DNA of 64,000 bases from assembly GCF_030540835.1 (NCBI RefSeq), contig NZ_JAUOEK010000184.1:186001-250000 (forward strand). Reading direction: 5' to 3'. A model generated the notes under the pieces. That model did no database searches, was not told the DNA's origin, and saw nothing but the letters and a program-made list of their open reading frames with translations. The translations under genes were made by a program, and so were the position numbers. Below are positions 1-64,000 of the stretch, piece by piece (position 1 is the first letter of the stretch; every line of letters begins with the position of its first letter). This DNA is from Flavivirga aquimarina (GTDB taxonomy: Bacteria > Bacteroidota > Bacteroidia > Flavobacteriales > Flavobacteriaceae).

Positions 1-382
1 ATATGTTTTTATGGTGCTTCTCCTGATTTAGAACATATTGATATACATCATTTAATTGCGACCGTCCGTATGTAAAAGCCCCATACCCCTCCTGCCAAGC
101 AAATTTCGTTGGACATAATTTTTCTTTATTAATAAATAGTGATGAACTTCTCTTAATTGCATAAACAGTCTCTGAAATAGATTTGTTTGGATTTAACCCG
201 ACTAGTATGTGTACATGATTTGATACACCATTAACAATAATTGATTTGTGTTTCATCTCTGTAAGAATACCACTTATATATTCAAACACCCTATTGCGAA
301 TGTTTTTATGTAATAACGCATCTCGTTTTTTTACGGCAAAAACAATTTGCACATACATTTGGGTAAATGTCCCTGGTTTCAT
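1..382 (-). CDS. IS200-like Y1 transposase, 3' part cut by the window edge
   Basis: The minus strand is open from an ATG at 382 to the first base, giving about 127 codons; the C-terminus lies outside the window. The protein begins MKPGTFTQMYVQIVFAVKKR, has the HUH metal-binding motif in NHVHILVG near residue 60, and continues with WQEGYGAFTYGRSQ and then YQYVLNQEKHH, where the catalytic tyrosine of Y1 (IS200/IS605 TnpA, PF01797) enzymes is expected. Such enzymes cut and join single-stranded DNA at hairpin-containing ends. No TnpB-like gene is visible. Whether this is an autonomous insertion sequence or a domesticated REP-associated transposase cannot be settled because the other side is missing. 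Family assignment is firm; the role is inferred. Confidence 0.85.
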   Translation of the reverse strand, partial: MKPGTFTQMYVQIVFAVKKRDALLHKNIRNRVFEYISGILTEMKHKSIIVNGVSNHVHILVGLNPNKSISETVYAIKRSSSLFINKEKLCPTKFAWQEGYGAFTYGRSQLNDVYQYVLNQEKHHKNI

Positions 383-402
383 AAATTGGACTTAATTGTA
401 TA

Positions 403-467
403 TCTCCTACGGAGAATTTATGCGTGTTGATATATAATTTCTACAATACCAAAACCGCATACGCGGT
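403..467. repeat. Two small hairpins upstream of the Y1 transposase
   Basis: Two short palindromes lie just 5' of the transposase start: TCTCC-TAC-GGAGA at 403-415 and ACCGC-ATAC-GCGGT at 454-467. IS200/IS605 and REP-associated transposases recognise subterminal hairpins of this size, so these may be the left-end recognition structures. The second copy expected at the other end would be outside the window. Confidence 0.4.
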
Positions 468-571
468 ATAAATAACAAATATAAATGAAATAAAATTAGT
501 CAAATATTAACCTTTCATTTGTAAGTTTACATAAAGAACTCGTTCAAATTTAAAAGTTTAGAAACAAATAT

Positions 572-1789
572 TTATTCCAAATTCTCATAATTATAATCCG
601 GATACAGGAAATGGTTATAGGGAAAACGCGTGATATGAATTTTACGAACCTCATCGTAAACACGTTTTTTAAAGTCTTCTAAATTCTGTTTGTTTAGCGC
701 AGATATAAACAGGGCATTATTACCTACTTTGTTCATCCAGGTGCTTTTCCATTCCTCCAGACTATAATGCGCTTCGGTTTTTACGGCAACCAGATCATTG
801 ACATCAAAAGGTTCTGGCTTATAAGCATCAATTTTGTTAAACACCATAATCGTTGGCTTATCACTACTCTTAATCTCACCCAGAATTTTATCTACAGATG
901 CTATATGTTCTTCAAAATTAGGATGCGAAATATCTACTACATGTAATAATAAATCGGCTTCGCGAACCTCGTCCAGAGTACTCTTAAAACTCTCAACCAA
1001 TTGGGTTGGTAATTTTCTAATAAAACCAACAGTATCGCTTAATAAAAAGGGCAGGTTTTGTATTACCACTTTTCTAACCGTAGTATCTAGTGTTGCAAAC
1101 AGTTTGTTTTCGGCAAAAACCGTACTCTTGCTAATCACATTCATTAACGTAGACTTACCAACATTGGTATATCCCACTAGTGCCACACGCACCATTTTAC
1201 CTCGGTTACCACGCTGTACCGCCATTTGTTTGTCAATGGTTTTAATACGTGCTTTAAGTAGTGCTATTTTATCTCTTACAATACGTCTGTCTGTTTCAAT
1301 TTCGGTTTCACCCGGACCACGCATACCGATCCCCCCTTTTTGGCGTTCAAGGTGTGTCCACATACCTCTTAACCGTGGTAATAAATATTCGCATTGCGCC
1401 AATTCTACTTGGGTTCTAGCATAACTTGTTTGTGCACGTTGCGCAAAAATATCAAGAATTAAATTCGTTCGGTCTAATACTTTTATGTTAAGTATTTTAC
1501 TAATATTACGTTCTTGAGCTGCAGATAATTCATCATCAAAAATAGCCGTTCCAACATCATGCGCTTCAATATACTGGCGCACGTCTTCCATTTTACCAGA
1601 TCCTATAAATGTTTTAGGATTGGGCATCTCCATTTTCTGGGTAAAACGTTTTATAACATGCCCACCGGCTGTAAATGTTAAAAACTCCAACTCATCTAAA
1701 TACTCTTTAGATTTTTCTTCGTTCTGATCTTTAGTTATAACGCCAATTAATACAGCTTTTTCTAAAGTAATGTCTTTCTTTTCTAACAT
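572..1789 (-). CDS. hflX: GTPase HflX
   Basis: A 405-residue ribosome-associated GTPase of the HflX family, of usual length. The N-terminal HflX domain contains NPKTFIGSGKMEDV and FDDELSAAQERNI, and a coiled segment holds GPGETEIETDRR. The G domain has G1 GYTNVGKST (about residue 206), G3 DTVGF and G4 NKID. HflX splits and rescues stalled 70S ribosomes, for example after heat or antibiotic stress, in the cytoplasm. The start is an ATG. The gene is monocistronic here, divergent from the downstream phosphatase-fold gene across about 220 bp of repeat-containing spacer. Identification is firm. Confidence 0.96.
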   Translation of the reverse strand: MLEKKDITLEKAVLIGVITKDQNEEKSKEYLDELEFLTFTAGGHVIKRFTQKMEMPNPKTFIGSGKMEDVRQYIEAHDVGTAIFDDELSAAQERNISKILNIKVLDRTNLILDIFAQRAQTSYARTQVELAQCEYLLPRLRGMWTHLERQKGGIGMRGPGETEIETDRRIVRDKIALLKARIKTIDKQMAVQRGNRGKMVRVALVGYTNVGKSTLMNVISKSTVFAENKLFATLDTTVRKVVIQNLPFLLSDTVGFIRKLPTQLVESFKSTLDEVREADLLLHVVDISHPNFEEHIASVDKILGEIKSSDKPTIMVFNKIDAYKPEPFDVNDLVAVKTEAHYSLEEWKSTWMNKVGNNALFISALNKQNLEDFKKRVYDEVRKIHITRFPYNHFLYPDYNYENLE

Positions 1790-1857
1790 AAAATTATTTC
1801 AAAAAGAATTCCTTGATAATGTATCTAAGGGATCCTTTAAAATTGTCATTCCCGTAT

Positions 1858-1881
1858 GTCAAACTAAGTGCAGTCGAAGTG
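1858..1881. repeat. Short dispersed repeat (CACTTCGACTGC-type)
   Basis: Read on the minus strand this 24-mer is CACTTCGACTGCACTTAGTT followed by TGAC. It matches the motif at 12134-12157 at all but a few positions and resembles the ends of the larger element at 33259 and 46037. It lies in the spacer between hflX and the divergent EEP-family gene, next to a degenerate CATTCC/GGAATC pair. Confidence 0.5.
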
Positions 1882-1975
1882 CAATCAAAGTAAAAAACAG
1901 GAATCTGAATAAAAATATTACCAAGTTTTTCATGGTAATAAACACCAAATATTTTTATTATGCAAAGTTACGTAA

Positions 1976-2005
1976 TTGGAAGCATTTTAAATTTTTATAT
2001 TTTTG
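1976..2005 (+). promoter_or_regulatory. Predicted Bacteroidetes-type promoter for the EEP-family gene
   Basis: TTG at 1976-1978, then 19 bp, then TATTTTTG at 1998-2005, which fits the flavobacterial -7 consensus TAnnTTTG. The expected transcription start would be very close to the ATG at 2011, so the mRNA may be leaderless or nearly so. This also argues against the ATG at 1960, which would precede the promoter. Confidence 0.45.
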
Positions 2006-2010
2006 AATTT

Positions 2011-2979
2011 ATGACAGACTTTAACGATACTATTCCCGTACGCCACGATTTACAAACTGTAGCATTTTATAATCTCGAAAATTTATTCGATATTATTGAT
2101 GATGCGTACACGAACGATAATGATTTTTTACCTGCTTCGGCTAAAAAATGGACACCCAAACGTTATAAAAACAAACTTAGAAAATTAGGATTTGCTATTT
2201 CTAATATTGGAAGGCACGAAACTGGAAAACATCCAGCTATAGTTGGATTGGCCGAAGTTGAAAACGCTTCAGTTATTAAAGATTTAATAAACTCTAAACA
2301 CTTAGAGGACTGTGATTACGATTACATTCACTACGATTCTTTAGACGAGCGTGGTATCGATGTTGCTTTATTGTACGACACCAATGCTTTTAAAGTGCTT
2401 ACTTCGGAAACATTTACCATTCAACTATTTGACGATGACGGTTCTCCAGATTATACACGAGATATTTTATTGGTTACCGGGTTACTGGATGGTGAAAAAG
2501 TTCATGTTATAGTAAACCATTGGTCATCCAGAAGGGAGGGACAAAAAGAAACAGAGCACAAGCGCATGGCTTCATCCAATAAAGTCGGAGAGATTATTTC
2601 GATGCTGCGCCATGATGATCCCGATGCCAAAATTATAGTGATTGGCGATTTTAACGACGACCCTTCCAGTAATAGTATTAAGCAACTTGTAGAAGGTTTT
2701 AATCTCTACAATCCTATGGAAACCTTACGATCTTATAACAGAGGTACGACTAACCATAAAAGGCAATGGAATTTATTCGATCAGATTCTGTTTTCGACAA
2801 ACTTTTTTGAAAGTAGTAGAACCGAATTTGAGTTTAGTACCGCCAATATTTTCGATGAAGATTTTTTAAAACTCTTCGACGGTAAATTTAAAGGCACCCC
2901 TTTTAGAACCTATGTTGGCAAAAAATACAAAGGTGGTTACAGCGATCATTTCCCTGTGTATGCTATTTTTAAGAGATAA
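2011..2979 (+). CDS. Endonuclease/exonuclease/phosphatase family protein
   Basis: A protein of about 322 residues in the EEP (DNase I-like) superfamily. The fold signatures are VAFYNLENLFD at the N-terminus (metal-binding Asn/Glu), GLAEVEN (catalytic Glu), VNHWSSRREG, VIGDFNDDP (the GDFN motif) and YSDHFPVYA at the C-terminus (the SDH motif). All the usual active-site residues are present, so it should hydrolyse phosphodiester or phosphomonoester bonds in DNA, RNA, lipid or a small molecule; the substrate cannot be read from sequence. There is no signal peptide from the chosen start. An in-frame ATG 51 bp upstream was rejected because the likely promoter lies between the two. Confidence 0.85.
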   Translation: MTDFNDTIPVRHDLQTVAFYNLENLFDIIDDAYTNDNDFLPASAKKWTPKRYKNKLRKLGFAISNIGRHETGKHPAIVGLAEVENASVIKDLINSKHLEDCDYDYIHYDSLDERGIDVALLYDTNAFKVLTSETFTIQLFDDDGSPDYTRDILLVTGLLDGEKVHVIVNHWSSRREGQKETEHKRMASSNKVGEIISMLRHDDPDAKIIVIGDFNDDPSSNSIKQLVEGFNLYNPMETLRSYNRGTTNHKRQWNLFDQILFSTNFFESSRTEFEFSTANIFDEDFLKLFDGKFKGTPFRTYVGKKYKGGYSDHFPVYAIFKR

Positions 2980-2983
2980 TTCC

Positions 2984-3004
2984 ACCCTGAACTAGTTTCA
3001 GGGT
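2984..3004. repeat. ACCCTGAA palindrome after the EEP-family gene
   Basis: Perfect 8-bp arms, ACCCTGAA and TTCAGGGT, around a 5-base loop, 4 bp after the stop codon. The same palindrome recurs at 16012-16032, also beside a gene end, and its TGAAACAAGTTCAG core is found inside the larger repeat at 37575. It could form a 3' mRNA hairpin, but no T run follows. Confidence 0.55.
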
Positions 3005-3046
3005 CTCTACAAAAAGTTGTGCCTTCTTATTGATACAGTAGAGGGT

Positions 3047-3133
3047 ATCATTTCTGCGACCTGTGCTTAACGTGTTTCAGTAAAGCAAGAATCCATTCAA
3101 TTTAAAAGATTCCTGCCTTCGCAGGAATTGTGA
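3047..3133. repeat. Dispersed palindromic repeat, family B copy 1
   Basis: About 87 bp carrying CTGCGAC, TGTGCT, GTTTCAGTAA and a terminal GATTCCTGCCTTCGCAGGAAT palindrome. The reverse complement of 37575-37674 shows the same order of blocks, so these are two copies in opposite orientation. It ends at the stop of the small membrane-protein gene. Confidence 0.7.
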
Positions 3134-3511
3134 TTAAACCGCTTGATACAACACAATACTCAAGCCCAAAACAGCCACAGGCATAATCCAAAGCAACCAA
3201 AGACTGTAATGTTCCGTTTTCTTTTTATTCATTTTCGCATTAATCATCATTCGTTTTTTGCCAGTGTACTGCATCCAGTTTTTAAAATAAATAAACACAG
3301 AAGCTAAACCAAATAAAGTCCATGCTTTACCAGACGACATGGTAACCATATGCATTTGCTTAAAAAACCCTGCAAAGAAAATTCCTAAAAGTAATAACAA
3401 CGAAACTTGAAAAAGTGTTACATAGGCAATTGCTATACTATTCGCCTTTTGCTTGTACTTTGTTTTGTATTGCGAGAAGATATTATAGAATAAGGTATCG
3501 AATAGGTTCAT
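3134..3511 (-). CDS. Small membrane protein of unknown function
   Basis: A 125-residue protein I do not recognise. Three hydrophobic stretches are visible: about residues 27-48 (IAYVTLFQVSLLLLLGIFFA), 61-76 (AWTLFGLASVFIYFKN) and 103-123 (LWLLWIMPVAVLGLSIVLY). Between the second and third is a basic loop (GKKRMMINAKMNKKK). Coding is supported by the clean ATG and the membrane-protein composition. It looks like a family restricted to Bacteroidetes. The gene stands alone, with repeats on its 3' side and a long empty spacer on its 5' side. Confidence 0.65.
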   Translation of the reverse strand: MNLFDTLFYNIFSQYKTKYKQKANSIAIAYVTLFQVSLLLLLGIFFAGFFKQMHMVTMSSGKAWTLFGLASVFIYFKNWMQYTGKKRMMINAKMNKKKTEHYSLWLLWIMPVAVLGLSIVLYQAV

Positions 3512-3946
3512 TAATAGGTTTTGTATTTAAAAATCAAAACTACGTTAAATAATTTATCATTTTATAATATTTAATCTTAGACTCTTTATAATGGACAGTA
3601 AAATTTGATTTTTTTGACTTTAATAATCAAATAATAAGAGGCAAGAGATATGGAGACAATGGAAATCTTGCTATATATTTAGATTCCTATAATGTTAAAT
3701 ATGGTATAACATTTATAAATGTAAGTTTTATTCCCAGTCTTGGCAAACAAAAGCTCTGGCAAACACACTTTCTTGAACAACAGAAAAGTATCTCTGTCGT
3801 GATATTATTGTTATTTATAGCTCAAACGTCGCTTTCCATCTTAATACTTTGGTTTAATGATTATGTAATAATATATTTATAGAATTAAATCTAACCTTCT
3901 TTGGAGTTTTATTAATCTTTAACACAAGTGAATAATACACATACAT
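3512..3946. other. 435-bp spacer with no recognised gene
   Basis: AT-rich spacer between two divergent genes. I found no open frame of convincing length, no known RNA fold and no clear terminal repeats. It probably holds the promoters of both genes, but no clean TAnnTTTG site could be assigned. Confidence 0.5.
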
Positions 3947-5269
3947 ATGAATGATCAATTATCAACACCAAAAAACAACACATTAATTCCAATAATAATT
4001 ATAGCTGGGCTATTCTTTATTTTCGGATTTGTTACATGGATTAATAGTGCCTTAATTCCTTTTATGAAAACCATTAACGAATTAACAGATGCACAATCTT
4101 ATTTAGTCGCTTCTGCTTCTTACATTTCTTTTGTTGTTATGGCTTTACCATCATCTTATATAATCAATAAGATTGGTTATAAGAAGGGAATGTCCTTAGG
4201 CTTAATTATTATGGGCTTAGGTGCCTTGGTTTTTATTCCGGCTGCCGGAGCAAGAACTTATTGGATGTTTTTAACAGGAATTTTTATTCAAGGAGCTGGT
4301 ATGACGCTTTTACAAACAGCATCAAACCCATATATTACCATTTTAGGACCTATAGAAAGTGCCGCCAAGCGAATCTCCATCATGGGCATAGCAAACAAAG
4401 TTGCTGGAGGCTTAGGATCATTAATTTTTGGTGCTATTTTACTGTCTGGAATTGATGAAATAAAAGATAAATTAAACACTGTTACAGATACTGAAAAAAC
4501 AGAATTATTAAATATTATGGCAGACAGTGTTGTGACACCATATATTGTAATGGCTATAGTATTATTTATCTTAGGTGTATTAATTAGAAAAGCGCCTTTA
4601 CCACATGTAGAAGCAGAACCTATAGAAGCATCTAAGGAAGGTGAAACGGCAAAAACAAGTATTTTTCAATTCCCTCATTTATGGTTGGGTGTTTTAGCAT
4701 TGTTTGTTTATGTTGGCGTGGAAGTTATTGCTGGAGATACCATCATATCTTATGGAATTTCTTTAAACCTTCCAGTTAGTCAGGCAAAATTCTTTACCTT
4801 ATTTACCTTATTAGCTATGGTTGGAACGTATGCTTTAGGAGTCGTATTGATTCCTAAATACATGAGTCAGTCATTTGCATTAAAAGCCAGTGCTTCTTTA
4901 GGGATAATATTATCATTTTGTATTCTATTTTCAACAGGATTTACTTCTGTACTTTTTGTAGCTGCTTTAGGTATTGCAAATGCTTTGGTTTGGCCTGCTA
5001 TATGGCCACTTACCTTAAAAGGATTAGGAAAGTTTACCAAAACGGCATCTGCATTACTCATTATGGCTATTTCCGGTGGTGCCATTATACCTCCAATATA
5101 CGGTGCTATGGTAGATTCCAAAAAAGAAGCATTACTTGCTAATGGCGTAGAAGAAGTTTCTGCTATAGCAGAATCTGCAACCAGTGGGTATTGGATTTTA
5201 CTCCCTTGCTATATCATTATTTTATATTATGCTTTTTGGGGACATAAAGTAGGGCTTAAAAAAACATAG
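3947..5269 (+). CDS. gluP: Sugar MFS transporter, FucP/GluP family
   Basis: A 440-residue inner-membrane major facilitator of the fucose/glucose-galactose permease branch. Family marks are FFIFGFVTWINSALIPFMK in the first transmembrane segment and GMTLLQTASNPYITILGP in the fourth or fifth. About twelve hydrophobic segments are seen, with a central cytoplasmic loop near residues 215-235. It should import hexoses such as glucose or galactose by proton or sodium symport; the exact sugar is not determined. The gene is not next to catabolic genes, so context gives no help. It ends at a bidirectional terminator shared with the convergent hppA. The symbol follows the closest-looking family. Confidence 0.85.
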   Translation: MNDQLSTPKNNTLIPIIIIAGLFFIFGFVTWINSALIPFMKTINELTDAQSYLVASASYISFVVMALPSSYIINKIGYKKGMSLGLIIMGLGALVFIPAAGARTYWMFLTGIFIQGAGMTLLQTASNPYITILGPIESAAKRISIMGIANKVAGGLGSLIFGAILLSGIDEIKDKLNTVTDTEKTELLNIMADSVVTPYIVMAIVLFILGVLIRKAPLPHVEAEPIEASKEGETAKTSIFQFPHLWLGVLALFVYVGVEVIAGDTIISYGISLNLPVSQAKFFTLFTLLAMVGTYALGVVLIPKYMSQSFALKASASLGIILSFCILFSTGFTSVLFVAALGIANALVWPAIWPLTLKGLGKFTKTASALLIMAISGGAIIPPIYGAMVDSKKEALLANGVEEVSAIAESATSGYWILLPCYIIILYYAFWGHKVGLKKT

Positions 5270-5292
5270 AAACCGTTTTATTTCAGCCCATA

Positions 5293-5328
5293 AAAAAGCC
5301 ATGTTAAAAAATATAACATGGCTTTTTT
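5293..5328. terminator. Bidirectional intrinsic terminator between gluP and hppA
   Basis: Arms AAAAAGCCATGTTA (5293-5306) and TAACATGGCTTTTTT (5314-5328) enclose a 7-base loop. The T run serves gluP on the plus strand and the A run serves hppA on the minus strand. Confidence 0.85.
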
Positions 5329-5352
5329 GTTTATTATAATAAGTTTACTTTT

Positions 5353-7656
5353 TTAATTGTTTCGATTAATAACCGCAACATTTTCATATGCTATCGTAAC
5401 ATCATTTTCAACAACAACAGTTTCTCCTTCAGCATCTTTAAATTCAGTAGTATTATTAACAGTAAGGTCTTTTTGCGCTTGGTAAGCAACCATTTCTGTA
5501 GCAGCTTTCTCTTCAACATAAGCAGTAATATCTTCTTCTGAAGTTAAAGCAATACTTGGCGCTATAACCAATGCTACAACCGACATTAATTTTAATAAAA
5601 TATTTAAAGAAGGTCCTGAAGTATCTTTAAAAGGATCTCCAACAGTATCTCCTACTACAGCAGCTTTATGAGCATCTGTTCCTTTTTTACCTTGCTCTTC
5701 AATAGTCTTTTTAGCATTGTCCCATGCACCACCTGCATTCGATTGAAAGATTGCCATTAGTACACCACAAGTCGTAACACCTGCAAGTAATCCACCTAAC
5801 ATTTCTGCACCACCAATAAACCCGATAGCTACAGGAACTGCAATAGCCAATAATCCTGGGAACACCATTTCTTTAATAGATGCTTTAGTAGAAATTGCCA
5901 CACATTTATCATATTCTGCAACTCCATCTGCTTCATCAAATATTTTTCTATCTGCTTCAGAAGCTTTAGTCATATCAGAATCATATTTACGCATCACTTC
6001 TAAAGCTGCTTTTAATTGAGGAATATCTCTAAATTGACGACGTACTTCTTCAATCATAGCCATAGCAGCACGACCAACGGCATTCATGGATAATGCTGAA
6101 AATACAAACGGCAACATACCTCCTACTAACAGACCTGCCATAATTTGAGGTTGCGACACATCAATAGCGGTTACATTAGCTGTTTTCATAAAAGCTGCAA
6201 ATAACGCTAATGCAGTTAACGCTGCAGAAGCAATTGCAAAACCTTTACCAATAGCAGCTGTTGTATTACCTACAGCATCTAACTTATCGGTACGTTCACG
6301 AACTTCACTAGGTAACTCTGCCATTTCAGCAATACCACCAGCATTATCAGAGATAGGTCCGTAAGCATCAACGGCTAATTGTATTCCTGTATTGGCAAGC
6401 ATTCCTACCGCAGCAATAGCGATACCATATAAGCCAGCAAAATGGTGTGATACTAAAATAGCCGCTGCAATTAATATAATAGGAATTGCAGTCGACATCA
6501 TTCCAATACCTAAACCAGCAATAATGTTTGTTGCTGCACCAGTTTCAGATTGTCTAACAATAGAAGTTACAGGACCCTTACCTGTTCCTGTATAATATTC
6601 GGTTACCTTACCAACTGCTAAACCAGCTACTAAACCAGCTATAGTTGCCCAAAATACACCCATGGCTCCGAAAGGTAAACCTTCAACTGTTTCTGGTATT
6701 AAAGCATTAATAATAAAATAAGATGCTATAACCATTAAACCTGCTGAACCAAATTCACCAATATTTAAAGCTGTTTGTGGATTTCCGCCATCTTTTACTT
6801 TTACAAAAAACGTTCCTAGAATAGACATAACAATACCAACCGCAGCTAATACTAATGGTAAATATACAGCACCTAGTCCATTAAAGTCTGGTGTTAAAAT
6901 AAAAGCGCCTAATACCATCGTACCAATAATAGAACCAACATACGATTCGAATAAATCGGCTCCCATACCTGCCACATCTCCTACATTATCTCCCACATTA
7001 TCTGCAATTGTTGCTGGGTTTAAAGGGTGATCTTCTGGAATACCGGCTTCCACTTTACCAACTAAATCGGCTCCAACGTCGGCTGCTTTGGTATAAATAC
7101 CACCACCAACACGAGCAAATAACGCGATAGATGAAGCTCCAAGAGAAAATCCTGATAATACATTAAGTACTTCGTTAATCCCCCAGCCCATTTCACTATA
7201 TATCATAAAAAGGCCACTTAAGCCAAAAACACCAAGACCAACAACTCCAAGTCCCATAACAGCACCTCCGGCAAAAGCAACTTCTAAAGCTTTTCCTAAA
7301 GAGGTTCTTGCTGCACTTGTAGTTCTTACATTTGCTTTGGTAGCAACTTTCATTCCTATAAATCCTGCTAAAGCAGAACAAATAGCTCCAACTATAAAAG
7401 ATACGGCAACCATACCATTAGACCCTGCTTCTGCACTTCCTTTAAAATAAAGTAGAATAGCAACAGCAATTACAAATATTGATAAAATTTTGTATTCTGC
7501 TTTTAGAAAAGACATGGCTCCATCGGCAATGTTTTTAGCTATTCGAATCATTTTATCGTCCCCTTGATCTTGTTTGGACACCCATGCACTTTTTATAAAG
7601 ACATAAGCCAAAGCTACAATTCCAAACACTGGTAAAAATTTCACTATTAATTCCAT
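5353..7656 (-). CDS. hppA: Membrane-bound ion-translocating pyrophosphatase
   Basis: A protein of about 767 residues with many transmembrane segments. It couples pyrophosphate hydrolysis to pumping of Na+ or H+ across the inner membrane. Diagnostic cytoplasmic motifs are [28 protein letters not shown], and near the C-terminus GGAWDNAKK and [17 protein letters not shown]. The sequence [10 protein letters not shown] has Ala where potassium-independent enzymes have Lys, so this should be a K+-dependent M-PPase; Na+ versus H+ pumping is not resolved. An acidic, Asn-rich tail of about 60 residues follows the last membrane segment. The longer frame to 7734 starts with GTG; the ATG at 7656 is preferred because it opens a hydrophobic N-terminus typical of the family. 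The soluble pyrophosphatase gene is just upstream. Confidence 0.95.
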
Positions 7657-7739
7657 ATTAATTAGTTCTTTTAATTGGTTATTACTTTTAAACGAAGCTA
7701 AAAATAGGAAAATATAAGTGATAAAAAAAACCACCTTTA

Positions 7740-7787
7740 ATTAAAGATAACACATTTAAACTCCTGTTTAAATATATTATCTTTAAT
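7740..7787. repeat. 48-bp nested inverted repeat upstream of hppA
   Basis: Outer arms ATTAAAGATAA (7740-7750) and TTATCTTTAAT (7777-7787), a 3-nt internal bulge, and inner arms ATTTAAAC (7754-7761) and GTTTAAAT (7766-7773) around a TCCT loop. On the minus strand a run of eight T follows within about 20 nt. It could be a 5' leader hairpin of hppA, an attenuator, or a second terminator for the ppa transcript. Confidence 0.55.
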
Positions 7788-7954
7788 ACAATGATATATG
7801 TTAGTTTTTTCTTGTTTATTTAGTTAAAATTATGTTCTAATTTGAAATAAAACATTTGCCTATTAATTAATAATTTTCTTTAAGAAAATAAAAAGACAAC
7901 CTCCTTAAGGTATATTTAAAATTCTTCTTGCTCCTAAATTGGAGAACAAAAAAA

Positions 7955-7976
7955 ACCATCCTAATATTAGAATGGT
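7955..7976 (-). terminator. Intrinsic terminator after ppa
   Basis: Arms ACCATCCTAAT and ATTAGAATGGT (one C-A mismatch) with a run of A on the 5' plus-strand side, which reads as a T run on the minus strand. It lies 27 bp beyond the ppa stop codon. Confidence 0.75.
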
Positions 7977-8003
7977 CTTTATAAATTTTATAAAAATTTT
8001 CTA

Positions 8004-8531
8004 TTAAATCGTAAACGTTCGTTTTTTCTTATGTTCACTATTTTCATATCGCTGTACACATTCATGAAAAATTTTAACAGCTTCTTCTGCATTTCCCCAT
8101 CCACCAGTATCAACTTTTTTCTTTTCTAAGTCTTTATATACTTGGAAAAAATGTTCTATTTCTTTTAATCTATGCGGGTTTATGTCTGTTATATCTTTTT
8201 TGTTACTCCAAATAGGATCTGAAACAGGTACACAAATAATTTTTTCGTCAGGTCCTTTTTCATCGGTCATATGGAATACTCCAATGGGTCTTACTTCCAT
8301 AACCACCATAGGATATGTTGGTTCTGTACCCATAACCAATACATCTAACGGGTCTTGATCTAATGCTAAAGTTTCTGGAATAAAGCCATAGTCCCCCGGA
8401 TACATCATTGATGAAAACAACATACGATCGAAACGAATTTTATGTAACGTAAAATCGTATTCATATTTATTTCTACTTCCTTTTGGTATTTCAATTAACA
8501 CATCAAATGTTAAATCTTTTTTCTTGCTCAT
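8004..8531 (-). CDS. ppa: Soluble inorganic pyrophosphatase
   Basis: A 175-residue family I cytoplasmic pyrophosphatase. The metal-binding signature DQDPLDVLV is at about residues 58-66, and YEYDFTLHKIRFDR, YPGDYGFIPET and GWGNAEEA complete the active-site pattern. It removes PPi made by biosynthesis, including that released by ATP sulfurylase (CysDN) of this window. Length and all key acidic residues are normal. It is followed by its own terminator and then hppA, so the cell has an ion-pumping and a heat-releasing PPase side by side. The gene is divergent from the M1 peptidase gene. Confidence 0.96.
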   Translation of the reverse strand: MSKKKDLTFDVLIEIPKGSRNKYEYDFTLHKIRFDRMLFSSMMYPGDYGFIPETLALDQDPLDVLVMGTEPTYPMVVMEVRPIGVFHMTDEKGPDEKIICVPVSDPIWSNKKDITDINPHRLKEIEHFFQVYKDLEKKKVDTGGWGNAEEAVKIFHECVQRYENSEHKKKRTFTI

Positions 8532-8598
8532 ATTTTTATAACTATTTCAGGGACGCAAATGTACTGAACACTTATACTTTAAGCAATAAAAAATGAGG

Positions 8599-8626
8599 TT
8601 GTTTTACATTAATATTCCCTATCTTG
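8599..8626 (+). promoter_or_regulatory. Possible promoter of the M1 peptidase gene
   Basis: TTG at 8599-8601, 18 bp, then TATCTTG at 8620-8626, one base short of the TAnnTTTG consensus, about 35 bp before the start codon. Confidence 0.35.
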
Positions 8627-8660
8627 TACACGACTAATTCAAATAATACTATTACCAACA

Positions 8661-10895
8661 ATGAGACTACCTATTTTTTTATTCGTAATCCTATTTCCTT
8701 TATCAATTATTAAAGCCCAAACGCAACCCTGGCAGGGTAAATTTGAACCTATTGATAATATGATTAAACCGCCTAACTCATACCGAACTGCAAGCGGAGC
8801 TCCGGGAAGGGATTACTGGCAACAACGTGCCGATTATAAAATAAAGGTTGAATTAAATGAATTGAACAATACTATTTCGGGTGAGGCAACCATTACTTAT
8901 TATAATAATTCACCAGATGATTTAAGTTATTTATGGATGCAGCTTGAACAAAATGTTAACAAAAAAGAAAATGAAGATTTTGGAAGTATAAATAATAATA
9001 TAAAAAACGGCATCACTACAAGAAAAATGCAGTTTCTTACTAGAGCTATAGATTTTCCTGCCGGTTATTCTATTAAATATGTAAAAGATTCTCATGGAAA
9101 TAACATAAAAACCATGATTAATAACACCATGATGAAGGTTAAATTGAATACACTTCTTAAATCGGGTGAGTCTACAAGTTTTTCGATAGCATGGTCTTAC
9201 CCAGTTACCGATAGGAGCATGTATTTACTATCTCGTGAAGGGTATGAATATTTTCCATCAGACGATAATACTGTTTACCTTATTGCTCATTGGTTTCCAA
9301 GAATGGCTGTTTATAATGATACAGAAGGCTGGCAAAATCAGCAGTTTCAAAAGCTGGGAGAATTTGCTCTTGAGTTTGGTGATTATGATGTTGAAATCAC
9401 CGTACCGGCAGACCATGTTGTGGCATCTACTGGTTTACTGCAAAATAGCGAGTCTGTGTTAACAAAAATACAGCGTAACAGATTGAACGAAGCTCGAAAA
9501 TCTTTTGACAAACCAGTCATGATTATCACACAACAAGAAGCTGAAGCCAATGAAAAACAAAAATCAAAAAAACAAAAAACCTGGAAATTTAAAGCTGAAA
9601 ACGTTCGTGATTTTGCATTTGCTTCCTCTCGTAAGTTTATGTGGGATGCACAAGCCGTAAAATTACCAACCAATACCGTTATGGCCATGTCTTTTTATCC
9701 GAAAGAAGGCTTACCTGTATGGCAAGAGGAATCTACTAAAGCGATCATGCATGCTTTAGAAGTATATTCTGAAGCTACTTTCGAATATCCTTATCCTGTT
9801 GCTATTTCTGTAAACACCTCTAATATTGGCATGGAGTTTCCAATGATTAGTTTTAATGGTGGACGACCAAAAAATGGTCATATAAGCCAAGCTGCTAAAC
9901 AAGGGATGATAGGAACTATTATTCATGAAGTGGGTCACAACTGGTTTCCTATGATTGTAAGTTCAGATGAGCGTAAATGGATGTGGATGGACGAAGGTTT
10001 AAATACTTTTTTACATCAAAGAACCCTTGCAGAACGTTACCCGGATTTTAATAGTGTAACACCTAAAAGGATTGTACCGTTTATGAGTGGCGATAAAAAT
10101 ATTTTACGTCCTATTATGACGACTTCAGACAACGAGCTTATGTCTCAATTTGGGGCTAATTTTTACTTAAAACCAACCGTTGGATTACAAATGCTTCGTA
10201 ATTCTATTATTGGAAAAGAATTATTTGATGAAGCTTTTAAAGAGTATGCTAACCGTTGGAAATACAAACACCCTAATCCTGCCGATTTATTTAGAACACT
10301 TGAAGATGCGACAGCTACCGATTTGGATTGGTTTTTTAGAGGTTGGTTTTTCACTACGGATCATGTCGATATGGAATTAAGCGATGTAAAATGGTTTAAA
10401 GTGTATGAGGAAAATTCTAATATTGAAGATCAAAACGGTATGTCTAAAGTAAAAATTGAAACATTAGATAAAAACTTTCAAACACAAGCCAAAAATTTTT
10501 CCAGTGGTCCAGAAACGATTACTATGAATACAACACCGGATGCTGCTTATGGTCAGTTTTTATCAAGAATAGACGAACCCCAATTACGCAAACAGCTTTC
10601 TGGTAAAAACATTTACGAAATTACTATTAAAAATATTGGCGGGCTTGTTATGCCTGTTACTATTGAATGGGTATTTACTGATGACTCTAAAGATATTGAT
10701 GTGATTCCTGCCGAAGTTTGGCGCAGAAACGAATACGAAATTCAAAAAACGTTTATAAAAGACAAAGAAGTTAAAAAAGTGAACTTAGATCCTAATTTTG
10801 AATATGCTGATACTGATATGAAAAACAACTCGTTTCCTAAGGTTGAAACACCTTCTGAGTTTGATACTTTTAAGGATAATAAAAAAGGTAGTTAG
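8661..10895 (+). CDS. Secreted M1 family metallopeptidase
   Basis: A 744-residue zinc aminopeptidase-like protein. Residues 1-20 form a signal peptide (LPIFLFVILFPLSIIKAQ). An N-terminal beta domain follows, and the catalytic region has HEVGHNWFP at about residue 422 with the third zinc ligand in WMWMDEGLN, giving the HExxH-18-E pattern of family M1. The exopeptidase GxMEN loop appears as the variant NIGMEFP. It should digest peptides in the periplasm or at the cell surface. The gene is monocistronic with its own terminator. The C-terminus lacks an obvious type IX sorting domain. Family is sure, substrate unknown. Confidence 0.92.
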   Translation: MRLPIFLFVILFPLSIIKAQTQPWQGKFEPIDNMIKPPNSYRTASGAPGRDYWQQRADYKIKVELNELNNTISGEATITYYNNSPDDLSYLWMQLEQNVNKKENEDFGSINNNIKNGITTRKMQFLTRAIDFPAGYSIKYVKDSHGNNIKTMINNTMMKVKLNTLLKSGESTSFSIAWSYPVTDRSMYLLSREGYEYFPSDDNTVYLIAHWFPRMAVYNDTEGWQNQQFQKLGEFALEFGDYDVEITVPADHVVASTGLLQNSESVLTKIQRNRLNEARKSFDKPVMIITQQEAEANEKQKSKKQKTWKFKAENVRDFAFASSRKFMWDAQAVKLPTNTVMAMSFYPKEGLPVWQEESTKAIMHALEVYSEATFEYPYPVAISVNTSNIGMEFPMISFNGGRPKNGHISQAAKQGMIGTIIHEVGHNWFPMIVSSDERKWMWMDEGLNTFLHQRTLAERYPDFNSVTPKRIVPFMSGDKNILRPIMTTSDNELMSQFGANFYLKPTVGLQMLRNSIIGKELFDEAFKEYANRWKYKHPNPADLFRTLEDATATDLDWFFRGWFFTTDHVDMELSDVKWFKVYEENSNIEDQNGMSKVKIETLDKNFQTQAKNFSSGPETITMNTTPDAAYGQFLSRIDEPQLRKQLSGKNIYEITIKNIGGLVMPVTIEWVFTDDSKDIDVIPAEVWRRNEYEIQKTFIKDKEVKKVNLDPNFEYADTDMKNNSFPKVETPSEFDTFKDNKKGS

Positions 10896-10919
10896 TACAC
10901 GACTACTTATATAATAAAA

Positions 10920-10945
10920 AATAAGCTTCCAAAAGGAAGCTTATT
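10920..10945. terminator. Bidirectional intrinsic terminator
   Basis: Perfect 11-bp arms, AATAAGCTTCC and GGAAGCTTATT, with an AAAA loop, between the convergent M1 peptidase and outer-membrane protein genes. T-rich DNA follows on the plus strand and A-rich DNA precedes it. Confidence 0.85.
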
Positions 10946-10950
10946 TAATT

Positions 10951-12030
10951 TTAATCTACATCAAACCTGACACCCAAAGAGATATTGTTCTGCTCTACAA
11001 TCTGGTTTTTAAAAATAGGAGATAAATCGTACTTAACATATAGAGCTACATCATCAAAAGCAATATAACCACTTAATCCATACACTAAATCACTGGTATT
11101 GAATCCTCGTTTTTGTTTTTCTTTTCTGCTTTCGCCATTTAACTCATACTTTAGTTTTTGACGTGTTCCAATATTAAACCCAGCATAGCCTCCTAAACCT
11201 ATTTTGAATTGATTCCGTGTAGAGTATCTAAAATAAGTATCTTTATCTATCTTTTTTGACGGTCCAAACTCTAAATGTACTGGAAACACCAAATTGGTAA
11301 TGGATAATTTAGATTTTTTAAGGTTTTCTGGGAATTCCTGTAATACGGTTTGATTTCCCTGCTGAATAAAATACCTATTATCATCAGGTTTTAATCCGTT
11401 TATTTGAAAAGAATATCCGTATTTAAAACGTAAAAAGTTAGTGTTTTTAAAAACACGTGTTTTCCAAGCCCAACCTAATTCCAAAAATCGAGAGCCTCCA
11501 AATTTATATGGAGAATCGTCAATCTTCTCTCCTTCTATAATAGCATTATTTAAGCCAAAGGCTAATACAAAATCGCTAGACGTTCGCCTATCATATTTCT
11601 TGGGCTTCTTTTTGCCATTAATTTTAATGCCCGCAAAACTTCCCTCATCTGCGTCTATACTAAAGCCTATTTTAGATAGTTCTTCGTCATGGTTTATTTT
11701 ATAACCCTCCTCGTTTCGTTCTAATAGAGCTATTTTATTATTTATAATTATAATACGGTTTTCAATATTTAAGGCACGCTTTTTTGCTACTTCTTTTTTT
11801 AATGTGTTAGCTTCTTCGTTTGTGAGTTCTCCTCTTTCTAAACGCATATTAATAACCTCTACTTCTGCTTTTAAAAAATCTCGCTCTTCGGTTTTAATTC
11901 GTTCTTTAATTTCCAATAAAGTTTTAATCTGTTCTTTATTGTTTACATTCTGAATGGTGTCTTGCGCATTGATTAATTGCGTACATACACTTAGTGTAGC
12001 AAGTATTAAATACTTAACAATAGTTTGCAT
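10951..12030 (-). CDS. Outer-membrane beta-barrel protein with N-terminal coiled coil
   Basis: A 359-residue exported protein without a recognised named family. A signal peptide is clear (YLILATLSVCTQLINAQ). Residues of about 30-115 are highly charged and helical (KERIKTEERDFLKAEVEVIN), suggesting a coiled coil. From about residue 150 on, alternating aromatic and polar residues typical of beta-strands appear, and the chain ends NISLGVRFDVD, like an outer-membrane barrel C-terminus. It is the third gene after an ECF sigma factor and its presumed anti-sigma partner, about 140 bp downstream, so it may be a target or sensor partner of that system. A dispersed repeat sits in the gap. Confidence 0.7.
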   Translation of the reverse strand: MQTIVKYLILATLSVCTQLINAQDTIQNVNNKEQIKTLLEIKERIKTEERDFLKAEVEVINMRLERGELTNEEANTLKKEVAKKRALNIENRIIIINNKIALLERNEEGYKINHDEELSKIGFSIDADEGSFAGIKINGKKKPKKYDRRTSSDFVLAFGLNNAIIEGEKIDDSPYKFGGSRFLELGWAWKTRVFKNTNFLRFKYGYSFQINGLKPDDNRYFIQQGNQTVLQEFPENLKKSKLSITNLVFPVHLEFGPSKKIDKDTYFRYSTRNQFKIGLGGYAGFNIGTRQKLKYELNGESRKEKQKRGFNTSDLVYGLSGYIAFDDVALYVKYDLSPIFKNQIVEQNNISLGVRFDVD

Positions 12031-12133
12031 AACTGTTCGTTTTTTTATGCTGAATTTATTTTCAGCTTTTGATGATTATTGATGATTTGATTTGATGATG
12101 TTTATTTTTGTTTATTCATGAGGTTCCTGTCTT

Positions 12134-12157
12134 CACTTCGACTGCGCTCAGTGTGAC
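12134..12157. repeat. Short dispersed repeat (CACTTCGACTGC-type)
   Basis: CACTTCGACTGCGCTCAGTG followed by TGAC. It is a close copy of the minus-strand sequence at 1858-1881 and shares the TCGACTGCGCTC core with the family A elements at 33259 and 46037. It lies in the spacer between the anti-sigma-like gene and the outer-membrane protein gene. Confidence 0.55.
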
Positions 12158-12170
12158 ACGCAGAAATATT

Positions 12171-12935
12171 TTAATCGTTACGTTGTGCTACTGCTGTTTT
12201 TACGGTACCGTAACTTGCTTTTATAGCTTCAAAAACTTTACTTCTAAAAGATTGATCTAAATCTGCCTCAACGTCTTGAAGCAATAAATTTGCATCAACC
12301 ACTGTGGTGGTGGTATTATATAATTTATTTAATCTAATTTCTTTTTGAGCTTCTAGCAACAAGGCATCAATAGCTTCGTCTGTTACTGTATTGTTATCTT
12401 TTAATTTTTGTATTTGATTTGCAACCGCCTGAATTTTTTCTTCTTCAAAAGTTAAAGGCTTTAATGCTACTTCAACAGAATTGACAGATATTTTCTTTAA
12501 TACTTCTAAATCATTTTCCTGTACTATAACTGTTTGTTTTTTATCAAGTTCCGTTTTAACCTCAACTGGGGTTTTTATTGATTTTTTAACGACTCGCTTT
12601 TGATTCGTTTGAATACTCCCTGAAGTATTTTCAGTAGCGACATCCGTTTCAACCTCTATGGTAGTATCCTTATTTTGTTCTACAGTTTCTGGAACTACTA
12701 CTATTTTAGGAACTTCGTTCACCACAGTAGTTTCATTACTAAAAAACTGGGATGTCACTAACAAGATTCCAACAATACTTGCCGCTATACCTAACCATAA
12801 GACTGGTTTTTTATTTTTACTTTTTCCTTGACCTTCTAAACGTTCCGAAAGTTTGTTCCAAGCATCATTAGATGGCTGCATCGTTCTTTTTTCAAGCTTT
12901 TCCTTTATGTCTTCTTCAAATTTAACTGGTGCCAT
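12171..12935 (-). CDS. Putative anti-sigma factor, single-pass membrane protein
   Basis: A 254-residue protein with a short cytoplasmic N-terminus (FEEDIKEKLEKRTMQPSNDA, WNKLSERL), one transmembrane segment at about residues 46-66 (PVLWLGIAASIVGILLVTSQ) and a long polar outer part. This layout, and the 14-bp overlap with the upstream ECF sigma gene, indicate a membrane anti-sigma factor of the Bacteroidetes type. The N-terminal W-x-K/R-L motif is common in such partners. No zinc-binding ZAS motif is present. The function is inferred from position and architecture. Confidence 0.7.
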   Translation of the reverse strand: MAPVKFEEDIKEKLEKRTMQPSNDAWNKLSERLEGQGKSKNKKPVLWLGIAASIVGILLVTSQFFSNETTVVNEVPKIVVVPETVEQNKDTTIEVETDVATENTSGSIQTNQKRVVKKSIKTPVEVKTELDKKQTVIVQENDLEVLKKISVNSVEVALKPLTFEEEKIQAVANQIQKLKDNNTVTDEAIDALLLEAQKEIRLNKLYNTTTTVVDANLLLQDVEADLDQSFRSKVFEAIKASYGTVKTAVAQRND

Positions 12936-13500
12936 AGCTTGTTGTTTTATTTAATTTTTTAATTCTTTCCTGAAGCAATTTTCGTGCTTTAAATAATTGC
13001 GATTTTGAAGTCCCTTCTGTTATGTTTAACATCTCTGCTATTTCGTAATGTTTGTACCCTTCGATAGCATACATAACAAATACCATTTTATAACCTTCGG
13101 GAAGGGCATCAATAAGCTGCTGTATTTCTGCAACTTCCATATCGGTATTTATATTATCTGCATAATCATTACTATATTCAAAATTTTCAACAGAAAATGT
13201 TATCTGTTTTTTTTGTCTTAAAAATGAAATTGATTCTCTTATCATAATCCGCCGAATCCAACCTTCAAAACTACCTTCGCTTTTAAAACTTTTTAAATTA
13301 GAAAACATTTTAAAAAAACCGTTCAACATGGCTTCTTCTGCTTGTTGCAAGTCTTTTATATAGTACCTGCAAACACTCAGCATTTTTGGAGCATGTAATT
13401 CAAACAATACATGTTGCGCCTCACGATTATTCTTAATCGCTTTTTTTATAAGTGACGACTCGTTTTTATGCAATTGTATTACTTTCAAGAATGATTTCAT
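12922..13500 (-). CDS. ECF-type RNA polymerase sigma factor
   Basis: A 192-residue sigma-70 family protein. Region 2 is seen in LFELHAPKMLSVCRYYIKDL, QQAEEAMLNGFFKMF and FEGWIRRIMIRESISFLR. Region 4 has LPEGYKMVFVMYAIEGYKHYE and the helix-turn-helix EIAEMLNITEGTSKSQLFKA. No extra C-terminal domain is present. It should redirect RNA polymerase to a small regulon, probably including its own operon, when released by the membrane protein encoded by the next, overlapping gene. The start ATG is the only good one. Confidence 0.93.
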   Translation of the reverse strand: MKSFLKVIQLHKNESSLIKKAIKNNREAQHVLFELHAPKMLSVCRYYIKDLQQAEEAMLNGFFKMFSNLKSFKSEGSFEGWIRRIMIRESISFLRQKKQITFSVENFEYSNDYADNINTDMEVAEIQQLIDALPEGYKMVFVMYAIEGYKHYEIAEMLNITEGTSKSQLFKARKLLQERIKKLNKTTSYGTS

Positions 13501-13740
13501 TTAGCCTTCTATTTTTAAAGACGCAAATTTTATACTAATGGTTGCCCATAGTTAAAATATAAATGTAATTTAAAAAGAAATAAGAGGTAACGTAATAAAA
13601 AATTTCTTGAAACGAACTATCTTCTAGGCAAGCCAAAAGGTATTCAGATCGTTTCATACCCACAATCTTTTAGCAAATTATTAAGCTAAAAACAAATATT
13701 TCGCCTTTAGCATATAGAAAATCTTTTAATTGAAAACAAG

Positions 13741-14718
13741 CTACTTCTTCCTATCAATCACATAATTCACCATAAGTTCTAGTGAATTTTTATAGTCGGA
13801 TTCTGGATATGTTTGAAGTATTTCTAAGGCTTCTTCCTGAAATACTTTCATCTTCTCTATGGCATAATCTAGGCCACCGTTATTTTTCACAAAAGCAATA
13901 ACTTCCTTAACTCGTTTGGTATCTTTATTATGGTTTTTTATGGAGTTGATAAGCCAGTTTTTATCTTTTTTTGAAGCTTGGTTAAGCACATAAATTAAAG
14001 GCAATGTCATTTTTTGTTCTTTAATATCAATTCCTGTAGGTTTCCCTATTTGAGTATCGCCATAATCGAACAAATCATCTTTTATTTGAAATGCCATACC
14101 TATAAGTTCTCCAAACTTTCTCATGAACTCTACATGTTGCGACTCCGGTTTTACAGACGCTGCACCCAAACTGCAACAAGCTGCTATTAAGGTTGCTGTT
14201 TTCTGGCGGATAATTTCATAGTAAACAGCTTCGGTAATATCAAGTTTTCTGGCTTTTTCTATTTGAAGTAATTCGCCTTCACTCATTTCGCGAACTGCAA
14301 TAGAAATAATTTTAAGCAAATCGAAATCATTATTATCTATACTTAAAAGTAAACCTTTAGACAGTAAATAATCACCAATTAAAACGGCTATTTTATTTTT
14401 CCAAAGTGCATTTACAGAGAAAAATCCGCGTCGGCGGTTACTATCATCAACCACATCGTCGTGCACTAAAGTCGCTGTATGGATAAGCTCAATGACCGAA
14501 GCTCCTCTATAAGTTCGTTCACTAACCTCACCATTGGACACCATTTTAGAAACTAAAAACACAAACATAGGGCGCATTTGCTTCCCTTTTCGGTTTACGA
14601 TATAATGGGTAATCCTGTTAAGCAATGCCACTTTACTAGACATAGAGAGTTGAAACTTTTGTTCGAAAAGATCCATCTCATAAGCTATTGGCTGCTTTAT
14701 TTGTTCTACTATTTTCAT
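13741..14718 (-). CDS. ispB: Long-chain polyprenyl diphosphate synthase
   Basis: A 325-residue trans-prenyltransferase. The first aspartate-rich motif is in LVHDDVVDDSNRRRG (about residue 90) and the second in FQIKDDLFDYGD (about residue 215), with GKQMRPMFVFL near the N-terminus. It condenses isopentenyl diphosphate units onto a farnesyl-type primer to build the menaquinone side chain. Product length cannot be read with certainty, so the symbol is tentative; hepta- or octaprenyl synthase is likely. It is last in a minus-strand run of housekeeping genes, about 97 bp after rlmN. Confidence 0.88.
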   Translation of the reverse strand: MKIVEQIKQPIAYEMDLFEQKFQLSMSSKVALLNRITHYIVNRKGKQMRPMFVFLVSKMVSNGEVSERTYRGASVIELIHTATLVHDDVVDDSNRRRGFFSVNALWKNKIAVLIGDYLLSKGLLLSIDNNDFDLLKIISIAVREMSEGELLQIEKARKLDITEAVYYEIIRQKTATLIAACCSLGAASVKPESQHVEFMRKFGELIGMAFQIKDDLFDYGDTQIGKPTGIDIKEQKMTLPLIYVLNQASKKDKNWLINSIKNHNKDTKRVKEVIAFVKNNGGLDYAIEKMKVFQEEALEILQTYPESDYKNSLELMVNYVIDRKK

Positions 14719-14815
14719 TTAGGGTCTAAAGATACTATTTCAAATGAATTTTATTGAAAATTCGTTTTTGTTTAGCAAGTCAATTCTCATCTCATAGGAA
14801 ATGACAAAACACATT

Positions 14816-15856
14816 TTAACTTTTATTCGCCAATTGTCCGCAAGCAGCATCAATATCTTTTCCTCTGCTACGACGTACATTTACAACGATTCTATTTTTC
14901 TCTAAGGTATTGATATAGTTTTCTAAAGCTTCATTCGTAGCCTGTTGAAACTCACCATCATCAATTGGGTTATATTCTATGATATTTACTTTACAGGGTA
15001 CATACTTACAGAATTTCACAAAGGCATCAATATCTTTTTGTGTATCATTTACCCCTCTCCAAACTACATATTCATAACTAATCTTACGTTTAGTTTTTGC
15101 ATACCAATGTTCTAACGCATCTTTTAAATCGGCTAAAGGAAAGGTTTCATTAAAGGGCATAATGGATGTACGAACAGAATCAATAGCCGAATGTAACGAC
15201 ACCGCTAAATTAAATTTCACTTCGTCATCTGCCATTTTTCTTATCATTTTTGGGATACCAGATGTGGATACTGTAATCCGTTTAGCAGACATTCCTAGCC
15301 CTTCTGAAGATGTGATTTTGTCGATAGCCTTAATAACATTATTATAATTCATAAGCGGCTCTCCCATCCCCATAAATACAATGTTGCTTAGTGGACGATT
15401 ATGGTATAAACGGCTTTCTTTATCAATAGCGACTACTTGATCGTAAATTTCGTCTGGATTTAAGTTACGCATACGTTTTAAACGCGCCGTTGCACAAAAC
15501 TTGCAGTCTAAACTACAGCCTACCTGGCTAGATACACAGGCTGTCGTTCGAGTGGCTGTTGGTATTAAAACCGACTCTACTATAAGACCATCATGTAATC
15601 GAACTGCATTTTTCACCGTGCCATCTTTGCTACGTTGCATGGTATCGACCTCAACATGATTAATAACAAAGTGATCTTCTAACATTTGACGTGTTTCTTT
15701 TGAAACATTAGTCATGTCCTTAAATGTATGCGCCGATTTTTGCCAAAGCCATTCATAGACCTGATTACCACGAAAGGCTTTATCTCCTTGTTTTACAAAG
15801 AACGCTCTTAAATCCTCTTTGGTTAATGCACGAATGTCTTTTTTACCTGCTGCCAT
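14816..15856 (-). CDS. rlmN: 23S rRNA (adenine2503-C2)-methyltransferase RlmN
   Basis: A 346-residue radical-SAM methyltransferase of usual length. The CxxxCxxC iron-sulfur motif is in GCSLDCKFCATA. It is preceded by CVSSQVG, and the second catalytic cysteine lies near the C-terminus in DAACGQL. Family motifs FMGMGEPLMNY and SLHSAIDSVR are present. It methylates A2503 of 23S rRNA and A37 of some tRNAs. It lies downstream of queA, separated by a terminator, so it probably has its own promoter. Confidence 0.97.
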   Translation of the reverse strand: MAAGKKDIRALTKEDLRAFFVKQGDKAFRGNQVYEWLWQKSAHTFKDMTNVSKETRQMLEDHFVINHVEVDTMQRSKDGTVKNAVRLHDGLIVESVLIPTATRTTACVSSQVGCSLDCKFCATARLKRMRNLNPDEIYDQVVAIDKESRLYHNRPLSNIVFMGMGEPLMNYNNVIKAIDKITSSEGLGMSAKRITVSTSGIPKMIRKMADDEVKFNLAVSLHSAIDSVRTSIMPFNETFPLADLKDALEHWYAKTKRKISYEYVVWRGVNDTQKDIDAFVKFCKYVPCKVNIIEYNPIDDGEFQQATNEALENYINTLEKNRIVVNVRRSRGKDIDAACGQLANKS

Positions 15857-15962
15857 AAGTGTTGCAAAAATAGTGAAAGGTTTTACGAATTTCGATATTT
15901 GATTATAAATTAGTTAGCATCAATATTGAGGCTAGTATATCATTTAAAAAAATCAACAAAAA

Positions 15963-15982
15963 AGCCTTGTTAAAACAAGGCT
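15963..15982 (-). terminator. Intrinsic terminator after queA
   Basis: Arms AGCCTTGTT and AACAAGGCT with a 2-base centre. On the minus strand TTTTTTG follows directly. It would end the aroA-queA transcript. Confidence 0.8.
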
Positions 15983-16011
15983 CTGGAATAATGTCTCTTT
16001 TCTTTAATTAG

Positions 16012-16046
16012 ACCCTGAAACAAGTTCAGGGTTAAAAGTTCAGGGT
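16012..16046. repeat. ACCCTGAA palindrome plus half copy
   Basis: ACCCTGAA-ACAAG-TTCAGGGT at 16012-16032, then a second GTTCAGGGTTA half at 16037-16046. It is the same palindrome as at 2984-3004 with another loop, and sits 3 bp beyond the queA stop. Confidence 0.55.
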
Positions 16047-16048
16047 TA

Positions 16049-17098
16049 TTACAAAATTAGCATAGCATCTCCGTAACTGTAAAATTTGTATTTTTCTTTT
16101 ACAGCTTCTTCGTATGCTTTTTTAATGAAATCGTGCCCAGCAAATGCCGAAACCATCATTAATAAGGTCGATTTTGGAGTATGAAAGTTAGTAATCATAC
16201 AATTAGCAATACTAAAATCGTATGGAGGGAAAATAAATTTATTAGTCCATCCATCAATTTCATTTAATCTTCCGTTTGAAGACACAGAGCTTTCTATAGC
16301 GCGCATAGCGGTAGTTCCTACTGCACAAATACGTTTTTTATTATTTATGCCTTCGTTTACAACATCTACTGCTATTTTGTCAATTCTTAACTCTTCGCTA
16401 TCCATTTTGTGCTTTGACAAATCTTCTACCTCAACTGGGTTAAAAGTTCCTAATCCTACATGTAAAGTCACTTCGGCAAAATCTACACCTTTAATTTCTA
16501 ATCTTTTTAATAAATGTTTAGAAAAGTGTAAACCAGCAGTTGGAGCTGCTACAGCACCTTCATTTTTTGCATATATCGTTTGGTAACGCTCTTCATCGTC
16601 TGGCTCTACATCTCTTTTTATATACTTTGGAAGTGGTGTTTCTCCTAGTTCATTTAGTTTTCTTCGAAACTCTTTATAAGACCCGTCATATAAAAAACGT
16701 AATGTACGTCCTCTTGATGTTGTATTATCTATAACCTCTGCTATTAATGTATCATCATCACCGAAATACAATTTATTACCAATTCTTATTTTACGCGCAG
16801 GATCTACGAGAACATCCCAAAGGCGTTGTTCTTCGTTTAATTCTCTCAATAAAAACACTTCTATCCTTGCTCCTGTTTTTTCCTTATTACCATATAATCT
16901 CGCCGGAAAAACTTTAGTGTTGTTAAGAATTAAAACATCATCTTCATCAAAGTAATCAATAATATCCTTGAATAATTTGTGCTCAATGGTCTGTTCTTTT
17001 CTATTTAAGACCATTAAACGGGATTCATCTCTGTTTTCTGATGGGTATTCCGCTAATAATTCATCTGGTAAATTGAAGCCAAAGTGTGATAATTTCAT
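16049..17098 (-). CDS. queA: tRNA preQ1(34) S-adenosylmethionine ribosyltransferase-isomerase
   Basis: A 349-residue QueA of normal size. Recognisable blocks are [20 protein letters not shown] at the N-terminus, [40 protein letters not shown] and [19 protein letters not shown]. It moves the ribosyl part of SAM onto preQ1 in tRNA to make epoxyqueuosine. It lies about 160 bp after aroA. There is no other queuosine gene in the window, so its neighbours are simply housekeeping. Confidence 0.97.
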
Positions 17099-17259
17099 TT
17101 GTTAGTTTTTAATGTTTTTAACATGTTAAACAATACTTTCAATAAATTAATAATTTATTTAAATCATTGAAAATATTATTTGGTAAGATGCTTAGTTGTT
17201 TTTTGAAAGCTGCAAATATACAATCTGGAAATAGGGGTTGTCAAGTAAATGAGTGATTA

Positions 17260-18483
17260 TTATTTCGTTATTTTAAATCCGATAGACTCTAAATCGTTCC
17301 AAAAGGTTGGATATGATTTTGAAACTACCATGGCATCTTCAATAATTATTGGTGTTTTAAGTGCTAAAGGAGCAAATGCCATACCCATTCTATGATCGTG
17401 ATAGGTCTCAATGGATACCATCTCTTTAATAGTATTAGAAGCTGATAAATGCAACGATTTATCTGTAATTTCTATATTACCTCCCAATTTTTCGATTTCA
17501 TTTTTTAAAGCAACCAATCTATCGGTTTCTTTTATTTTAAGTGTATGAAGCCCTGTTAAGTCACAAGGTATTCCTAAAGCAAAACATGTTACTGTAATGG
17601 TTTGAGCAATATCGGGAGCATTTTTTAAGTTTAAAGTTAACGGCTCTACATTTGAGAATTCTTTCTTTAAAGTGACACTATTGTTGTTAAAAACACTACT
17701 TACTCCAAAATGCTTGTAAATGTCTGCTAAAACAGAATCACCTTGCAAAGAATTTTCTTTATATGAAGATAGTGTAATTTCTGTTCCGATCTCACTAATA
17801 GCAGCAATACTATAATAATAGGATGCTGATGACCAATCTGATTCTACTGTTAATGTTTTAGGCTGTTGGTTCTTAACACCTGGTTTTACTGTAATGATAT
17901 TTCCATTAAATGACGATTCTATTCCAATTTCCTCTAGTAGACTTAATGTCATTTTTATGTATGGAACCGATGTTATTTCACCTTCTAGGGTTAACTCTAT
18001 CCCATTTTCAAGTTTAGAAGCGATAAGCAATAATGCAGAAATATATTGACTACTCACATTTGCTTTTAATGCTACTTTGTGTTTAGTTAGTCTTTTTCCT
18101 TTTATTTTTATTGGAGGAAATCCTTCGTTTTCGACATAACTAATATCTGCTCCAAGCTCTCTAAGTGCTTCTACCAACACTTTAATAGGGCGTTCTTTCA
18201 TTCGCTTAGACCCTGTAAGTGTTACTTCTCTTCCTTCTTGAACGGAAAAATATGCTGTTAAAAAACGCATCGCAGTTCCTGCGTGGTTGATATCAACCAG
18301 ACCAGAATCTGTAGTTAAAGCATGGGTCATTAAGTTACTGTCATCAGAATTTGAGACGTTGTTAAGACTAAGCTCTGGATAGAGTGCTTTTAAAAGCAAT
18401 AATCTATTAGATTCACTTTTAGATCCTGTTATTTGAATTGAAGATTGCTTGGCAATTATAGATTTTTGAAGTGTAATATGCAT
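17260..18483 (-). CDS. aroA: 3-phosphoshikimate 1-carboxyvinyltransferase (EPSP synthase)
   Basis: A protein of about 407 residues; the sixth step of the shikimate pathway, joining phosphoenolpyruvate to shikimate-3-phosphate. Motifs are ITGSKSESNRLLLL (substrate-binding Lys and Ser), NHAGTAMRFLTAYF (the NxGTxxR loop), SQYISALLL, APDIAQT and KETDRLVALKNE, and SYPTFWNDLESIG at the end. The usual GKP of many class I enzymes is GSKSESN here, close to class II-like forms. The longer frame to 18507 begins with TTG; the ATG at 18483 (MHITLQKS) fits the family better. It lies 33 bp after the MazG-like gene, so it is likely co-transcribed with it. The remaining aromatic genes are 9 kb away. Confidence 0.95.
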   Translation of the reverse strand: MHITLQKSIIAKQSSIQITGSKSESNRLLLLKALYPELSLNNVSNSDDSNLMTHALTTDSGLVDINHAGTAMRFLTAYFSVQEGREVTLTGSKRMKERPIKVLVEALRELGADISYVENEGFPPIKIKGKRLTKHKVALKANVSSQYISALLLIASKLENGIELTLEGEITSVPYIKMTLSLLEEIGIESSFNGNIITVKPGVKNQQPKTLTVESDWSSASYYYSIAAISEIGTEITLSSYKENSLQGDSVLADIYKHFGVSSVFNNNSVTLKKEFSNVEPLTLNLKNAPDIAQTITVTCFALGIPCDLTGLHTLKIKETDRLVALKNEIEKLGGNIEITDKSLHLSASNTIKEMVSIETYHDHRMGMAFAPLALKTPIIIEDAMVVSKSYPTFWNDLESIGFKITK

Positions 18484-18516
18484 GCTTATAAATTCTCTTT
18501 TATACAAGCTGCAAAT

Positions 18517-18843
18517 TTACTTTAATTTTTCGTTATTATGGTGCCTATCGTGATCGCGTTTTGCTTTCTTATCCATTCTTTTGTCAAATGCTTTTTGCAA
18601 ATCGACACCTGTTTGGTTTGCTAAACATAATACGACAAACAAAACATCTGCTAATTCCTCTCCTAGGTCTTTATTTTTATCACTTTCTTTTTCGCTTTGT
18701 TCTCCATAACGCCTAGCAATAATACGAGCTACTTCACCTACTTCCTCGGTAAGTTGAGCCATATTGGTGAGCTCGTTAAAATAGCGAACTCCATGTTCGT
18801 TTATCCAATCATCAACTATTTTTTGAGCGTTTTTTATGTCCAT
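18517..18843 (-). CDS. MazG-like nucleotide pyrophosphohydrolase
   Basis: A 108-residue protein with the MazG/all-alpha NTP-PPase motif: MAQLTEEVGEVARIIARRYG supplies the ExxE part and DLGEELADVLFVVLCLA the E-x-x-D part. It is the short single-domain form, likely a house-cleaning enzyme that hydrolyses noncanonical NTPs. It begins on the base next to the stop codon of the upstream DUF3857 gene (no gap), so translation is probably coupled. A link between rsgA, dtd and a mazG-like gene, as here with extra genes between, looks conserved in related bacteria; this last point is from memory. Confidence 0.88.
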   Translation of the reverse strand: MDIKNAQKIVDDWINEHGVRYFNELTNMAQLTEEVGEVARIIARRYGEQSEKESDKNKDLGEELADVLFVVLCLANQTGVDLQKAFDKRMDKKAKRDHDRHHNNEKLK

Positions 18844-20856
18844 CTATATTTTTGTTAAAACTATTTGTTCGTTTTCTTTTTCAATAAGTTGTTTAAAATA
18901 CTCTTTTAATGTATCGTAATACGAGGACGAAATAATAGGTAAATTAATTTCGGTTACTACAACTAATTGAATTGATTCATCGTTTCCAATTATATTATAT
19001 TTAAAAGATCCTAAATTATCCGGCAATGCTAATGCTACTTTTTCTGGAATAGATTCTAATTTATACCCATCTGGTAATTTTATCATAATTCTATATGTAC
19101 TCGAAGAAGGGTATCCAAAATCTACTGGGAATTCTCTATTTTTCAACTTAAAAGGATTCTCTACTGTTTTTAAAAAAAACATTGGGGAAAAGTAAATTTT
19201 ATCTCCAATGATATCTGCCTGACTTTCTTTTATAAATTTATAAGATTCTATGATCGGTTTCGATAAATTTAAATCGTTTGTAACTTTAAATTCTGAAACC
19301 TCCAAGCCATTGTATTTATTTTCTAATTTCTCAATAAAATCATCTTCATCTACATTGTTATAACGCTCTCTATAAGACAAGGCTTTATGTTTCGTTTTAG
19401 TTATTCTACACCCCCCATCGATAGTCCCACCTTCATTTAAATTAAGCATCATAACGATATCGTTTTTTGATTTTTCTTTTGGATATAAATCTACCAATGT
19501 AGAGCCTCCTTTTTCTGAAATTACTCGTCCTTGCCAATTCAATGTTCTATAAGGCAACACATTAGGTACGCTATATTTATTGGTAGCATCTAGCAGGATA
19601 TACTCATCTGAAAGTTTTACACAACCGATAACATAATTATACCCTTCTCGCGTAGGAAATAATGGAACACCATTTTCCCTTGTACTTACCAAAACAGGGT
19701 AGGCACTTAACCCTGCATATTTTAGCATAGATGTTAGCATTAAATTTATTTCTGCAACATTCCCTGTATGTTCTTTATAAGCTTTTTTAACACCATCACT
19801 GGTATATTTACCATAATAACCATTCCATTTTACTCTAGATTTTACAAAATCAAAAATTAAAGCCATACGTTTCATAGGATCTGAAATGGAACCAATTATA
19901 GCATCTATTTCTTCTTTATAATACCCTGTTTTATTTAATTCATCTCCAAAACGAGAATCTTCATAAATGGTCTTAACAACATCTTCCCATGTCGTGGAAT
20001 AATACTTAATAGCAGATTGTGGAAACTTTGTATAAGATAACTCATACTTTACTGAAGACCTATAGTTGTTTATATTATTTACATATGGTTCTTCTTTCAA
20101 AGCTGGTACATCTGTAAGGTTATAGGTTGATATACTTTTATTAAATTCTACTTTTGATGTACTAAATGTTGTATTTGCAGAATTACTAAAATTTCCAGTA
20201 GTTCTTGTTTTATTTGTAAAAGTAATATTGTCTCTTCTTTGTTCCGTTTTAGGAGTTACCATTAAAAACCCTTTAGTATTAACTTTAAAATTAAAATACT
20301 CTGGTGTTTCAAATTTAGCTTCTAATTTTTTTATGGGAATGCCGTACTGAAAATCAAATTCATCAACATTATAATAAAAGGGGGATATAATCCGATACTT
20401 ATACTCAATCACACAGCCTTCTTTAATATTAGGCATTGTAAATTTTATTTCGTTAAAATATTTAGATTTTTCTGTTTTAAAAATGCCCTGTTTAGTTAGC
20501 TTAGTTTCTTCTATTTTGCCTTCAGATAAATTATAAGTGTACGCTTTTATACTGCTTACGTCTTCCTTCTCATTTCCATTTTTATATAAACTTACTTGGT
20601 TAGTAGCATAGCTAAAACCTTCTTGATTATATATTTTTATGCGCTCGTGTATTTCGGATATCAACTGAAAACCTTCTTGTTCACTGTATTCAAAAAATGT
20701 TCTTCTATACTTATATAAGTATGTTGCATTTGCAGATGAGTCTAACGGGTTAAAGGCTTCTTCCAACTCTTTTTTAGAGATTTTTCCAAATTTATAATCT
20801 TGTGCAAATGTTGTTATAGTAAAACATAAGCTAAATAGAACCACTATGATTTTCAT
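18844..20856 (-). CDS. Exported DUF3857 protein with cysteine-less transglutaminase-like domain
   Basis: A 670-residue exported protein with signal peptide IIVVLFSLCFTITTFAQ. An N-terminal DUF3857 beta-rich region (about residues 30-270) is followed by a transglutaminase-like core (about 325-430) and a further beta domain. The core's nucleophile position is valine 367 (GNVAEINLML) and the His position is Tyr408 (YNYVIG); only Asp423 (LLDATNKYS) of the triad remains. It is therefore probably not an active peptidase or transglutaminase, but a binding protein of the envelope. Four base pairs separate it from its paralogue upstream. Such proteins are common in Bacteroidetes with no firm function. 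Confidence 0.82.
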   Translation of the reverse strand: MKIIVVLFSLCFTITTFAQDYKFGKISKKELEEAFNPLDSSANATYLYKYRRTFFEYSEQEGFQLISEIHERIKIYNQEGFSYATNQVSLYKNGNEKEDVSSIKAYTYNLSEGKIEETKLTKQGIFKTEKSKYFNEIKFTMPNIKEGCVIEYKYRIISPFYYNVDEFDFQYGIPIKKLEAKFETPEYFNFKVNTKGFLMVTPKTEQRRDNITFTNKTRTTGNFSNSANTTFSTSKVEFNKSISTYNLTDVPALKEEPYVNNINNYRSSVKYELSYTKFPQSAIKYYSTTWEDVVKTIYEDSRFGDELNKTGYYKEEIDAIIGSISDPMKRMALIFDFVKSRVKWNGYYGKYTSDGVKKAYKEHTGNVAEINLMLTSMLKYAGLSAYPVLVSTRENGVPLFPTREGYNYVIGCVKLSDEYILLDATNKYSVPNVLPYRTLNWQGRVISEKGGSTLVDLYPKEKSKNDIVMMLNLNEGGTIDGGCRITKTKHKALSYRERYNNVDEDDFIEKLENKYNGLEVSEFKVTNDLNLSKPIIESYKFIKESQADIIGDKIYFSPMFFLKTVENPFKLKNREFPVDFGYPSSSTYRIMIKLPDGYKLESIPEKVALALPDNLGSFKYNIIGNDESIQLVVVTEINLPIISSSYYDTLKEYFKQLIEKENEQIVLTKI

Positions 20857-20860
20857 TTTA

Positions 20861-22771
20861 TTACTTTTTAATTAATGCTACTTTTGCGTTATCTTGTTTA
20901 TTCACTTCTTTATAAAAATCTCTAAATGCGTCATAATCTTCTTTAGGAAATTCTCCATCTTTTACTATAAATTCTCTTTTATATATAAGAGTATTTTCAT
21001 CTTTAACAATCACTTCCGTTTTATAGCGACCAAATTTGTTCTCAATACTCTTACTCCCAGGTTTAGATTCCACTTTATAATCTTGTGGTAGTTTAATTTC
21101 AACCTCATCAATATCTGTAAATCCTCTTTTTATTTTTAGAGGGTGTTTTCTATTTCTATAACGATCTGGTATATCTGTGTTTCTATTTAAAGCATTTAAA
21201 GTAAACAACATTCTATTACCTAGTTTTTTAGAATAGTTAGAAGCCTGAAAATGAACCCCTTCAATAAACTCAATCGCCTCTTTATCATTGGTGATATGCA
21301 TATTATCAATTGTAATCGTATTGATATATTTCCAGCGTTTTTTATAATGTTTATCTAAATCTCTTTCTGTTTCTGTTTCTAACCAATATTTATCGTCATA
21401 TTGTATCCCTTTAGAATTTATATTTACATCAACATTAATGGCTCCTTCGTTAGATATAGTGTAGCTTCCTTTTATTCGTTGAGTGCTCTCTTCTGTATTG
21501 TATTTTTTTGTGTGTTGTATTTTGCCTCCTTCTGGTGTGATGACTAATACATCTCTATCATCTGTAAAATCACCAATAAAACCAAAAGGTAACTTTTGAC
21601 TTGTACACTCTAACCAGATATCCTCCTTATCTTCTTGTGGAATATTTAAAATGACATGATTACCTTGCATGGCCGCAAAATCTTTTTCTAAGCTTCTTTG
21701 CGAACTGCCTGCATAAACAACTGTATAATTAGATTTGACTCCAGCTGCTTTTAAAAGCGACATCGTGTAGTTTGTTAAAGCTTTACAATCTCCGTAACCT
21801 AATTTATCAACTTCGGATGCATTGAAAGGTTTCCAACCTCCAATTCCTACTTGTACACTTATATAACGTGTTTTATCTTGTACATACTGGTATATTTTCT
21901 TAGCTTTTGCTACATCATCAGGTTCATCCTTCACCAAGTTTTGAATCATACTAATGGTACTTGCAGGTAAATCATACGTATCTTTTATCAAATCGTGGTA
22001 CATCCATTTTCCGAAATCACTCCAATTTTCTACCTGTGTATGTACTCCTTCTAATGTAAATTGTTTTGAAGTAACCAACACTTTAGGAGCCATATTAACA
22101 GACCCAGGGCTATATGCTTCGGGTTTAACGGCTTCAATATTTTTTACTTCATATGCAATTTTTCCTGCAGTTTCTTCCTTTAATAAATCTAAAGTTTCAA
22201 AATTCTTCTCTTTTGTTCTAATAGTAATATCTTCAGGAAAATCAATGTTATAGGTGCTTTTTTCTACACTTACAAAATAACCATTAACAGGCGCAAAAGG
22301 TTGAATAAATGCTGTATTATTATTAACAACTTCACTAGTAAATTCAATTGTGTATGGGTATTCAATAGGAGTATATTCTAAATATTTAACTCTAGAATCC
22401 GAATATAAGGTTCCTCCATCAACAGCACTAACATCTTTGAAATCATTCTTTTTAATTTTCTTAATTTCATTCCCGAAATTATCAAAAACTAAAACTTCCA
22501 AACGCCTAATTTTTACATTATTATCATAATATACATAAGCATCTACATCATCATTACCTTTTTTATTTAAAACCGTAATAACCTTTTTTTCAGTAACATA
22601 CATTTCATTTGACGATTTTAGTGAAATGTAAACATCATGAGATCGAATCACTGCATTAGCCTTTTCTTTAAGATTTGCCGGAATGGTATAACTGGTGTAT
22701 AAATTTTCCTGTGAAGAAACAGATAACGTTATAAGTAAAATAAAAATACTCATTATTTTTTTTACAATCAT
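20861..22771 (-). CDS. Exported DUF3857 and transglutaminase-like protein
   Basis: A 636-residue exported protein with signal peptide IMSIFILLITLSVSSQ. DUF3857 covers about residues 45-235 and the transglutaminase-like core about 285-400. Cys329 is in LGYGDCKALTN and His372 in GNHVILN; the third position reads WLECTSQ, so Glu388 stands where Asp is usual. The pair Cys-His is intact, unlike in the next gene. It is the first of two tandem paralogues, followed by the mazG-like gene, all tightly spaced. Role in the periplasm unknown; peptide cross-linking, cleavage or binding are possible. Confidence 0.85.
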   Translation of the reverse strand: MIVKKIMSIFILLITLSVSSQENLYTSYTIPANLKEKANAVIRSHDVYISLKSSNEMYVTEKKVITVLNKKGNDDVDAYVYYDNNVKIRRLEVLVFDNFGNEIKKIKKNDFKDVSAVDGGTLYSDSRVKYLEYTPIEYPYTIEFTSEVVNNNTAFIQPFAPVNGYFVSVEKSTYNIDFPEDITIRTKEKNFETLDLLKEETAGKIAYEVKNIEAVKPEAYSPGSVNMAPKVLVTSKQFTLEGVHTQVENWSDFGKWMYHDLIKDTYDLPASTISMIQNLVKDEPDDVAKAKKIYQYVQDKTRYISVQVGIGGWKPFNASEVDKLGYGDCKALTNYTMSLLKAAGVKSNYTVVYAGSSQRSLEKDFAAMQGNHVILNIPQEDKEDIWLECTSQKLPFGFIGDFTDDRDVLVITPEGGKIQHTKKYNTEESTQRIKGSYTISNEGAINVDVNINSKGIQYDDKYWLETETERDLDKHYKKRWKYINTITIDNMHITNDKEAIEFIEGVHFQASNYSKKLGNRMLFTLNALNRNTDIPDRYRNRKHPLKIKRGFTDIDEVEIKLPQDYKVESKPGSKSIENKFGRYKTEVIVKDENTLIYKREFIVKDGEFPKEDYDAFRDFYKEVNKQDNAKVALIKK

Positions 22772-22832
22772 ATATTATAAAGCTTAAAGCGTTAAAGGTA
22801 AATGTATCTGATTAATTTTTATATGAGAAAAC

Positions 22833-23369
22833 TCAGGTTTTTTCATCTATAATCCCTTTTATGCGATAAATCAAAAATCTCACAGACAATATAAGAAAAG
22901 ATGGGATAAATATATATTTAAATTCGCTAAATAATACTTTCAGTCCCCATTCTGAAAAAAAATTTTTTATCCCAATTGGTGATACTTGAATTTCTCGAAA
23001 CGGGAAGAAAAAACGATTATTATTAAACGGAATAAAAAACCCGACACCTTTCCCTCCAGATGTCATGGCGTCTAAAACACCATGCGATAACGTTGACAAA
23101 AAAATAACACTAAACCAAATAAGCTTATTTTTTCTACCCAAGGTGAACATTAAAATACAAGCCCATATAATTGAAAATAATATGGAATGTGAAAAACCAC
23201 GGTGTCCTAAAGGGTGTGAATAAGGAATCCCTAATTTAAAACCTATAACATCGAAATCCGGGAGTATTGTAGATAATATTGCAAATACTATGAGCCATTT
23301 AGCTTGCTGCTTATCTATAACTTTAGCGAGAGTAAGACCAACAATACTATGTCCGAATATAGATGCCAT
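22833..23369 (-). CDS. YdjM-like membrane-bound metal-dependent hydrolase
   Basis: A 178-residue inner-membrane protein of the YdjM/PF04307 family. Candidate metal ligands are seen in FGHSIVGLTLA, LPDFDVIGF, SHPLGHRGFSHSILFS and TLSHGVLDAMTSGG, the standard His/Asp pattern. About four membrane segments are visible. The family is predicted to hydrolyse phospholipid-like substrates but its reaction is not established. Its ATG overlaps the dtd stop codon in a TAATG junction, which suggests coupled translation. Confidence 0.85.
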   Translation of the reverse strand: MASIFGHSIVGLTLAKVIDKQQAKWLIVFAILSTILPDFDVIGFKLGIPYSHPLGHRGFSHSILFSIIWACILMFTLGRKNKLIWFSVIFLSTLSHGVLDAMTSGGKGVGFFIPFNNNRFFFPFREIQVSPIGIKNFFSEWGLKVLFSEFKYIFIPSFLILSVRFLIYRIKGIIDEKT

Positions 23370-23821
23370 TATTCTCTATTTTTCGAATCTATAATGATAG
23401 TAACTGGTCCATCGTTGATTAATTTCACCTTCATATCTGCACCAAATCGTCCTGTTTGTACTTGTTTACCCAAATCAACCTCTAATTGTTTCACGAAATC
23501 TTCATAAAGAGGCACTGCTATATCTGGTTTTGCTGCTTTAATATAACTTGGTCTATTTCCTTTTTTTGTGGAAGCATGTAAAGTAAATTGACTTACCACG
23601 ATAACATCTCCATTGGCATCGAGTAGTGCATTATTCATAACATTATTTTCATCACCAAAAACACGAAGATTCACTATTTTGTTGGTTAACCATTTAATAT
23701 CTTCTTGGGTATCTTCGTTAACAATACCTAAAAGGATTAAAAACCCTTTTGAAATGGAGGCTACTTTCTCTCCATCTATCGTTACGCTGGCTTCCGATAC
23801 TCTTTGTATGACTATTTTCAT
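23369..23821 (-). CDS. dtd: D-aminoacyl-tRNA deacylase
   Basis: A 150-residue DTD of normal length. The Gly-cisPro motif is in NDGPVTI, and the second conserved motif is VSQFTLHAST. It frees tRNAs charged with D-amino acids or glycine by mistake. It follows rsgA by about 70 bp with a CCCC/GGGG repeat in the gap and overlaps the next gene by one base. Identification is firm. Confidence 0.97.
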   Translation of the reverse strand: MKIVIQRVSEASVTIDGEKVASISKGFLILLGIVNEDTQEDIKWLTNKIVNLRVFGDENNVMNNALLDANGDVIVVSQFTLHASTKKGNRPSYIKAAKPDIAVPLYEDFVKQLEVDLGKQVQTGRFGADMKVKLINDGPVTIIIDSKNRE

Positions 23822-23825
23822 TTTT

Positions 23826-23852
23826 CTCCCCTAAATCCCCAAAGGGGGCTTT
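23826..23852. repeat. CCCC/GGGG dispersed repeat between rsgA and dtd
   Basis: A short copy of the repeat that reads CCCCTAAATCCCCAAAGGGG then GCTTTTTT. It is similar to the units in the cys spacers (50713, 52119, 52258, 53196) and near 39779. Confidence 0.5.
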
Positions 23853-23893
23853 TTTATTATTAATTAAAACTCATTACTACTACAACAAACTGC

Positions 23894-24844
23894 TTACTCT
23901 TTTTCCCAATGATCTGTTCTATAATGCTCTTCTTCGCCTTCAATAATTTGCAAATAACTTCTGTAACGCGAAAATGCAATGTCATCACTATCCAATGCTT
24001 TTTTAACAGCACACTTAGGTTCTTGAACGTGTAAACAATTATTAAACTTGCAATTTTGTTTTAATTTAAATATTTCTGGAAAATAATCGCCAACTTCTTC
24101 CTTATCCATATCAACCACTCCAAAACCTTTTATACCGGGTGTGTCAATAATTTTTGCATCGAAGCTTAAATCAAACATTTCTGCAAAGGTTGTGGTATGT
24201 TGCCCTTGCATATGTTGTGTTGAAATTTCTTTTGTCTTAATATTTAAAGTAGGTTCAATAGCATTTACAAGTGTAGATTTACCAACTCCAGAATGCCCTG
24301 AAAACATGCTAACCTTATTACGCATTAAAGTTTTTACCTTATCTACATTTTTACCTGTTTTAGCAGAAATACCTAAACATTCGTATCCTATTTTCCTATA
24401 AACATGTGCCAGGTATTTAACTTCTAAAAGGGTTTCTTTATCGTAAGTATCTATTTTATTAAACAACAATACTGTTTTAATAGAATATGCTTTGGCTGTG
24501 ACTAAAAACCGGTCGATAAAACTGGTTAATGTTGGTGGATTATTAATGGTAATCATTAAAAAAACCTGATCTAAGTTCGCTGCAATAATATGTGTTTGCT
24601 TGGATAAATTAACCGACTTTCTAACTATATAGTTGGTTCTATCATGAATCTTATGTATAACACCCGACTCCTTATTGTTATGAGTTTCAAGTTCAAAATC
24701 TACCGTATCACCTACTGCTATGGGATTTGTACTTTTAATACCTTTAATACGGAATTTCCCTTTTATTCGGCATTCATAAATATGGCCTAAATCGGTTTTA
24801 ACCGTGTACCAACTTCCTGTAGATTTATAAACGCGTCCTGTCAT
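23894..24844 (-). CDS. rsgA: Ribosome small subunit-dependent GTPase RsgA
   Basis: A circularly permuted GTPase of about 316 residues acting in late 30S maturation. N-terminal OB-fold (about 1-70) with MTGRVYKSTGSWYTVK; then NKID (G4), SGHSGVGKSTL (G1) and DTPGIKGFG (G3) in permuted order; then the zinc-binding knuckle CKFNNCLHVQEPKC. A longer frame to 24883 starts with TTG and adds a hydrophobic stretch foreign to the family, so the ATG at 24844 is chosen. It heads the run rsgA-dtd-ydjM-like. Confidence 0.96.
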   Translation of the reverse strand: MTGRVYKSTGSWYTVKTDLGHIYECRIKGKFRIKGIKSTNPIAVGDTVDFELETHNNKESGVIHKIHDRTNYIVRKSVNLSKQTHIIAANLDQVFLMITINNPPTLTSFIDRFLVTAKAYSIKTVLLFNKIDTYDKETLLEVKYLAHVYRKIGYECLGISAKTGKNVDKVKTLMRNKVSMFSGHSGVGKSTLVNAIEPTLNIKTKEISTQHMQGQHTTTFAEMFDLSFDAKIIDTPGIKGFGVVDMDKEEVGDYFPEIFKLKQNCKFNNCLHVQEPKCAVKKALDSDDIAFSRYRSYLQIIEGEEEHYRTDHWEKE

Positions 24845-24881
24845 TAAGACAAAGATGAAAATAATTAGGCTGTAATACAAC

Positions 24882-24907
24882 AAAAAAGGCTACCCAAATG
24901 GGCAACC
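24882..24907 (-). terminator. Intrinsic terminator after the 509-residue secreted protein gene
   Basis: On the minus strand GGTTGCCC-ATTT-GGGTAGCC forms an 8-bp stem with two G-U pairs, followed by TTTTTTG. It separates the gene at 24933-26462 from rsgA. Confidence 0.75.
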
Positions 24908-24932
24908 TTTAAATTATTAAAAGGTGTATTTA

Positions 24933-26462
24933 TTAAATATTCAACTTTTCTAAGTGTATATCTAAAGTCTTTTCTTTTTTATTGTATTCCATTAGCATTA
25001 CATGCCCAAGCTTAGCTGGTAAAACCCTAAGTTCAATTTTCTTACTATCTTTTTCTAAATAAATTTTGTCTTCAGATAGTTTTCCTTCGTTGTACATAAT
25101 AGTTTTAAATGCCAATTTATTTTTTTCTCCTTTTAACCTTTCATAATCTATAAAATTTGCATAAAACCTGTCCCTATCTGTATCTATTTGGGTAAACTCA
25201 TAATCAAAAGCACCAAAAGCTTTCAAAGCATGGGCATTAAGTTGTGGGCTGCCAAAATCTATTAAGCTTGGCGCACGGGACTTTCCTTTTTTAAAGACTT
25301 CAATATTATTGAGATCAAAATTATTATTAAACTCAAAAACCATAGCATCAGTAATTGTTAATTGAGTAGCAGATCCACTACCGCCTAGAGCAAGAGAAGC
25401 AATGCCGGCCCCACTTGCTGTTTTTCTATACTTCTCGCCTATGCAATAATAAGTTCCTTTTTGGGTTCTTACGATATCATGAAAATAAACATAACCTCTG
25501 TTTGAGTCTTTACCATCTAAACCAGTTGGCATCATTTTGTCTATTTTGTCTTCCCAACTAACTTTGTTATCAGAAATAACCTTTCCGTCTAAATTATTTA
25601 TTTGGGCAAAAATACCTAAGCTTTTCGCCTTTATTATATTATCTCCTTTTTTATAATATTCTCCCAAAAGAACGACTTCATTCTCATTGGATAAAAACGC
25701 ATTTGTTATAAGCCTTGGATTATTCTCTCTATCAAACTCTTTTTCAAATAACAACTTACCTGTTTCTATATCGATAACCAATACCTTAAATTTTATGGTT
25801 TGACTAAATAGCGATTTTCTTGAAGCTTCTAAAGCAACAATAACTTTTTCATTTACTTCTATAGGGTTAATAGCCAAAATTTCCTCACTGTCTTCTGGAG
25901 AATTATAATCCCATGTAGTTCCTCCATCTGTGGCTATATATTTTAAACCATATCCTAATTTTTCATTGTTTTTTACATAGTTGAACAAAAAACCCTTATT
26001 ATCTACTGGAAGTAACATATTAAAGTTTCCGGTTTTAACCATCAAATTCAACCATTTCATTTCTTTTTTGTTAACATCTATCAAAACATCCTTTCCCCTC
26101 TCACCTTTCTTGTCAAAAGAAACAAGCTTATATTGTCGCTCTTTAACATTAATCATGGTAAACATTAACGCTTGATTGTTAAACTTGCTATCTGCTAAAA
26201 TGGTGTTTTTTTCATCTATATAAGATTTTGTTGCAATATCATTTAAGTTATTGTCTAACATCTTAATAGCATATTCTCTTTTACCTTTTTTTAGCTTATC
26301 AACTTCATAGTAAAAATAATAGCCATCTACATCATTATTTTTATCCATTAAAGCTCCTATATTTTTCATTTTTAGGGAAGTAATTTCTTTAAGCGTTTTT
26401 TCTTGCGCGTTTAAAGAAAAGCTTATAATACTTAAGCATATTAAAGTTAAAAATTTTCTCAT
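24933..26462 (-). CDS. Exported protein of unknown function
   Basis: A 509-residue protein with a signal peptide (KFLTLICLSIISFSLNAQ). I do not recognise a characterised family. The mature part alternates short beta-strand-like stretches with charged turns (KEMKWLNLMVKTGNFNMLLP, KVLVIDIETGKLLFEKEF), which suggests a beta-propeller-like or repeated-strand fold. A Gly/Ser/Ala-rich piece (GIASLALGGSGSATQ) lies near residue 355. The upstream neighbour, 11 bp away and probably in the same transcript, is an M48 peptidase. Similar proteins seem widespread in Flavobacteriia. Confidence 0.7.
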   Translation of the reverse strand: MRKFLTLICLSIISFSLNAQEKTLKEITSLKMKNIGALMDKNNDVDGYYFYYEVDKLKKGKREYAIKMLDNNLNDIATKSYIDEKNTILADSKFNNQALMFTMINVKERQYKLVSFDKKGERGKDVLIDVNKKEMKWLNLMVKTGNFNMLLPVDNKGFLFNYVKNNEKLGYGLKYIATDGGTTWDYNSPEDSEEILAINPIEVNEKVIVALEASRKSLFSQTIKFKVLVIDIETGKLLFEKEFDRENNPRLITNAFLSNENEVVLLGEYYKKGDNIIKAKSLGIFAQINNLDGKVISDNKVSWEDKIDKMMPTGLDGKDSNRGYVYFHDIVRTQKGTYYCIGEKYRKTASGAGIASLALGGSGSATQLTITDAMVFEFNNNFDLNNIEVFKKGKSRAPSLIDFGSPQLNAHALKAFGAFDYEFTQIDTDRDRFYANFIDYERLKGEKNKLAFKTIMYNEGKLSEDKIYLEKDSKKIELRVLPAKLGHVMLMEYNKKEKTLDIHLEKLNI

Positions 26463-26473
26463 TTTTCTAAAAG

Positions 26474-27832
26474 TTAATTATTGATTGATTTAAAAAATTC
26501 TATTATTTCACTAAGATTGTGAGTGTCTATCTTTTTATTTTTAATTAATTCGCAAAAAGCCAACCCTATTTTTTTCACCTCGTTAAGTTCTAAATTGTTC
26601 AAAAAAAGTCGAATTGTATTTAACTGTTTCTCATCTGAAAAACCATTCTTTTGGGGGACATACTTTCCTAATTCATGTGCTTTTTTTGCTTGATAAGTCA
26701 GGTACAGTAATTCCACCATTTTAGAATAATAATATTCTGAACTTATTTTTTTATGATTGTATTTTTCTATCAATTGATACAAGGCTAAATCTAAAAACTT
26801 CAAATCAAAGGCGAACTGAATACTTTGCATATTAGACACATGCTTTAAGTCTTGATATTTATAATCAATCGTTTTTAATTTATTTTCTTCCCTTATTACG
26901 TTGTAATCTTTTATCAATTTATTCACCCTAAACTCAATTTCCGGGTGTGTTTTCAAAGTATCTGAAACTAAGCTAAAATCATTTATTTTTTCGCTTGTAT
27001 CAAAAAGCGATGTTGTTTCTTTTAGCCAATACGATTTAAATGGATAGCTCTTAAAATCAAAAACACTATCTATCTTAATATCGTGATGAAAAACCATTTC
27101 ATCTACTCTTTTTAGCTTTTCTAAAGCATAAAGAGCTGCTGGTTTTGAATATCTTGTTTTAGAAAACATAACAAAGCCTAAAGAATCTGCCTCTGCTTCT
27201 ACTTCCTTGGAATAGTCTAAAATATCTATGCTTAATTCATCAATAACAGAAAGTGCAGCTCTAGTTTGTCCGTATCTCTTTCTTTTAATTTCTCTTACTT
27301 TTTTTTTGGTCTCTTTTGAATTTATTAGTGCTACTCTTTTAGTAATACCTTTTAAAGAGTGTTCTAGCAACTTGTGCGCTATTTCATGGCATATTATAAA
27401 TGCCAATTCATCATTGGATTCTAACTGGGTAAATAAACCTAAATTGATTTCAAACATGCCATCTCCATAGCAAGCTGCATTTGGTACTATAGAATTCTTT
27501 ATAAAAAAACTAAAGTCTGTTGGGTTAATGTTAGGATTGGATTCGTAAATATGCTCAAGTACGAGATTTAAATCTTTTTTTATTTTAGAATTAAAAATAT
27601 AAGTGCTGTCTTCTATTGATTCTAAAACTTTTCCATCTCTGTTTTTATAAGCTTTTTTTATTTTAGAAGAAAGGGAACCGTTAATTTTCTCAATATGGTT
27701 ATTATTAATTCGCTTTAAATAAACTTTTAGAGAATCTAAGTTATTCGGAATATACTGATTTGAAGATTCTTGCGCAGTGATAAAATTGATAATACACAAA
27801 AATATTAGAATTGGGGAGTGTCTAAAATTCAT
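26474..27832 (-). CDS. Exported M48-type zinc metallopeptidase
   Basis: A 452-residue protein with an N-terminal signal peptide (SPILIFLCIINFITAQ). The zinc motif HEIAHKLLEH is at about residue 149 and the downstream Glu ligand is in EVEAEADSLGF, the usual M48 order. Members degrade misfolded envelope proteins (BepA/HtpX/Oma1 group). No transmembrane segment after the signal is evident, so it should act in the periplasm. The C-terminal half is helical and Leu-rich, perhaps a TPR-like region as in BepA. It is probably co-transcribed with the 509-residue gene. Confidence 0.85.
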   Translation of the reverse strand: MNFRHSPILIFLCIINFITAQESSNQYIPNNLDSLKVYLKRINNNHIEKINGSLSSKIKKAYKNRDGKVLESIEDSTYIFNSKIKKDLNLVLEHIYESNPNINPTDFSFFIKNSIVPNAACYGDGMFEINLGLFTQLESNDELAFIICHEIAHKLLEHSLKGITKRVALINSKETKKKVREIKRKRYGQTRAALSVIDELSIDILDYSKEVEAEADSLGFVMFSKTRYSKPAALYALEKLKRVDEMVFHHDIKIDSVFDFKSYPFKSYWLKETTSLFDTSEKINDFSLVSDTLKTHPEIEFRVNKLIKDYNVIREENKLKTIDYKYQDLKHVSNMQSIQFAFDLKFLDLALYQLIEKYNHKKISSEYYYSKMVELLYLTYQAKKAHELGKYVPQKNGFSDEKQLNTIRLFLNNLELNEVKKIGLAFCELIKNKKIDTHNLSEIIEFFKSINN

Positions 27833-27852
27833 TGAACCAAAAATATAAAAAA

Positions 27853-27894
27853 GGTGTCTAAAAAATGATGAACTTTGTCACTTTTTTAGACACC
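27853..27894 (-). terminator. Intrinsic terminator of the aromatic operon
   Basis: Perfect 13-bp arms, GGTGTCTAAAAAA (27853-27865) and TTTTTTAGACACC (27882-27894), with a 16-base loop; on the minus strand TTTTTT follows. It lies 22 bp past the DAHP synthase stop. Confidence 0.85.
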
Positions 27895-27915
27895 CTCAAA
27901 TAATTCTACGTTCTT

Positions 27916-28998
27916 TTAACCATTAATAATCTTTTCCTGATGGTTAATTGATTCTTGGTGAATGGCTTTAAACATTCTTAATATAAACTCTTCACTTAAG
28001 CCATGTTGTTCTCCTTCTAAAACCATTTTTCCTAAAATCTCGTTCCATCGTTTAGATTGTAAAACGGCAACATTCTTTTGTTTTTTAAGTGCTCCAATAC
28101 CATCGGCTGCAACCATACGCTTGCCTAATAAATCAATAATTTGATTATCAACAATATCAATTTGTGCTCTTAAATTATCTAATGCACTGTTGTACTCTGC
28201 TTCTGCATTAGTCTCTTTTCTTATTTTAAGATCTTTCATAATTTGCACTAAACTAGCTGGAGTTACTTGTTGCGCAGCATCACTCCATGCATTTTCAGGA
28301 TCGTAATGTGTTTCAATCATCAACCCATCAAAATTTAAATCTAAAGCCGTTTGAGACACATCCAAAATCATATCACGATTCCCTGTAATATGCGACGGAT
28401 CGTTAATTAAAGGGATGTCTGGGAATTTATTTTGAAACTCAATAGCCAATTGCCATTCTGGAATGTTTCTATATTTTGTTTTTTGATATGTTGAAAATCC
28501 TCTGTGAATCGCCCCAATGTTTTTAACACCTGATTTATATATTCTTTCAATACCTCCTAGCCATAAGGATAAATCCGGGTTTACCGGGTTTTTTATTAAT
28601 ACAGGCTTATCTGTACCTTGTAAAGCATCTGCAATTTCTTGCATTATAAACGGACTTACTGTAGAACGTGCTCCAATCCATAATAAATCTACATCATGCT
28701 CTAAAGCTAGTTTTACATGAGCTGCATTAGCTACTTCTGTACAGATTTTCATGCCTGTTTCTGCTTTTACTTTTTGCAGCCACTTTAAACCCAATGCACC
28801 AACACCTTCAAACATTCCCGGTCTTGTTCTTGGTTTCCAAATACCAGCTCTAAAATAGTTAACATCTGTATCTTTTAACTCATGGGCTATTTTTAATACC
28901 TGCTCTTCTGTTTCAGCACTACAAGGCCCTGCAATAACCAAGGGATGATCTAAATTTAGTGCATCCAACCAGTTTCTCATTTCTTTTTTATTTTCCAT
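27916..28998 (-). CDS. Bifunctional DAHP synthase / chorismate mutase
   Basis: A 360-residue fusion. Residues of about 1-265 are a type I-beta (KDO8P-like) 3-deoxy-7-phosphoheptulonate synthase: VIAGPCSAETEEQ, FRAGIWKPRTRPGMFEG, IGARSTVSPF, IKNPVNPDLSLWLGG and DPSHITGNRD. Residues of about 270-360 are an AroQ chorismate mutase: LRAQIDIVDNQIIDLLGKRM and HQESINHQEKI. It catalyses both the entry step to the shikimate pathway and the branch to prephenate, and the mutase part may also serve as the allosteric domain. It is the last gene of the operon, 21 bp after tyrA. Confidence 0.95.
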   Translation of the reverse strand: MENKKEMRNWLDALNLDHPLVIAGPCSAETEEQVLKIAHELKDTDVNYFRAGIWKPRTRPGMFEGVGALGLKWLQKVKAETGMKICTEVANAAHVKLALEHDVDLLWIGARSTVSPFIMQEIADALQGTDKPVLIKNPVNPDLSLWLGGIERIYKSGVKNIGAIHRGFSTYQKTKYRNIPEWQLAIEFQNKFPDIPLINDPSHITGNRDMILDVSQTALDLNFDGLMIETHYDPENAWSDAAQQVTPASLVQIMKDLKIRKETNAEAEYNSALDNLRAQIDIVDNQIIDLLGKRMVAADGIGALKKQKNVAVLQSKRWNEILGKMVLEGEQHGLSEEFILRMFKAIHQESINHQEKIING

Positions 28999-29019
28999 TT
29001 TTAATTAATATTTAGCCGT

Positions 29020-29871
29020 TTAAGCTATTCCGTTTAATATTTGTTTTATATGATTCGTGTTTTTCATTTCATTATAGACTGCTTCAAAATCATCTTTCTC
29101 CATAAGCTCTTTAAACTGGCTTAGATTTTCGATATATTCTGCTAAAGTTTCAATGACATTTTCTTTATTTTGTTTAAAAATAGGAGTCCACATTTCTGGA
29201 GAACTCTTTGCTAAACGGACTGTAGAAGCAAATCCACTCCCAGCCATATCAAAAATATCGCGTTCATTTTTTTCTTTTTCTATCACCGTTTTACCTAACA
29301 TAAATGAACTTATATGTGACAAATGAGACATATATGCTATATGTTTATCATGGGCTTCCGGATTCATATAACGCATACGCATCCCGACATCTGCAAAAAG
29401 TTTTAATGCCTTTTCCTGAAGTTTAAATGCTGTTTTTTCAACTTCGCAAACAATATTTGTTTTACCTTTAAACAAACCACTCATTGCGGCACTAGGACCT
29501 GAATGCTCTGTTCCTGCAATAGGATGCATCGCCAAGAAATTTCTACGTTTAGGATGATTCTCAACAACTTTACAGATATCTAATTTGGTTGATCCTGCAT
29601 CTACAACTAATCCCGAATCGGATATTTTATCTAAAATAGTTGGCAGTAATTTTACTGTAGCATCTACTGGAATAGATATAATAACTAAATCGGCTTTATC
29701 AATATCTTCAAAGGTTGCTTTTTTATCAATTAAATTAAGAGACAACGCTTCATCAAGTGTTGTTTGCTTTCTACTAATACCATGAATAACCATTTCTGGA
29801 TCGTTCTTTTTAATATCTATAGCAAGACTACCTCCTATTAATCCAACTCCTATGATGTAAATATTTTTCAT
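29020..29871 (-). CDS. tyrA: Prephenate dehydrogenase
   Basis: A 283-residue NAD(P)-dependent dehydrogenase with Rossmann motif IIGVGLIGGSLA at the N-terminus and conserved blocks MHPIAGTEHSGPSAA and YMSHLSHISSFMLG. It oxidatively decarboxylates prephenate to 4-hydroxyphenylpyruvate, the tyrosine precursor. There is no ACT or fused mutase domain; mutase activity is supplied by the next gene. It stands third in the operon, about 124 bp after the aminotransferase gene; that gap holds a degenerate repeat and a small hairpin. Confidence 0.93.
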   Translation of the reverse strand: MKNIYIIGVGLIGGSLAIDIKKNDPEMVIHGISRKQTTLDEALSLNLIDKKATFEDIDKADLVIISIPVDATVKLLPTILDKISDSGLVVDAGSTKLDICKVVENHPKRRNFLAMHPIAGTEHSGPSAAMSGLFKGKTNIVCEVEKTAFKLQEKALKLFADVGMRMRYMNPEAHDKHIAYMSHLSHISSFMLGKTVIEKEKNERDIFDMAGSGFASTVRLAKSSPEMWTPIFKQNKENVIETLAEYIENLSQFKELMEKDDFEAVYNEMKNTNHIKQILNGIA

Positions 29872-29967
29872 TCCTTTCTATCTCTTTGAGACATCTTCCC
29901 ATACTTCTGCTGCGCTCAGCATAAGCTGGAAAGAATTATTAATTATTATATTTCACTACTTATATTA

Positions 29968-29990
29968 CTGTTTACTGCTACTGTAAACAG
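29968..29990. other. Small hairpin in the aminotransferase-tyrA gap
   Basis: Perfect 8-bp arms CTGTTTAC and GTAAACAG around a 7-base loop, 5 bp beyond the aminotransferase stop. No T run follows on the minus strand (the downstream bases are TATAAGTAGTG), so it is more likely an mRNA stability or spacing element than a strong terminator. Confidence 0.4.
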
Positions 29991-29995
29991 AATAT

Positions 29996-31141
29996 CTATT
30001 TAACTCTTTTTATAGCTTCTTCTAAAACCTCATTTGTTGCACATAAAGAAAATCGAATATAACCTTCTCCTTTACTACCAAAAATGGTTCCTGGCGTAAT
30101 AAAAATATGTTTGTCTTTAAGCACCGAATCTATATACGCTTCTGCTTTTATTCCATCAGGTAATTTTGCCCAAACAAAAAGCCCTGTGGCATTTTTATCG
30201 TAAGTACAATTTAAAGCGTCTGCTAATTGCCAAACTAAATCGCGACGTTGTTTATAAACACTGTTTAAAGTAACATACCACATGTTTGAACATTTTAAAG
30301 CTTCTATAGCTCCTTTTTGAATGCCATAAAACATACCGGAATCCATATTACTCTTTACCTTTAAAATATTGCTTATATGCTTGTTATCTCCAACCACCAT
30401 ACCTACACGCCATCCTGCCATATTAAAGGTTTTACTTAACGAATTAAGTTCTAAACAAACATCTTTTGCTCCTTTAACGCTTAGGATACTTTTTGGTGCT
30501 TCATTTAATATAAAACTGTATGGATTGTCGTTAACTATTAATATATCATGACGCTTTGCAAACGCTACCAATTCTTCAAATAAATACTTATTTGGTTTAG
30601 CTCCTGTTGGCATATGCGGATAATTCACCCACATTAATTTCACTTTACTTAAGTCTAATTCTTCTAAAGCTTTAAAATCTGGCAGCCAATTATTTGCTGC
30701 ATCTAATTCGTAAAAAACAGGTTTAGCTCCTACTAATTTTGTAACAGATTGATACGTTGGATAGCCTGGATTTGGGATCAACACAGCATCACCTTCATTT
30801 AAATAGGCCATCGAAATATGCATAATACCTTCTTTACTTCCCATAAGAGGCAAAATCTCTGTTGTAGGACTTAAAGACACCGAAAAATGTTCTTTATAGA
30901 ATCCCGCTATAGCGTCTCTTAATTCCGGTAAGCCTTGATAACTTTGGTACTTATGTGCATTAGGTGCTAACAACCCTTCTTTTATAGCCTCTACAACTCT
31001 TTGTGGTGGCTGTAAATCTGGACTGCCGATACCTAAATTAATGATAGGTTTACCACTTGTTATAAGAAAATTTACTTCTCTTAACTTTTTTGAAAAGTAG
31101 TATTCTTCTACAGTTTGTAACCTATTAGCTGCTTGAATCAT
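29996..31141 (-). CDS. Class I/II PLP-dependent aminotransferase (aromatic, probable)
   Basis: A 381-residue fold type I aminotransferase. The PLP lysine lies in LNSLSKTFNMAGWRVG; other marks are GSKEGIMHISMAYLNEGD, NPGYPTYQS and the C-terminal IRFSLC. It resembles aspartate/LL-diaminopimelate-type aminotransferases, but its place between pheA and tyrA suggests it transaminates phenylpyruvate and hydroxyphenylpyruvate. It overlaps pheA by ATGA, which implies coupled translation. An unusual YPHMPTGA replaces the usual YPNNPTG motif. Confidence 0.88.
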   Translation of the reverse strand: MIQAANRLQTVEEYYFSKKLREVNFLITSGKPIINLGIGSPDLQPPQRVVEAIKEGLLAPNAHKYQSYQGLPELRDAIAGFYKEHFSVSLSPTTEILPLMGSKEGIMHISMAYLNEGDAVLIPNPGYPTYQSVTKLVGAKPVFYELDAANNWLPDFKALEELDLSKVKLMWVNYPHMPTGAKPNKYLFEELVAFAKRHDILIVNDNPYSFILNEAPKSILSVKGAKDVCLELNSLSKTFNMAGWRVGMVVGDNKHISNILKVKSNMDSGMFYGIQKGAIEALKCSNMWYVTLNSVYKQRRDLVWQLADALNCTYDKNATGLFVWAKLPDGIKAEAYIDSVLKDKHIFITPGTIFGSKGEGYIRFSLCATNEVLEEAIKRVK

Positions 31142-31965
31142 AACTTAGCATTTTTATATTCACCCAACACTTTAAATCCTTCTCCCATAATATCAATTAT
31201 AGATTTCGATTTTTTAAAATCTATGTATTTTTCAAAAGTAACATCAACAAAAAAAGCATATTTCCATGGTGTATCTACTATTGGTAAAGATTGAATTTTA
31301 GTTAAATTCAATTTGCAATCGCTCAGCACATTAAGAATGGCTGCCAAGCTCCCTCGTTTATGGTCACTTTCAAATTTAATAGAGGCTTTGTTGATTTCAT
31401 TTTCTGGCACTTCAGAATTTGTTCGTTTTACAATGACAAAACGTGTTTCGTTATGTGCTATCGTTTGAATACTCTTTGCCAAAACATTTAACTCAAATAT
31501 ATCTGCTGCCATAATACTTGCAATAGCACCAACTCCTTTAAGCTTTTTTTCATGTATGCGTTTAGCAACCTCGGCTGTATCTTTATCTTCCACTAATTTT
31601 ATATGTGGGTATTGCTTAAAGAACTCTTTACATTGCAGCAATGCCATAGGGTGAGAATACACCTCTTCAATATCTTCTATATTCTGATTTGGCAATGCCA
31701 TTAAATTATGCTGAATATCTAAATAATGTTCACCAACTATATGCAGACCATAGGTGTCAATTAAAGCATAATTAGGAATAATGGAGCCTACTATAGAATT
31801 CTCCAAGGCCATAATGGCAGCATCACATTCCTTAGTACTTAAAGAATCTACAACCCTATCGAATGTTAAACATTCTATAGCGTCAACAGGTGTATCAAAA
31901 AATTGTTGTGACACAATATGATGAAAAGATCCCTTTACTCCTTGTATGGCTACTCTTTTAATCAA
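31138..31965 (-). CDS. pheA: Prephenate dehydratase
   Basis: A 275-residue PheA: prephenate dehydratase domain (about 1-180; AIQGVKGSFHHIV, ALENSIVGSI and a THR-like motif as NETRFVIV) followed by an ACT domain (about 195-270; KASIKFESDHKRGSLAAILN). It makes phenylpyruvate and is normally feedback-inhibited by Phe through the ACT domain. The start is non-ATG: TTG at 31965, with an in-frame TGA only two codons upstream, and no Met until about residue 52, so a TTG (or adjacent ATT) start is forced. It is the first structural gene of the operon, behind the attenuator. No fused chorismate mutase is present. Confidence 0.92.
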   Translation of the reverse strand: MIKRVAIQGVKGSFHHIVSQQFFDTPVDAIECLTFDRVVDSLSTKECDAAIMALENSIVGSIIPNYALIDTYGLHIVGEHYLDIQHNLMALPNQNIEDIEEVYSHPMALLQCKEFFKQYPHIKLVEDKDTAEVAKRIHEKKLKGVGAIASIMAADIFELNVLAKSIQTIAHNETRFVIVKRTNSEVPENEINKASIKFESDHKRGSLAAILNVLSDCKLNLTKIQSLPIVDTPWKYAFFVDVTFEKYIDFKKSKSIIDIMGEGFKVLGEYKNAKL

Positions 31966-32027
31966 AATTCAGTTTTATTTTATTAAAATTCCAATCCTCA
32001 TTAAGATTGTTCAATTAAAAGTTAAAC

Positions 32028-32055
32028 AAAAAAAAGTCCCGATTTTCATCGAGAC
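32028..32055 (-). terminator. Attenuator terminator in the pheA leader
   Basis: Minus-strand arms GTCTCGAT (32055-32048) and ATCGGGAC (32043-32036) form 8 bp with one G-U pair, closed by a GAAA tetraloop and followed by eight T (32035-32028). It lies 63 nt before the pheA start and after the leader peptide stop, so it would end transcription before the structural genes unless blocked. Confidence 0.88.
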
Positions 32056-32100
32056 TCATATTTTAAATTTATAGTTATAAATTATACATACAACGTCTCG
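32050..32100 (-). promoter_or_regulatory. Antiterminator segment competing with the attenuator
   Basis: CGAGAC at 32100-32095, inside the end of the leader peptide frame, is complementary to GTCTCG at 32055-32050, the 5' arm of the terminator. The two pairings exclude each other. Between them a separate hairpin, AATTTATA-AC-TATAAATT, can stack. A ribosome stalled at the aromatic codons leaves CGAGAC free to form the antiterminator; a ribosome reaching the stop would cover it. Confidence 0.75.
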
Positions 32101-32165
32101 TTCCTTTTGCTAAAAAAGAAATAAAACCAGTTGTTAAAATATGTATAAAATACCGTTGTTATCAT
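32082..32165 (-). CDS. Aromatic leader peptide of the pheA operon
   Basis: A 27-codon frame too short for standard gene calling, ATG at 32165 and TAA at 32084-32082. Residues 6-18 read FYTYFNNWFYFFF: ten of thirteen are Phe, Tyr or Trp, and 11 of 27 overall. Such density is the signature of a translation-sensing leader in amino acid operon attenuation. It lies between a predicted promoter and the attenuator, ahead of genes for phenylalanine and tyrosine synthesis. The aromatic codons end about 10 nt before the CGAGAC segment, a suitable distance for stalling control. Expression is inferred, not shown. Confidence 0.85.
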   Translation of the reverse strand: MITTVFYTYFNNWFYFFFSKRNETLYV

Positions 32166-32175
32166 AATTATGAGG

Positions 32176-32206
32176 CTAAAGTAATTAATATTTTAAGAAA
32201 TCAAAA
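32176..32206 (-). promoter_or_regulatory. Predicted promoter of the aromatic operon
   Basis: On the minus strand TTTTG (32206-32202), 18 bp, then TACTTTAG (32183-32176), one mismatch to TAnnTTTG. Transcription would start only a few bases before the leader peptide ATG at 32165. Confidence 0.5.
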
Positions 32207-32310
32207 TTGTGGTATTGTTTTTTTTTGATTTTTTTAAAAATTTTAAAGATTACATAACAAAACTTCTATTGCATTATATAATTATTATTTTTGAACAAAT
32301 AATTTTAATT

Positions 32311-33207
32311 ATGTCTATTGAGGTAGTAGGAGTTTCAAAACACTATGGCGAACAAAAAGCTCTAAACAATGTATCGTTTAAAGTTAACAAACCGGAAATT
32401 GTTGGGTTTTTAGGTCCTAATGGTGCCGGAAAATCTACCATGATGAAAATCTTAACTACCTATATTAACCCCAGTGAAGGTGCTGCTAAGGTAAATGGTC
32501 ATGACATAAAAGAAAGCATACAACTCGTTCAACAAAGTGTTGGATACTTACCGGAACATAATCCATTGTATTTAGATATGTTTGTTAAAGAATATTTAAA
32601 CTTTAATGCACATATTTATAAGATTTCTAAACAACGTATTAATGATGTTATTGAACTTACTGGTTTAACTCCAGAGGCCCATAAAAAAATCGGGCAACTC
32701 TCTAAGGGGTATCGCCAACGTGTAGGTTTAGCGAATGCTTTATTGCATGATCCTGATGTGTTGATACTAGATGAACCAACTACAGGTTTAGACCCCAATC
32801 AATTGGTTGACATTAGACGCCTGATAAAAAAAGTTGGGGAAGCTAAAACGGTATTTCTATCTACACATATTATGCAAGAGGTTGAAGCCATGTGCGATCG
32901 TGTCATTATAATTAATAAAGGTGAAATTGTTGCTGATAAAAAACTAAGCGAACTCCGTGATGAAAAAGAACAAATTGTTATTGTAGAATTTGATTATCGT
33001 GTTGAAGACGCTTTTTTACTAAAACTTCCTAAAGTTAAAAACGTAAGCAACACCCATGACTTTGTTTATGAAATTACTTTTAAAACCTCAGAAGATATGC
33101 GATCTCATGTATTCGATTTTGCTCATGATAATCAATTGAAAATTTTACAACTTAATCAAAAGAATGCTAGTTTGGAATCTCTTTTCAGGGATTTAACATC
33201 AAAATAA
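32311..33207 (+). CDS. gldA: Gliding motility ABC transporter ATP-binding subunit GldA
   Basis: A protein of about 298 residues. ABC ATPase motifs: Walker A GPNGAGKST, Q-loop region, signature LSKGYRQRVGLA, Walker B VLILDEPTTGLDP and H-loop LSTHIMQE. The sequence and length match GldA, the ATPase of the GldA-GldF-GldG complex that is required for gliding in some flavobacteria; gldF and gldG are not in the window. A longer frame from a GTG at 32209 reads through an implausible Phe/Ile-rich stretch and overlaps a likely promoter (TATTTTTG at 32286-32293), so the ATG at 32311 (MSIEVVGVSKHYG) is used. The name rests on overall similarity. Confidence 0.87.
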   Translation: MSIEVVGVSKHYGEQKALNNVSFKVNKPEIVGFLGPNGAGKSTMMKILTTYINPSEGAAKVNGHDIKESIQLVQQSVGYLPEHNPLYLDMFVKEYLNFNAHIYKISKQRINDVIELTGLTPEAHKKIGQLSKGYRQRVGLANALLHDPDVLILDEPTTGLDPNQLVDIRRLIKKVGEAKTVFLSTHIMQEVEAMCDRVIIINKGEIVADKKLSELRDEKEQIVIVEFDYRVEDAFLLKLPKVKNVSNTHDFVYEITFKTSEDMRSHVFDFAHDNQLKILQLNQKNASLESLFRDLTSK

Positions 33208-33258
33208 CGCGAGTTTAAAGTTGCTATTTAAAAGTACAAAGTCAATAAAATTAATGCT

Positions 33259-33334
33259 TGTCCCCTCGAGTGCAGTCGAGAGGTTTATATAAACTCATAA
33301 AATATCATTAGGTCTCGACTGCGCTCGACCTGAC
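33259..33334. repeat. Dispersed element, family A copy 1
   Basis: A 76-bp element in the 350-bp spacer between gldA and pta. Its ends are near inverted repeats: CTCGAGTGCAGTCGAGAGG on the left and TCTCGACTGCGCTCGA on the right, with AAACTCATAAAATATCATTA in the middle. An inverted, about 90% identical copy is at 46037-46115. No coding capacity. The rest of this spacer is AT-rich and shows nothing else I can name. Confidence 0.75.
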
Positions 33335-33557
33335 GTATCGTTAATTAATTGAAAATCCGTACAAAATTCATGTCTATTATATCGGCTCCCGTCAAGATAA
33401 CCACCTCTTTTTATTCATAAGTTTTAAATAAAAAGTATGACAAAAATCATCCTTATCGTAATATGAAGGTGCTAATTTTGCGATAAAATATTTACAACAT
33501 AAGAATAGCTAATTCAATTAAAACAAACAACAAGCTATCTTGTAATACTATAATACT

Positions 33558-35648
33558 ATGAGCAAAGGAATTTATGTAGCTACTATTGAGCCTAACAGCG
33601 GCAAATCTGTTGTTGTTCTTGGTTTAATGCGTATGCTTTTAGGAAAGACTGCCAAGGTTGGATACTTTAGACCAATTATTGAAGATCTTGAAACAGGAGA
33701 TATGGATAATCATATCAATACAGTGATGTCTCATTTTGAACTGGATATTAATTACAAGAAAACATTTGCATATACTAGAAGTCAGGTGCTTGACTTATAT
33801 AATCAAGGGAAATCTGGTGAAGTCATCGATGAAATTATTAAAAAATATAAAAACCTTGAAGACCGTTTTGATTTTGTTTTAGTTGAAGGTACCGATTTTT
33901 CTCATGAAAACTCAAGTTTAGAGCTGGACATTAATATTTTAATATCTAAAAACCTCGGCCTTCCCGTTATTATAGTATCTCAAGGAGACAAAAAAGTACT
34001 TAAAGAGATTGTAGATAGTGTTCAATTGGCGCACGACACCTTTAAGCAAGAAGTCGATGTCCTTTCGATAATAACCAATAAAGCAAACCCCGACGATCTT
34101 TCTACGCTTAAAACGCAATTAAAAACACGTATAAATAGTGGAACAGATATTACAGTGATACCAAAAATCCCTAATCTTAGCAGCCCTACGGTAAAAGAAA
34201 TATCGAAAGCTTTAGGAGGTGTGGTTCTTTTTGGACAGGACATGTTAAATAACCTAACCGAAAATTTTAGTGTGGGAGCTATGCATTTACGTAATTATTT
34301 AATGCACCTCAAAGAAAACGCATTGGTTATTACTCCTGGTGATAGAGCCGATATTATTTTAGGCGCTTTACAAGCTAATATTTCTAATAATTACCCTAAA
34401 ATTGCTGGGATTATTTTAACAGGAGGGCTTATTCCCGAAGAACCTATTTTAAAACTTATTCAAGGACTTCCCAGTATTGTTCCTCTTGTTAGTGTAAAAG
34501 GAGGTACTTACCATGTAACTAATTCTATTGGTAATATTAAATCCAGAATATATGCTGAAAACACTGAAAAAATAGCCACATCTATAGCTACTTTCGAAAA
34601 ACATGTTGACACAGATAAACTCGCAGACAATCTTATTACTTTTAATTCTGAGGTATTCACACCTAGAATGTTCCAGTACAACTTACTACAACGCGCTTTA
34701 AATAATAAAAAGCACATTGTTTTACCTGAAGGTTATGATGAGCGTGTTTTACGTGCTGCTGCCAGATTAATTAGTGCCCATGTTGTAGAACTCACTCTTT
34801 TAGGTGAGGAAGATAAAATTAAAGAGCTTATTGCAAAACTAGATATCCCTCTAAATATTGATGAGATAAATATTATATCACCCACAAAATCGCCTCACTT
34901 TGAAGACTATGCTAATACTTTTTATGAACTTAGAAAACATAAAAATGTAACTTTACAAATGGCGAAAGACACCATGTCTGATGTATCATATTTTGGCACC
35001 ATGATGATTTACAAAGGACATGCAGATGGTATGGTTTCAGGAGCTGTACATACTACCCAACATACCTTACGACCTGCATTACAATTTATTAAAACAAAGC
35101 CAGGAGTTAATCTGGTATCGTCTATCTTTTTTATGTGCTTAGAAGACAGAATTTCTGTATTTGGAGATTGTGCCATCAACCCAAACCCCAATGCACAAGA
35201 ATTAGCAGAAATAGCTGTTTCATCGGCTCAAACTGCTAAAGAATTTGGTATAGATCCTAAGGTTGCCATGCTTTCTTATTCATCTGGCGCTTCCGGCAAA
35301 GGAGCAGACGTAGAAAAAGTTAGGGAAGCTACCGATATTGTGAAAGCCCAAAATTCTGATTTAAAAATAGAAGGTCCTATCCAATATGATGCTGCAGTAG
35401 ATATGCGTATTGGAAAAACCAAATTACCGGACTCTGAAGTAGCTGGACACGCCAGTGTTTTAATTTTTCCAGATTTAAATACTGGTAACAATACTTATAA
35501 AGCCGTTCAGCGTGAAACAGGAGCCTTAGCTATAGGGCCTGTTTTACAAGGATTAAACAAACCGGTAAACGATCTTAGTAGAGGGTGCACTGTTGATGAT
35601 ATTTATAGCACTGTTATAATAACTGCTATTCAAGCCCAAAATCAATAA
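33558..35648 (+). CDS. pta: Phosphate acetyltransferase
   Basis: A 696-residue long-form Pta. Residues of about 1-230 are a P-loop-like BioD/CobQ-related domain (YVATIEPNSGKSVVVLGL), 230-340 a DRTGG domain (NALVITPGDRADIILGAL, ILTGGLIPEE), and 370-696 the catalytic domain (KKHIVLPEGYDERVLRAAA, VSGAVHTTQHTLRPALQ, SYSSGASGKG). It interconverts acetyl-CoA and acetyl phosphate. AckA follows after 3 bp, an obvious operon for acetate excretion or assimilation with ATP formation. Confidence 0.97.
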   Translation: MSKGIYVATIEPNSGKSVVVLGLMRMLLGKTAKVGYFRPIIEDLETGDMDNHINTVMSHFELDINYKKTFAYTRSQVLDLYNQGKSGEVIDEIIKKYKNLEDRFDFVLVEGTDFSHENSSLELDINILISKNLGLPVIIVSQGDKKVLKEIVDSVQLAHDTFKQEVDVLSIITNKANPDDLSTLKTQLKTRINSGTDITVIPKIPNLSSPTVKEISKALGGVVLFGQDMLNNLTENFSVGAMHLRNYLMHLKENALVITPGDRADIILGALQANISNNYPKIAGIILTGGLIPEEPILKLIQGLPSIVPLVSVKGGTYHVTNSIGNIKSRIYAENTEKIATSIATFEKHVDTDKLADNLITFNSEVFTPRMFQYNLLQRALNNKKHIVLPEGYDERVLRAAARLISAHVVELTLLGEEDKIKELIAKLDIPLNIDEINIISPTKSPHFEDYANTFYELRKHKNVTLQMAKDTMSDVSYFGTMMIYKGHADGMVSGAVHTTQHTLRPALQFIKTKPGVNLVSSIFFMCLEDRISVFGDCAINPNPNAQELAEIAVSSAQTAKEFGIDPKVAMLSYSSGASGKGADVEKVREATDIVKAQNSDLKIEGPIQYDAAVDMRIGKTKLPDSEVAGHASVLIFPDLNTGNNTYKAVQRETGALAIGPVLQGLNKPVNDLSRGCTVDDIYSTVIITAIQAQNQ

Positions 35649-35651
35649 TAT

Positions 35652-36839
35652 ATGCAAGTATTAGTTTTAAATTCAGGGAGTTCTTCAATAAAATTTCAAC
35701 TATTTTCAATGCCCGAAGAACGTATTTTATGTTCGGGGCTAATTGAGCGTATTGGTTATAATGATGCTACTTTTAAATTCAAAACTCAAAATGATACCAT
35801 TGAATTTGAAAGTCCTATTTTAAATCATAAAGACGGATTAAAATTATTATCAAAACAACTTTTAGACAAAAATACGGGGATTATAAAATCTCCAGAGGAC
35901 ATCTCGATAGTTGGTCACAGAGTGGTTCATGGTGGTATTTATTTTAATAAAACGACAGAAATAACCAATACGGTAAAAGAAAAAATAGAGGAACTATCGT
36001 CGCTTGCACCATTACACAACCCCGCCAATCTTGAAGGAATTAAGGTTGCCGAAGATATATTTTCTAATGCCAAGCAAGTCGCTGTTTTCGATACGGCTTT
36101 CCATCAATCTATTCCAGAGCATGCTTATAAATATGCAATTCCTAATAACTTTTTAAACGATCATCATATTCGTTTATATGGTTTTCATGGCACGAGCCAT
36201 AAATATGTTTCAGAAAAAGCGATTGCTTATTTAGGCAAAAAAGAATCTAAAATCATTACCATTCATTTAGGAAATGGCTGTAGCATGACCGCTATTAAAA
36301 ATGGGGAAAGCATCGATCACTCCTTAGGTTTTTCTCCAGTAAGTGGCTTAATAATGGGAACCCGTTCTGGAGATATCGACCCCGCTATCATCTTTCATTT
36401 AGCTAACAAACTAGACTACAGTTTAGATGAGATTAATACCCTGCTACAAAAAAAGAGTGGTATGCTCGGTTTAACTGGTTTTAGTGACTTAAGAGATATT
36501 CAGGAAGCAGCAGCTCAGGGCAATAAAGCCTGTCAGTTAGCATTGGAAATGAATGTGTACCGCATCAAAAAATATATTGGTAGTTATGCTGCTATTTTAA
36601 ACGGATTGGATGCTATTGTATTTACTGCTGGTATTGGGGAGAACTCACAATTAATGCGAGAACTTGTTTCTAAAGATTTGGAATTTTTGGGTATTCATTT
36701 GGATATTGAAAAAAACAAAACCAGATCTAATGGGGTACATGCTATTAACACAGATGATTCTAAAGTGAAAATTTTAGTGATTCCAACCAACGAGGAATTG
36801 GAAATTGCAAAACAAGCCATTCAATTATTCAAAAATTAA
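35652..36839 (+). CDS. ackA: Acetate kinase
   Basis: A 395-residue acetate/propionate kinase of the ASKHA fold with VLNSGSSSIKFQLF at the N-terminus, VGHRVVHGG, FDTAFHQSIPEHAYKY, RLYGFHGTSHKYVS, HLGNGCSMTAIKNG, MGTRSGDIDP and FTAGIGENSQLMR. It transfers phosphate between acetyl phosphate and ADP. Its last 15 bp overlap the end of the convergent GIN-domain gene, leaving no room for a terminator between the stops. Confidence 0.97.
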   Translation: MQVLVLNSGSSSIKFQLFSMPEERILCSGLIERIGYNDATFKFKTQNDTIEFESPILNHKDGLKLLSKQLLDKNTGIIKSPEDISIVGHRVVHGGIYFNKTTEITNTVKEKIEELSSLAPLHNPANLEGIKVAEDIFSNAKQVAVFDTAFHQSIPEHAYKYAIPNNFLNDHHIRLYGFHGTSHKYVSEKAIAYLGKKESKIITIHLGNGCSMTAIKNGESIDHSLGFSPVSGLIMGTRSGDIDPAIIFHLANKLDYSLDEINTLLQKKSGMLGLTGFSDLRDIQEAAAQGNKACQLALEMNVYRIKKYIGSYAAILNGLDAIVFTAGIGENSQLMRELVSKDLEFLGIHLDIEKNKTRSNGVHAINTDDSKVKILVIPTNEELEIAKQAIQLFKN

Positions 36840-37568
36840 ACGCCCTTTATATAATTCGTCAACTTCAACTATTGGCGGACGGTTTACAGAAATGACATTG
36901 CCTGTCCCGGAGATAGTCCCTCTAATGGTTTGTTGCGGATTTATAATCATGTCGTTTGATGCTCTGTTCCATAATTCCACATTTTGAGCGATAAGATCCC
37001 GACCTTCGAAACGCGAGGTTCCTGCTGCAAAAGTAAGGTCTAAATTTTCTGTTTGACCCGAAATAAAGCAATTAGATAAATTATTAAAGACCAATCGAAA
37101 TGTCGTATTATCGATCTGCAACCTAAAATTAGCACTTATAAAAGTATCTTCTGCTCCATAATCTTCAGATAGAATCGTTAAACTCGGATAGGTTAAAACA
37201 CCATCAGAACTTATATCATACTGGGTAGAACTTCTAATTTCTGTAATATTTGGGGAGGTTATATATACTTTTGTGATACCGTAATCGCGCACATGGTTAC
37301 ACGTATTATTATCTGTTAACGTTAATTTATTGTCAACAACTGTAGCAGACACATCATTTAACAGGTTTTCGCCGGTTTCAATAATAACTTCTTGTGCAGG
37401 GCCTTCTTTAATTATTAATTCAATATCGCGATTCACGAAAATTTCATTAAAAGAAGCAACTACAACTTCTTGCTGAATGATATTTCCAGTTTTTTGAAAA
37501 CAATCATTGGCATTCTCGCTGTCGCAAGAGACAATCATTAGTACCAATATGTATATTATCCGTTTCAT
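36825..37568 (-). CDS. GIN-domain (DUF2807) lipoprotein
   Basis: A protein of about 247 residues. The N-terminus RIIYILVLMIVSCDSENAND has a lipobox ending at Cys, so a lipoprotein is expected. The rest matches the head-GIN or DUF2807 type: EVVVASFNEIFVNRDIELII, DNKLTLTDNN, and repeated short strands that suggest a right-handed beta-helix. Function unknown; such proteins are frequent on Bacteroidetes surfaces. A longer frame to 37601 starts inside a dispersed repeat and is rejected. Convergent with ackA, overlapping by 15 bp. Confidence 0.8.
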   Translation of the reverse strand: MKRIIYILVLMIVSCDSENANDCFQKTGNIIQQEVVVASFNEIFVNRDIELIIKEGPAQEVIIETGENLLNDVSATVVDNKLTLTDNNTCNHVRDYGITKVYITSPNITEIRSSTQYDISSDGVLTYPSLTILSEDYGAEDTFISANFRLQIDNTTFRLVFNNLSNCFISGQTENLDLTFAAGTSRFEGRDLIAQNVELWNRASNDMIINPQQTIRGTISGTGNVISVNRPPIVEVDELYKGRLIFE

Positions 37569-37574
37569 TTTTTT

Positions 37575-37674
37575 GTCATTCCTGCGAAGGCAGGAATTCA
37601 TTTTATATTTTAAGTTTCAATTCTTGAGATTCCTGCCTTACTGAAACAAGTTCAGCACATGTCGCAGGAATGAT
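37575..37674. repeat. Dispersed palindromic repeat, family B copy 2
   Basis: A 100-bp element that starts ATTCCTGCGAAGGCAGGAAT and ends with ATTCCTGCCTT and CGCAGGAATGAT, with CTGAAACAAGTTCAG between. Its ends are inverted repeats. The inverted, partly degraded copy is at 3047-3133. It fills the gap between the GIN lipoprotein gene and the PagL-like gene. Confidence 0.75.
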
Positions 37675-37678
37675 AAAC

Positions 37679-38779
37679 TTATAACCTAACACCAATCCCA
37701 AGTTCTACTGCTTCCGCTTTAGCACCATGCGATTTTAACGTTAATGCTCCAAACCACTTATCTCCAAAATAACGTTTTACTCCAATACGTAAATATGTCC
37801 GACCTTCAAAATCGAATGGGTAATACACATAGTATCCAAACTGTGTTACGACTGATGTTCTATTTATAAATAATTCATGTCCTCCAAAAACCCCTACACG
37901 CTTATAATCCTCTGTGCCATCTGTACCTTCTTCCGAAAATGCCACACTTTTATGATGAATTAATTCTTTTAAAAATCTAGAGAAAAACACATCTGTTCCA
38001 AGTTGCAATGCACTTTTTCTATTAATGCGCTTATCTGCATAAGCAGAAACGATATAAAATGGAAATTGTCCACTGCCAACGATATCACTTTCATTAACAC
38101 CTGCTCTAAATGCTAAATTATATTTTATGGGTTCTGTAAACTTCCGATCATTTTCTGTTAATGTGCTTTGGTACTCTGGTTCATCTTCATCTAGATTATA
38201 CGTTAGCCCTAAATTGAAAATAGTAGAGTTCGTACTGGCATTTGGTGCTTTCACATTTCCATTGGAATAATGAATTAACGAAAACCCAACCTGCAAACCA
38301 AACCTATCAAAAATACGTTCCTTTTTATAGTTAAGCATTATAAGTGTACTACTCATAATATGTGTTCCAAAGGCTATATTTCTAAAGTTTTCTTCTTTAT
38401 CGTATGCTCTATTAGTATAAGCTAAACCCTGCCCTATACGAAGCATTAAATTTCTATTAAAAAAATAAAAATTGTAATGCCCATACAATGAAGATACTGT
38501 TCCTAATACGTCTGGGTTCTTTAGGTTCTGATACACATAAGTAGCCCCATAATCGGGATAATTATAACGTTGTTCCCAATCTTTAAAACCAAAAGTCTTT
38601 TTATTCCAGCTTAAAATAACACCTTCGGGGTGTCCTTTAATTAAATGCAGAATATCGTTATTGTGTAATGCAATGTTCCCTCTAAAATAGTTAACATCTA
38701 TATAGGATGTATGCTCTTTTTCTTGTGAGAAAGAAACCTTAAAAACTGTACAAAAAATACAGACTAAAAATAATCTCAT
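37679..38779 (-). CDS. PagL-like acyloxyacyl hydrolase (lipid A 3-O-deacylase family)
   Basis: A 366-residue outer-membrane protein with signal peptide LFLVCIFCTVFKVSFSQ. A PagL-like region (PF09411) contains FSLIHYSNGNVKAPNASTN, where the His-x-Ser pair corresponds to the catalytic His/Ser of PagL. Alternating aromatic strands and a last strand ending LGIGVRL fit a beta-barrel. It is about twice the length of PagL of Pseudomonas, as usual for Bacteroidetes forms. It probably trims acyl chains of lipid A at the cell surface, though activity is not shown. It lies 38 bp after metF on the same strand but seems unrelated to methionine synthesis. Confidence 0.82.
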   Translation of the reverse strand: MRLFLVCIFCTVFKVSFSQEKEHTSYIDVNYFRGNIALHNNDILHLIKGHPEGVILSWNKKTFGFKDWEQRYNYPDYGATYVYQNLKNPDVLGTVSSLYGHYNFYFFNRNLMLRIGQGLAYTNRAYDKEENFRNIAFGTHIMSSTLIMLNYKKERIFDRFGLQVGFSLIHYSNGNVKAPNASTNSTIFNLGLTYNLDEDEPEYQSTLTENDRKFTEPIKYNLAFRAGVNESDIVGSGQFPFYIVSAYADKRINRKSALQLGTDVFFSRFLKELIHHKSVAFSEEGTDGTEDYKRVGVFGGHELFINRTSVVTQFGYYVYYPFDFEGRTYLRIGVKRYFGDKWFGALTLKSHGAKAEAVELGIGVRL

Positions 38780-38817
38780 TAAATAGATTTACTTAAAGGG
38801 CAAAAATAACAGAATTA

Positions 38818-39774
38818 TTAAAACAACTGCGATGCGATAGCTTTTATATTATCACTTTTACCCATAGAGTAATAATGAAGTACAGGAACACCTGCTTTTT
38901 TAAGCTCTTCAGATTGTTTTATAGCCCACTCTACACCCACTTGTCTTACCTGCTTATTGTCTTTGCATTTTTCGACTTCGTTAACTAATGTTTCTGGCAA
39001 ATCTATTTTAAAGACTTGTGGCAGTATCTGTAAATGACGTTTTACTGCTAAAGGTTTTATCCCCGGAATAATAGGCACGTTAATTCCTGCTTCTTTAGCC
39101 TTATCTAAAAACTCAAAGTATTTTTCATTATCAAAAAACATTTGGGTTACCACATAATCTGCTCCGGCATCTACTTTTTCTTTAAGACGTCTTAAATCTG
39201 CCTGTAAAGAAGGCGCTTCCATATGTTTTTCGGGATAACCTGCTACGCCAATGCAAAAGTCTGGTTTATGATCTGATTCAATAACTTCATGCAAGTACTT
39301 TCCATAATTCAAATTCTGAATTTGAGCTACTAAATCTGTTGCGTAATGATTTCCTCCTTTGGAAGGTTCAAAATATTTTTGATGACTCATGGCATCGCCT
39401 CGTAATGCCATCACATTTTCAATACCTAAATACTGGCAATCTACCAATAGGTATTCTGTTTCTTCTTTTGTAAAACCTCCGCATAAAACATGTGGCACGG
39501 TATCTACATTATATTTATGTTTTATAGCTGCACATATACCAACTGTTCCCGGACGCATACGTGTTATCTTTCTATCTAATAACCCATCTCCTTTATCAAT
39601 ATAGACATACTGCTCTCTGGAAGTCGTTACATCAATAAACGGTGGATTAAACTCCATTAAAGGGTCTATGTTATTATATAGTTCCTGAATGTTTCTACCC
39701 TTTTGTGGTGGAATAATTTCAAAGGAAAACAATGTTTTTCCTTTAGCTTTTTTTATGTGGTCAGTTACTTTCAT
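38818..39774 (-). CDS. metF: Methylenetetrahydrofolate reductase
   Basis: A protein of about 318 residues with FSFEIIPPQKGRN at the N-terminus, TSREQYVYIDKGDG, HVLCGGFTKEETEYLL, ALRGDA and QMFFDNEKYFEF, the FAD-binding MTHFR barrel. It reduces 5,10-methylene-THF to 5-methyl-THF, the methyl donor of MetH encoded just upstream. The ATG at 39774 is preferred over an upstream TTG at 39786 inside a repeat. It is the last gene of the riboswitch-controlled met group. Confidence 0.95.
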   Translation of the reverse strand: MKVTDHIKKAKGKTLFSFEIIPPQKGRNIQELYNNIDPLMEFNPPFIDVTTSREQYVYIDKGDGLLDRKITRMRPGTVGICAAIKHKYNVDTVPHVLCGGFTKEETEYLLVDCQYLGIENVMALRGDAMSHQKYFEPSKGGNHYATDLVAQIQNLNYGKYLHEVIESDHKPDFCIGVAGYPEKHMEAPSLQADLRRLKEKVDAGADYVVTQMFFDNEKYFEFLDKAKEAGINVPIIPGIKPLAVKRHLQILPQVFKIDLPETLVNEVEKCKDNKQVRQVGVEWAIKQSEELKKAGVPVLHYYSMGKSDNIKAIASQLF

Positions 39775-39776
39775 AA

Positions 39777-39805
39777 GCCTCCCCAACCCCTCCGAAAGAG
39801 GGGAT
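39777..39805. repeat. CCCC/GGGG dispersed repeat between metH and metF
   Basis: CCTCCCCAACCCCTCCGAAA followed by GAGGGGA, a hairpin-forming unit related to those in the cys spacers. It directly precedes the metF start codon. Confidence 0.5.
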
Positions 39806-39895
39806 TTTAATGGGTATATTTTAATTTTTAAATTCTTTTATAAATTCTTAATTTCTTTCTTTACCTCAATTCCATTTATATTTTCTTTTTGCTCA

Positions 39896-39928
39896 AGACC
39901 TGCCAGGTTTTAAAAACCTGGCAGGTCT
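39896..39928. repeat. CCTGCCAGG palindromic repeat, family C copy 1
   Basis: A 33-bp palindrome with 14-bp arms AGACCTGCCAGGTT and AACCTGGCAGGTCT, 8 bp after the metH stop. Near-identical copies are at 47190-47222 and 57260-57292, all in gaps of sulfur-metabolism operons. Can form a strong mRNA hairpin. Confidence 0.85.
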
Positions 39929-39936
39929 AAAAAAAA

Positions 39937-42612
39937 TTACTCATTCGCAAGATTAGGGTGCAACCATTTTCTTGCTTTATCTTTTTCAATGCCTTTTCTT
40001 GTGGCATAATCGGTGACTTGGTCATCTGTAATTTTACCTAAACCAAAATACTTCGCTTCCGGGTTACCAAAATAGTATCCGGATACCGCAGCTGCTGGCC
40101 ACATGGCTAAACTTTCTGTTAAGGAAACGCCTATTAGTTTATCAACATCTAATAACTCCCAAATGGTTTCTTTTTCCAAATGATCTGGGCATGCAGGATA
40201 ACCGGGTGCTGGACGAATTCCTTTATAGGTTTCTTTTATCAATTCTTCATTTGATAAATCTTCATTTGATGCATAACCCCAATGTTTTGTACGCACTTGC
40301 TTATGCAAATATTCTGCAAACGCTTCGGCAAACCTATCTGCTATGGCTTGCGCCATTATAGAGTTATAATCGTCTTCTTTTTCTTTGTAATAGGTTGCTA
40401 GTTCTTGTGCTCCAAAAATACCAACACAGAAGGCTCCCATATAATCGGTTTTTCCCGTGTCTTCTGGGGCTATAAAATCGGACAACGCTATATTTGGAAC
40501 ACCATCTCTTTTCTTTAATTGCTGACGCAAGGTTCTAAACACTGCAATCTCACGATCTTTTTTCTTAATAGAAATATCGTCATCATTAATCGTATTAGCT
40601 TCAAACAAGCCAAAAACAGCTTTTGGTTTTAGCAACTGTTTTGCGACAATTTGCCTAATCATTTCTTGAGCATCTTCATACAATTGGGTTGCTTGTTCTC
40701 CCACTACTTCATCTTTTAATATTTCTGGAAATTTACCATGTAAATCCCATGAAATAAAGAAAGGTTTCCAATCTATATATGGCAACAACTCTTTTAAACT
40801 TAATTGTTTTAGTACTTGAATTCCTAGTTCATTAGGTTTAATAATGTCTGATGCTTCCCAATCTATACTGTATTTTTTGCTACGTGCTTCTTCTATAGAG
40901 ATATATGATTTCTCTTTTCCTCTTTTTAGAAATTTCTCGCGAAACTCGTCGTAATCCTTTTTTAATTTGGCAACATACGCATTGGATGTTTTCTTATTTA
41001 ATAAATCTCCAACTACAGTCACTGCTCTGGATGCATCATTTACATGCACTACAGCATTCTTATACTGAGGGTCTATTTTCACTGCGGTATGTGCTTTCGA
41101 TGTAGTTGCCCCTCCAATAAGTAAAGGCACTGTGAAATTTTGACGTTCCATTTCTTTGGCTAAATACACCATTTCGTCTAAAGATGGCGTAATTAAACCA
41201 GACAAACCAATGGCATCTACGTTATGTTCTTTGGCTTCTGAAATAATCTTTTCGGGTGGCACCATAACTCCTAAATCAACAATTTCGTAGTTATTACACC
41301 CTAGAACAACACTCACAATATTTTTACCAATATCGTGTACATCGCCTTTTACTGTAGCCATTAACACCTTACCTAAAGCCTCTTGTTTTTCACCTTTTTC
41401 AGCTTCAATAAAAGGGTTTAAATAACCAACCGCCTTTTTCATGACCCTTGCTGATTTTACTACTTGGGGTAAAAACATTTTTCCAGCACCAAATAAATCA
41501 CCAACCACATTCATCCCAATCATTAAATGCCCCTCAATAACCTCAATTGGTTTTTTGGCTTCTTGTCTTGCTTGTTCTACATCTTCAATAATGTATGCAT
41601 CAATTCCTTTTACAAGCGCATGTGTTATACGCTCTTGAAGTGAATTTTCTCTCCATGATAAGTCAACGGTTTTTTCTTTTTTAGAACCTTTAACGGTTTC
41701 GGCAAAATCCAATAATCGTTCGGTAGCATCGTCTCTTCTATCTAAAATAACATCTTCTACATGTTCTAACAAGTCTTTAGGAATGTCATCATACACCTCT
41801 AAAAGTGCTGGGTTTACAATCCCCATATTCATCCCTGCCTGTATGGCATAGTATAAAAACACCGAGTGCATCGCTTCACGAACCCTATCATTTCCTCTAA
41901 ATGAAAACGACACATTACTCACACCGCCACTAACACTTACATTTGGCAAATTTTCTCGTACCCAACGTGTGGCTTCAATAAAATCGATCGCGTTTTTGCG
42001 GTGTTCTTCCATACCTGTTGCTACAGGGAATATATTTAGATCGAAAATAATATCTTCCGACGGAAATCCTACTTTGTCAACTAAAACACGGTATGATCGT
42101 TCTGCTATTTCAATACGCCTTTCGTAGTTATCTGCTTGTCCAACCTCATCAAAAGCCATTACAATAACAGCAGCTCCATATCGCTTAATCTGCTTTGCTT
42201 CCCAAATAAACTTTTCTTCGCCTTCTTTTAAGGAAATGGAGTTTACAACACATTTTCCTTGTACTACTTGAAGTCCAGCTTCAATGATTTCCCATTTCGA
42301 ACTGTCTATCATGATGGGTACACGACAAATATCTGGTTCGGCAGCTATTAAATTTAAGAAGCGAACCATAGATTCTTTACCATCAATAAGACCATCGTCC
42401 ATATTAATGTCTATTATTTGTGCACCTCCATCTACTTGATGTCTTGCTATATCTAAGGCTTCGTCAAACTTTTCTTCTTTAATTAATCGTAAAAATTTAC
42501 GAGAACCAGCAACATTGGTACGCTCACCAACATTAATAAAATTGCTGTTTTCGTTTAGGATTAGTGGTTCTAATCCTGAAAGTCTCATATATTTTGTTTG
42601 GTTAGCTTTCAT
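39937..42612 (-). CDS. metH: Cobalamin-dependent methionine synthase, folate/B12/activation domains
   Basis: An 891-residue protein lacking the homocysteine-binding module, which is encoded separately at 42911-43927. Domains in order: pterin-binding (about 10-290; [31 protein letters not shown]), B12 cap and cobalamin-binding (about 320-560; [11 protein letters not shown] with the axial His, and [13 protein letters not shown]), and the AdoMet activation domain (about 570-891; [12 protein letters not shown]). It methylates homocysteine from methyl-THF through cob(I)alamin. It overlaps the ABM-domain gene by one base (TAATG). Split MetH is known in Bacteroidetes. Confidence 0.95.
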
Positions 42613-42893
42613 TATTTATAATGTTCTACAATTGGAAATGGCTCATAAAAATGGTGTAATAATGCTTTCCATTTTTGATATTCACCCGATTTTCTGAACC
42701 CTATTTCATGATCTTCAATAGTTTCCCAATTCACTAATAATATATATTTATCTTCTTGCTCAATGCACTTTTTTAATTCGTGTGACATGTATCCTTTCAT
42801 AGATGAAATAATACTTTTTGCTTCATTAAAAGCATTTTCAAAATCTGCTGAAAGTCCTTTTTTTATGTTTAGTATGGCTACTTCTAGTATCAT
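42612..42893 (-). CDS. ABM-domain (antibiotic biosynthesis monooxygenase-like) small protein
   Basis: A 93-residue protein with the ferredoxin-like ABM fold: [20 protein letters not shown] at the start, [20 protein letters not shown] in the centre and [20 protein letters not shown] towards the end. ABM proteins act as small cofactor-free oxygenases or heme- or quinone-binding proteins; the substrate here is unknown. It sits between the two halves of split metH and is coupled to the downstream half by TAATG, which points to a role near methionine synthesis, or to chance capture. No other gene intervenes. Confidence 0.8.
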
Positions 42894-42910
42894 AATTCTT
42901 TAACTCTTAT

Positions 42911-43927
42911 TTATGAGATTCCTGCTTCTTCGGGAATGACAAACTCACGTGGTTTGTATTTCGCTGCAATATCTGCAATAACTTTTATATGTTCTGGGCT
43001 TGTACCACAACAACCGCCAATAATATTTATTAAATCTTTTTTTAAGTATTCTTCTATCTGTGCGCCCATTTCTTCTGGTGTTTCATCATATTCGCCAAAA
43101 GCATTTGGTAAACCTGCATTGGGATGTGCCGAAATGGCGAAATCTGTTTTGGGTGCTACGGCTTCTAAATGTGGTTGTAACAAATTAGCTCCTAAAGCGC
43201 AATTAAAACCAACCGATAATAATGGAATATGTGATACGGATATTAAAAAGGCTTCTGCTGTTTGTCCGGAAAGCGTCCTTCCTGATGCATCGGTAATGGT
43301 ACCGCTTAGCATGATTGGAATGTCTATATCTCGTTCTTCTTTTACTTCTTCTATGGCAAACAAAGCAGCTTTGGCATTTAAGGTATCGAAAACGGTTTCT
43401 ACCAATAACAAATCGGATCCACCATCAATTAAAGCTTCTACTTGCTGTTTGTAAGCTATACGCAATTCATCAAACGTCACTGCTCTATATCCCGGATCGT
43501 TTACATCTGGAGACATACTTGCTGTTCGATTTGTTGGACCTATGGACCCTGCTACGAAACGAGGCTTGTGTGGTTCTTTTGCCGTAAATTCATCTGCAAC
43601 TTCTTTGGCGATTTTTGCCGATTCGTAATTAAGCTCGTATACCAAATCTTCCATTTGATAATCTGCCATGGCAATTGTTGTTCCAGAAAATGTATTGGTT
43701 TCCACGATATCTGCTCCTGCTTCAAAGTATTTTCCGTGTATGGTCTTAATGGCCTCTGGTTGGGTAATAGACAACAAATCGTTGTTTCCTTGTAATGGCG
43801 TTGGGTAATCTTTAAAACGTTCGCCTCTAAAATCTTCTTCGGTAAACTTATAAGCCTGTAACATGGTACCCATAGCACCATCTAGTACTAGTATACGTTC
43901 TTGTAAAGCTTGTTGTATGTTCGACAT
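42911..43927 (-). CDS. Homocysteine S-methyltransferase module of split MetH
   Basis: A 338-residue single-domain protein equal to the N-terminal module of Met[12 protein letters not shown] opens it; the zinc-binding cysteines are in VGFNCALGA and [10 protein letters not shown]. It binds and activates homocysteine, which is then methylated by the cobalamin domains encoded by 39937-42612. First gene of the met operon behind the SAM-I riboswitch. A GGGAAAGAG stretch just before the ATG may act as a ribosome-binding site. Alone it could also be a stand-alone S-methyltransferase, but the neighbouring metH lacking this module argues for a split enzyme. Confidence 0.92.
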
Positions 43928-43958
43928 CTCTTTCCCTTTTTTATCTCTTATATTAAGA

Positions 43959-43985
43959 CACGAATTTCACGAATTGGCACGAATC
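43959..43985. repeat. Three CACGAAT direct repeats at 10-bp spacing
   Basis: CACGAAT at 43959, 43969 and 43979, exactly one helical turn apart, in the 5' leader between the riboswitch and the first met gene. On the mRNA they read ATTCGTG three times. They may be a member of a common dispersed repeat of this phylum or protein-binding sites. Confidence 0.5.
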
Positions 43986-44027
43986 GATTTGTGTAAATTC
44001 ATGCTTCTTCTGAAACACATCTAGTTT

Positions 44028-44083
44028 TGACTAAAACTTATTTTTTAGTCAGTCTTTATTATTTATTATGTTATCAAGAAAAG
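44028..44083 (-). promoter_or_regulatory. Presumed expression platform of the metH SAM-I riboswitch
   Basis: On the minus strand CTTTTCTTGATAAC (44083-44070) can pair over 14 bp (one G-U) with GTTATCAAGAAAGG (44219-44206), the 5' edge of the aptamer. After it comes a 9-bp hairpin TGACTAAAA-AATAAG-TTTTAGTCA (44051-44028) without a following T run. Formation of the long helix would disrupt the aptamer core; the mechanism is inferred. Confidence 0.6.
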
Positions 44084-44100
44084 TAAAAGAAACACTTTCC

Positions 44101-44219
44101 GTTATCTTTCTAATATTGTTAATACTAGTAGAACGTAGCACCTTCTTTATCTCGATAACTATCGAAAAAAGGGTTGCCAAGGCTTCGCAGGGTCTATTCC
44201 CTCTGCCTTTCTTGATAAC
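44101..44219 (-). promoter_or_regulatory. SAM-I riboswitch (S box) upstream of the split metH operon
   Basis: The minus strand carries SAM-I consensus blocks in order: P1 GTTATC, AAGAAAGGC, AGAGGGA, GACCCTGCGAAGCC, TTGGCAACCC, a P3 hairpin, GAAGGTGCTACGTTCTAC, P4 CTAGTATTAACAATATTAG and closing AGATAAC. SAM binding should reduce expression of metH, the ABM gene and metF. The aptamer is complete. It lies between the end of cysM and the first met gene. Confidence 0.93.
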
Positions 44220-44239
44220 ATTTATACGTTAATGAACAA

Positions 44240-44273
44240 ATATTGTTTACTTATAAGTATAATTAAACAATAT
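44240..44273. repeat. 34-bp palindrome at the presumed promoter of the met operon
   Basis: Outer arms of 10 bp, ATATTGTTTA (44240-44249) and TAAACAATAT (44264-44273), one mismatched pair, then inner arms TTATA and TATAA. It overlaps a possible -7 AATATTTG (minus, 44244-44237) of the riboswitch transcript. It could be an operator or the 3' hairpin of the upstream cysM mRNA; no T run follows on the minus strand. Confidence 0.55.
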
Positions 44274-44331
44274 AGTGGACAAAAATACTAACTATATTTT
44301 TTTTATCCACATTAAATCAATAAAAATTACG

Positions 44332-45222
44332 CTATTCAAATAAGGGAGACGACAAATATCTATCTCCTCTATCGCAGATAACTGCTACGACTACACCTTC
44401 GTCAATAGATTCTACTATTTTTAATGCACAATGCACGGCTCCTCCGCTACTCATACCTGCAAAAATCCCTTCTTCTTTTGCTAAACGTTGGGTCGTTGTT
44501 TTTGCATCTTCTTCACTTACGTCTACTACGACATCTACCTTCGAACGGTCGAAAAACTTAGGGACGTAATCTGGTGACCATTTTCTAATGCCTGGTATTC
44601 TGGCTCCATCTGCTGGTTGTGCGCCTACAATGGTTATGTTTTTATTTTTTTCTTTTAGAAAGGTTGATGTTCCCATTATGGTTCCTGTGGTACCCATAGC
44701 TGATACAAAGTGTGTTATTTCTCCTTCTGTATCTCTCCAAAGTTCTGGTCCGGTCGTTTTATAATGTGCTTTCCAGTTATCATTATTTTCAAACTGATTT
44801 AAAAGTGTATAGCCTTTTTCGTCTCTTAATTTAAACGCTAAATCCCTAGAGCCTTCAATTCCAACATCTGCTGGTGTTAAAACAACTTCAGCTCCATAGG
44901 CTCGCATGGTTTTAACACGCTCTTCGGTAGAATTCTCTGGCATGATTAACACCATATTAAGCCCTAATAATTGTGCTATAAAAGCCAATGCAATCCCTGT
45001 ATTTCCACTAGTCGCTTCTACTAAGGTGCCTCCTTTTTTAATATCACCTCGCTTTAGTGCTTCATTTATCATATTAAAAGCTGCTCGGTCTTTTACACTC
45101 CCTCCAGGGTTATTTCCTTCGAGTTTAAAAAACAGTCGAACGTTTTTCTTTTTAATTATATGACTTGCTTCTACAATTGGTGTATTTCCAATTTGATCCA
45201 GGATGCTTTTACCGTATGCCAT
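44332..45222 (-). CDS. cysM: Cysteine synthase B (O-acetylserine sulfhydrylase)
   Basis: A 296-residue fold type II PLP enzyme. PLP lysine in [12 protein letters not shown], substrate loop [12 protein letters not shown], phosphate loop MGTTGTIMG and the CysM-like [16 protein letters not shown]. It makes cysteine from O-acetylserine and sulfide, possibly also thiosulfate. It overlaps cysE by 14 bp. The last gene before the met riboswitch. B rather than A type is judged from length and the GIRKW block. Confidence 0.93.
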
Positions 45223-45949
45223 TCTTTTTGGGTCTGATTTTAATTTCGGTTTGATAGGTTACTAATGAGTTTTCTGGTACCGATTGGGTAATCCATACGT
45301 TTGCTCCTATTATACTGTTTGCTCCAATAATTATATCGCCTCCTAAAATGGTCGCATTCGCATAGATACATACATTATCTTCTATCGTAGGATGCCTTTT
45401 TGTAGATGCTAAACTTTTAGCTACTTGAATACCTCCTAGGGTAACACCTTGGTATATTTTAACTTGCTCTCCTATTACAGAGGATTCTCCTATTACAATT
45501 CCTGTTCCGTGGTCTATATAAAACGATTCTCCAATAGTGGCTCCCGGATGTATATCTATTCCTGTGATACCGTGAATATATTCACTCATCATTCTGGGAA
45601 GAATGGGCACACCTAATTTATATAGTGCATGGCTTAATCTGTAAATAGATATGGCATGAAAACCGGGGTATGCTAAATATATTTCTTCTAAATTATGTGA
45701 AGCCGGATCGTTATTTTCAAATGCTTTAGCATCTAAATCTAATTGCCTTCTAATTTCTGGAAGACTTTGTTTAAAATGATTCCATTTGTCTTTTCCAGCT
45801 TCTATAGATAATTTAGAAAGTATTTCAAGAAACGTTGTTTCTAAATATTCGGCATGAGTTACCTGTTGTTGTTCATCAAACAACGCATAAAACAATCTTT
45901 TTGTAAATGTTTTAACTGTGTCTTTTAAACAAACGTTGTAACTTTTCAT
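45209..45949 (-). CDS. cysE: Serine O-acetyltransferase
   Basis: A 246-residue acetyltransferase with left-handed beta-helix: [40 protein letters not shown] and [12 protein letters not shown] are hexapeptide repeats. The helical N-terminus is of the EpsC/CysE type. It supplies O-acetylserine to the overlapping cysM. It follows the siroheme/FNR group after a 170-bp gap that contains a family A repeat, so it may be transcribed separately. Confidence 0.93.
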
Positions 45950-46036
45950 GAACTAAATTTCTATTTGTTTTCTATATTAACTGAGTTCTATGTAATAAAA
46001 ATACATTATCTCTAATCTTCAACCAATTAACAGTAA

Positions 46037-46115
46037 GTCAGATCGAGCGCAGTCGAGACCTAATGAAATTTTATGAGTTTATAATAACCTCTCGACTGCG
46101 CCGCTCGAGGAGACA
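46037..46115. repeat. Dispersed element, family A copy 2 (inverted)
   Basis: A 79-bp inverted copy of 33259-33334, about 90% identical over its length, with a 3-bp insertion near one end (CGGCGC versus TGC). Its own ends are near inverted repeats. It lies between cysE and the ferredoxin-NADP reductase gene. Confidence 0.75.
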
Positions 46116-46119
46116 AACC

Positions 46120-47172
46120 TTAATTAATAGATTGTACTACTGCTTTTGGTGCTTCTTTACGAGTTCCGTCAAAACCATCAATACCACTTACTGTTGTATA
46201 TTTTAATACATATTTTTTACCCGGGTTGATAATTCTATAGGCTGCCTGGCACATTAAAGTTGCTTCATGAAAACCACAAAGAATTAATTTTAATTTCTCC
46301 GGATATGTATTAACATCTCCTATAGCAAAGATACCAGGAATATTTGTTTGATAGTTTAAGGAATTATCAACTTTTATGGCATTCTTTTCTATTTCTAATC
46401 CCCAATTCCCGATAGGCCCTAATTTAGGGGATAATCCGAATAAAGGAATAAAGTGATCTGTTTCTATTTTAGTAGTTTCTCCATCTTTTACTACAGAAAC
46501 TGCTTCTATTTTTCCATCTCCGTGAAGTTCTTTAACTTCTGCTGGAGTGATTAAATTGATTTTATTTAGAAGTGTTAATTCTCTAACTTTTTCTACGGAG
46601 TCTAAAGCGCCTCTAAATTCATTTCTTCTATGAATCAATGTTACTTCTGAAGCAACATCTGCTAAAAAGATACTCCAATCTAGAGCTGAATCTCCTCCTC
46701 CTGAAATCACTACTTTTTTATCTCTGTAAAATTCCGGGTCTTTAATAATGTATTCAACACCCTTGTCTTCATAATCTGCAATGCCTTCAATAGCTGGTTT
46801 TCTTGGTTCGAAAGACCCTAATCCTCCTGCAATAGCTACTATTGGTGCGTGATGTTGTGTACCTTTATTTGTTGTTACAATAAACGATCCGTCTTCTTGT
46901 TTTTCTATAGTTTCTGCACGTTCTCCTAATGTAAATCCAGGTTCAAATTGCTTTCCTTGTTCTAGTAAATTTTTAGTTAAATCGCCTGCTAATATCTCAG
47001 GAAACCCAGGGATATCGTAAATTGGTTTTTTAGGATAAATCTCAGAACATTGTCCACCTGGTTGTGGTAATGCATCAATTAAATGACATTTAAGTTTTAA
47101 CAAACCTGCCTCAAAAACTGCAAATAATCCAGTTGGTCCTGCTCCTATTATAAGTATATCTGTTTTAATCAT
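46120..47172 (-). CDS. Thioredoxin reductase-like ferredoxin-NADP+ reductase
   Basis: A 350-residue flavoprotein. FAD motif IIGAGPTGLFAVFEAG, NADPH motif VISGGGDSALDW, and GIFAIGDVNTYPEKL near the end. The CxxC redox centre of thioredoxin reductase is absent (CSEIYPKKPIYDIPGFP occurs earlier in the FAD domain), so it belongs to the FNR branch. It should pass electrons from NADPH to ferredoxin, probably for the ferredoxin-type sulfite reductase encoded upstream. It follows the Met8-like gene by 61 bp with a family C palindrome between. Confidence 0.9.
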   Translation of the reverse strand: MIKTDILIIGAGPTGLFAVFEAGLLKLKCHLIDALPQPGGQCSEIYPKKPIYDIPGFPEILAGDLTKNLLEQGKQFEPGFTLGERAETIEKQEDGSFIVTTNKGTQHHAPIVAIAGGLGSFEPRKPAIEGIADYEDKGVEYIIKDPEFYRDKKVVISGGGDSALDWSIFLADVASEVTLIHRRNEFRGALDSVEKVRELTLLNKINLITPAEVKELHGDGKIEAVSVVKDGETTKIETDHFIPLFGLSPKLGPIGNWGLEIEKNAIKVDNSLNYQTNIPGIFAIGDVNTYPEKLKLILCGFHEATLMCQAAYRIINPGKKYVLKYTTVSGIDGFDGTRKEAPKAVVQSIN

Positions 47173-47189
47173 TTTTAATCTTCTTTTTT

Positions 47190-47222
47190 AGACCTGCCAG
47201 GCTTTAAAAACCTGGCAGGTCT
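47190..47222. repeat. CCTGCCAGG palindromic repeat, family C copy 2
   Basis: A 33-bp palindrome AGACCTGCCAGG ... CCTGGCAGGTCT with one base different in the centre from copies at 39896 and 57260. It lies in the gap between the Met8-like gene and the FNR gene. Confidence 0.85.
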
Positions 47223-47233
47223 TGTTGTTTATT

Positions 47234-47815
47234 TCAATTCTTTTTTTGTATTAATCCTTTGGTAACTTCATTAAGCGTTTCTACTTTTTGCTCGAAATCA
47301 CCTTTTATTGTTTTTCTATATTCATTTAAATTTTTAACCAAATCATCTACATTTTCTGGAATTACATCCTCAAAAAACTGACGTAATCTTTTGGCTGTTG
47401 TCGGCGATTTCCCATTTGTAGAAATCGCTACTTTTACATGCCCTTTTGTTACTATGCCTCCCATATAAAAATCGCAATATGGTGGGTTATCGGCTACATT
47501 AACTAAAATGCTTTTCTTCCTGCAATGTTTATGAACTTTTATATTTACTTTAGGCACATCGGTCGTTGCAATAACGATATGCTTACCTTTTAAATATTTT
47601 TTTTTATACGCAGCTTCTATTAACGTAACATCTCCTTTTTTTGCAAGTGCTATAGTCCCTTCTCTAAACATGGGTGACACCATAGTAACATGTGCATCTG
47701 GACTCGATTTTAGCAAAAAAGTTAGTTTTTCCTCAGCCACAAAACCACCACCTACTATAAGTACGTTTAAGTTTTTGGCTTTTAAAAAAACAGGATATAA
47801 ATTGTTCCTTTCCAT
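47234..47815 (-). CDS. Precorrin-2 dehydrogenase / sirohydrochlorin ferrochelatase (Met8/SirC-like)
   Basis: A 193-residue protein with Rossmann motif VLIVGGGFVAEEKLTFLL and catalytic-type blocks VNVADNPPYCDFYMGGIV and KVAISTNGKSPTTAKRLRQF, the N-terminal CysG module. It oxidises precorrin-2 and probably inserts iron to make siroheme for the sulfite reductase of the same operon. CobA precedes it with a 13-bp gap, so the two replace fused CysG. Confidence 0.9.
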   Translation of the reverse strand: MERNNLYPVFLKAKNLNVLIVGGGFVAEEKLTFLLKSSPDAHVTMVSPMFREGTIALAKKGDVTLIEAAYKKKYLKGKHIVIATTDVPKVNIKVHKHCRKKSILVNVADNPPYCDFYMGGIVTKGHVKVAISTNGKSPTTAKRLRQFFEDVIPENVDDLVKNLNEYRKTIKGDFEQKVETLNEVTKGLIQKKN

Positions 47816-47828
47816 ATCTGCAAACGAG

Positions 47829-48590
47829 TTATATTGTATTAACCTCTTTACAGATGGTTGTTAACACGGCACGTTCTTTAACAACATCTCCTATAACAAT
47901 AATAGCTGGGTTTGCTAAATTCTTTTTTTCTACAATGTCGCAAATTGTTTCAATCGTACCTATACCAACATTTTCATTCTCTCTGGTACCATTTTGAATA
48001 ATGGCAATTGGCATATCTTGTTTATTTTCTTCTGAAAAAATACGTACGATTTCAGTCAACTTACTCATTCCCATCAAAATAACTACAGTTGCTGTTGATT
48101 TAGCAGCCAAAGCAACATCTGATGATAACTGATGCTTTTTGGTTGTTCCTGTAATCACCCAAAAACTCTCTGAAGCGTTTCGTTTGGTTAAAGGAATTCC
48201 TTGATATGCCGGCACTGCAATAGCAGATGTTATTCCCGGTACTACAAAGGTTTCAAGACCAAATTGCTTTGCATAATCGATCTCTTCTGCTCCTCTTCCA
48301 AATATAAAAGGGTCTCCACCTTTTAAGCGCACAACATGCCCGTGATTTTTAGCTTTGCTAACTATAAGTTCATTGATTTGCTCTTGCTGAAAGGCATAAC
48401 ATCCTTTACGTTTCCCCACAAAAATAAGCTCTGCTTTACTTGATGCATATTTTAGCAACGCTTCATTTATAAGAGCATCGTACAGAATTACATCTGCAGA
48501 CTCAATAGATTTAATAGCTTTAAGCGTTATTAAGTCTACATCGCCAGGTCCAGCTCCGACAACAGTTAATTTTGGGGTTTTAAAATTCAT
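47829..48590 (-). CDS. cobA: Uroporphyrinogen-III C-methyltransferase
   Basis: A 253-residue SAM-dependent methyltransferase. VVGAGPGDVDLITLKA opens it; LYDALI, VRLKGGDPFIFGRGAEE, VPGITSAIAVPAYQGIPLT and LMGMSKL are the usual motifs. It makes precorrin-2 for siroheme. It is placed 9 bp after the sulfite reductase gene and before the Met8-like gene. Length is that of the single-function enzyme. Confidence 0.95.
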   Translation of the reverse strand: MNFKTPKLTVVGAGPGDVDLITLKAIKSIESADVILYDALINEALLKYASSKAELIFVGKRKGCYAFQQEQINELIVSKAKNHGHVVRLKGGDPFIFGRGAEEIDYAKQFGLETFVVPGITSAIAVPAYQGIPLTKRNASESFWVITGTTKKHQLSSDVALAAKSTATVVILMGMSKLTEIVRIFSEENKQDMPIAIIQNGTRENENVGIGTIETICDIVEKKNLANPAIIVIGDVVKERAVLTTICKEVNTI

Positions 48591-48599
48591 TTTTTGTTC

Positions 48600-50708
48600 T
48601 TAAACTGCTTTATTTTGTACAGCATTTGCTTCTGCTTCTCTATATGTTCTTACTTTTTGTAAAAACTCATTAGCGTTTTCAATGTATTTTGAAGCAAAAT
48701 CTTCTGTTGGTGCAAATTTATTAATTTGATATATTAATTCAGAGAAAGACACGCCTAAATCTATTCGTCCGCTTTCAATAAATAATTCATCGAACTGAGA
48801 AATGATTCCTGCATGTGTATTGGTTTTCTTGTTTTCTGCTAATAATAACGCTTTCGCGGAATTAACTAAAGAACTATACGCATGATAAATGGCACTTGAA
48901 TATACTTTGTCATTGAAAGACTTTCTAGCATTTTCAATTTTTTCTTCGCTTTCTAAAAATAAAGTCGCAATTAAATCGATCACAACACCGGCACATTCAC
49001 CAATACCAATTTCTTTAACGTACTTTTCTTCTTCTCCCCAATCAATAAAATCTGATTGCTCCAAATTAGTAACATCTTGAAGGTCGTTTAAGAAATCGTA
49101 GAAATATTTTTCTCCTTTTTCTTTATAATATGTTACAAATGGTTTCCCGTTTGCATTTGCCTCAAAATCATCTAAAATACGTCTTAATGCTTCTGGTCCT
49201 CTTTTACTTGGTACTTTTACAACCTTATCTGCAAACACACCATTGCCATCTCCTAAATTACCGCCACCTAATAATACTTGCAATGCTGGTGCTACTAATT
49301 TATCTGGTGTACGAACAGACATTCCTTGAAAACCAATATTTGCCATATTGTGCTGTCCGCAGGCATTCATACAACCACTTATTTTAATAACTAAATCTTC
49401 GTTATTTAGATATTGTGGGTATTCCGATTTAATAACACGCTCAAGTTCATCTGCAATACCTGTACTACTTGCAATTCCTAAATTACAAGTATCTGTTCCC
49501 GGACACGCTGTAATATCTACTGCTTTGTTATAACCTGCTTCTACAAATCCTAATTTTTCTAATTCACTATAGAAAAACGGTACTAATTCTCTTTTTACAA
49601 AAGGAATGACTATATTTTGACGCAATGACAAACGTATCTCGCCTGCTGCATAATTCTCTACTAAATCGGCTAATAATCTTGCTTTATCGGTGTAAAAATC
49701 TCCTAAAAGTACTTTAATACCTATCGCTACAAAGCCTTTTTGTTTTTGAGGAATCAGGTTTGTAGACTTCCACGTTTCAAACGCCTTTTGGTCTTTTATA
49801 GTAACTTCTGGAATGTTTTGAACATCTACAGGTTTTGAATATTCGTAAGATTCGGCATCAATAGCAACCGATTTTAATTCGATAGCGTTTTGCTCTTCTT
49901 CTACTAGCTTTTTAAAAGCCTCTAATCCTATGTCTTTTATTAAGAATTTCATTCTCGCCTTAGCACGACTTTTACGCTCACCATGACGATCGAAAATTCT
50001 TAAAACGCCTTCCATTATCGGAATGATTTTATCTGTTTCTAAGAAATCGTACAACACATCGGCATGACGTGGTTGCGATCCTAAACCGCCACCAAGCATC
50101 ACTTTAAAGCCACGAACACCATTTTCAATCTTCGCAATAAAACCTAAATCGTGCAAGTATGATAAGCCTGTATCTTCATCTGAAGAAGAAAAAGACACTT
50201 TAAACTTACGTCCCATTTCCTGACAGATAGGGTTTCTTAAAAAGAAACGAAATAGAGCATCTGCATAAGGTGATACATCAAACGGTTCGTTAGTATCGAT
50301 TCCCGCAGTTTCACTTGCTGTTACATTTCTTACCGTATTACCACAGGCTTCACGCAAGGTAACATCATCACGCTCTAACTCGGCCCAAAGCTCTGGTGTT
50401 CTGTTTAAATCCACATAGTGAATTTGAATATCTTGGCGTGTTGTAATGTGTAAACGTCCACGAGAATACTCATCTGAAACTTCTGAAATACGACGTAATT
50501 GATTGCTCTTAACTTTTCCGTAAGGCAATTTAATACGAATCATTTGCACGCCTTCTTGACGTTGACCGTAAACACCTCTAGCTAAACGAAGGCTTCTAAA
50601 CTTTTCTTCGTCTATTTTCCCGTTATGAAAAAGCTCTATTTTATTAGCTAATTCTATAATATCGTTTTCGACAATTGGATTTTCTATTTCTGTTCTAAAA
50701 CTTTGCAT
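48600..50708 (-). CDS. Siroheme sulfite (nitrite) reductase with C-terminal HEPN-like domain
   Basis: A protein of about 702 residues. Two ferredoxin-like/siroheme halves cover about residues 1-560. Iron-sulfur/siroheme ligands are in ACPGTDTCNLGI and ISGCMNACGQHNMANIG. From about residue 590 a helical tail matches a HEPN-type domain: ENARKSFNDKVYSSAIYHAY and SSLVNSAKALLLAENKK. This extra 110 residues is absent from classical sulfite reductases. It reduces sulfite to sulfide, as its cys-operon place shows. The frame extends to a TTG at 50714, but the ATG at 50708 (MQSFRTE) is better. Confidence 0.92.
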   Translation of the reverse strand: MQSFRTEIENPIVENDIIELANKIELFHNGKIDEEKFRSLRLARGVYGQRQEGVQMIRIKLPYGKVKSNQLRRISEVSDEYSRGRLHITTRQDIQIHYVDLNRTPELWAELERDDVTLREACGNTVRNVTASETAGIDTNEPFDVSPYADALFRFFLRNPICQEMGRKFKVSFSSSDEDTGLSYLHDLGFIAKIENGVRGFKVMLGGGLGSQPRHADVLYDFLETDKIIPIMEGVLRIFDRHGERKSRAKARMKFLIKDIGLEAFKKLVEEEQNAIELKSVAIDAESYEYSKPVDVQNIPEVTIKDQKAFETWKSTNLIPQKQKGFVAIGIKVLLGDFYTDKARLLADLVENYAAGEIRLSLRQNIVIPFVKRELVPFFYSELEKLGFVEAGYNKAVDITACPGTDTCNLGIASSTGIADELERVIKSEYPQYLNNEDLVIKISGCMNACGQHNMANIGFQGMSVRTPDKLVAPALQVLLGGGNLGDGNGVFADKVVKVPSKRGPEALRRILDDFEANANGKPFVTYYKEKGEKYFYDFLNDLQDVTNLEQSDFIDWGEEEKYVKEIGIGECAGVVIDLIATLFLESEEKIENARKSFNDKVYSSAIYHAYSSLVNSAKALLLAENKKTNTHAGIISQFDELFIESGRIDLGVSFSELIYQINKFAPTEDFASKYIENANEFLQKVRTYREAEANAVQNKAV

Positions 50709-50743
50709 ATACAAGCCCCTCCTAACCTCCCCAGGGGAGAGGA

Positions 50744-50768
50744 ATTCTTACTCGGGTAAAGCAAGAAT
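50744..50768. repeat. cys-spacer hairpin, copy 1 (cysN-sulfite reductase gap)
   Basis: Arms ATTCTTAC and GCAAGAAT with the TCGGGT loop sequence (ACCCGA on the mRNA). Homologous hairpins lie at 52151-52175 and 53220-53244. It is flanked by CCCC/GGGG units (50713-50740 and 50848-50866). Confidence 0.65.
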
Positions 50769-50868
50769 TTTGTTATTATTTTATTCTATACCTACAAGAT
50801 TTTCAAAACCTCACAAAACTAATTAACCACAAACTAGCAAATTCCTCTTTCAAGGGCTAGGGGGCTTT

Positions 50869-52116
50869 TTATTGGATAAAGCCAGCTCCGACCGTATTAT
50901 TGTTTTGAGTATCGATTAAGATAAACGATCCGTTTGTTCTATGATTTCTAAATTGATCGTAGAAAATTGGCTTATTTAATTTGAAAGTTACCGAAGCAAT
51001 GTCATTAACATTTAATCCTGTAACATTTTCTTCTATTCCAGAATAATCTGGATTAATTTTATGATTAATTCTATCAACTTTCGCTAATACTTTATTCACA
51101 CCATGTTGTACAACATACTTTCCTCCCGGTGTTAATTGGTTTGAATCCATCCAACAAACATTGGCGGTAAATTGCTTCTCGATAGTTGGCAAATCACCAT
51201 CTTTTACTATCATATCTCCACGACTCACATTAATATCATTTTCTAAAGTGATGGTTACTGATGAACGTCTTGAAGCTGTTTCATACTTCTCATCATAGAA
51301 ATAAATATCTTTTATTTTCGATTTTGTTTGCGATGGTAATACCACAATATCATCTCCAACACTTAAATTACCTCCGTACACTTTTCCTGCATAACCTCTA
51401 AAATCATGAAAATCTTCTGTTTTTGGACGTATTACATATTGTACCGGAAATCTTGGAGTTCCAATATTAAAAATGTCTGCTTTATCTATTTCTTCTAAAT
51501 GTTCTAATAAAGCCTGACCTTTGTACCAAGGCATCTTATCTGTTTTATTTACAACATTATCTCCTTTTAAAGCACTTACGGGAATAAAGGTTATTTTTTG
51601 GTCTTGGTAATCTCTTTTACTCATCAACGCCTCAAAATCTGCTTTAATTTTATTATAAGTTTCTTCTGAGTAATCAACCAAATCCATTTTGTTAATGGCA
51701 ACAACGACATCTTTAACTCTCAATAGATTATTGATAAAAAAGTGACGGTTGGTTTGTTCAATAACTCCTTTTCTGGCATCTATTAAAATGATGGATGCTT
51801 GCGATGTTGAAGCACCTGTTACCATGTTACGTGTATATTCTACATGACCAGGGGTGTCTGCAATTATGTAACTTTTCTTTGCTGTAGAAAAGTAAATATG
51901 TGCGACATCTATAGTGATTCCCTGTTCTCTCTCTGCTACCAAACCATCTGTTGCTAAAGAAAAATCTAAATAATCGTAACCTCTTTGCTTACTTGTTTTT
52001 TCTATAGCTTCTAACTTATCTGTCGTTAATGATTTTGTATCATATAGAATACGTCCTATCAAGGTACTTTTACCATCATCGACACTTCCTGCTGTTGCAA
52101 TTTTTAATACTTCCAT
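50869..52116 (-). CDS. cysN: Sulfate adenylyltransferase subunit 1
   Basis: A GTPase-type subunit of about 415 residues: G1 AGSVDDGKSTL, G3 DTPGHVEYTRNM, G4 NKMDLVD, followed by EF-Tu-like beta domains. It couples GTP hydrolysis to APS formation by CysD. No APS kinase (CysC) domain is fused at the end. The ATG at 52116 is chosen over a GTG at 52128 in repeat sequence. Transcribed after cysD with a 169-bp repeat-filled gap. Confidence 0.96.
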   Translation of the reverse strand: MEVLKIATAGSVDDGKSTLIGRILYDTKSLTTDKLEAIEKTSKQRGYDYLDFSLATDGLVAEREQGITIDVAHIYFSTAKKSYIIADTPGHVEYTRNMVTGASTSQASIILIDARKGVIEQTNRHFFINNLLRVKDVVVAINKMDLVDYSEETYNKIKADFEALMSKRDYQDQKITFIPVSALKGDNVVNKTDKMPWYKGQALLEHLEEIDKADIFNIGTPRFPVQYVIRPKTEDFHDFRGYAGKVYGGNLSVGDDIVVLPSQTKSKIKDIYFYDEKYETASRRSSVTITLENDINVSRGDMIVKDGDLPTIEKQFTANVCWMDSNQLTPGGKYVVQHGVNKVLAKVDRINHKINPDYSGIEENVTGLNVNDIASVTFKLNKPIFYDQFRNHRTNGSFILIDTQNNNTVGAGFIQ

Positions 52117-52150
52117 AATAAGCCCCACCTAACCTCCCCGAAGGGGAGGA

Positions 52151-52175
52151 ATTCTTACTCGGGTGCAGTAAGAAT
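52151..52175. repeat. cys-spacer hairpin, copy 2 (cysD-cysN gap)
   Basis: Perfect 8-bp arms ATTCTTAC and GTAAGAAT around a 9-base loop containing TCGGGT. The same spacer also carries CCCC/GGGG units at 52122-52148 and 52258-52280 and a degenerate family C palindrome near 52204-52228. Confidence 0.7.
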
Positions 52176-52285
52176 ATTGTTATTAATTTATTTTTTCAAT
52201 ACCTCAAGGTTTTTAAAACCTTGCAGGGTAACTTATTTTTTTATCCGCAAACCTGCTAATTCCCCTTTTGGGGGCTAGGGGGCTT

Positions 52286-53191
52286 TTAAAAATACCCTTG
52301 TTGTTTACGTTTTTCCATCGCTGCTTCAGAACGTTTATCATCTATACGTGCGCCACGCTCTGAAATAGTACTTTCTCTAATTTCTTGTACGACCTTAGAA
52401 ATAGATACGGCATCAGATAATACTGCTGCGGTACAACTCATATCGCCTACGGTTCTAAAACGCACCAACTCTTCTATAACCTCTTCGTTTTCATCTCTAT
52501 ATACAACACCGTCTTCTGCAGACCATATCATACCATCTCTTAAGAATACTTTACGTTTGTGTGCAAAATAGATGGAAGGAATCTCAATATTTTCTCGTTC
52601 GATATAAGACCACACGTCTAGCTCTGTCCAGTTAGAAATTGGAAATACACGTACATTTTGTCCGTGTTCAATATCTCCATTCAACATATCGAATAACTCT
52701 GGTCGTTGGTTTTTTTCATCCCATTGTCCGAAGTCGTCACGTACTGAAAAAATACGTTCTTTAGCTCTTGCTTTTTCTTCATCACGACGTGCTCCACCAA
52801 TACATGCATCAAATTTAAATTCTTCTATAGCATCTAAAAGCGTTGTTGTTTGCAACATATTTCTACTGGCATAACGCCCAGACTCTTCTTTTACCTTCCC
52901 TTGATCGATAGAATCCTGAACGTTTCTAACGATCAATTCTAATCCTAATTCTTCAACCAAACGATCTCTAAACTCGATCGTTTCAGGGAAGTTATGTCCC
53001 GTATCAATGTGCATTAAAGGAAACGGCACTTTTGCAGGATAAAATGCTTTTACCGCTAACCTTACCAAAGTAATCGAATCTTTTCCTCCTGAGAATAACA
53101 ACACTGGTTTTTCAAACTGTGCTGCTACTTCTCTCATAATATAAATCGCTTCGTTTTCCAGCGAATTGATATGTGATGTGTCTTTATTCAT
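52286..53191 (-). CDS. cysD: Sulfate adenylyltransferase subunit 2
   Basis: A 301-residue PP-loop ATPase: LLFSGGKDSITLVRLA at about residue 31, MHIDTGHNFPET, CIGGARRDEEKARAKERIFS and the C-terminal ERGARIDDKRSEAAMEKRK. It makes APS from ATP and sulfate together with CysN. It follows cysH by 113 bp. All standard motifs are intact. Confidence 0.97.
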   Translation of the reverse strand: MNKDTSHINSLENEAIYIMREVAAQFEKPVLLFSGGKDSITLVRLAVKAFYPAKVPFPLMHIDTGHNFPETIEFRDRLVEELGLELIVRNVQDSIDQGKVKEESGRYASRNMLQTTTLLDAIEEFKFDACIGGARRDEEKARAKERIFSVRDDFGQWDEKNQRPELFDMLNGDIEHGQNVRVFPISNWTELDVWSYIERENIEIPSIYFAHKRKVFLRDGMIWSAEDGVVYRDENEEVIEELVRFRTVGDMSCTAAVLSDAVSISKVVQEIRESTISERGARIDDKRSEAAMEKRKQQGYF

Positions 53192-53219
53192 AATTTAGCC
53201 CCCTAGCCCCCAAAGGGGA

Positions 53220-53244
53220 ACTCTTACTCGGGCAGGATAAGAGT
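53220..53244. repeat. cys-spacer hairpin, copy 3 (cysH-cysD gap)
   Basis: Arms ACTCTTA and TAAGAGT with CTCGGGCAGGA in the loop. Compared with copies 1 and 2 a T-A pair has become C-G on both sides, so the stem is kept while sequence changes. The CCCC/GGGG unit precedes at 53199-53218. Confidence 0.65.
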
Positions 53245-53304
53245 TTTGTTATTATTATTTATCTTCTATATACTATTTACTGCAACTGCCAACTGCACAC
53301 TATT

Positions 53305-53925
53305 TTAAGCATGTAAACCACACTCTCTATTTTCTAAAGCTTTTGTTGGATCGAAATACTTAAATTCGTTTGGTAAATTATTTTCTTCTAAGTAGGTGTC
53401 CAGTTTTTCATCAGACCAATAGTAAAACGGACTTACTTTTAGTACACCATCTTTACTCACACTAAAAATACCTATACTATCTCTAAAGGCTGTTTGTCCT
53501 TGACGTAAGTTTGTAAACCATACTTTTGGCTTATGTTCTTCCATGGCACGTTTAAAAGGCTCTAGCTTTACTTGCTCTGTAAACAAAGCATGTTTCGGGT
53601 CGTCTACACCAGGAATCCCCATAACGACATCGCGATGAGACGATGTTTGCTTTGGCACATACAAAAACACATTTAAATCTAAATCTTTAATCACCTGCTC
53701 TGCATGTTTATATGTTTGTGGTGTATTATATCCTGTATCACACCACACTACTGGAATTTTGTTTTCTACCAAACTTACAGCATGTAAAATTGCCGCTTCA
53801 TAAGGTCTAAAATTCGTAGTCACAACTGCTTCATTATTAAGCTCGATTGCTTTTTTAATGATATCGGAAGGCGAAGCACCTTCATACTGTTTGTTTAATT
53901 CCTGTATTTGATTTTCTGTAAACAT
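53305..53925 (-). CDS. cysH: Phosphoadenosine phosphosulfate reductase (CysH)
   Basis: A 206-residue reductase. TTNFRPYEAAILHAVS is the PP-loop-like region, WCDTGYNTPQTYK the substrate region, and ECGLHA at the C-terminus supplies the catalytic cysteine. The two Cys pairs that bind the 4Fe-4S cluster of APS reductases are missing (only two Cys in the chain), so it should prefer PAPS and use thioredoxin or glutaredoxin. No APS kinase is present in the window to make PAPS. It follows the DUF2061 gene by 5 bp. Confidence 0.92.
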   Translation of the reverse strand: MFTENQIQELNKQYEGASPSDIIKKAIELNNEAVVTTNFRPYEAAILHAVSLVENKIPVVWCDTGYNTPQTYKHAEQVIKDLDLNVFLYVPKQTSSHRDVVMGIPGVDDPKHALFTEQVKLEPFKRAMEEHKPKVWFTNLRQGQTAFRDSIGIFSVSKDGVLKVSPFYYWSDEKLDTYLEENNLPNEFKYFDPTKALENRECGLHA

Positions 53926-53930
53926 CTCTT

Positions 53931-54200
53931 CTATTTATTTTTTCCCTTTCCCCATTTAATTGTATTCCAAAAACGTTCATGAAAAAAGTATAATACCATT
54001 TTTGTTAAAAAATCTACGGATGCAATTAAGGAGGCCATCTCTATTTCTCCTACTATAAAATAAGAAACTATTAAAGTATCTAATGTACCAACAACTCTCC
54101 AACTTAAGGCTTTTGCAACACTTCGTATAGGTTTCTCACCAACACTATCCTCTTTATAAGTAGACTTTTCTTTATTTTTTAATAACATTTGCGCTATCAT
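53931..54200 (-). CDS. DUF2061 membrane protein, first gene of the sulfate operon
   Basis: An 89-residue protein of the DUF2061 family: RSVAKALSWRVVGTLDTLIV and FHERFWNTIKWG are typical. Two membrane helices are seen (about 34-50 and 56-72). Function unknown; a recurring link with sulfate assimilation genes suggests a role in sulfate or sulfite transport or in assisting the pathway. A second possible start is the ATG at 54188. It is nearest to the predicted operon promoter. Confidence 0.85.
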   Translation of the reverse strand: MIAQMLLKNKEKSTYKEDSVGEKPIRSVAKALSWRVVGTLDTLIVSYFIVGEIEMASLIASVDFLTKMVLYFFHERFWNTIKWGKGKNK

Positions 54201-54220
54201 TTGTCGTTGTATTATATTAA

Positions 54221-54239
54221 TCCTATCGATTTAGTAGGA
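54221..54239. promoter_or_regulatory. Dyad downstream of the cys promoter, candidate operator
   Basis: TCCTA (54221-54225), 9 bp, TAGGA (54235-54239), a perfect 5-bp dyad just downstream of the -7 element of the predicted operon promoter. A bound repressor here would block transcription start. The Rrf2 gene at 54367-54780 lies next to it, so its product is the natural candidate; this is inference. Confidence 0.45.
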
Positions 54240-54243
54240 AATA

Positions 54244-54273
54244 CAAAAATAATACTTTTTTCAACATGACAAA
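54244..54273 (-). promoter_or_regulatory. Predicted promoter of the sulfate assimilation operon
   Basis: On the minus strand TTTG (54273-54270), 18 bp, then TATTTTTG (54251-54244), a full match to the flavobacterial -33/-7 pattern. Start of transcription would fall at about 54238, within the dyad. Confidence 0.6.
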
Positions 54274-54366
54274 CATAATTAACAACTTTTTAGGTTAACG
54301 GCATGATTTTGTGCTTACAGCTTCAGAAAAAAAGAAAAAATGGATGAATTTTATTAATTCGTCATG

Positions 54367-54780
54367 TTAAGAAGAAGATAAATCTGCTAAAGAGGTATTT
54401 CTAAATACTTTAAGTGTACTATCGCGTACCTGTATCATGAGTTTATGAACACTGCATTGATGTTCGTCTGGACAATCATCGCACTTTTCATAGTAGTTTA
54501 AACTCACACAAGGCACCATAGCTATTGGCCCTTCCAGTACCCGCATCACATCGGTCATTAAAATATCTGAAGGCTCTTGGCGTAAATAATATCCGCCATG
54601 TTTTCCTTTTTTAGAGCCTAAGAAACCTGATTTTCTAAGTGTAAGCATAATGCTCTCCAAAAATTTTTGCGGAATATTTTCACTTTTGGAAATCTCACTT
54701 ATTTGCACTGGCGCATCTCCCTCTTTCTTAGCAATGTAAGTCAGAGCTTTTAGCCCGTATTTTGTCTTTTTGGATAGCAT
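54367..54780 (-). CDS. Rrf2 family transcriptional regulator
   Basis: A 137-residue winged-helix regulator: MLSKKTKYGLKALTYIAKKE, a helix-turn-helix ISEISKSENIPQKFLESIM, the wing KGKHGGYYL, and a C-terminal cluster of four cysteines (CVSLNYYEKCDDCPDEHQC) that could bind an iron-sulfur cluster as in IscR/NsrR. It lies immediately upstream of the sulfate operon and is likely its regulator, comparable in role to CymR. Whether it senses Fe-S status, sulfide or O-acetylserine cannot be told. Confidence 0.9.
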   Translation of the reverse strand: MLSKKTKYGLKALTYIAKKEGDAPVQISEISKSENIPQKFLESIMLTLRKSGFLGSKKGKHGGYYLRQEPSDILMTDVMRVLEGPIAMVPCVSLNYYEKCDDCPDEHQCSVHKLMIQVRDSTLKVFRNTSLADLSSS

Positions 54781-54841
54781 GATGCTAATATAATTAATTT
54801 ATAGTGATACTCTAATACCATCTATTCATTAGTTTAATAGC

Positions 54842-55636
54842 TTAAATGTCCCATTCAATCAATAATTCAGACATAATCACACAATTACCTCTTAGTAAAA
54901 CCCTGTTATTATCAATAATCTCACATTCTACAATACCACCTCTTTTGGAGGCCTGATATCCAATTAATATGTTTTTTGCTAATTTTTTACTCCAATAATT
55001 TGCTAAATAACAATGTGCTGAACCTGTTACAGGATCTTCATCAATACCTATAGCTGGACCAAAAAATCTTGAAATAAAATCGTATTTTTTACTTGAGGAC
55101 TTGGCGGTAACTACAAATGACTTTTTACTATGAGATAACAACAAATTTAAATTAGGCTCTAAGTTTTTAACAGCCTCATCTGAATCTAGTTCTATAATAC
55201 ACCAATGGTTATCTAAAATAATGGCTAAAGGTTTTTCATTCAAAAATGCTTCCAGAATTTTATCTTCTCCTTCATATACGGACGCATTTCCAATTGGAAA
55301 ATTCATTTCTAATCCTCCATCAACTTTTCTAACCGTGAGTACGCCACTTTTAGTTTCAAAAGCGATCACTTCATCGGCATATCCATATTTTTCAAATAGT
55401 ATTTTAGCTGTAGCAAGCGTTGCATGTCCACAAAGATCTACTTCTTTGGTTGGTGTAAACCATTTTAATTGATACGTTCCTTTTTCTTTATAAACAAAAG
55501 CCGTCTCTGAAAGGTTTATTTCTTGAGCTATATCAATATAGGCATCATCTGTGAGTTTAGACTCTAAAACACAAACACCTGCGGGATTTCCTTTAAAAGG
55601 TGTATCTGTAAATGAATCAACAGTAAAAAGTCTCAT
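54842..55636 (-). CDS. PhzF-like isomerase family protein
   Basis: A 264-residue PhzF/diaminopimelate epimerase-fold protein: MRLFTVDSFTDTPFKGNPAG, CVLE, the catalytic-type NLSETAFV (Glu), LCGHATLATAKILF and DPVTGSAHCYLANYW. Members isomerise hydroxyanthranilates or unknown metabolites; a phenazine role is unlikely as no other phz gene is present. Monocistronic upstream of the Rrf2 gene. Confidence 0.9.
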   Translation of the reverse strand: MRLFTVDSFTDTPFKGNPAGVCVLESKLTDDAYIDIAQEINLSETAFVYKEKGTYQLKWFTPTKEVDLCGHATLATAKILFEKYGYADEVIAFETKSGVLTVRKVDGGLEMNFPIGNASVYEGEDKILEAFLNEKPLAIILDNHWCIIELDSDEAVKNLEPNLNLLLSHSKKSFVVTAKSSSKKYDFISRFFGPAIGIDEDPVTGSAHCYLANYWSKKLAKNILIGYQASKRGGIVECEIIDNNRVLLRGNCVIMSELLIEWDI

Positions 55637-55764
55637 TTTAATTATATAATGCTTGTTTTAAATCTTCAATGATTACTTTGATTAATAGAAATAAGAGGTT
55701 TCACCTCCTTTATTGTACGGGATAACCATAATCAGTTATACAATATAATTGTCATTTTTGTTAT

Positions 55765-55925
55765 TGAACTCCTTTAGACTTTTTGTATTTAAGCGAAAAT
55801 TAGAAGTTTTTAGCTCTGTTGAAGACTTTTTGAGTTGCATAGCAGAGTTACGGAAGGAAAAAAAGACAAAAATAGAGTTGAAAACAGCAATTTTTTAGCA
55901 AATTGAAAAAGTCTAAATGAGTTCA
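55765..55925. mobile_element. MITE-like element with 20-bp terminal inverted repeats
   Basis: Left end TGAACTCCTTTAGACTTTTT (55765-55784) and right end AAAAAGTCTAAATGAGTTCA (55906-55925) are inverted repeats with one mismatch, 161 bp apart edge to edge. Flanks read TTA on both sides (55761-55763 and 55926-55928), a possible 3-bp target duplication. The inside has no long frame. It lies in the 440-bp gap between the phzF-like gene and metZ; the parent transposon is not in the window. Confidence 0.6.
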
Positions 55926-55950
55926 TTACTTAAAATACTTTAAGCACAAC

Positions 55951-56046
55951 ATGTTATCACAAATTATAATTTATATTTTCCTTTTGATAGCTCTTAACTT
56001 TTTACTATTAATGTTTAGTTGTAATAAGACTACAAAAAAGAAATAA
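55951..56046 (+). CDS. Possible 31-residue membrane or lipoprotein peptide
   Basis: ATG at 55951 to TAA at 56044-56046. The peptide is a hydrophobic stretch (IIIYIFLLIALNFLLLMF) followed by SCNKTTKKK, which looks like a minimal lipoprotein signal or tail-anchored segment. It starts 25 bp beyond the right end of the MITE-like element. No ribosome-binding site or homologue is apparent, so this is a weak call. Confidence 0.25.
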   Translation: MLSQIIIYIFLLIALNFLLLMFSCNKTTKKK

Positions 56047-56076
56047 TTGAGATCTTTCTAATAATAAAGAAGCACG

Positions 56077-57246
56077 TTAATTATTCAATGCCTGTTCTAA
56101 ATCGGCAATAATATCATCCACATGCTCCAACCCAACAGACACTCTCACCAAACCATCTGTAATACTCACTTCTAGCCTATCTGCTTCAGACAGTTTACTA
56201 TGTGTTGTTGATGCTGGGTGCGTTACTATAGTTCTAGTATCTCCTAAGTTAGCAGACAATGAACATAGTTTTATGGCATTTAAAAATTGACGTCCTGCTT
56301 CAATACCACCTTTCACCTCAAAAGCAACAATATTACCTCCTAGTTTCATCTGTTTTTTCGCCACTTCGTATTGTGGATGTGATTTTAAGAATGGGTACTT
56401 CACCCAATTCACTTTTGGATGATTTTCTAAAAACTCTGCTACTTTTAAGGCATTTTCGCAATGTTTGTCTACTCTTACAGAAAGTGTTTCTAAACTTTTA
56501 GATAAAGTCCATGCATTAAAGGGGGACAATGCTGGTCCTGTATTTCTGGCAAACAAATAAATTTCTCTAATTAAATCGGCATTACCAACTGTGACACCTC
56601 CTAAAACACGCCCTTGACCATCCATTAGTTTTGTTGCTGAATGAACTACCAAATGCGCACCATACTTTATAGGCTGCTGCAAATAAGGTGTTGCAAAACA
56701 ATTGTCTATAATTAAAATTAAATCATGTTTTTTTGCAATACTTCCTAGCAACTCCAAATCGATAATATCAATCGCCGGATTTGTAGGAGACTCGGCGTAT
56801 AAAATTTTTGTTTTTGGTGTGATACAACTTTCAATCGTTTCCGGTTTGTTAATATCAAAATATGTTGTTTCTATATTCCATTTTGGAAAATATTTGGTAA
56901 ACAAGGTATGTGTTGAACCAAATACCGATCGTGCCGACACGATGTGATCGCCACTTTCTAAAAGCGCTGCAAAAGTTGCATAAATGGCAGCCATTCCTGT
57001 TGCAAATGCATAGCCACTTTCAGCACCTTCCATATTGCAAACTTTTTCTACAAACTCGGTTGTATTTGGGTTTGTAAAGCGACTGTAAATATTACGTTCT
57101 TTTTCTTCTGTGAAAGATGCACGCATATCCTCGGCATCTTCAAATATAAAACTTGATGTTAGGTATAACGGACTTGTATGCTCTAAAAATTCGGTACGTT
57201 CTAATTGTGTACGAATGGCTTCTGTTTCAAATTGTTTTTTACTCAT
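56077..57246 (-). CDS. metZ: O-succinylhomoserine sulfhydrylase-like PLP enzyme
   Basis: A 389-residue Cys/Met metabolism PLP enzyme (fold type I). PLP lysine in VVHSATKLMDGQGRVLGG, a form typical of MetZ; other marks are YSRFTNPNTTEFVEKV, FATGMAAIYATF and THPASTTHSKLS. It forms homocysteine from activated homoserine and sulfide. Cystathionine gamma-synthase activity is the alternative. It is the third gene of the riboswitch-controlled metY-metX/thrA-metZ group, 54 bp after the fusion gene with a palindrome between. Confidence 0.85.
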   Translation of the reverse strand: MSKKQFETEAIRTQLERTEFLEHTSPLYLTSSFIFEDAEDMRASFTEEKERNIYSRFTNPNTTEFVEKVCNMEGAESGYAFATGMAAIYATFAALLESGDHIVSARSVFGSTHTLFTKYFPKWNIETTYFDINKPETIESCITPKTKILYAESPTNPAIDIIDLELLGSIAKKHDLILIIDNCFATPYLQQPIKYGAHLVVHSATKLMDGQGRVLGGVTVGNADLIREIYLFARNTGPALSPFNAWTLSKSLETLSVRVDKHCENALKVAEFLENHPKVNWVKYPFLKSHPQYEVAKKQMKLGGNIVAFEVKGGIEAGRQFLNAIKLCSLSANLGDTRTIVTHPASTTHSKLSEADRLEVSITDGLVRVSVGLEHVDDIIADLEQALNN

Positions 57247-57259
57247 CTTTTTTTTTCTA

Positions 57260-57292
57260 AGACCTGCCAGGTTTTAAAAACCTGGCAGGTCT
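57260..57292. repeat. CCTGCCAGG palindromic repeat, family C copy 3
   Basis: A 33-bp palindrome identical to 39896-39928 over its whole length, here between the metX-AK-HSD fusion and metZ. Confidence 0.85.
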
Positions 57293-57300
57293 ATTTATTT

Positions 57301-60300
57301 TCAATTAATATGTTTAGACAACCTCAAAATATCTCCAAAAACACCTCTTGCTGTTACTTCGGCTCCAGCTCCAGCTCCTTGAATTACTATGGGTTGTTCT
57401 CCATAAGATTCTGTGAAAATTTCGAAAATAGCATCCGATCCTTTTACATGACCTAGTGTACTATCTTCAGGAATTGATACTAGTTTTACTTCTAAATTTC
57501 CTTTATCTTGAGATAAATCTCCAAATAAATCACCTACGTATCTTAGTACATGACCTTCCTCTTGCGCATCTTTTATCTTTTGAAATTCGTCATCTAAAAC
57601 ATCCAACTGACTTAAAAACTCCTGAACTGAAATATTCTGATAGGCTTCTGGAATTAAATTTTGAACTGCTACATCTTCAAATTCATTTTGAAGGTCTAAC
57701 TCTCTGGCTAAAATTAACAACTTTCTGGCAACATCGTTTCCAGAAAAATCTTCTCTTGGGTCTGGTTCTGTAAAACCTTTATCGATGGTCTCTTGAACAA
57801 TGACACTAAACGGTTTATCTTGTACTGAAAAATTATTAAATAAATAGCTCAATGTTCCTGAGAAAACCCCTCGTATTCTGGTAATATTCTCTCCAGATTC
57901 ATGCAATAGTTTGATGGTATCTATTAACGGTAAACCAGCTCCTACCGTAGTTTCATATAAATATTGCTTATTGTTTTCTTCTAATTGCAAACGCAACTCC
58001 GAATAAAACTGATGTGAAATTGTATTGGCTATTTTATTTGATGATACCAAATCGAAACCGGCTTCTACCAACGGCACATAATTTGTGTGAAAATCTGAAC
58101 TTGCTGTATTATCTACTGCAATTAAATTTTCTAAATGGTGTGCTTTCGTAAAATCGATAATGTCTTGTATAGAACTTTCTTGTGATGTCAATTTTATATT
58201 CTCCTGCCAATTATTTTCTACACCATTTTTGTTTAAAAGGAGTTTTTTAGAATTAGCAATTGCAAATACATTCAGGTTAATACCTTTTCTTTTTTCTATA
58301 TCGTCTTTCGACTTTAAAATCTGATTGATTAAAGCGCCACCTACTAAACCGTGTCCAAAAATGGCAATATTTATCTTTTTTGAAATTCCGAAAATCTCAC
58401 CATGAATTACATTCATGGCTTTATGCAATTGATTCTTTTTAACCACTAAACTCACATTCCTTCCTGTCACTGTATTGTTAAACAATAAAGGTGTAATCTG
58501 GTTTTTAATTAATGCATTAAATGGTTTATGGAACGAGCTTAATTCAATTCCTATAATTGAGATTACAGAAACATCATCTATTACTTCAATCTTATTAACA
58601 TCTTGCGAGTAAAAATCGTTTTCAAATTCACGTTCTAATGCTATAACTGCTTGTGTTGCCTGTTCTGCATTTATAATTAATCCGATACCTCTTTCTGATG
58701 ACCCTTGAGAAATAATACTTACACTAATATCATGAATACTAAGAGCTTTAAAAATTCTGGCATCCACTCCTATCTTGCCTAACAAACCACGTCCTTCTAA
58801 ATTCAATAGAGCGACATCATCTAAAACTGATAAGGATGTTACTTCTTTAGAACTTGGTTTGGCTGTAATTAAAGTGCCTTCATCATCTGAATTAAACGTA
58901 TTTAAAATACGAAGGCTTATATTCTTTTCTACTAAAGGAATAATGGTTTTGGCATGCAAAATGGTGGTTCCGAAATTAGCTAACTCATTCGCCTCACTAA
59001 ACGACAATTCTCTAATTTTTTGTGCATCGGCAACCAAATCCGGATTGGCTGTATAAATACCATTTACATGGGTATAGTTTTGCAACTCTTCGGCATCTAA
59101 ATAATTGGCCAATAAAGCTGCTGTATAATTACTTCCATTTCTACCTAAAGTGGTTGTTTCATTTTTCGAATTAGACGCTATAAACCCAGAAACAATATTA
59201 ACCGTATCACCATTATTTTGTTTAAAATAGTGCCTAACATTATCTTTGGTCAACTGTGAAATAGGTTGTGCATTACCAAAGGCGTCATCGGTTTTAATTA
59301 ATTCTCTGGCATCGGTAGCTTTTGCTTTAATACCACGTTGATTAAGCAATGCCGAAACCAATTTAATAGACAATAATTCACCCTGAGCCAAAATTTCATC
59401 TTTTGTTTTTTGACTGCAATCGCGTAATAAGCTAACACCTTCAAAAAGCTTTTCGAGAATTGAAAACTGTTCGGAAAAATCTATGGTTTTTAACGGTGCT
59501 TTTTGGTATGTTTTAAAAGCATCTAATGCATCCTGAAAAGATGCTCCTTTTAAAGCTTTATTTAAAACCCCTTCCAGTTCGTCTGTAGCCTGACCCCTTG
59601 CAGAAACTACAATGGTAATTCTCTCACCGTTCTTGACTTTATTTTCAATAATGGAAAGCACTTTCTCTAAACCATCTCCATTGGCTAAAGATTTTCCTCC
59701 AAATTTTAATACTTTCATTTTTCTTTTTTTAGAATCCGGCACAAAAATGCCTTCTATAATTTTTTCTAATTGTTCGTATTCCATTAAAAATGCATCATGC
59801 CCATGTACTGAATGTATCTCATTGTAAGTCACATTAGGATGCGTTAATGCCAACTGCTTGTGGGTTTGTCTGTTTTCTTCTGCTGTAAAAAACAAATCGG
59901 AATCTACGCCCACAATATGGATATTAGCATCAATGCGTTCTAAAACAACCTGTGCCGTACTTGATTCAGTATTAAAATCGTCGGCTCTGTTTTTAGTAAC
60001 ATCAATCGTTTTTAATAATTGATTCATCAATTTATAAGCCGATAATTGAAAGCGTTCCTGCAATTTTTTACCGTGATGTAGTAACCAACTTTCTACATTA
60101 AAAATCTCTAAATCTTCATTTTTAGAGCGGTGAAAACGTTCTTTGAATGATTCTGGAGTGCGGTAACATAACATGGCATGCATTCTGGCATCATGTACCG
60201 GGTTTCTCGAATTTAACAAAAACTGTTCTTGTATTTGGCAATTAGCAATGAGCCAGTCAGTCGATTTCCAATCGGTTGCTACAGGTATTAAATGCTCTGA

Positions 60301-60726
60301 AACATCTGGTTTTATAACAGCCATTTCCCAAGCAATACCACCTCCTAAGGAACCTCCTATGATAGCGAAAAGCCTACCGGTATTTAATTCTTTAAGGCCT
60401 GTTAAAAACAATTTCGCAATATCTCTGGCAACAAAATCTTTATAGTTATCGATTACAAAACCATCAAAACCATTCCCTGGAATATTAAATGCTAAAACAG
60501 TATATAAATTAGTATCTATTACTTTATTGGCACCTACTAATTCTTTCCACCAACCATCTTCTCCGGCAACATTACTGTTACCAGTTAAAGCATGGTTTAC
60601 CAAAACTACTGGCGCTGTGGATAAAGCTTTACCAAAAAGCTGATAACTCAGTTTAATTTCTGAGACTAAAACACCTTTTTCGGTTGTGTAATTTGGAATT
60701 ACAATATGTGACAATGTATCTTTCAT
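57301..60726 (-). CDS. Trifunctional fusion: homoserine O-acetyltransferase, aspartate kinase, homoserine dehydrogenase
   Basis: An 1141-residue protein in a single frame. Residues of about 1-335 are a MetX-like alpha/beta hydrolase with Ser126 (IGGSLGGG), Asp277 (VGVDSD) and His310 (HGHDAF). From Met337 an aspartate kinase domain begins (MKVLKFGGKSLANG) with ACT-like regulatory segments at about 625-780. Homoserine dehydrogenase occupies about 785-1141 (IAIFGHGLVGGALI, ETTVGAGLPLIDTIK, RGVFSGTLSYLFNNF, EPDPREDFSGNDVARK). In the kinase part, positions usually held by catalytic or substrate-binding residues are altered: KFGGKS for KFGGTS, GSNYTA (Asn533) for GSDYSA and YTHVNG for WTDVDG. The enzyme joins the start of the homoserine branch with homoserine activation. 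It lies between metY and metZ. Confidence 0.92.
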   Translation of the reverse strand: MKDTLSHIVIPNYTTEKGVLVSEIKLSYQLFGKALSTAPVVLVNHALTGNSNVAGEDGWWKELVGANKVIDTNLYTVLAFNIPGNGFDGFVIDNYKDFVARDIAKLFLTGLKELNTGRLFAIIGGSLGGGIAWEMAVIKPDVSEHLIPVATDWKSTDWLIANCQIQEQFLLNSRNPVHDARMHAMLCYRTPESFKERFHRSKNEDLEIFNVESWLLHHGKKLQERFQLSAYKLMNQLLKTIDVTKNRADDFNTESSTAQVVLERIDANIHIVGVDSDLFFTAEENRQTHKQLALTHPNVTYNEIHSVHGHDAFLMEYEQLEKIIEGIFVPDSKKRKMKVLKFGGKSLANGDGLEKVLSIIENKVKNGERITIVVSARGQATDELEGVLNKALKGASFQDALDAFKTYQKAPLKTIDFSEQFSILEKLFEGVSLLRDCSQKTKDEILAQGELLSIKLVSALLNQRGIKAKATDARELIKTDDAFGNAQPISQLTKDNVRHYFKQNNGDTVNIVSGFIASNSKNETTTLGRNGSNYTAALLANYLDAEELQNYTHVNGIYTANPDLVADAQKIRELSFSEANELANFGTTILHAKTIIPLVEKNISLRILNTFNSDDEGTLITAKPSSKEVTSLSVLDDVALLNLEGRGLLGKIGVDARIFKALSIHDISVSIISQGSSERGIGLIINAEQATQAVIALEREFENDFYSQDVNKIEVIDDVSVISIIGIELSSFHKPFNALIKNQITPLLFNNTVTGRNVSLVVKKNQLHKAMNVIHGEIFGISKKINIAIFGHGLVGGALINQILKSKDDIEKRKGINLNVFAIANSKKLLLNKNGVENNWQENIKLTSQESSIQDIIDFTKAHHLENLIAVDNTASSDFHTNYVPLVEAGFDLVSSNKIANTISHQFYSELRLQLEENNKQYLYETTVGAGLPLIDTIKLLHESGENITRIRGVFSGTLSYLFNNFSVQDKPFSVIVQETIDKGFTEPDPREDFSGNDVARKLLILARELDLQNEFEDVAVQNLIPEAYQNISVQEFLSQLDVLDDEFQKIKDAQEEGHVLRYVGDLFGDLSQDKGNLEVKLVSIPEDSTLGHVKGSDAIFEIFTESYGEQPIVIQGAGAGAEVTARGVFGDILRLSKHIN

Positions 60727-60743
60727 TAACAGTTATTTAAAGC

Positions 60744-62018
60744 TTAAATTTCACCAAAAGCAGCTTTTAAATCGGCTTTTAAATCTTCGATATCTTCTAA
60801 ACCAACCGATAACCTGATGAGGTCTTGAGTCACACCAGCTGATTCTTGTGATTCATTACTTAGTTGTTGGTGCGTTGTACTTGCTGGATGAATAATTAGC
60901 GATTTAGTATCTCCTATATTAGCTAATAATGAAAATATCTTAGTCTTATCTGCTATTGTTTTAGCAGCATCGTAGCCTCCTTTTGCACCAAATGTAACAA
61001 TACCACTTTGTCCTTTGGATAAATATTTATCTGCTAAAGCTTTGTATTTATTACTTTCTAAACCTGGATAATTAACCCAAGTAACTTCATCTTGTTTTTC
61101 TAACCATTTTGCAAGTTCTAAAGCATTTTTGCTATGTTGTTTTATTCTTACCGGCAGGGTTTCCAAACCTTGAATAATATTGAATGCGTTTGTTGGACTT
61201 AAAGCACCACCAAAATCTCTTAGCCCTTCTAAAATTAATTTAAAAGTATATGCCGCTGCTCCTAAGGCTTCATTATAAACTAAGCCATGATACCCGGCTG
61301 AAGGTTCTGTAAATTCAGGAAATTTTCCGTTTGCCCAATCAAAAGTACCGCCATCAATAATAGCACCTCCTAAAGAGGTTCCTTGACCACCAATATATTT
61401 AGTAAGCGAGTGAATTACAATATTTGCTCCATGCTTTAATGGGTTTAATAATATCGGAGTTGCTACCGTATTATCAACAATAAAAGGCACGCCTGCTGCT
61501 TTAGAGTGTACGGCAATTGCTTCTAAATCTAAAACATCTAATTTTGGATTCCCTAAAGATTCTACAAAAAATGCTCTCGTATTGTCTTGTACTGCATCTT
61601 TAAAATTATCAGGATTAGAAGCATCTACAAATGTTGTAGTAATACCTAATCTTGGCAAGGTTACACTTAATAAATTATAGGTTCCTCCATATAAACTACT
61701 GGATGCTACAATATGATCTCCTGCTTTTAAAAGCGTTAATAATCCTGTTGAAATGGCAGCCGTTCCCGAAGCAAATACAACTGCTCCAATACCGCCTTCT
61801 ACAGCAGCTAGACGTTCTTGAAGAATTTGATTGGTTGGATTATTAAGCCTGGTATAAATAAACCCTAACTCTTTTAATGAAAACAGATTTGCTGCATGAT
61901 CTGAATTGTTAAAAACATAGGATGTTGTTTGATAGATAGGTACTGCTCTAGTACCTCCATTAGTTGTAACATCATGCCCTGCATGTAATGCGTTTGTTGC
62001 TAATTTTTGTGTACTCAT
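60744..62018 (-). CDS. metY: O-acetylhomoserine sulfhydrylase
   Basis: A 424-residue PLP enzyme of the MetY type: YTRLNNPTNQILQERLAAVE, FASGTAAISTGL, PLP lysine in HSLTKYIGGQGTSLGG followed by the MetY-typical insertion around DGGTFDWANGKFPEF, and HPASTTHQQLSNE. It converts O-acetylhomoserine and sulfide to homocysteine. It is the first gene behind the second SAM-I riboswitch; the MetX fusion that makes its substrate follows after 17 bp. Confidence 0.95.
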   Translation of the reverse strand: MSTQKLATNALHAGHDVTTNGGTRAVPIYQTTSYVFNNSDHAANLFSLKELGFIYTRLNNPTNQILQERLAAVEGGIGAVVFASGTAAISTGLLTLLKAGDHIVASSSLYGGTYNLLSVTLPRLGITTTFVDASNPDNFKDAVQDNTRAFFVESLGNPKLDVLDLEAIAVHSKAAGVPFIVDNTVATPILLNPLKHGANIVIHSLTKYIGGQGTSLGGAIIDGGTFDWANGKFPEFTEPSAGYHGLVYNEALGAAAYTFKLILEGLRDFGGALSPTNAFNIIQGLETLPVRIKQHSKNALELAKWLEKQDEVTWVNYPGLESNKYKALADKYLSKGQSGIVTFGAKGGYDAAKTIADKTKIFSLLANIGDTKSLIIHPASTTHQQLSNESQESAGVTQDLIRLSVGLEDIEDLKADLKAAFGEI

Positions 62019-62137
62019 TTTTCTAATTTTTTAGTTAATTATTAAATAAACCAAAAGTCAAATGCGCTTATAAAAGCGTACTTAATAGAAAAATGTTATA
62101 AAGAAAATTTAAAAATTACTAAAAGTAATTTCGTTTG

Positions 62138-62277
62138 GTTATCTATCCGTTAAATCCTGAAACTGTACTGAAAATAAATTCAACAATTTTAGGACGGGGT
62201 AGAATTTAGCACCTTCTTTATTAATAAAGGGTTGCTAAGGTTTCATCGGGTCTAATCCCTCCGCCTTTCTTGATAAC
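62138..62277 (-). promoter_or_regulatory. SAM-I riboswitch (S box) upstream of metY
   Basis: Minus-strand blocks in order: P1 GTTATC (62277-62272), AAGAAAGGC, GGAGGGA, GACCCGATGAAACC, TTAGCAACCC, a short P3, AAGGTGCTAAATTCTACC, a long P4 closed by CCGT and ACGG, then AGATAAC. P4 is unusually long, about 50 nt. Downstream a hairpin AAATTAC-TTTTA-GTAATTT followed by TT and AAATTTT (62131-62100) may be a weak terminator. It should repress metY, the fusion gene and metZ when SAM is plentiful. Confidence 0.93.
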
Positions 62278-62307
62278 ATTTCAATAAGTGATTGAACTTT
62301 GTGAATG

Positions 62308-62340
62308 CAAATATTCGTTCAGAAAAAGTTAATATCCAAA
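62308..62340 (-). promoter_or_regulatory. Predicted promoter of the metY riboswitch transcript
   Basis: On the minus strand TTTG (62340-62337), 21 bp, then AATATTTG (62315-62308), one base off TAnnTTTG; about 30 bp upstream of the aptamer. A similar AATATTTG stands at the same place before the metH riboswitch (44244-44237). Confidence 0.5.
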
Positions 62341-62378
62341 TTTTTTGATAGAAATTTTTATTTTTCTCTCAACCAAAT

Positions 62379-63926
62379 CTATTTATGCTTCATATCATGG
62401 AACTTATTTCTAATGACTAAACCAATCGGTCTGTTCTGAATTTTCGATTCTAACCACGAAATAATATCTAAATATAAAAAGGCGCGACTTTGATAAGGGT
62501 CGTTTTCAAACTCTTTCAATTTTTTATGTAATTTTATAAATTCTTTCCTAACTTCATTAGGATAAATGTCGCCTAATCCTCTTAAAAACTTAATAAACTC
62601 TTTTTGCACTTCATATAAATCTTCCATTTTAATTAAAAACTTATAAGTACTTCTAATTAAAACATCTAAATTATAATCCAACCCTGCTTCGTAATGTGCT
62701 ACAAGGTTTAATATTCTTGAAAAACACAATAAATCTTCACGCATTTGTAATGATTTGTTGCTTATTATTTTTTCTAAAAAGTAAATACACTTTTTATTCT
62801 CTCCTACACCAAAATACATACTTGCAATCTTGTAATAGAATACCATAATGTGATGTTCATCAATACGGTCTTTATAGTTTTTTAAACGCTCTAAGACCTC
62901 ATCAATTAAAGGTAAACCAGCTTCAAAACTCCCATTAATAAAGTGTAAGTTGAATTTATTATTATAAATGTATAAAAACGTTAACCCTTCTACATTATCA
63001 TCAATAGGGAACCATTTTTCTTTTGTAACGGCTTCTAAATTTAAAAGGGTTTCTTTAAATTTCTCATACTGCCTTAAATAAAATAATGCTTCGAGCAAAT
63101 AGTGATTTCCTTTTAAAAAAAAGACAGGGTTTAAGATAATCATATCTTTATTTCCATAAAATAGACCTACCCATTTAGAAGCATACTTATAACTTGCTAA
63201 AAAATCTGAGGTTAAAAAACTATACCACAAATAAGCCTTATATAACCAAAGTTTTTCTCTAAAACCTAATTCATTTATATCATATTTTGGTAGCCTGTCG
63301 TTAAAATATTTAGTGACTCTACGATTTTCCTTATCATCTTTTATATAACCTGTTTTTAAAAACAGACCATACAATTGAAGTGATAAATTAGACAATTTAC
63401 TGGCTATGACATTTTGCTGACTTAATTCTTTTGCCTGTACAGACAACTCATCTGCTCTATTATTAAGACTTCTGGTAATATATTGAGATTCAATTATTTT
63501 TTCAAGCTCTACAATTTCATAAGCAATATTCTTTTCTTCATTGGCAATGGCCAAACTTTTAGATTTATCCAGTATTTTTAAACTTTGTTTATATAGCCCT
63601 TTATGATATAAAATGGTGGCAAAATCTAATTGTTCGCGAATTTGAATTCTAATATTTTGATGAGAAGGGTTTAGCCTTAAACTAATTAAAATTTGCTTAT
63701 ATAAATGCGCTTTTAAATTGGAAAGTTGCTGTTTTTTTACAATGCCTTTTTTAAGAATAACGGCTTCATCGTAGACAGAAAGTTTATCAAGAATATTAAA
63801 GAGTGTCAAGAATTTTGAGTCTTCATTTACTCCCAAACGACCAACATAAAGTTTAAACTGCCTCTTTTCAGATTTAGATAGTGACTTTATTAATACAAAC
63901 AAGTTATCTTTTTGCTCTCTTGTCAT
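62379..63926 (-). CDS. Predicted helical-repeat protein of unknown function
   Basis: A 515-residue cytoplasmic protein that I do not recognise as a characterised family. No signal peptide or membrane segment is seen. It opens MTREQKDNLFVLIKSLSKSE then KRQFKLYVGR, and continues almost wholly as amphipathic helices (ATILYHKGLYKQSLKILDKS, IASMYFGVGENKKCIYFLEK) whose spacing is TPR-like. It may be a scaffold. Similar proteins seem widespread in Bacteroidetes. It is directly upstream of, and on the same strand as, the riboswitch-metY group, but separated by 100 bp before the aptamer, so it need not be related. Confidence 0.7.
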   Translation of the reverse strand: MTREQKDNLFVLIKSLSKSEKRQFKLYVGRLGVNEDSKFLTLFNILDKLSVYDEAVILKKGIVKKQQLSNLKAHLYKQILISLRLNPSHQNIRIQIREQLDFATILYHKGLYKQSLKILDKSKSLAIANEEKNIAYEIVELEKIIESQYITRSLNNRADELSVQAKELSQQNVIASKLSNLSLQLYGLFLKTGYIKDDKENRRVTKYFNDRLPKYDINELGFREKLWLYKAYLWYSFLTSDFLASYKYASKWVGLFYGNKDMIILNPVFFLKGNHYLLEALFYLRQYEKFKETLLNLEAVTKEKWFPIDDNVEGLTFLYIYNNKFNLHFINGSFEAGLPLIDEVLERLKNYKDRIDEHHIMVFYYKIASMYFGVGENKKCIYFLEKIISNKSLQMREDLLCFSRILNLVAHYEAGLDYNLDVLIRSTYKFLIKMEDLYEVQKEFIKFLRGLGDIYPNEVRKEFIKLHKKLKEFENDPYQSRAFLYLDIISWLESKIQNRPIGLVIRNKFHDMKHK

Positions 63927-64000
63927 AGTTGTAAAAACAATATTAAAATGCTGATTTTCAGTTGATTAATAAGACAATCAACGAGTTAAACATCGTAAAA

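Follow-up and report, generated by a model that had tools for sequence, protein, structure and literature searches.

Ahead of the pheA gene of Flavivirga aquimarina, a short reading frame crowded with aromatic codons is followed by a terminator-like hairpin, which raises the question of whether the two form a switch that senses the products of the operon. A first-pass annotation of this DNA had proposed the layout of classical ribosome-mediated attenuation, and that layout holds up: the frame, the terminator, the antiterminator and the hairpin between regions 1 and 2 (the 1:2 hairpin) are all kept in relatives. We conclude that the pheA leader is very probably a ribosome-mediated transcription attenuator sensing charged tRNA-Phe and tRNA-Tyr, based on the leader itself, three pairings and their conservation, coding constraint, spacing and coevolution. 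All coordinates below are positions in the window, the whole 64,000-nt stretch of DNA that was analysed, and the entire attenuator lies on its minus strand.

The downstream genes named by the first-pass annotation were confirmed by Pfam, all on the minus strand: pheA, a prephenate dehydratase gene with a TTG start (31138..31965; PF00800, 1.6e-54), whose ACT domain (PF01842, 3.7e-05) falls under the Pfam cut-off; a class I/II aminotransferase gene (29996..31141; PF00155); tyrA, encoding prephenate dehydrogenase (29020..29871; PF02153 and PF20463); and a gene for a DAHP synthase-chorismate mutase fusion (27916..28998; PF00793 and PF01817). Judged by this Pfam content, the operon products are Phe and Tyr, and sensing by an aromatic run fits because the downstream operon makes both. 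On the other side of the leader, a divergent ABC-transporter gene on the plus strand has its probable start at 32311. The stretch between the DAHP synthase gene and rsgA (24936-27832) holds genes for a DUF6770 protein and an M48 peptidase. The closest named relative is Flavivirga algicola, with a PheA 92% identical.

The leader frame, 27 codons and a stop (32082..32165, ATG at 32165-32163, stop at 32084-32082), was located where it had been claimed and encodes the 27-residue peptide MITTVFYTYFNNWFYFFFSKRNETLYV. Its aromatic codons occupy residues 6-18 (FYTYFNNWFYFFF, 32112..32150) and include one Trp codon in this genome, at residue 13. The terminator was likewise borne out, with a core stem of 8 bp (GTCTCGAT/ATCGGGAC, one U.G pair), a GAAA loop and a tract of eight T (32028..32035) ending at 32028; the hairpin, regions 3 and 4, spans 32034..32057, and its stem lengthens to 10 bp through an A-U and a G.U pair. 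It was the one terminator-like site found by the terminator scan, against a mean of 0.0 in shuffled sequences.

The RNA between 32020 and 32175 folds at -33.7 kcal/mol (z -4.05), a value as good as which occurred in 0 of 200 shuffles. Such a well-folded leader would also suit a ligand-binding riboswitch or a T-box, with no role for the short frame, but no Rfam family exceeds its gathering score at the pheA leader, where the only matches are weak ones far below cut-off, and none comes near cut-off at a permissive E-value. The retention of aromatic codons and spacing across families that differ in sequence, described below, also counts against this explanation, and we regard it as extremely improbable.

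The free transcript is predicted to fold as a long 1:2 hairpin followed by the terminator (-31.7 kcal/mol). In this fold the second half of the leader folds back onto the aromatic codons: region 1, the 5' arm (32114..32153), consists mostly of aromatic codons, and the 3' arm (32077..32108) contains region 2, both arms being drawn from the fold and from pair counts. When the RNA under a stalled ribosome is removed and the 3' arm of the terminator is still unmade, regions 2 and 3 instead form an antiterminator (-14.5 kcal/mol), a helix of 12 bp interrupted by a single bulged G, that encloses a small A/U hairpin (32066..32083; 92.8% of cells paired among the aligned relatives). Its 5' arm is region 2, CGAGAC-G-UUGUAU (32088..32100; helix paired in 96.4% of cells), and its 3' arm, AUAUGAGUCUCG (32050..32061, from the fold and pair counts), overlaps the 5' arm of the terminator (region 3). 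The first-pass annotation had pointed to the CGAGAC segment inside the leader frame (32100-32095) as the complement of GTCTCG in the terminator 5' arm; in the predicted fold these six pairs are half of the 12-bp helix. This 6-nt complementarity is not significant by itself, with 6 of 50 shuffled arms equalling it in a test of the single sequence, and the support for the CGAGAC/GTCTCG pairing is comparative. Once the full terminator is present it is favoured over the antiterminator in folding, even with region 1 removed, so the switch must act by timing.

Sequence, fold and coevolution together give the locus a leader ORF of product codons, an intrinsic terminator, an antiterminator that excludes it and a 1:2 hairpin that hides region 2. 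The proposed mechanism is as follows. When Phe or Tyr is scarce, the ribosome would stall within the aromatic run and cover region 1, leaving free region 2, which lies about 10 nt past the last aromatic codon; region 2 could then pair with the nascent 5' arm of the terminator to form the 12-bp antiterminator, and RNA polymerase would continue into pheA, the aminotransferase gene, tyrA and the DAHP synthase/chorismate mutase gene. When Phe and Tyr are both abundant, the ribosome would reach the stop codon and, in this genome, where region 2 begins before the stop and the stop codon lies 16 nt after its start, would cover region 2, allowing the terminator to form. Where no ribosome is present, or one has gone past, the 1:2 hairpin would conceal region 2 with the same outcome. 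A Trp codon would be an extra stall site only in the species that have one. The start of transcription, translation of the leader, ribosome stalling, termination and the response to amino acids are all predicted steps.

To assess conservation among close relatives, we compared 92 pheA loci drawn from two overlapping groups, 12 genomes of the genus and 80 named pheA loci. The aromatic leader, the promoter box and the terminator are present in all 92. In alignment columns 26-91, which omit the first leader codons, all 32 gap runs in the leader are multiples of three, compared with 1 of 130 in the spacer that follows. Over the same columns, minority letters in five core codons number 1 at the first codon position, 8 at the second and 24 at the third, where all are T or C. 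Gaps that keep frame and variation that sits at third positions mean that the leader is held as a reading frame, which indirectly suggests that it is translated. Both features argue against a plain or protein-controlled terminator with a leader frame that is an accident of T-rich DNA, an explanation that draws on the ease with which T-rich DNA encodes Phe and on the fact that a terminator alone would reduce expression.

Each of the 78 aligned leaders contains at least seven Phe and Tyr codons; this alignment (A1) is without duplicates, L051, and four loci with 29-95 nt between the predicted transcription start and the ATG (L061, L064, L080 and L081). Across its rows, paired cells make up 100% of the terminator, 95.1% of the antiterminator structure and 92.9% and 90.5% of the two 1:2 helices, against at most 57.7% in controls with slid partners. 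Both the frame and the pairings are thus conserved in close relatives, the point on which the first-pass reading could have failed. Five relatives (L028, L041, L042, L047 and L050) have leaders that stop directly after the aromatic run and retain the RNA sequence of region 2, so region 2 is conserved as RNA, for pairing. These early-stop leaders are a natural separation of peptide function from RNA function.

Alignment of the regions upstream of pheA therefore shows conserved aromatic codons and stems, but covariation is not proven by this near set alone. Most base changes are one-sided. Within the antiterminator no pair has changed at both partners; of 500 column shuffles, 75 pair equally well and 326 reach its covariation score. 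For the 1:2 and 3:4 pairings, the 23 double-change cells are reached by 0 of 500 shuffles, but sliding the partners by -1 still yields 21, and the seven pairs with double changes are reached by 115 of 500 shuffles. The case for covariation therefore rests on a sample from across the phylum.

The terminator with its T tract in all 92 near loci also bears on whether the same parts act chiefly on translation, the leader ribosome or the hairpins governing initiation at pheA. In some relatives the T tract directly precedes the pheA start, as translational control might have it, yet the distance from leader to gene varies widely among relatives, and we find control of this kind very improbable. A model of the element (R1) gave one strong match in each of the 12 genus genomes, at pheA, the other 13 matches having E-values of 0.02 or worse; with 150 candidates scored per genome, there was no sign of a second copy.

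A PheA match was found in 337 of the 392 genomes searched. The phylum sample comprises 102 upstream regions: those of every genome with such a match in the family (43, including the window's own), the order (8) and the class (47), and 4 from among 239 others. An aromatic leader and terminator were found in 85 of the 102, compared with none of the 102 reverse strands, 4 of 2040 dinucleotide shuffles and at most 19 of 102 with other residue sets (the maximum being for LIV). By family, the pair was present in 43/43 (f1), 12/12 (f4), 11/11 (f3), 5/5 (f5), 4/4 (f11), 3/3 (f9), 1/1 (f12) and 3/8 (f8), with 3/4 for the others, so that it is seen in 8 of 10 class families that were sampled and have a PheA match. 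It was not found within 600 nt in the eight f2 regions, f2 being a sister family in the same order, or in five of the eight f8 regions, nor in the three f10 regions with a search reaching 900 nt. The f2 genomes (L207-L214) encode a divergent PheA (28-31% identity) and, with no leader found, suggest loss or replacement in that sister family. Among the counted leaders, six are weak members with a poor region 2 (L165, L169, L173, L182, L183 and L185).

Outside the class, a leader was found in 4 of 24 regions examined, a set hand-picked among the better PheA matches that leaves out five genomes whose PheA matches are better still, in frames of about 700 aa (G318, G144, G344, G294 and G286). The 20 further genomes in this set yielded one leader, at a lowered bar (5 instead of 7). 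Absence in L191, L194, L196 and L200 is not a fair test, since with frames of 668-711 aa the gene start may exceed the 1200 nt fetched. The four out-of-class loci with an aromatic leader (L183, L184, L185 and L187) have PheA matches with E-values of 1e-65 to 1e-67, better than most outside the class; it is possible that operon and switch were transferred together.

Leader and arm sequences differ among families, while the aromatic codons and the spacing are kept. Region 2 and its arm are CGAGAC/GUCUCG here and CAGGAUU/AAUCCUG, GAAGCGGGA/UCCCGCUUC or CCGGAGG/CCUCCGG elsewhere. Among 74 distinct leaders, the match of region 2 to its own terminator arm scored 9.33, compared with 6.94 (sd 0.15) for permuted arms, and none of 10,000 permutations reached it; with one leader drawn per family from 11 families, p never exceeded 0.005 over 300 draws, each of 200 permutations. 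This comparative signal indicates that region 2 and the terminator arm coevolve across families. For individual leaders the signal is less sharp: in only 52 of the 85, a group that excludes the leader of the window, is region 2 equalled by no more than 1 of 50 shuffled arms. Taken with the frame-keeping gaps and with how rarely shuffled DNA yields both a leader and a terminator, this coevolution leaves a plain terminator before pheA very improbable.

The distance from the last aromatic codon to the start of region 2 has a median of 10 nt (5th-95th percentile 5-14, against 3-31 for shuffled arms) and lies between 5 and 15 nt in 69 of the 74 distinct leaders, versus 52% for shuffled arms. The stop codon varies more, its place in the 74 leaders ranging from 8 nt ahead of the start of region 2 to 31 nt past it. 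In 16 of them it lies at least 23 nt past that start, and, on the usual size of a ribosome footprint, a ribosome that has reached it may already be beyond region 2; the 1:2 hairpin would then have to hide region 2. With the part covered by a stalled ribosome removed (a mask that we set to 6 nt beyond the last aromatic codon), the antiterminator folds in 72 of the 74. This is a modest test: by a similar measure, shuffled spacers also find a partner in the arm in 57% of cases, and real spacers in 72 of 73. In folds without a ribosome, the terminator forms in 71 of the 74 and region 2 is paired upstream in 69; with the ribosome at the stop the terminator forms in all 74, a near-trivial outcome given that all upstream RNA is removed.

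Which amino acids the leader senses can be judged from the same samples. Phe and Tyr codons both occur in all 85 leaders of the phylum sample. The first-pass annotation had suggested that Trp might be sensed as well, and a three-way Phe, Tyr and Trp sensor could draw on the lone Trp codon that this genome has at residue 13 and on DAHP synthase also feeding Trp synthesis. Three-way sensing is only partly supported because the Trp codon is optional: it occurs in 42 of the 78 near leaders and in the core of 33 of the 85 phylum-sample leaders, and trpE is preceded by a WWW leader of its own, which has a Bacteroid-trp match. We therefore consider a three-way sensor doubtful. Sensing of Phe and Tyr by classical ribosome-mediated attenuation fits the facts better than the rivals that we considered.

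The promoter-like pair of the first-pass annotation is a candidate promoter of the Bacteroidota type. A sigma-70 promoter reading was rejected, as the scan performed at chance level (3 found, 3.8 in shuffles). The candidate -7 box, TACTTTAG (32176..32183), is one position off the TAnnTTTG consensus given in the accessible portions of PMC9723704 and PMC7366714, and from the placing of such boxes at -12 to -5 (PMC9723704) the transcription start is predicted at 32171. All 92 loci carry the pattern TAnnTTAG at -12 to -5, and all but one of them also have TTTG or TTTT near -33; the -33 element here is TTTTG (32202..32206). Among 80 distinct sequences, C at -4 and T at -33 and -32 are invariant, and G at -31 is found in 69. 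Because the box was found by its pattern, the letters that the pattern fixes are bound to be invariant; the remaining letters are free of that bias.

The predicted 5' UTR is 6 nt, leaving no room for Shine-Dalgarno pairing, and Bacteroidota are described as managing without Shine-Dalgarno sequences (PMC9723704, in the portion available). Measured from the -7 box, 59 of 91 near loci have a UTR of 6 nt, 28 others fall between 5 and 12 nt and four have 29-95 nt; L051 is omitted, its core having escaped the fixed pattern. By raw count, a candidate -7 box is present in 53 of the 85 phylum-sample leaders, with UTRs of 0-6 nt in 15, 11-20 nt in 28 and 23-41 nt in 10. The leader ATG accordingly lies within 6 nt of the predicted RNA 5' end in 63 of 91 near loci and 15 of 85 in the phylum sample; since UTR lengths vary in both sets, near-leaderless predicted starts are common and not universal. 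One broader interpretation is of an old Phe/Tyr attenuator that initiates without a Shine-Dalgarno sequence, often near-leaderless, and in which the almost constant spacing of about 10 nt between the last sensing codon and region 2 records the leading edge of the ribosome. We judge this to be evenly poised between right and wrong; if true, it would imply tight coupling of transcription with near-leaderless translation throughout the group. The switch needs immediate ribosome loading and close following of the polymerase, and could serve as a probe of transcription-translation coupling in Bacteroidota.

This type of regulation has long been known. The layout resembles the E. coli pheL-pheA attenuator (RF01859, Phe_leader) as generally described, with a Phe-rich leader, regions pairing as 1:2, 2:3 and 3:4 and a position before pheA. 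In contrast to that system, region 2 here lies within the leader frame, the codons are of both Phe and Tyr, there is no room for a Shine-Dalgarno sequence and the operon serves Phe plus Tyr. RF01859 does not exceed its 55-bit gathering cut-off at the pheA leader and has no match there up to an E-value of 10; across the genome (150 of 2083 candidates scored) none was above cut-off, the best reaching 35.2 bits elsewhere, and none of the 37 weaker matches listed was at pheA. The element also resembles Bacteroid-trp (RF01692), found in the same phylum and titled a tryptophan peptide leader RNA in Rfam, but the codons of that family are Trp, and the window has no RF01692 match. Bacteroid-trp is tabulated as cis-regulatory (PMC2864571) and discussed for trp in F. 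psychrophilum (PMC6414381), in both cases in the part of the article available.

The pheA attenuator itself has been partly anticipated in print. The accessible text of PMC9723704 reports structured 5' elements without Rfam hits before pheA and hisG, shared by F. psychrophilum with other Flavobacteriaceae genera, along with clues to leader-peptide attenuation before amino-acid operons of F. psychrophilum. Its pheA element is probably the same as ours; that text gives it no mechanism, leader sequence or scheme of pairings, and no range outside the family. The portions at hand of PMC7366714 note leader-peptide-like sORFs in B. thetaiotaomicron, and those of PMC4833913 treat leader genes in many phyla with no mention of pheA or phenylalanine. 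Among the open-licence articles listed, judged by titles and abstract openings, we found no pheA mechanism in Bacteroidota. What the present comparison adds is that the matching parts of the element can be traced through many related families, offering a concrete mechanism for an RNA element so far reported, in the text consulted, as structured and conserved; matched leaders and arms in 11 families would support new RNA families.

Three further putative leader-peptide attenuators were found in the same genome, before hisG, trpE and ilvD (L123, L124 and L126). Their leaders, MTFIQLHHHFHICSQAN, MNTILNNTWWWSFKNLRS and MKKQILNTVSIIVIVIISQR, carry His, Trp and Ile/Val runs, respectively, and each is followed by a terminator. 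The best complement of the terminator arm lies 8 nt (his) and 10 nt (ilv) after the core; a simple complement search gave no clear region 2 for the trpE leader, where RF01692 matches. A Flavo-1 RNA match lies near trpE (L124:494-566), and a sub-threshold RF01859 match (34.3 bits) overlaps the ilvD leader. Within the window, two SAM riboswitches score above the Rfam gathering threshold, both on the minus strand (44099-44221 and 62177-62279). Downstream of the first and on the same strand are genes that, judging from their translations, we take to be metH-like and metF-like.
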